From Gammaproteobacteria bacterium (GTDB lineage Bacteria > Pseudomonadota > Gammaproteobacteria > SZUA-152): 13,454 bases of DNA. Each line of letters opens with the position of its first letter. Positions within the stretch are counted from its first letter, which is position 1. The position numbers and the translations under genes are program-made. The stretch is taken from the NCBI GenBank assembly GCA_003229995.1, contig QIGJ01000146.1, forward strand, positions 1 to 13,454. Reading direction: 5' to 3'. Under the pieces are notes generated by a model that worked only from the letters and a program-made list of their open reading frames with translations, had not been told where the DNA came from and did no database searches. This document shows positions 1-13,454 of the stretch, piece after piece.

Positions 1-322
1 AGAGGCTATCGCAATAAGCTTAACATGCCTTTGCATTTAACTCAGGCAGACCATCGATTGAGCAGAAAATCATGCCCAGTTTGCCTTTGTCTTTCATCGG
101 GTATTTATCCAATTTGAGTCTCTCGCTGCTTATCGCCCATTTTCGGAAAGCATCACTTCCTAAAATTTGAGGGGTCTAGGCATAACGAGAAGGATAACTT
201 AGGAATGGGCACGAAATAACTTCCCTGTTTGGCGCCTGGATTTAGTGCGTATTCGCCCGTTCTTCAATCGCAAAACCTCGACTTCATAATGCGACCATGT
301 TTAGACGAAAACTTTCATTAAT
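1..322. other. No clear gene; possible remnant sequence downstream of priA
   Basis: No convincing gene is visible. On the minus strand positions 175–20 form an open frame of about 52 codons that begins after an in-frame TAG and ends in TAA. It contains the stretch DKYPMKDKGKLGMIFCSIDG, has no ribosome binding site, and has no start codon near its upstream end. The text looks protein-like, so it may be a decayed gene or mobile-element fragment, but I do not recognise a family. The 180–300 stretch holds no ORF, RNA gene or clear hairpin terminator for priA. Confidence 0.3.
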
Positions 323-2575
323 CTAAAACATTTCCTGCGGGTCCACATCAATGGACCAACGTACCTTGCGGCCCAGTTTGTCGGACTCTAATTGTTGCAG
401 CCAAGGTTCTAGTAAATGGTGCAGTGCCGCTCGCTCGGAGGCTTGTAATAAGAGTTGTGCACGAATTCGGCCAGCACGGCGTTCCATGGGTGCAGGTATG
501 GGGCCAAGCAGTTGAACACGGCTTTCGCCAAAATTTGCGCCAAAGGCTGCTCCAAGTTGCTCGGCAAGCTGGCGGGCATGTTTAAGAAATTGCAGCGGCA
601 ACTGACCGTCTGCCGCTTCGGCGCGTAGCAAGGCCATGTAACTGTACGGCGCGAGTTGCGTTTGTCGGCGCTCTTCCAGCGCGGCTTGTGCGAAGGCGGT
701 GTACCCTTCGTGTAATAATATTTGCAGCAATGGGTGATCGGGGTGGTGAGTCTGGATCAACACCTGCCCAGGTTTTTCCGCCCGTCCTGCACGACCGGCA
801 ACTTGCACCAATAACTGTGCCATGCGTTCAGTGGCACGAAAGTCAGCGCTGAACAGGCCTTGGTCAAGGTCCACGATGCCGACCAAAGTGACATCCGGAA
901 AATGGTGCCCCTTGGCGAGCATTTGTGTGCCCACGAGGATGCGTTTACTGCCGTCGTGTACGCTGTCCAACAGGCTCTGCATGGCACCTTTACGACGGGT
1001 AGTATCACGGTCGATACGTACGATCCCGGTATCGGGAAATTGTTGTTTGAGTGCGGTCTCCAGTCGCTCGGTGCCGACACCCACCGACCGCAATTCGTTG
1101 CTTTGGCAATCCGGGCAACATGCGTCAGCGCGTCGTTCACTGCCACAGTGGTGGCAGCGCAGGCGTGTATTACCATTGAACAGCGTCATGTTTGCATCAC
1201 AACGCCGACATTTGGCCACCCAGCCGCAGTCGTGGCATAACATGGCGGGTGCATAACCTCGTCGATTGAGAAACACCAATACCTGCCCGCCTTTGTCGAG
1301 GTGTCGATGCAAAGCATTAATCAGTGCAGTGGACAGACCATCGGACATGGGTTGTTTGCGTACATCGAGTACGGCAATGTGCGGAGGTTGTGCGACACCG
1401 GCCCGTTCTGCCAGCACTGACCGGGAGTAACGCCCCTGATGGGTGTTGTGCAAAGTTTCCAGTGACGGCGTGGCCGACCCCAGTACCACTGGCAGGTTTT
1501 CAATATGGGCACGCTTTACCGCCACGTCGCGTGCAGAATAGCGAAAACCTTCCTGCTGTTTGAACGAGGCATCGTGTTCTTCATCAAGAATCATTAATCC
1601 CAATCTGGCAAACGGTGTAAACACTGCTGAGCGGGTGCCGATAACGATGGCGGCTTCCCCGTTACGGGCCATTAGCCAAGTATGAAGACGTTCGCGATCT
1701 GATAGTCCTGAATGAAGTACCGCGATGGGCGCTGCGAAGCGTTGCTGGAAACGCGATACCAGTTGCGGAGTGAGGCCGATCTCCGGCACCAGCACCAGCA
1801 CCTGTTGGTTTTGTGCCAGCACGGATTCGATGAGCGCCAGATACACCTCGGTCTTACCGCTGCCGGTAACACCGTCCACAAGATGGACACCGAAATCCCC
1901 CAGTTTTGCCGCAATGGCTGCAACGGCCTCAGTCTGGGCGATATTTAATTGAGGAGCTGTTGTTGATTTGCCCACAGGCAATGGCTGTAAATGGATGCGT
2001 TCGGTCACCGCCACCCAGCCTTTATCGATCAGTTTGTGCATCACCGGTCGCCAGTTATTCTGCACGGCATCAATGTGCGATGCCGACATGGCGGTATCCG
2101 GTGCAGTGCTTAATAATTGCAGCAGCGCAGCTTGCCGGGGAGCACGACGACGGGTTTGTGCCAGCAATGATGAATCCAGTGTGTGTCCATCATCCGTTAA
2201 CTGCCAGACCTGTTCGCCCTTCATTTTGGGGGCATGTCCTTGGCGTAACAGAGCTGGCAGGGCATTGCTCATCACTTCGCCTATCGGGTGTTGATAATAG
2301 CTGCTCGCCCACATCAGCAATTTTAGCAGTGGCTGTGACAACGCGGGTGTTGTATCCAGTATGTTGCTGACGTGTTTGAGGCGTGATCTGGGTACGTCTG
2401 TTTTATCGCTGATCGCCAATATTACTGCGACCACGGTGGTGCGCCCAAACGGTACCCGCAGGCGTATGCCTGGCTGTAGTGTGTGCAAGTCGCAAGCTGT
2501 CGGTGGAAGATAATCAAAACAACGACGCAAGGGGGAGGGTATGGCGACACGTAAAAAAATATTGGCTGCGGACAT
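323..2575 (-). CDS. priA: Primosomal protein N' (replication restart helicase PriA)
   Basis: PriA is a cytoplasmic superfamily 2, 3'-to-5' DNA helicase. It recognises stalled forks and D-loops and starts reloading of the replicative helicase through PriB/DnaT or PriC. The 750-residue product is close to the usual length (732 in E. coli). Seen: an N-terminal DNA-binding domain with the FDYL…RVPFG signature (residues ~20–44), Walker A GVTGSGKT (~235–242), the DEEH box (331–334), SATP (~367–370), and an inserted zinc-binding region with paired cysteines at about 447/450, 456/459, 474/477 and 487/490. The helicase C half carries QVAGRAGR. I chose the ATG at 2575; an in-frame GTG at 2584 would add three residues (MAR). 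AGAG lies just upstream of the ATG. The gene diverges from nth, and a MITE-like repeat starts only ~35 bp upstream, so its native promoter is unclear. Confidence 0.97.
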   Translation of the reverse strand: MSAANIFLRVAIPSPLRRCFDYLPPTACDLHTLQPGIRLRVPFGRTTVVAVILAISDKTDVPRSRLKHVSNILDTTPALSQPLLKLLMWASSYYQHPIGEVMSNALPALLRQGHAPKMKGEQVWQLTDDGHTLDSSLLAQTRRRAPRQAALLQLLSTAPDTAMSASHIDAVQNNWRPVMHKLIDKGWVAVTERIHLQPLPVGKSTTAPQLNIAQTEAVAAIAAKLGDFGVHLVDGVTGSGKTEVYLALIESVLAQNQQVLVLVPEIGLTPQLVSRFQQRFAAPIAVLHSGLSDRERLHTWLMARNGEAAIVIGTRSAVFTPFARLGLMILDEEHDASFKQQEGFRYSARDVAVKRAHIENLPVVLGSATPSLETLHNTHQGRYSRSVLAERAGVAQPPHIAVLDVRKQPMSDGLSTALINALHRHLDKGGQVLVFLNRRGYAPAMLCHDCGWVAKCRRCDANMTLFNGNTRLRCHHCGSERRADACCPDCQSNELRSVGVGTERLETALKQQFPDTGIVRIDRDTTRRKGAMQSLLDSVHDGSKRILVGTQMLAKGHHFPDVTLVGIVDLDQGLFSADFRATERMAQLLVQVAGRAGRAEKPGQVLIQTHHPDHPLLQILLHEGYTAFAQAALEERRQTQLAPYSYMALLRAEAADGQLPLQFLKHARQLAEQLGAAFGANFGESRVQLLGPIPAPMERRAGRIRAQLLLQASERAALHHLLEPWLQQLESDKLGRKVRWSIDVDPQEMF

Positions 2576-2610
2576 CCGCGCCACTCTAACAGACCTGGGC
2601 TGAGTCTAGT

Positions 2611-2770
2611 CGTATAAGTACCTGAACAACATTATTTTAACATTTTCTTGTTTATTTTCCGGCCTTCTGCGTTGCTACTACGGTCACATAGCTCACTTCG
2701 CAGCGCTTTGAAGGCCGAAAAATACCCTGTGAAAATTTTGTTAAAATAATGATGCCCAGGCACTTAACCG
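2611..2770. repeat. ~160-bp imperfect inverted repeat, MITE-like element
   Basis: The two flanks mirror each other over most of their length. AAGTACCTG…ATTATTTTAAC at 2616–2641 matches the reverse complement of 2741–2766 at about 22 of 26 bases. Further in, CCGGCCTTC (2659–2667) pairs with GAAGGCCG (2710–2717), and GCGTTGC (2669–2675) nearly pairs with GCAGCGC (2699–2705). That leaves a loop of roughly 22 bases. It is too large and too mismatched for an ordinary terminator, codes for nothing, and sits in a divergent spacer. This fits a non-autonomous miniature inverted-repeat element or a dispersed intergenic repeat. Flanking target duplications are not obvious. Confidence 0.6.
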
Positions 2771-2870
2771 CTTTCCTTTTTTCTGATCACTAGTGTGGTA
2801 TTAGTCATCGAGGCGCACTGCTATTGTCAGCATCCAGTGCCAACTGATTGTCATGCCATCGCTTTCCCGG

Positions 2871-2905
2871 TTATCCACAAAAGCTGTGGATAACTTTGTG
2901 GACAA
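2871..2905. promoter_or_regulatory. Cluster of three DnaA-box-like 9-mers
   Basis: TTATCCACA (2871–2879, perfect E. coli consensus) is followed after five bases by its exact inverse TGTGGATAA (2885–2893). TGTGGACAA (2897–2905; inverse TTGTCCACA, a one-base variant) comes after three more bases. Two perfect boxes head to head plus a third within 35 bp is unlikely by chance. The first two also form a 9-bp stem with a five-base loop. The role could be DnaA-dependent regulation of priA/nth, DnaA titration, or a piece of a replication origin. Confidence 0.65.
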
Positions 2906-3090
2906 CTATGGTAAAAAATCATTTCATGCTGTAATACCAGTATCATATCGAAAATGGTTGTTTTTTGATCACATTATATTTAATATATTATTCAATGGGT
3001 TACAGGCTATCAATGAGTTACCGTCAAAATTATGGATACATACCGGAGTATTTTTCGTTTGGAAAAAATATTGTGTATAAACTCAAAAAG
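2906..3090. other. AT-rich non-coding stretch beside the DnaA boxes
   Basis: This stretch is markedly more AT-rich than its surroundings, with an almost pure A/T core at about 2972–2996. An open frame covers 2853–3080, but it has no ribosome binding site and a composition unlike the neighbouring genes, so I treat it as non-coding. Together with the DnaA boxes it resembles an easily unwound element. Only one GATC falls inside it, with another at about 2784, so it lacks the dense GATC pattern of enteric oriC. Confidence 0.4.
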
Positions 3091-3092
3091 TC

Positions 3093-3122
3093 TTGACATT
3101 TTTTTTCACCAAGCAGTATAAG
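3093..3122 (+). promoter_or_regulatory. Sigma70-type promoter, probably for nth
   Basis: A perfect −35 TTGACA (3093–3098) is followed after 18 bases by TATAAG (3117–3122). Transcription would start near 3129 and give a ~130-base leader before nth. GGCTTGCG (3122–3129) and CGCAAGCC (3208–3215) are exact 8-base complements in the region, so the leader may fold. I see no other strong promoter closer to nth. Confidence 0.6.
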
Positions 3123-3258
3123 GCTTGCGGCGGCGTGGGGTATTTTTGACGCTCACATCACATCATTGCGCACTAAATAAAGGGCGGCACTCTGGCCTGT
3201 TGAGTGGCGCAAGCCATATGACACATTGCAACCCAAAACAGTTTAAAATGCCCGCGCC

Positions 3259-3894
3259 ATGAACGCACAAAAACGACAGGAAATATTTCAGAGGCTACAA
3301 CAGCATATCCCGGAGCCGACTACCGAGTTGCACTATCACACATCATTTGAGCTACTGGTGGCGGTAACCCTGTCTGCGCAGGCCACGGACAAAGGCGTTA
3401 ATAAGGCCACAGACAAGCTCTTCCCGGTAGCCAATACTCCGGAGGCGATTTTGGCGATGGGTGAAGAAGGCCTGAAAAAATACATCAAAACTATTGGTTT
3501 GTTTAACAGCAAAGCCCGACATATTATCAAGGCCTGCCAAATACTGGTGGAACAGCACAACAGCGTGGTACCGGAAGACCGTGTCGCGCTGGAAGCGTTG
3601 CCCGGAGTAGGGCGAAAAACGGCCAACGTGATTTTAAATACGGCCTTTGGTCATCCTACTATTGCGGTAGACACACATATTTTCCGGGTCTCCAATCGCA
3701 CTCGCATTGCACCGGGTAAAACCGTGCTGGACGTGGAAAAAAAACTGCTGAAGTTTGTGCCGGATGAATTCAAGCTCGATGCGCATCACTGGTTGATTCT
3801 GCACGGGCGTTACACATGCATTGCCCGCAAACCGCGTTGTGGTTCCTGCGTGATTGAAGATTTATGTGAATACAAAAAAAAGGCTTACGAATAA
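3259..3894 (+). CDS. nth: Endonuclease III (DNA glycosylase/AP lyase)
   Basis: This base-excision-repair enzyme removes oxidised pyrimidines and nicks the resulting abasic site by beta-elimination. The 211-residue product has the same length as E. coli Nth and aligns with it by eye without gaps. Seen: the helix-hairpin-helix LPGVGRKTAN (~114–123) with catalytic Lys120, the catalytic Asp138 in AVDTHIFRV, and the [4Fe-4S] ligands Cys187, Cys194, Cys197 and Cys203 with E. coli spacing. The ATG at 3259 gives the family's standard N-terminus, although no good Shine-Dalgarno sequence precedes it. The stop overlaps the start of the following DUF1841 gene (TAATG), so the two are co-transcribed and probably translationally coupled. 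Confidence 0.98.
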   Translation: MNAQKRQEIFQRLQQHIPEPTTELHYHTSFELLVAVTLSAQATDKGVNKATDKLFPVANTPEAILAMGEEGLKKYIKTIGLFNSKARHIIKACQILVEQHNSVVPEDRVALEALPGVGRKTANVILNTAFGHPTIAVDTHIFRVSNRTRIAPGKTVLDVEKKLLKFVPDEFKLDAHHWLILHGRYTCIARKPRCGSCVIEDLCEYKKKAYE

Positions 3895-4328
3895 TGTTTG
3901 GACAGGACCGCAATCAACTTCGACAGATGTATTTTGACGTTTGGCGTAAGCAACAGAGTGGCGAACTGATGCAACCACTGGAGGCGATGATCGCCGAGGT
4001 GATTGTACTGCACTCGGAATACCACACTTTGTTGGAGCAGGGCGAAAATGCATTGGACAAGGATTTCCTGCCTGAAATGGGTGAAACCAACCCCTTTATG
4101 CACATGGGTATGCATATTGCGATTCGTGAGCAACTGGCCACCGACCGGCCGGATGGTATTGTGCTGGTGCATAAAAAACTGTTGTTGCGTTTGCGGGACG
4201 TGCATGAGGTGGATCATCAAATCATGGAATGTCTGGGAGAGTCATTGTGGGAGGCGCAGCGCAATAATAGCGTACCGAACGAGTCACAATACCTTCAGTG
4301 TGTGCAACAACGGGCTAACAAAAAATAG
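3894..4328 (+). CDS. DUF1841 family protein
   Basis: A 144-residue soluble protein of unknown function. It carries the features I associate with DUF1841: an N-terminal FGQDRNQLRQMYFDVW segment, a central NPFMHMGMHIAIREQL block (~91–106) rich in Met and His, DRPDGI, and a C-terminal HEVDHQIMECLGESLWEAQR. The conserved histidines and acidic residues (H95, H99, H129, H133 region) could suggest metal binding, but that is inference. It overlaps nth by one base and so is expressed with it, as in many gamma- and betaproteobacteria. No signal peptide or membrane segment is seen. Its 3' end faces argG, with 85 bp between and no clear hairpin terminator. Confidence 0.9.
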   Translation: MFGQDRNQLRQMYFDVWRKQQSGELMQPLEAMIAEVIVLHSEYHTLLEQGENALDKDFLPEMGETNPFMHMGMHIAIREQLATDRPDGIVLVHKKLLLRLRDVHEVDHQIMECLGESLWEAQRNNSVPNESQYLQCVQQRANKK

Positions 4329-4413
4329 CGAACAGGGCTCAGAAATAGGGTCAGGAACCGTGGGTGAGGACGCGATGTTGAACTCGGTACAGGGGAAAAA
4401 CTTTGCAAGGAAA

Positions 4414-5631
4414 TCAGGTGTTTTTTCTGGCTGCAATGCGCATACGTAACGCATTGAGTTTAATGAAGCCCTCGGCATCCTGCTGATTATAAGCACCTTT
4501 ATCATCTTCAAAGGTGACGATGTTGACATCAAACAGACTGTCCGTGGCAGACTCACGCCCCTCGACAATGACATTACCCTTGTACAGTTTGAGCCGCACC
4601 CGGCCATTGACGGTCACTTGTGATGCGTTGATCATTTCCTGCAACATTCTGCGCTCCGGTGCCCACCAGTAGCCGTTGTAAATCAGTGTGGCATAACGTG
4701 GCATCAGCTCATCTTTCAGATGTGCCACTTCACGATCCAGGGTAATGGACTCGATGGCACGATGGGCTTTGAGCATCACCGTGCCTGCCGGTGTTTCATA
4801 ACAACCACGCGATTTCATGCCGACGTAACGGTTTTCCACGATGTCATCACGGCCGATGCCATTGGCTCCCGCCACTTTGTTAAGGTGTGCCATCACCTGC
4901 GCGGGACTCATGGCCTGTCCATCGATGGCCACGATGTCGCCTTTTTCAAAATTCAGTTCGATAATGGTCGCCGTGTCTGGCGCATTTTCCGGTGACACCG
5001 TCCAGCGCCACATGTCATCTTCCGGGCCCGCCCAGGGGTCTTCCAGTACACCACCTTCGTAGGAAATATGCAGTAGATTGGCATCCATGGAGTAAGGGGA
5101 TTTTTTGCCGCGTTTCTGTTCCACGGAAATACCATGAGTCTCGGCATAGGACATCAGTTTTTCGCGTGAGTTGAGATCCCATTCTCGCCACGGGGCGATG
5201 ACCTGCACATCCGGCTTGAGACCATAATAACCCAGCTCAAAACGGACCTGATCGTTGCCCTTGCCGGTAGCGCCATGCGACACCGCATCAGCACCGGTCG
5301 CATTGGCAATTTCAATCTGGCGTTTGGAGATCAGCGGCCGCGCAATTGAGGTGCCCAGTAGATATTCGCCCTCATAAATGGCATTGGCACGAAACATGGG
5401 AAATACAAAATCGCGCGCATATTCCTCACGCAGGTCATCAACATAAATTTCTTTGACTCCCGCCGCCTGAGCCTTGGCCCGTGCCGGTTCGACTTCTTCG
5501 CCTTGGCCTATATCGGCAGTGAAAGTCACCACCTCGCAATCGTATTCATCCTGCAACCATTTAAGAATAATGGAAGTATCCAGTCCACCGGAATAGGCCA
5601 GGACAACTTTTTTAACGTTTATTTTCGACAT
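4414..5631 (-). CDS. argG: Argininosuccinate synthase
   Basis: Catalyses ATP-dependent condensation of citrulline and aspartate to argininosuccinate, the penultimate step of arginine synthesis, in the cytoplasm. The 405-residue product is typical of the shorter (type 1) bacterial form. Seen: the PP-loop ATP site AYSGGLDTS (~12–20), the GTSIARPL block (~93–100), [15 protein letters not shown] (~118–132) and the C-terminal [10 protein letters not shown] region. The start ATG gives the standard [17 protein letters not shown]-terminus, with a CAGG about ten bases upstream. It is transcribed as a single gene from its own promoter and is not part of the psp/yjf cluster to its right. No arginine-repressor box is convincing. 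Confidence 0.98.
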
Positions 5632-5674
5632 GATTTTAAACCTGATTCAATGTGTAAAGCGGGCACCGCGCGGT

Positions 5675-5703
5675 ATTATAAGCCACTACCCGACCCGTCA
5701 CAA
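5675..5703 (-). promoter_or_regulatory. Sigma70 promoter of argG
   Basis: Read on the minus strand, TTGTGA (5703–5698) is followed after exactly 17 bases by a perfect TATAAT (5680–5675). The predicted start near 5668 gives a ~37-base leader to the argG ATG at 5631. It lies just beyond the stop codon of the M50 protease gene at 5716, so argG can be expressed independently of the upstream cluster. Confidence 0.75.
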
Positions 5704-5715
5704 AATACCGGTGCA

Positions 5716-6378
5716 TTACGCGACTTTTGCCGTCGTCACCGGCCCTGCCCATAAACGATACAAACAGCCAACCGCAATAACAAACCAGAGTGCTACCCAG
5801 AAAAATTCTGGCAGGCCGGTTAATTGCGCCAAGCTGGCACCATCACCCAGATCGCGCCCGTCCAGAAGATATAATGGACTGCGAATGGCATCCAGCATGA
5901 CAAAAACACCCACGAACTGAATAAAAAATTTCACACTGAACCATAACGACTTTACTAACGGTGTGGCATATATAAACAGTAAAATCAACAAGATAATAAT
6001 GGTGGATACATCACGCGCCCACAGCAGTAATGTCACTCCCAGCATCACGACCATTATCCCCACCATGCGTTTTGCCTTTTTTGGGGACAGGGTATCAGCG
6101 ACACTGTAGATCAGTAGCCCCCATAACGCGCTACCCGCATAACCCGAAAAGCTGATGAAAAAGCGTATGCCACCACTGGTTGTACATACACCGGAACCGT
6201 TAAAAGACAGGGTGATATTATGAATGCTGCCCCCCGTTAACAGCGCCGCAAGTCCGTGGCTTATTTCATGGAAGAAGGTTTCACTCCACAAAAAAGGTAA
6301 ATTGATGAATGGCAAATAATCAATAATAAAAGCCGCAGCAATAAAAAGGATAAGTTGTTGTCGTGATGTTAATGTCAT
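5716..6378 (-). CDS. M50-type membrane metalloprotease (site-2 protease related)
   Basis: A 220-residue polytopic membrane protein. The zinc motif HEISH lies at residues 37–41 in a hydrophobic helix after FF, and the second motif GDGASLAQLTGLP at 178–190 supplies a likely third ligand, Asp179. This arrangement fits the M50B-like peptidase group. Hydrophobic segments are visible at about 8–30, 34–50, 72–93, 106–120, 123–145, 150–165 and 191–208. No PDZ domain is present, unlike RseP. Such proteases cut substrates within or next to the membrane; the substrate here is unknown. It is the last gene of the cluster, 24 bases after the DUF350 gene. The start has no good Shine-Dalgarno sequence, so it may depend on coupling to the gene before it. 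Confidence 0.8.
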   Translation of the reverse strand: MTLTSRQQLILFIAAAFIIDYLPFINLPFLWSETFFHEISHGLAALLTGGSIHNITLSFNGSGVCTTSGGIRFFISFSGYAGSALWGLLIYSVADTLSPKKAKRMVGIMVVMLGVTLLLWARDVSTIIILLILLFIYATPLVKSLWFSVKFFIQFVGVFVMLDAIRSPLYLLDGRDLGDGASLAQLTGLPEFFWVALWFVIAVGCLYRLWAGPVTTAKVA

Positions 6379-6402
6379 ATAACTATTTTACGTGCCTATT
6401 CC

Positions 6403-7308
6403 TTAAGCCCCAATGAGTCCAGCCAGCAATAAACCGACGACGATATAAATACTGCCTTCAATGGTACCGACAGCAATATTACCTTGCTCGCCAACTTCTT
6501 CTCCGATATTAATGCGAGGTAACACTCCATGACGAATCACAATGGCAATCAACGTTAATAAAATGAATAAAACCAATGCAACCACAAACCACAACATGAA
6601 AACAAGCAGGAAGGCATCGGCATCATATTCCACCGCAGTAAAGGCGGCGCTGACTGCTATGGCAATACCGATGCGGTAAGCACTAAAACGAAGCGCCAGA
6701 GCAACGTTATTTTCTTCAATTGCCTCATGCAATTGTTTTCCTTTATGACTATGGCGTTTTGCATACACTTTGACGCGATATAAAGTGGCCAGTGCCATGA
6801 TAATTTGTGATGCAATAAAGCTGACAACCACTGCAAAAATGGCCATTGTCATGCCCCCGTCGACCCACACCATGGCTCCCTTGATAATAATGGCCGTCGC
6901 AATCATATTGCAGGCATCAATGATGCCAGCGGATATATTGCCTTTCATAATTTGATCGTGAATCGATAACCCGGGAAATGAAACACGATCAAAAACAAGA
7001 CGTGTTAACCACATCAGTATTATGCCAATGACACCAAACAAAATCACTGTTAACACTTCATTGGCGAGGTTATACCCGGCATCACCGGAAACAACCCCCA
7101 TCAGCATAATGCTGACCGCTATCATGGCACCTGCCAGTGATATACCAAAAGCCTTGTTATCATTATGTGAAATTTCTTTTGTAGCGGACACATTGCCCAC
7201 CAGACCGGCGAAAAAACGCATCGCACTTAATAACGCCACTGCAATCAGGAAATCCACCAAGTAATAAGATGCCAAACCTATGTCTACATTAACAAAATCC
7301 ATGAACAT
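6403..7308 (-). CDS. DUF350 family membrane protein with four repeat units (YjfL-related)
   Basis: A 301-residue, highly hydrophobic inner-membrane protein. The DUF350 signature (Asn followed by small/aliphatic residues and a Gly-rich helix) occurs four times: DNKAFGISLAGA (~50–61), GNISAGIIDACNM (~123–135), NNVALALRFSAYRIG (~200–214) and GNIAVGTIEGSIY (~276–288). E. coli YjfL is about 132 residues with two units, so this looks like a tandem duplication. Units 1–2 and 3–4 are joined by a charged loop (~178–199). The start at 7308 is supported by AAGGA eight bases upstream, which overlaps the stop of the lipoprotein gene. Function is unknown. DUF350 genes recur beside PspA-family and polyamine genes, which suggests a membrane channel or stress role, but that is inference. 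Confidence 0.88.
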   Translation of the reverse strand: MFMDFVNVDIGLASYYLVDFLIAVALLSAMRFFAGLVGNVSATKEISHNDNKAFGISLAGAMIAVSIMLMGVVSGDAGYNLANEVLTVILFGVIGIILMWLTRLVFDRVSFPGLSIHDQIMKGNISAGIIDACNMIATAIIIKGAMVWVDGGMTMAIFAVVVSFIASQIIMALATLYRVKVYAKRHSHKGKQLHEAIEENNVALALRFSAYRIGIAIAVSAAFTAVEYDADAFLLVFMLWFVVALVLFILLTLIAIVIRHGVLPRINIGEEVGEQGNIAVGTIEGSIYIVVGLLLAGLIGA

Positions 7309-7319
7309 TTTTTGTTTCC

Positions 7320-8249
7320 TTATTTGCCTGAGCGAAAGCTGCGTGAGCCTGAATATGACGAACTGCGACTACTGGAGCCATACGAGCTGTAGCGGGATGA
7401 GGATGATTTTGATGACGATTTTGATGATGTTCCGCCATAGCGGGATGAGCGTTTAGCGGTCGTTGCATAACGGGCATTCGTTGCGGCGCTGGGTTTGTTA
7501 TATCTGCTGGGGTAGCGTTTGCTTAAATTCTGATTTTGAGCAACATCGGCATTGGAACCCCAGCGGTTACGGCCATAATTTCCGTAATAACTGTAATGGG
7601 GGCGTGATGACCATGAGCTGTAATTATAACGATTCATACCGAATACGTTACTAAACATGGAGTACATGCCATACCAGGCCCAAAAAGATTGCCCGCTACT
7701 ACCCTGAGTCCAACTGCCATAGGCCGGATTGCCGACTAGCGCATTGGCCTGCTGGGCACTGGCCCGCTGTGAAGCGGGCACATTGATTACCGCCAGTTGA
7801 CCATCGGATAATGAGGCTAACGTATTGACCACATCCGCCAAGCCGTTATTGAATTCATAAACATCGGCAGCCGAGTTGATTAATTGTAATTCCTGTAAGC
7901 CGCTGGAGGCTGTTTCTGTATTGGTCGGGGTCAGGCTGACTGCCATCAGTCGTTGATTCAGTGTGGTGTAAGCCTTGCCTTGCGAGGTCGCTTCTTTTTT
8001 CAGCAGTGTGGCGATATCCCGATAATCCGGTTTTTGCTGAATTAACGCACTGGCATACTTATCAATTAACAAGGCATTGCTTAGCCCGCGCGCATCCAAT
8101 TGATCTTTCAAATACGCCAGGCTGGATTGCGCATTTTTATGTGCGTCGCGCAACTGTCCCTCAAAGCGGTTGCCACACGCCGATAACAAGGCAACTATCA
8201 GTAAGAGCCCAAGCGAGTAAGTGAATATCCTTAATTTATTTGTTTGCAT
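7320..8249 (-). CDS. Lipoprotein with Ser/Tyr/Arg-rich low-complexity tail
   Basis: A 309-residue protein I do not recognise as a named family. The N-terminus has a positively charged start, a hydrophobic stretch (~9–22) and a lipobox LSAC, with lipidated Cys25. The next residue is Gly, not Asp, so outer-membrane sorting is plausible. Residues 30–170 look mainly helical. Residues 175–230 are rich in Trp, Tyr, Ser and Gly. From about 245 the tail is Ser/Arg/Tyr-rich with runs such as SSKSSSKSSSSRYSSYGS; the corresponding DNA contains short GAT/TTT tandem units at 7402–7429. AGGAGT is placed well upstream of the ATG. The gene follows the channel gene by nine bases. The tail could bind cell wall, LPS or nucleic acid, but this is speculation. 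Confidence 0.8.
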   Translation of the reverse strand: MQTNKLRIFTYSLGLLLIVALLSACGNRFEGQLRDAHKNAQSSLAYLKDQLDARGLSNALLIDKYASALIQQKPDYRDIATLLKKEATSQGKAYTTLNQRLMAVSLTPTNTETASSGLQELQLINSAADVYEFNNGLADVVNTLASLSDGQLAVINVPASQRASAQQANALVGNPAYGSWTQGSSGQSFWAWYGMYSMFSNVFGMNRYNYSSWSSRPHYSYYGNYGRNRWGSNADVAQNQNLSKRYPSRYNKPSAATNARYATTAKRSSRYGGTSSKSSSKSSSSRYSSYGSSSRSSSYSGSRSFRSGK

Positions 8250-8258
8250 TATCGACTC

Positions 8259-9353
8259 CTATGAAATCAATGCTCTCACATCATCATTGCTGTGCATATT
8301 GGTATCCTTGCTGATGGTGATTAATGCCTGTATATCCGGTTTTGCGCGTGCGGGAGGGTTATACACCAACGCCTGGCTGTGGCGATCAATGTAGGCCACC
8401 GCAATACCGGCATCATGCGTGATTAAACGCGCCACCACATCGCACCAGTCCATATTGCTTATTTCCACGTCGTAGCGTCGGTATTCGTCCCCCTCGCTGT
8501 TAAACATGTTTTCGATGATGCGTTCTGAGCCTGGGGCATCAAAGGCACGTACCATCATTTCAGGGTACGCGCGAATTGGTCGTATCACAATATTGGCTCC
8601 GGCATCTTCAAGCCGCTTGCGGTTGTTATCCTCAACACACTCAGCCAGGATGTTGGCCTTGACGTTTAAATCTTTCAGGCGATGTAAAATATCAAATGTA
8701 CGCCCATCCGAGCTTTCATCATTTTCATCTTTTGCCAGTACAATGATATCATGGGCCTGAGCGATACAAACGGCAATCAGGTCTTGTGGGTTGCTGGCAT
8801 TGCCGTTGTAATGCACTACATTGTCAAGCTGGGTAATAAAATCAGGTAAACCCTGTGGAAATTGTCGGGTCAGTAAATAAATGACCGTATCATTATAGTG
8901 GGCTGTTGCCCTGAATTGTTTTATCAGGCGTTGCAGATAACGCTCGCCAGAATGCGAAGGGGTATTTAATATGACGATATGCTGGTTCATGTCCCAACTC
9001 CAATGGCCTTTGGTTTTTTGCTCGCGGATCGCAAAACGGTAATCAAAATAATCACCAACCACCTTGGCTAATATAAAAATACCACCCAGATAAATCAAAA
9101 GAATAGTGGCAATACGCCCCTGAGTGGTACTGGCCGATATATCGCCATAACCCACGGTGGTGGCCGTGGTAAATGTCAGCCAGGCTGCATCTCCTACACT
9201 TAAGTTCTCATAATGCACCATAAAGCTAATATGTAAAATGAAAATAAACGTTAACAGAAAACATGACTTTCTGATCGAACGAATTAAATCATGCTGTATG
9301 CCGTGTTTTAGCCGGTCACGTTTTTTTATAAAATAACGGAGTATTGAGTGCAT
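8259..9353 (-). CDS. Two-helix potassium-channel-like protein with RCK/TrkA-N-type domain
   Basis: A 364-residue inner-membrane protein. It has a basic N-terminus, TM1 (~31–48), a pore helix and selectivity filter TVGYGD (66–71), and TM2 (~81–100). A cytoplasmic Rossmann-like RCK domain follows (~123–265), with IVILNTPSHSGE and a later LAECVEDNNRKRLEDAGANIV. The TVGYGD filter indicates K+ selectivity, and the overall plan resembles MthK. The first RCK loop lacks the GxGxxG dinucleotide motif, so the ligand may not be NAD(H). The region 285–364 looks like a further ligand-binding or regulatory part. It lies 49 bp after the small ribbon-helix-helix-like gene, the widest gap inside the cluster, and has only a weak ribosome binding site. 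Inferred role: K+ or cation flux coupled to membrane stress. Confidence 0.88.
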   Translation of the reverse strand: MHSILRYFIKKRDRLKHGIQHDLIRSIRKSCFLLTFIFILHISFMVHYENLSVGDAAWLTFTTATTVGYGDISASTTQGRIATILLIYLGGIFILAKVVGDYFDYRFAIREQKTKGHWSWDMNQHIVILNTPSHSGERYLQRLIKQFRATAHYNDTVIYLLTRQFPQGLPDFITQLDNVVHYNGNASNPQDLIAVCIAQAHDIIVLAKDENDESSDGRTFDILHRLKDLNVKANILAECVEDNNRKRLEDAGANIVIRPIRAYPEMMVRAFDAPGSERIIENMFNSEGDEYRRYDVEISNMDWCDVVARLITHDAGIAVAYIDRHSQALVYNPPARAKPDIQALITISKDTNMHSNDDVRALIS

Positions 9354-9402
9354 ATAAAGATGGGTTTTGTTCGCTTTTTAACCTAGCCTGACCGGTACAT
9401 TC

Positions 9403-9735
9403 TTAGTCCGGCAACGCATTTTTTGTTGCGCTAAGCAATTCTTTCTTTATTTTCTCACGGATTTGATCTTTCATATCTGCTGTTAACTGGTAACGTTTGG
9501 CCAATACGTCATAATCTTCGGCCGACAGGCTGATACTCAGTCGGGGTCGTATGGGCTTTTTTCGTGGCAAACCGATAATATCACGGATATAATCTGATGG
9601 GCTCAAGTTTTGCTCAATCGCTTTAATACGTACCGCTCTGAATTGTTCCTGCTCTAACTCAAATATCACCTGAACGGCGCGGATATTTTTATCTGATTTC
9701 GTCCAGGCGCTGGGAATGTTCTTTTTTGCGGTCAT
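9403..9735 (-). CDS. Small protein resembling two tandem ribbon-helix-helix units
   Basis: A 110-residue basic soluble protein with no named family that I recognise. Residues ~19–56 (RAVQVIFELEQEQFRAVRIK…SPSDYIRDIIGL) follow the ribbon-helix-helix pattern: an alternating beta strand, a first helix, an N-L-S-P turn and a second helix. Residues ~64–100 (RPRLSISLSAEDYDVLAKRY…MKDQIREKI) repeat the same pattern, joined by a Pro/Lys/Arg linker. One chain could therefore form an intramolecular DNA-binding dimer. It starts six bases after the DUF2491 stop without a clear ribosome binding site, which implies coupling. It is the only likely DNA-binding protein in the cluster, so it is a candidate regulator of the palindromic promoter at 11535–11567. 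A non-DNA-binding structural role remains possible. Confidence 0.65.
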   Translation of the reverse strand: MTAKKNIPSAWTKSDKNIRAVQVIFELEQEQFRAVRIKAIEQNLSPSDYIRDIIGLPRKKPIRPRLSISLSAEDYDVLAKRYQLTADMKDQIREKIKKELLSATKNALPD

Positions 9736-9741
9736 ATTACG

Positions 9742-10383
9742 TTACGCAAGCCAATATTCTTCGACTTTATTTAATGCCAAATAAGCAATTAAATAGACAT
9801 CGGTGCGGCCACCATCAAACACTTCAATGCGTATTGCATGGCACCGATCGTCGGTGACCAGTAATTTATAATCGAATCCTTCCCAGTCGGCATCTGTTAA
9901 TGTTTCATTACGACAATCTTTTTTGCTGCGATAGGCTTCGTTAGTGCGCTCCTGAAAATACGATTTGCCGATGAAACCTTGTAGTTCATTCAACTCGGCA
10001 TTCGTTTGGCGCTGGATACGATGATCGGTATTATCCGGCTCATCAAAAATGGCAACGAACTGATCACGGCCAAAAATATCGAACACTTTTTCCGGGAGGA
10101 CTGCCATGGCCATTTCCAGCGGTCGATCCGGGTTCACCGTGCTGACGGATAACAATACACGTTGATCAACCCCTTCCAGAATGGAAACCGTTTTGCAATT
10201 TTCTATTGCGCTGATGTCATAAAACACCTGCTCAGACACTTTTAACGTCTGCCCGGATATCAGTGTTTGTTCAGAAAATTCCATTTTTAACATATCCCCT
10301 GGCTGTAAATCTTTTGGGGATTCAACGGTTCGAGCGGGTGGTGACTTGTCGCCACCACCCAATATCGACTTAAACAAACCCAT
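9742..10383 (-). CDS. yjfK: DUF2491 family protein (YjfK-like)
   Basis: A 213-residue soluble protein similar in length and plan to E. coli YjfK (DUF2491). Function is unknown. The N-terminus MGLFKSILGGG resembles a short amphipathic segment like that of the neighbouring PspA protein. The rest looks mainly beta, with acidic surfaces and motifs such as LQPGDMLKMEF (~26–36) and DADWEGFDYKLL (~163–174). There is no signal peptide and no membrane helix. It starts two bases after the PspA-like stop, so the two are probably made together. The conserved order DUF2170–PspA–DUF2491 suggests it partners the PspA homologue at the membrane, which is inference from context. Confidence 0.82.
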   Translation of the reverse strand: MGLFKSILGGGDKSPPARTVESPKDLQPGDMLKMEFSEQTLISGQTLKVSEQVFYDISAIENCKTVSILEGVDQRVLLSVSTVNPDRPLEMAMAVLPEKVFDIFGRDQFVAIFDEPDNTDHRIQRQTNAELNELQGFIGKSYFQERTNEAYRSKKDCRNETLTDADWEGFDYKLLVTDDRCHAIRIEVFDGGRTDVYLIAYLALNKVEEYWLA

Positions 10384-10385
10384 GG

Positions 10386-11081
10386 CTAACTTTGCCCTTT
10401 CTGTTTTTTCAATCGATCCAGAATTGATGAACCTGAGTTGCCTGAATTGACAATCCCGGCATTTTTCAATTTGGCTTGCAGGTCATCACCATTTTCATCG
10501 GCATGCAATTCCATTGCCGCTGACGCCTGATCTTCACGTTTTTGCTGACGTTCCTTGATACGTTCAAGCGAATCCGTTGCACTGCGCAGCGATGAGTTTG
10601 AGCCTGAAAATTTGGCCGAGGCCAAATCATTGGCTTTTTGCACTTTCGCGGTTGTTTTAACCACTGACACTTCACGATCCATGGCCTGGATGTTGCGTTC
10701 GCTTTGACGAATCATTTTTTTCAGGCTGGCAACCTTGGAATCGTAGCCATCGCGTATTCCTTGCTGAATCGTCAGTTCATGTTCAAATTCAGCAATTTTG
10801 TTTGCGATATCCAGTGCCAGGCTTTCATCACCTTTGTCTATCGCTTGTATGGCATAAGTTTCATGTTCTGTAATTTTCTCACCAAGGTCTTTTACTTTGC
10901 GATCAACACCCATTTTTTCAGCCATAATTGATGTCAGGCCGGTTTTGGCGTCGTTCAGGGCTTTTTTGGAATCACGTATTTCTTGCTCCAAAATACGAAT
11001 TGCCTGTGAATCAACAATTGCTTCACCTACTTCCGTTGCACCACCGCGTACTGCGCTTAATAATTTGTTAAATATACCCAT
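10386..11081 (-). CDS. yjfJ: PspA/IM30 family membrane-protecting protein (YjfJ-like)
   Basis: A 231-residue, almost entirely helical protein of the PspA/Vipp1 (ESCRT-III-like) superfamily. These proteins bind stressed inner membrane through an N-terminal amphipathic helix (here MGIFNKLLSAVRG) and polymerise by long coiled coils (~25–155, dense in E, K and Q). After a Ser-rich break (~157–170) come another helix (~171–195) and a tail ending in SILDRLKKQ. Genome context (DUF2170 before, DUF2491 after) places it in the YjfJ group and not with the pspABC regulator; no PspB/PspC/PspF gene is seen. An AAGGAGG embedded in the last codons of yjfI lies 11 bases before the ATG, so translation should be strong. 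Inferred role: membrane stabilisation under stress. Confidence 0.92.
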   Translation of the reverse strand: MGIFNKLLSAVRGGATEVGEAIVDSQAIRILEQEIRDSKKALNDAKTGLTSIMAEKMGVDRKVKDLGEKITEHETYAIQAIDKGDESLALDIANKIAEFEHELTIQQGIRDGYDSKVASLKKMIRQSERNIQAMDREVSVVKTTAKVQKANDLASAKFSGSNSSLRSATDSLERIKERQQKREDQASAAMELHADENGDDLQAKLKNAGIVNSGNSGSSILDRLKKQKGQS

Positions 11082-11084
11082 AGC

Positions 11085-11510
11085 TTATGCAGCCTCCTTT
11101 AAATAATCTGATACTGCTTCAATGGCTTCCAACACATTGTCACTGAGCAGCTCTATTTCATGTAATAACTCGTCGATGCTGGCTTTGGGTGACAGCGCAC
11201 CAAACATAATGTACTGGTCACCAATTTTCGAAAATGCCGATAATGGGATCGAAACATTCATCATCAGCATGGCTTCCACCATGGCGGTGCGTTTATCCGG
11301 GTCAACCTGTTCGTCGCCAAATAAATAACTGATGCACAGTATCTGTCCTTCATCGGCGGTCATGTAAATTGGGAATTCTTCCCGGTCTTCCACCTTGATG
11401 CAGGCCACTTTATTTTCGGTATCAAACATTTCAACCGACAGGCTGATGCCATGGGATGTTTGATTTTCCGCCAAATCCTTCATCAGTTGCGCTAACTTTT
11501 CGGTGCTCAT
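11085..11510 (-). CDS. yjfI: DUF2170 family protein (YjfI-like)
   Basis: A 141-residue acidic soluble protein of the DUF2170 family. Function is unknown. It has no signal peptide or membrane segment. The middle carries VEDREEFPIYMTADEGQILC and the C-terminal half ends in a long acidic helix (LLHEIELLSDNVLEAIEAVS). I chose the ATG at 11510 because GGAGG sits five to nine bases upstream at 11515–11519; the upstream TTG at 11528 would translate through that site. It is the first gene after the palindromic promoter at 11535–11567 and ends three bases before the PspA-like gene, whose ribosome binding site it contains. It probably acts with the PspA-like and DUF2491 proteins. Confidence 0.85.
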   Translation of the reverse strand: MSTEKLAQLMKDLAENQTSHGISLSVEMFDTENKVACIKVEDREEFPIYMTADEGQILCISYLFGDEQVDPDKRTAMVEAMLMMNVSIPLSAFSKIGDQYIMFGALSPKASIDELLHEIELLSDNVLEAIEAVSDYLKEAA

Positions 11511-11534
11511 ATTTCCTCCAGTGGTCAAAGGTGA

Positions 11535-11567
11535 GACATAATATGTCCTGGCGACATATTATGTCAA
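11535..11567 (-). promoter_or_regulatory. Palindromic operator overlying a sigma70 promoter for the yjfI–pspA operon
   Basis: GACATAATATGTC (11535–11547) and GACATATTATGTC (11553–11565) are exact reverse complements separated by CTGGC. Each arm is itself an odd palindrome (GACATA-N-TATGTC), and the centres are 18 bp apart. Read on the minus strand the same bases give TTGACA (11567–11562), 18 bases, then TATTAT (11543–11538), so one palindrome covers the −35 and the other the −10. Transcription would start near 11531, about 20 bases before the yjfI ATG. There is no T-run, so a terminator for the upstream gene is unlikely. A dimeric repressor bound at the pair would exclude RNA polymerase. Confidence 0.75.
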
Positions 11568-13280
11568 CTACTTGTCGATAATATATATTCCCTGCTGTTT
11601 TTCCCAGTCAGACTTGTGGTACTGATAAGCCGCCTGACTGTTGATTCTATTCACTTTTATACTGTCCAATTGATCAAAAAAGTGTCGATTAAACTCAAAT
11701 GCCGCCAATAAAACACTTCGTGTAGACCAGCCATCGTTTACCGTCAGGTGGTCTTTTTGTGCCAGCCGGGCTCTGGCAGACACACCATTTTTAGTCGCAA
11801 TGGTCCAACCCCACTCACCAAAACTGGGTACATTATGATGATACTGCTCCACATGCATAAAACCTGCGTATTGCACTGTTTTGCCAATGGATAAAAAGGT
11901 ATTTTTGGCGTGATAAGGCGAGGTGGATTGCACCACCATAGCACCATCACCGGTCAATAATGTTTTAAGTTTGGCGTAAAAGCGCGCGGAGTATAATTTA
12001 TTCAGGTCCGGGTGGCTGGGATCAGGTAAATCCACAATGATGACATCATACAAACGTTGCTGTTGAATCAGTTCATCCACTTTCAGAAAAGCATCGCCAA
12101 AATGCGTCTGCACCCTTGGGTCACTGAAAGCATATTCGTTTAAGTCCAGCAACGCCTGATTGATGGTTTTTCCCTTATCAACATGGGGGGTGGTAAAAAA
12201 GTCAACAATAGCCGCATCAATATCGATCAGGTCAACCGACTGTGGTTGCCAGCGCAACACATCCCGTAGTGCTAGACCATCTCCCCCTCCAATGATTAAA
12301 ATAGCATCATGACGGGCGGAGGCATGCATAACGGGTGCGACTAACATCGCATGGTAAATAATTTCATCGTTACTGGCGAATTGTGAGCGGCCATTAATGA
12401 ACATCGAAACGATTTTTGGCTTGGCCGGGTCCATAATGCGTTCAGTAATGGTAACGTGCTGATATTCGGTGTTGTAACTGAAAATGACTTTGTCTTTGTA
12501 GAGCAAGTCCTCCATGGCGTTATCCCAGTCGATACCGTTGATTGCAATCGCGACAACAACGCCAGCCACCAGAAGGTGCGCACTGACCACCCACGCCCCA
12601 AAACGGATGCGCTTTCGATAAACACTGTAAAACAGTAAGCCAACCAGTAAATTAACGCTGGCAGTCATCACTGCAGCAGTGGTGGGAGGCAGGCTCAGCA
12701 TAAACAGAACCCAAATGGCTGCGCCTATACCCGCCCCAATGTAATCCGCGCCGTAGACCGAACCGGCATTATGCGCAACATGTTCACCATAAAGCGTTTC
12801 CCGGATGCTGGCAATTAACGGGATCTCCATACCAATGAAAAACCCCAAAATAAAACCAACCACATAAGGCATAATAGACGCTATTTTATGTGCCCAGAGA
12901 ATCATGCCGCCACGAGGAATTAAATCAGGGGGTAACAAAAACGTTTCCATCAGAATTTGCGGCAATATATTTGCCAGCGCCGTTGTCGCGGCTAATACCA
13001 ATACCGAGCTGACACCAATCAATGCCACGCTGACTTCCAGCCAGACAAAGGCAGTAAAATGAGCTTTAAAAATGCGCGCAGTAAAAGCTCCCAGACCCAT
13101 TGCGACGATCATCACGCCAATCATGGCAAAAATGACTTGTTCAACTGCGCCTAAAATACGCCCCGCATAATGTGACAGCAAATATTCATAAATGAGTCCA
13201 CAGCCCGCCAAAATACCCATAATGGCGAATAACACAAAATCATGTTGACGTAACGACAGTTTTGATGGGCGCTGGTTCAT
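11568..13280 (-). CDS. speE: Membrane-anchored polyamine aminopropyltransferase (spermidine synthase-like)
   Basis: A 570-residue fusion of an N-terminal membrane domain and a C-terminal aminopropyltransferase. About seven hydrophobic helices are visible (~15–35, 46–69, 78–103, 137–157, 176–197, 200–221, 228–249). The catalytic part (~260–515) shows YQHV (273–276), INGRSQFASNDE (295–306), the decarboxylated-AdoMet loop IIGGGDG (329–335), acidic LIDID (351–355), DPRV and GDA (~387–397), and DLPDP (417–421), whose first Asp matches the catalytic DxxDP Asp of SpeE. Family activity is transfer of aminopropyl from decarboxylated AdoMet to a polyamine such as putrescine. Differences from soluble SpeE are Asn for Asp in LDG and YHA in place of YHE, so the exact substrate is open. 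Its stop abuts the −35 of the next promoter. Its ribosome binding site is weak. Confidence 0.88.
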   Translation of the reverse strand: MNQRPSKLSLRQHDFVLFAIMGILAGCGLIYEYLLSHYAGRILGAVEQVIFAMIGVMIVAMGLGAFTARIFKAHFTAFVWLEVSVALIGVSSVLVLAATTALANILPQILMETFLLPPDLIPRGGMILWAHKIASIMPYVVGFILGFFIGMEIPLIASIRETLYGEHVAHNAGSVYGADYIGAGIGAAIWVLFMLSLPPTTAAVMTASVNLLVGLLFYSVYRKRIRFGAWVVSAHLLVAGVVVAIAINGIDWDNAMEDLLYKDKVIFSYNTEYQHVTITERIMDPAKPKIVSMFINGRSQFASNDEIIYHAMLVAPVMHASARHDAILIIGGGDGLALRDVLRWQPQSVDLIDIDAAIVDFFTTPHVDKGKTINQALLDLNEYAFSDPRVQTHFGDAFLKVDELIQQQRLYDVIIVDLPDPSHPDLNKLYSARFYAKLKTLLTGDGAMVVQSTSPYHAKNTFLSIGKTVQYAGFMHVEQYHHNVPSFGEWGWTIATKNGVSARARLAQKDHLTVNDGWSTRSVLLAAFEFNRHFFDQLDSIKVNRINSQAAYQYHKSDWEKQQGIYIIDK

Positions 13281-13321
13281 TTTTAGTTTTGTTATTCCGT
13301 TTGTTCTGTGTTGCGCTGCAT

Positions 13322-13348
13322 TTTATATCCCTGGATCCTGGATATAAA
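13322..13348. promoter_or_regulatory. Perfect inverted repeat upstream of the aminopropyltransferase gene
   Basis: TTTATATCC (13322–13330) and GGATATAAA (13340–13348) are exact reverse complements around CTGGATCCT. It lies 42 bases upstream of the SpeE-like ATG and 28 bases downstream of the preceding gene's stop. It could be a regulator site over a promoter (TATAAA at the ATG-proximal side on the minus strand, without a good −35) or a small hairpin after the upstream gene. No T-run follows, which argues against an intrinsic terminator. Confidence 0.4.
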
Positions 13349-13376
13349 GCATACCAGAATGACAGCATTCTCGACT

Positions 13377-13454
13377 TCAATTACATCGCTTTAATTCAGG
13401 AAATTTCTCAAACAAGTCATCGACGGAGAAGGTGATGACGTTTTCACCTTTGAA
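13377..13454 (-). CDS. C-terminal end of an unidentified gene (partial)
   Basis: The minus-strand frame open from the window edge ends in TGA at 13377–13379. It encodes 25 residues that read as natural protein, including NVITFSVDDLFEKFPELKRC. The stop is followed by ~96 bp before the SpeE-like gene on the same strand, so this gene may belong to the same cluster. The fragment is too short to identify the family. Confidence 0.5.
   Translation of the reverse strand, partial: FKGENVITFSVDDLFEKFPELKRCN

Follow-up and report, generated by a model that had tools for sequence, protein, structure and literature searches.

A conserved operator-like palindrome and a candidate ribbon-helix-helix regulator in a gammaproteobacterial PspA-DUF2170 gene cluster

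A palindrome that separates the first two genes of a nine-gene PspA cluster is, judged by its sequence, operator-like and widely conserved, and it also stands at genes beyond the cluster, a breadth missed by the earlier sequence-only reading of this DNA. The conservation and position of the boxes that form it, their co-occurrence with a ribbon-helix-helix (RHH) gene and the recurring neighbours are seen in the sequences and suggest an undescribed stress-response circuit. The cluster is fairly likely to be a module that protects the membrane by means of PspA and is controlled by a switch of its own, with the RHH protein acting as repressor.

Organization of the cluster

The window is the whole stretch of gammaproteobacterial DNA that was analysed, 13,454 nucleotides long. 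The ORF map confirms nine co-oriented, closely packed genes, as had been noticed from the letters, running on the minus strand from 13280 to 5716; argG (5631-4414) comes next on the same strand. The nine genes probably form two transcription units, because a box-covered promoter-like element sits between gene 1 and gene 2.

Gene 1 (11568-13280) encodes a membrane-anchored, SpeE-like aminopropyltransferase (Spermine_synth in Pfam, 111 bits; PRK03612 in NCBIfam, 571 bits, cut-off 472). AdoMet decarboxylase was found in 12 of 12 SpeE-positive genomes; its gene lies immediately upstream of SpeE in one genome of the same genus and, in the window's genome, on a different contig from SpeE. Gene 2 (11085-11510) encodes a DUF2170/YjfI/BacA-like protein (DUF2170 in Pfam, 6.6e-32) with a relative of solved structure, 8q8o (E 1.6e-9). 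Its ORF opens at 11528; the likely start codon is the ATG at 11510, which is preceded by GGAGG. Gene 3 (10386-11081) encodes a PspA/IM30 family protein (PspA_IM30 in Pfam, 1.5e-41). It gave no match at 0.1 or 0.001 to the canonical equivalog TIGR02977, a model against which the PspA of locus L319 scores 266.6 bits.

The product of gene 4 (9742-10383) had been taken for a DUF2491 protein, an assignment that is not supported: the window protein did not match DUF2491 at 0.1, nor did any of 14 relatives at 1. DUF4178 is nearer, being matched by 4 of 14 relatives (window protein included; best 1.5e-5), although the protein has no Pfam match of its own. Its AlphaFold model is beta-rich (pLDDT 87.5) and has no clear PDB match. 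Gene 5 (9403-9735) encodes the RHH candidate described below. Gene 6 (8259-9353) is predicted by its filter motif to encode a K+-channel-like protein; Ion_trans_2 and a Slo-like RCK domain are matched in Pfam, and T66 and G68-Y69-G70-D71 of the TVGYGD-type filter are invariant in 10 of 10 aligned channel sequences. The lipoprotein encoded by gene 7 (7320-8249) has an invariant cysteine 25 in lipobox-like surroundings and a Ser/Arg/Tyr-rich tail, with no Pfam family at 0.1. Gene 8 (6403-7308) encodes a DUF350/YjfL family membrane protein, matched over two DUF350 stretches (Pfam, 1.3e-41), and gene 9 (5716-6378) a predicted M50B intramembrane protease (Peptidase_M50B in Pfam, 6.1e-42), in which H37, E38 and H41 of the HEISH (HExxH) motif are invariant in 4 of 4 sequences.

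Relation to described PspA loci

The E. coli yjfIJKL(MC) locus, compared here by its description, has DUF2170, PspA and DUF350 (yjfL) genes in common with the window. In E. coli, yjfK encodes the DUF2491 protein; a DUF2491 gene after PspA marks the yjf-type locus, and the window has none there. The E. coli locus is not known to have an aminopropyltransferase or RHH gene. It has been reported, in the text available, as a candidate heat-tolerance operon (PMC12492005). The bac operon of P. aeruginosa likewise shares DUF2170 (BacA) and PspA (BacB), and in the part of the report consulted is described with a spermidine synthase neither inside nor around it (PMC10948618). The canonical Psp system (PspF-PspABC) also has PspA as its membrane effector; in the window cluster no PspF-type activator is seen among the nine genes, which include the RHH candidate instead.

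The closest relative is the second group of PspA-CesT/Tir operons with membrane spermidine synthase of Ravi 2024 (PMC11237479), exemplified by AAN56744-AAN56747. As far as the available text goes, it shares with the window DUF2170 (CesT/Tir), PspA, the membrane aminopropyltransferase and DUF350. It also includes a lipoprotein (Ctha_1186), a DUF4178 protein and sometimes an RHH protein, where the window has a conserved lipoprotein, a DUF4178-like protein and the RHH candidate; the M50B protease and the RCK channel are additions in the window. The same source describes a K+ channel in a sister class. The proposed link of a conserved cluster to PspA, polyamine and DUF350 genes is supported. As a combination the cluster is not new: the class, including an occasional RHH gene, was already described, while the main text of PMC11237479 contains none of the terms "M50", "operator" and "palindrom".

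A gene-neighbourhood survey, set by the sequence-only reading as its refuting test, gave a divided answer. Lipoprotein and DUF350 genes are frequent companions in this class, each occurring in 9 of the 11 RHH-containing class-sample loci; the window-type channel (4/11) and the M50B protease (4/11; two genera) are not, and the protease is an occasional addition to the cluster. The cluster could be one more copy of the published PspA-aminopropyltransferase neighbourhood, with M50B and channel as neutral neighbours. We hold this possible though doubtful. Seven of the nine gene types already stand together in the available text of Ravi 2024, and M50B occurs in 4 of 30 class loci, 3 of the 117 scan loci listed and 0 of 67 loci of one order, many of these loci being incomplete. 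Yet M50B turns up next to genes of the module in three different arrangements (window/L055/L110; L051/L054; L166/L175), and such a copy leaves the operator and the out-of-cluster boxes unexplained.

The double box and its candidate regulator

The palindromic operator proposed earlier is real as a palindrome and operator-like in form. It consists of two copies of GACATAWTATGTC, the GACAT boxes, each a 13-bp palindrome. Distal box 1 (11553-11565; GACATATTATGTC on the plus strand) overlaps most of a -35 hexamer TTGACA (11567-11562, minus strand), and proximal box 2 (11535-11547; GACATAATATGTC on the plus strand) includes a -10 hexamer TATTAT (11543-11538, minus strand). The hexamers form a promoter-like TTGACA-18-TATTAT element (11538-11567, minus strand; 11 of 12 positions), the best match within 5500-13454. 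No further copy with up to 2 mismatches occurs in the window (0.28 expected), and the rest of the assembly holds no exact copy and one with 1 mismatch. Spacers between paired boxes range from 2 to 26 bp. Over 115 box pairs (identical ones removed), the -35 match was no better than with shuffled spacers; a general overlay of boxes on -35 and -10 elements was dropped for this reason and is retained for the window only.

Because both boxes sit over promoter elements (-35 and -10) in the window, binding would most likely repress. The shuffled-spacer result would also fit an RHH protein that is an activator or dual regulator, a spacer with a poor -35 requiring help from the distal box. This is unlikely, since both window boxes lie on promoter hexamers, the start codon often lies no further than a few tens of bases from the proximal box, and the RHH precedents Arc, CopG, MetJ and PutA are repressors.

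An exact scan for the double box across a species-wide genome collection gave at least 117 loci; among the 117 listed, 101 are at a DUF2170 or PspA gene, as are 57 of 67 pairs in one order. The box is present in 13 of 13 RHH-positive versus 1 of 14 RHH-negative DUF2170 genomes. Within the window's genus the figures are 7/7 and 0/5, with no boxes found other than the cluster's own. The box is absent from all 12 class-sample loci that have DUF2170-PspA without SpeE, fourth gene or RHH. An RHH-negative box in the window's family, in G669, lies inside a gene resembling a sigma-54-type regulator (family judged by visual inspection); we treat it as a chance occurrence. RHH-negative boxes were also seen in G385 and G446; the box-neighbour survey was made without these two and 4 further boxes of G382.

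The gene 5 product is predicted to bind DNA. Its Pfam/NCBIfam match is below cut-off (NikA-like, 0.0011); residues 19-57, an RHH-like domain, match RHH structures, and a C-terminal helical part follows. None of the 120 homologues listed carries a functional name. A tandem RHH was considered: there is a weak RHH_1 match (0.37) in the second half, and half-versus-half profiles beat 60 of 60 column shuffles, yet the alignment was out of register. It was dropped, RHH structures being matched by residues 19-57 only.

About as unlikely as activation is that a different transcription factor binds the box, the RHH gene co-occurring through linkage and having another role. RHH and box do lie mostly within one cluster; G306 has a box with no RHH gene found, and G667 shows the reverse. 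Against this, G056 and G193 have the fourth gene along with DUF2170 and PspA yet lack both RHH and box, G233 and G284 retain a box with an RHH gene elsewhere, and in 12 of the 117 listed loci RHH is the partner kept where the 8 kb covered show neither SpeE nor the fourth gene, the lipoprotein or DUF350. The N-terminal part of the protein, moreover, aligns best with RHH DNA-binding domains. That the palindromes are RNA hairpins or an attenuator rather than a DNA operator fits their perfect dyad symmetry upstream of a start codon but is very improbable, given that the window's boxes overlap promoter hexamers, that spacers vary, that boxes occur at unlinked genes and that no Rfam match lies within the window.

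A proposed envelope and ion-homeostasis regulon

In Shewanella and relatives, additional boxes lie upstream of htpX, nfeD, SPFH, nhaA, alpha-carbonic anhydrase and yidC-like genes; in one case (G513) a single box lies beside canonical pspA. The best reading is an RHH-controlled envelope/ion-homeostasis regulon that would work like the Bacillus sigma-W regulon. We infer that dimers of the RHH protein, encoded by gene 5 (fourth in the DUF2170 operon), bind the two palindromes over the DUF2170-PspA promoter and most likely repress it. The repressor would be released under envelope or ion/pH stress, which the cell may sense at the membrane by way of PspA and the DUF2170 protein, itself chaperone-like. 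Membrane coating by PspA would follow, and the channel, DUF350, lipoprotein and membrane aminopropyltransferase would tune ion and polyamine load; the scattered genes, and in the one case canonical pspA, would answer to the same regulator.

The chances seem evenly balanced for the wider proposal of an undescribed envelope-stress response in Gammaproteobacteria, chiefly in marine lineages such as Shewanella, Colwellia and Motilimonas. There an RHH repressor, freed via a PspA-DUF2170 membrane sensor, would act through the GACATAWTATGTC operators to turn on PspA coating, membrane-protein quality control and insertion (HtpX, SPFH, NfeD, YidC-like) and ion/pH homeostasis (NhaA, carbonic anhydrase, K+ channel, polyamine enzyme). 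An ion/pH role is made more plausible by the presence of NhaA and carbonic anhydrase among the putative targets, and the box neighbours suggest that the cell's problem is membrane integrity plus sodium/proton and bicarbonate balance. No account of the operator or regulon was found in the literature searched, mostly outside subscription journals; the letters of the operator occur in 14 papers, and judged by title none of these is about this system. A defined operator would assign a role to the RHH gene mentioned in passing by Ravi 2024. DUF2170-PspA clusters are widespread and stress-linked, and the operator question is testable in genetically tractable Shewanella.

In the sigma-W regulon of Bacillus subtilis, as described in the text available (PMC8144471), pspA and SPFH/flotillin genes are jointly controlled, as proposed here, and an SPFH protein has been linked to PspA in that organism (PMC8581546, in the part consulted). 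Control there is by a sigma factor, whereas here it would be by a putative DNA-binding protein and a palindromic site, and the box neighbours include nhaA, carbonic anhydrase and htpX.

Gene cluster and predicted operator-promoter

The window is the complete contig G000:C8 of an assembly of 2.2 Mb in 392 contigs, 81.55% complete. Nine minus-strand genes, running from 13280 to 5716, encode in order a membrane aminopropyltransferase, DUF2170, PspA, a DUF4178-like protein (p4), a ribbon-helix-helix (RHH)-like protein (9403..9735), an RCK channel, a lipoprotein, DUF350 and an M50B-like protein. The intergenic gaps from DUF2170 through M50B are 49 bp or less. Between the aminopropyltransferase and DUF2170 genes lies GACATAWTATGTC, two 13-bp palindromes ("boxes") spaced by 5 bp. 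The top sigma-70 match of this region is TTGACA-18-TATTAT (11/12); the distal box takes in four of the six -35 bases and the proximal box the entire -10. Given the tight gaps, and the boxes and promoter ahead of DUF2170, the last eight genes probably form one unit with its own predicted operator-promoter, the RHH gene being fourth. The rest of the contig (323-5631) is ordinary housekeeping: primosomal-helicase-like and endonuclease III-like genes, named by eye, and argG.

The neighbourhood class, including the RHH gene, is already published (PMC11237479). The literature searched yielded no account of the operator, of a connection between it and the RHH gene's product, or of a regulon. Among the 120 RHH homologues listed of 192, none has a functional name, all being unnamed, "hypothetical" or "uncharacterized"; three carry a NikA-like Pfam label.

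DUF2170 was found in 27 of the 369 genomes of the class. In 30 loci (29 fetched plus the window), the partners were PspA (27), p4 (15), aminopropyltransferase (12), RHH (11), channel (10, two subfamilies), DUF350 (10, one weak), lipoprotein (9) and M50B (4), all lower bounds since contig ends cut many loci. Two main orders occur: that of the window, aminopropyltransferase-DUF2170-PspA-p4-RHH-(channel)-lipoprotein-DUF350-(M50B), and (M50B)-lipoprotein-DUF350-aminopropyltransferase-DUF2170-PspA-p4-RHH. AdoMet decarboxylase is present in all 12 genomes with the aminopropyltransferase. Its gene is on a separate contig in the window's genome; its position directly upstream of the aminopropyltransferase in L055, a locus from a same-genus genome, and in genome G179 supports the prediction of a working dcAdoMet-dependent enzyme.

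Association of the boxes with the RHH gene

The 9-bp core CATAWTATG has 32 matches in the 30 class loci, spanning 0.38 to 0.69 G+C, versus 4.7 expected from first-order shuffles. It occurs at DUF2170 in 11/11 loci with an RHH gene versus 4/19 without an adjacent one. Of these four, G233 and G284 have RHH elsewhere in the genome, G179 has it at its other DUF2170 locus, and the G306 contig stops just past p4. By genome, the core is found in 13/13 with RHH (RHH+) versus 1/14 without (RHH-; Fisher 7e-7, phylogeny not corrected for). The stricter double-box pattern is present in 6/27 DUF2170 genomes, every one RHH+. In two RHH+ genomes DUF2170 also occurs at a further locus that lacks the box (L039, L056). 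Among 24 genomes of the window's family, taken with or without the cluster, exact boxes occur in 7/8 RHH+ versus 1/16 RHH-, the single RHH- box sitting inside a coding gene, and in 7/7 versus 0/5 in the window's genus.

An exact scan of the species-wide genome collection for two boxes 2-30 bp apart yielded at least 117 loci, and these 117 were all examined; by a rough estimate, fewer than one is expected in random sequence of that size. DUF2170 is found at 99 and PspA at two. The pair is cut by the locus edge in three (L071, L106, L108), with the neighbouring aminopropyltransferase visible in two. RHH was seen in 85 of these 8-kb loci, and in 12 DUF2170, PspA and RHH are the sole module genes seen within that stretch. 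The M50B gene occurs in three: L110 follows the window's order, and in L166 and L175 M50B stands immediately ahead of the box and DUF2170. Most records are labelled Gammaproteobacteria (Shewanella, Colwellia, Pseudoalteromonas, Moritella, Kangiella, Marinicella and others); L102 is labelled Proteobacteria only. The MAGs L139, L166 and L175 bear an Alphaproteobacteria or Rickettsiales label; each has a double box with a 2-bp gap before DUF2170-PspA, and two have M50B directly upstream. Spread beyond Gammaproteobacteria and mislabelled bins are both possible.

In the order of Shewanella and relatives, a set overlapping the species-wide scan so that the counts are not additive, 57 of 295 genomes contain a slightly relaxed pair and no genome contains the reversed pattern. 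Each of the 67 pairs was fetched; 55 stand at DUF2170 and 2 at PspA (57 together), the other 10 lie elsewhere, and RHH is found in 52 of the 67 loci. The RHH profile matches 90/295 genomes, including 56 of the 57 pair-positive ones; the exception, G477, is 88% complete and its contig stops after PspA. From the 34 RHH+ genomes without a relaxed pair, 10 loci were fetched, two of them cut before the promoter; in the eight uncut, exact single boxes or variants such as GACATTWAATGTC and GACTTATTATGTC were identified by eye.

Boxes outside the cluster

Thirteen of the 117 double boxes examined stand at other genes. In four Colwellia records the pair directly precedes a gene for alpha-carbonic anhydrase that lies apart from the cluster (L121, L129 and L156 confirmed by Pfam, L136 by resemblance), and in three records (L148, L161, L162; two Shewanella, one Colwellia) it stands before a short YidC/Oxa1-type membrane insertase gene (Pfam 60KD_IMP). 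The remaining six adjoin small membrane or unknown proteins. Among the order's 10 non-cluster pairs, two are at NhaA (L229, L231), one (L234) is at an AIM24 protein that has a divergent gene beside it, and others are at small membrane proteins.

Exact single boxes number 55 in 12 chosen RHH+ genomes, 60 in 14 more and 2 in 38 RHH- genomes; the RHH+ genomes were taken mostly from pair-positive ones, and thus two boxes each are due to selection. Of 44 non-cluster boxes fetched from 14 genomes, 42 lie outside ORFs of at least 100 aa, though 79% of the loci is coding. Neighbours (genes from -120 to +400 bp of a box, divergent genes flanking some of the boxes) are NfeD (7), NhaA (7), HtpX (6), SPFH (4), SulP (2, both divergent from a peptidase gene), Tim44-like (1), FxsA-like (1), two without a Pfam match that we take to be YqiJ-like from resemblance, and others (8). 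Small periplasmic proteins adjoin five boxes (three by similarity, two by eye), and a canonical PspA one (TIGR02977, 266.6 bits, cut-off 243). One or two members per main family were named by Pfam/NCBIfam. The families were set up from the first 23 boxes and accommodated 14 of the 21 that followed, among them 3/3 in G389, whose family was absent from the first set, most other second-set genomes being from families already sampled. Also in G389, a paired box precedes a cluster-type PspA and then, by eye, a PspC-like gene (L226, 4079-5366), with no DUF2170 beside PspA and the RHH gene on a different contig. The window's genome and same-genus G197 have no exact boxes beyond the cluster's two, and the circuit there therefore looks local.

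Proposed mechanism and promoter variants

PspA serves membrane protection, and SPFH/NfeD and HtpX membrane-protein quality control. The most economical model is that the RHH protein would act as a repressor, whose release would turn on membrane protection. DUF2170 and PspA may pass the signal to it, as proposed from the DUF2170-PspA-RHH triad and from PspA-PspF logic. In published accounts, YbbK/QmcA in multicopy compensates for loss of FtsH and HtpX (PMC2636767); in Salmonella, NhaA and carbonic anhydrase function in alkaline stress, CpxR targets htpX, and no change was seen in the canonical psp genes (PMC6374596); and B. subtilis sigma-W likewise couples pspA with flotillins (PMC8144471).

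The box upstream of DUF2170 in five loci (L043, L045, L046, L048, L049) reads CCCCATAWTATGTC, with CTTGAN, by eye, about 12-14 bp upstream. The sigma-32 -10 element is CCCCATnT, and the resemblance of CCCCATAWTATGTC to it points to a possible heat-shock input, with which a heat-tolerance report for E. coli yjfIJKL agrees. A sequence resembling TGCTAAATTTAAC or GCTATCTTTAAC recurs across families in spacers of the 21-26 gap class; it may be a poor -35 or the site of a second factor.
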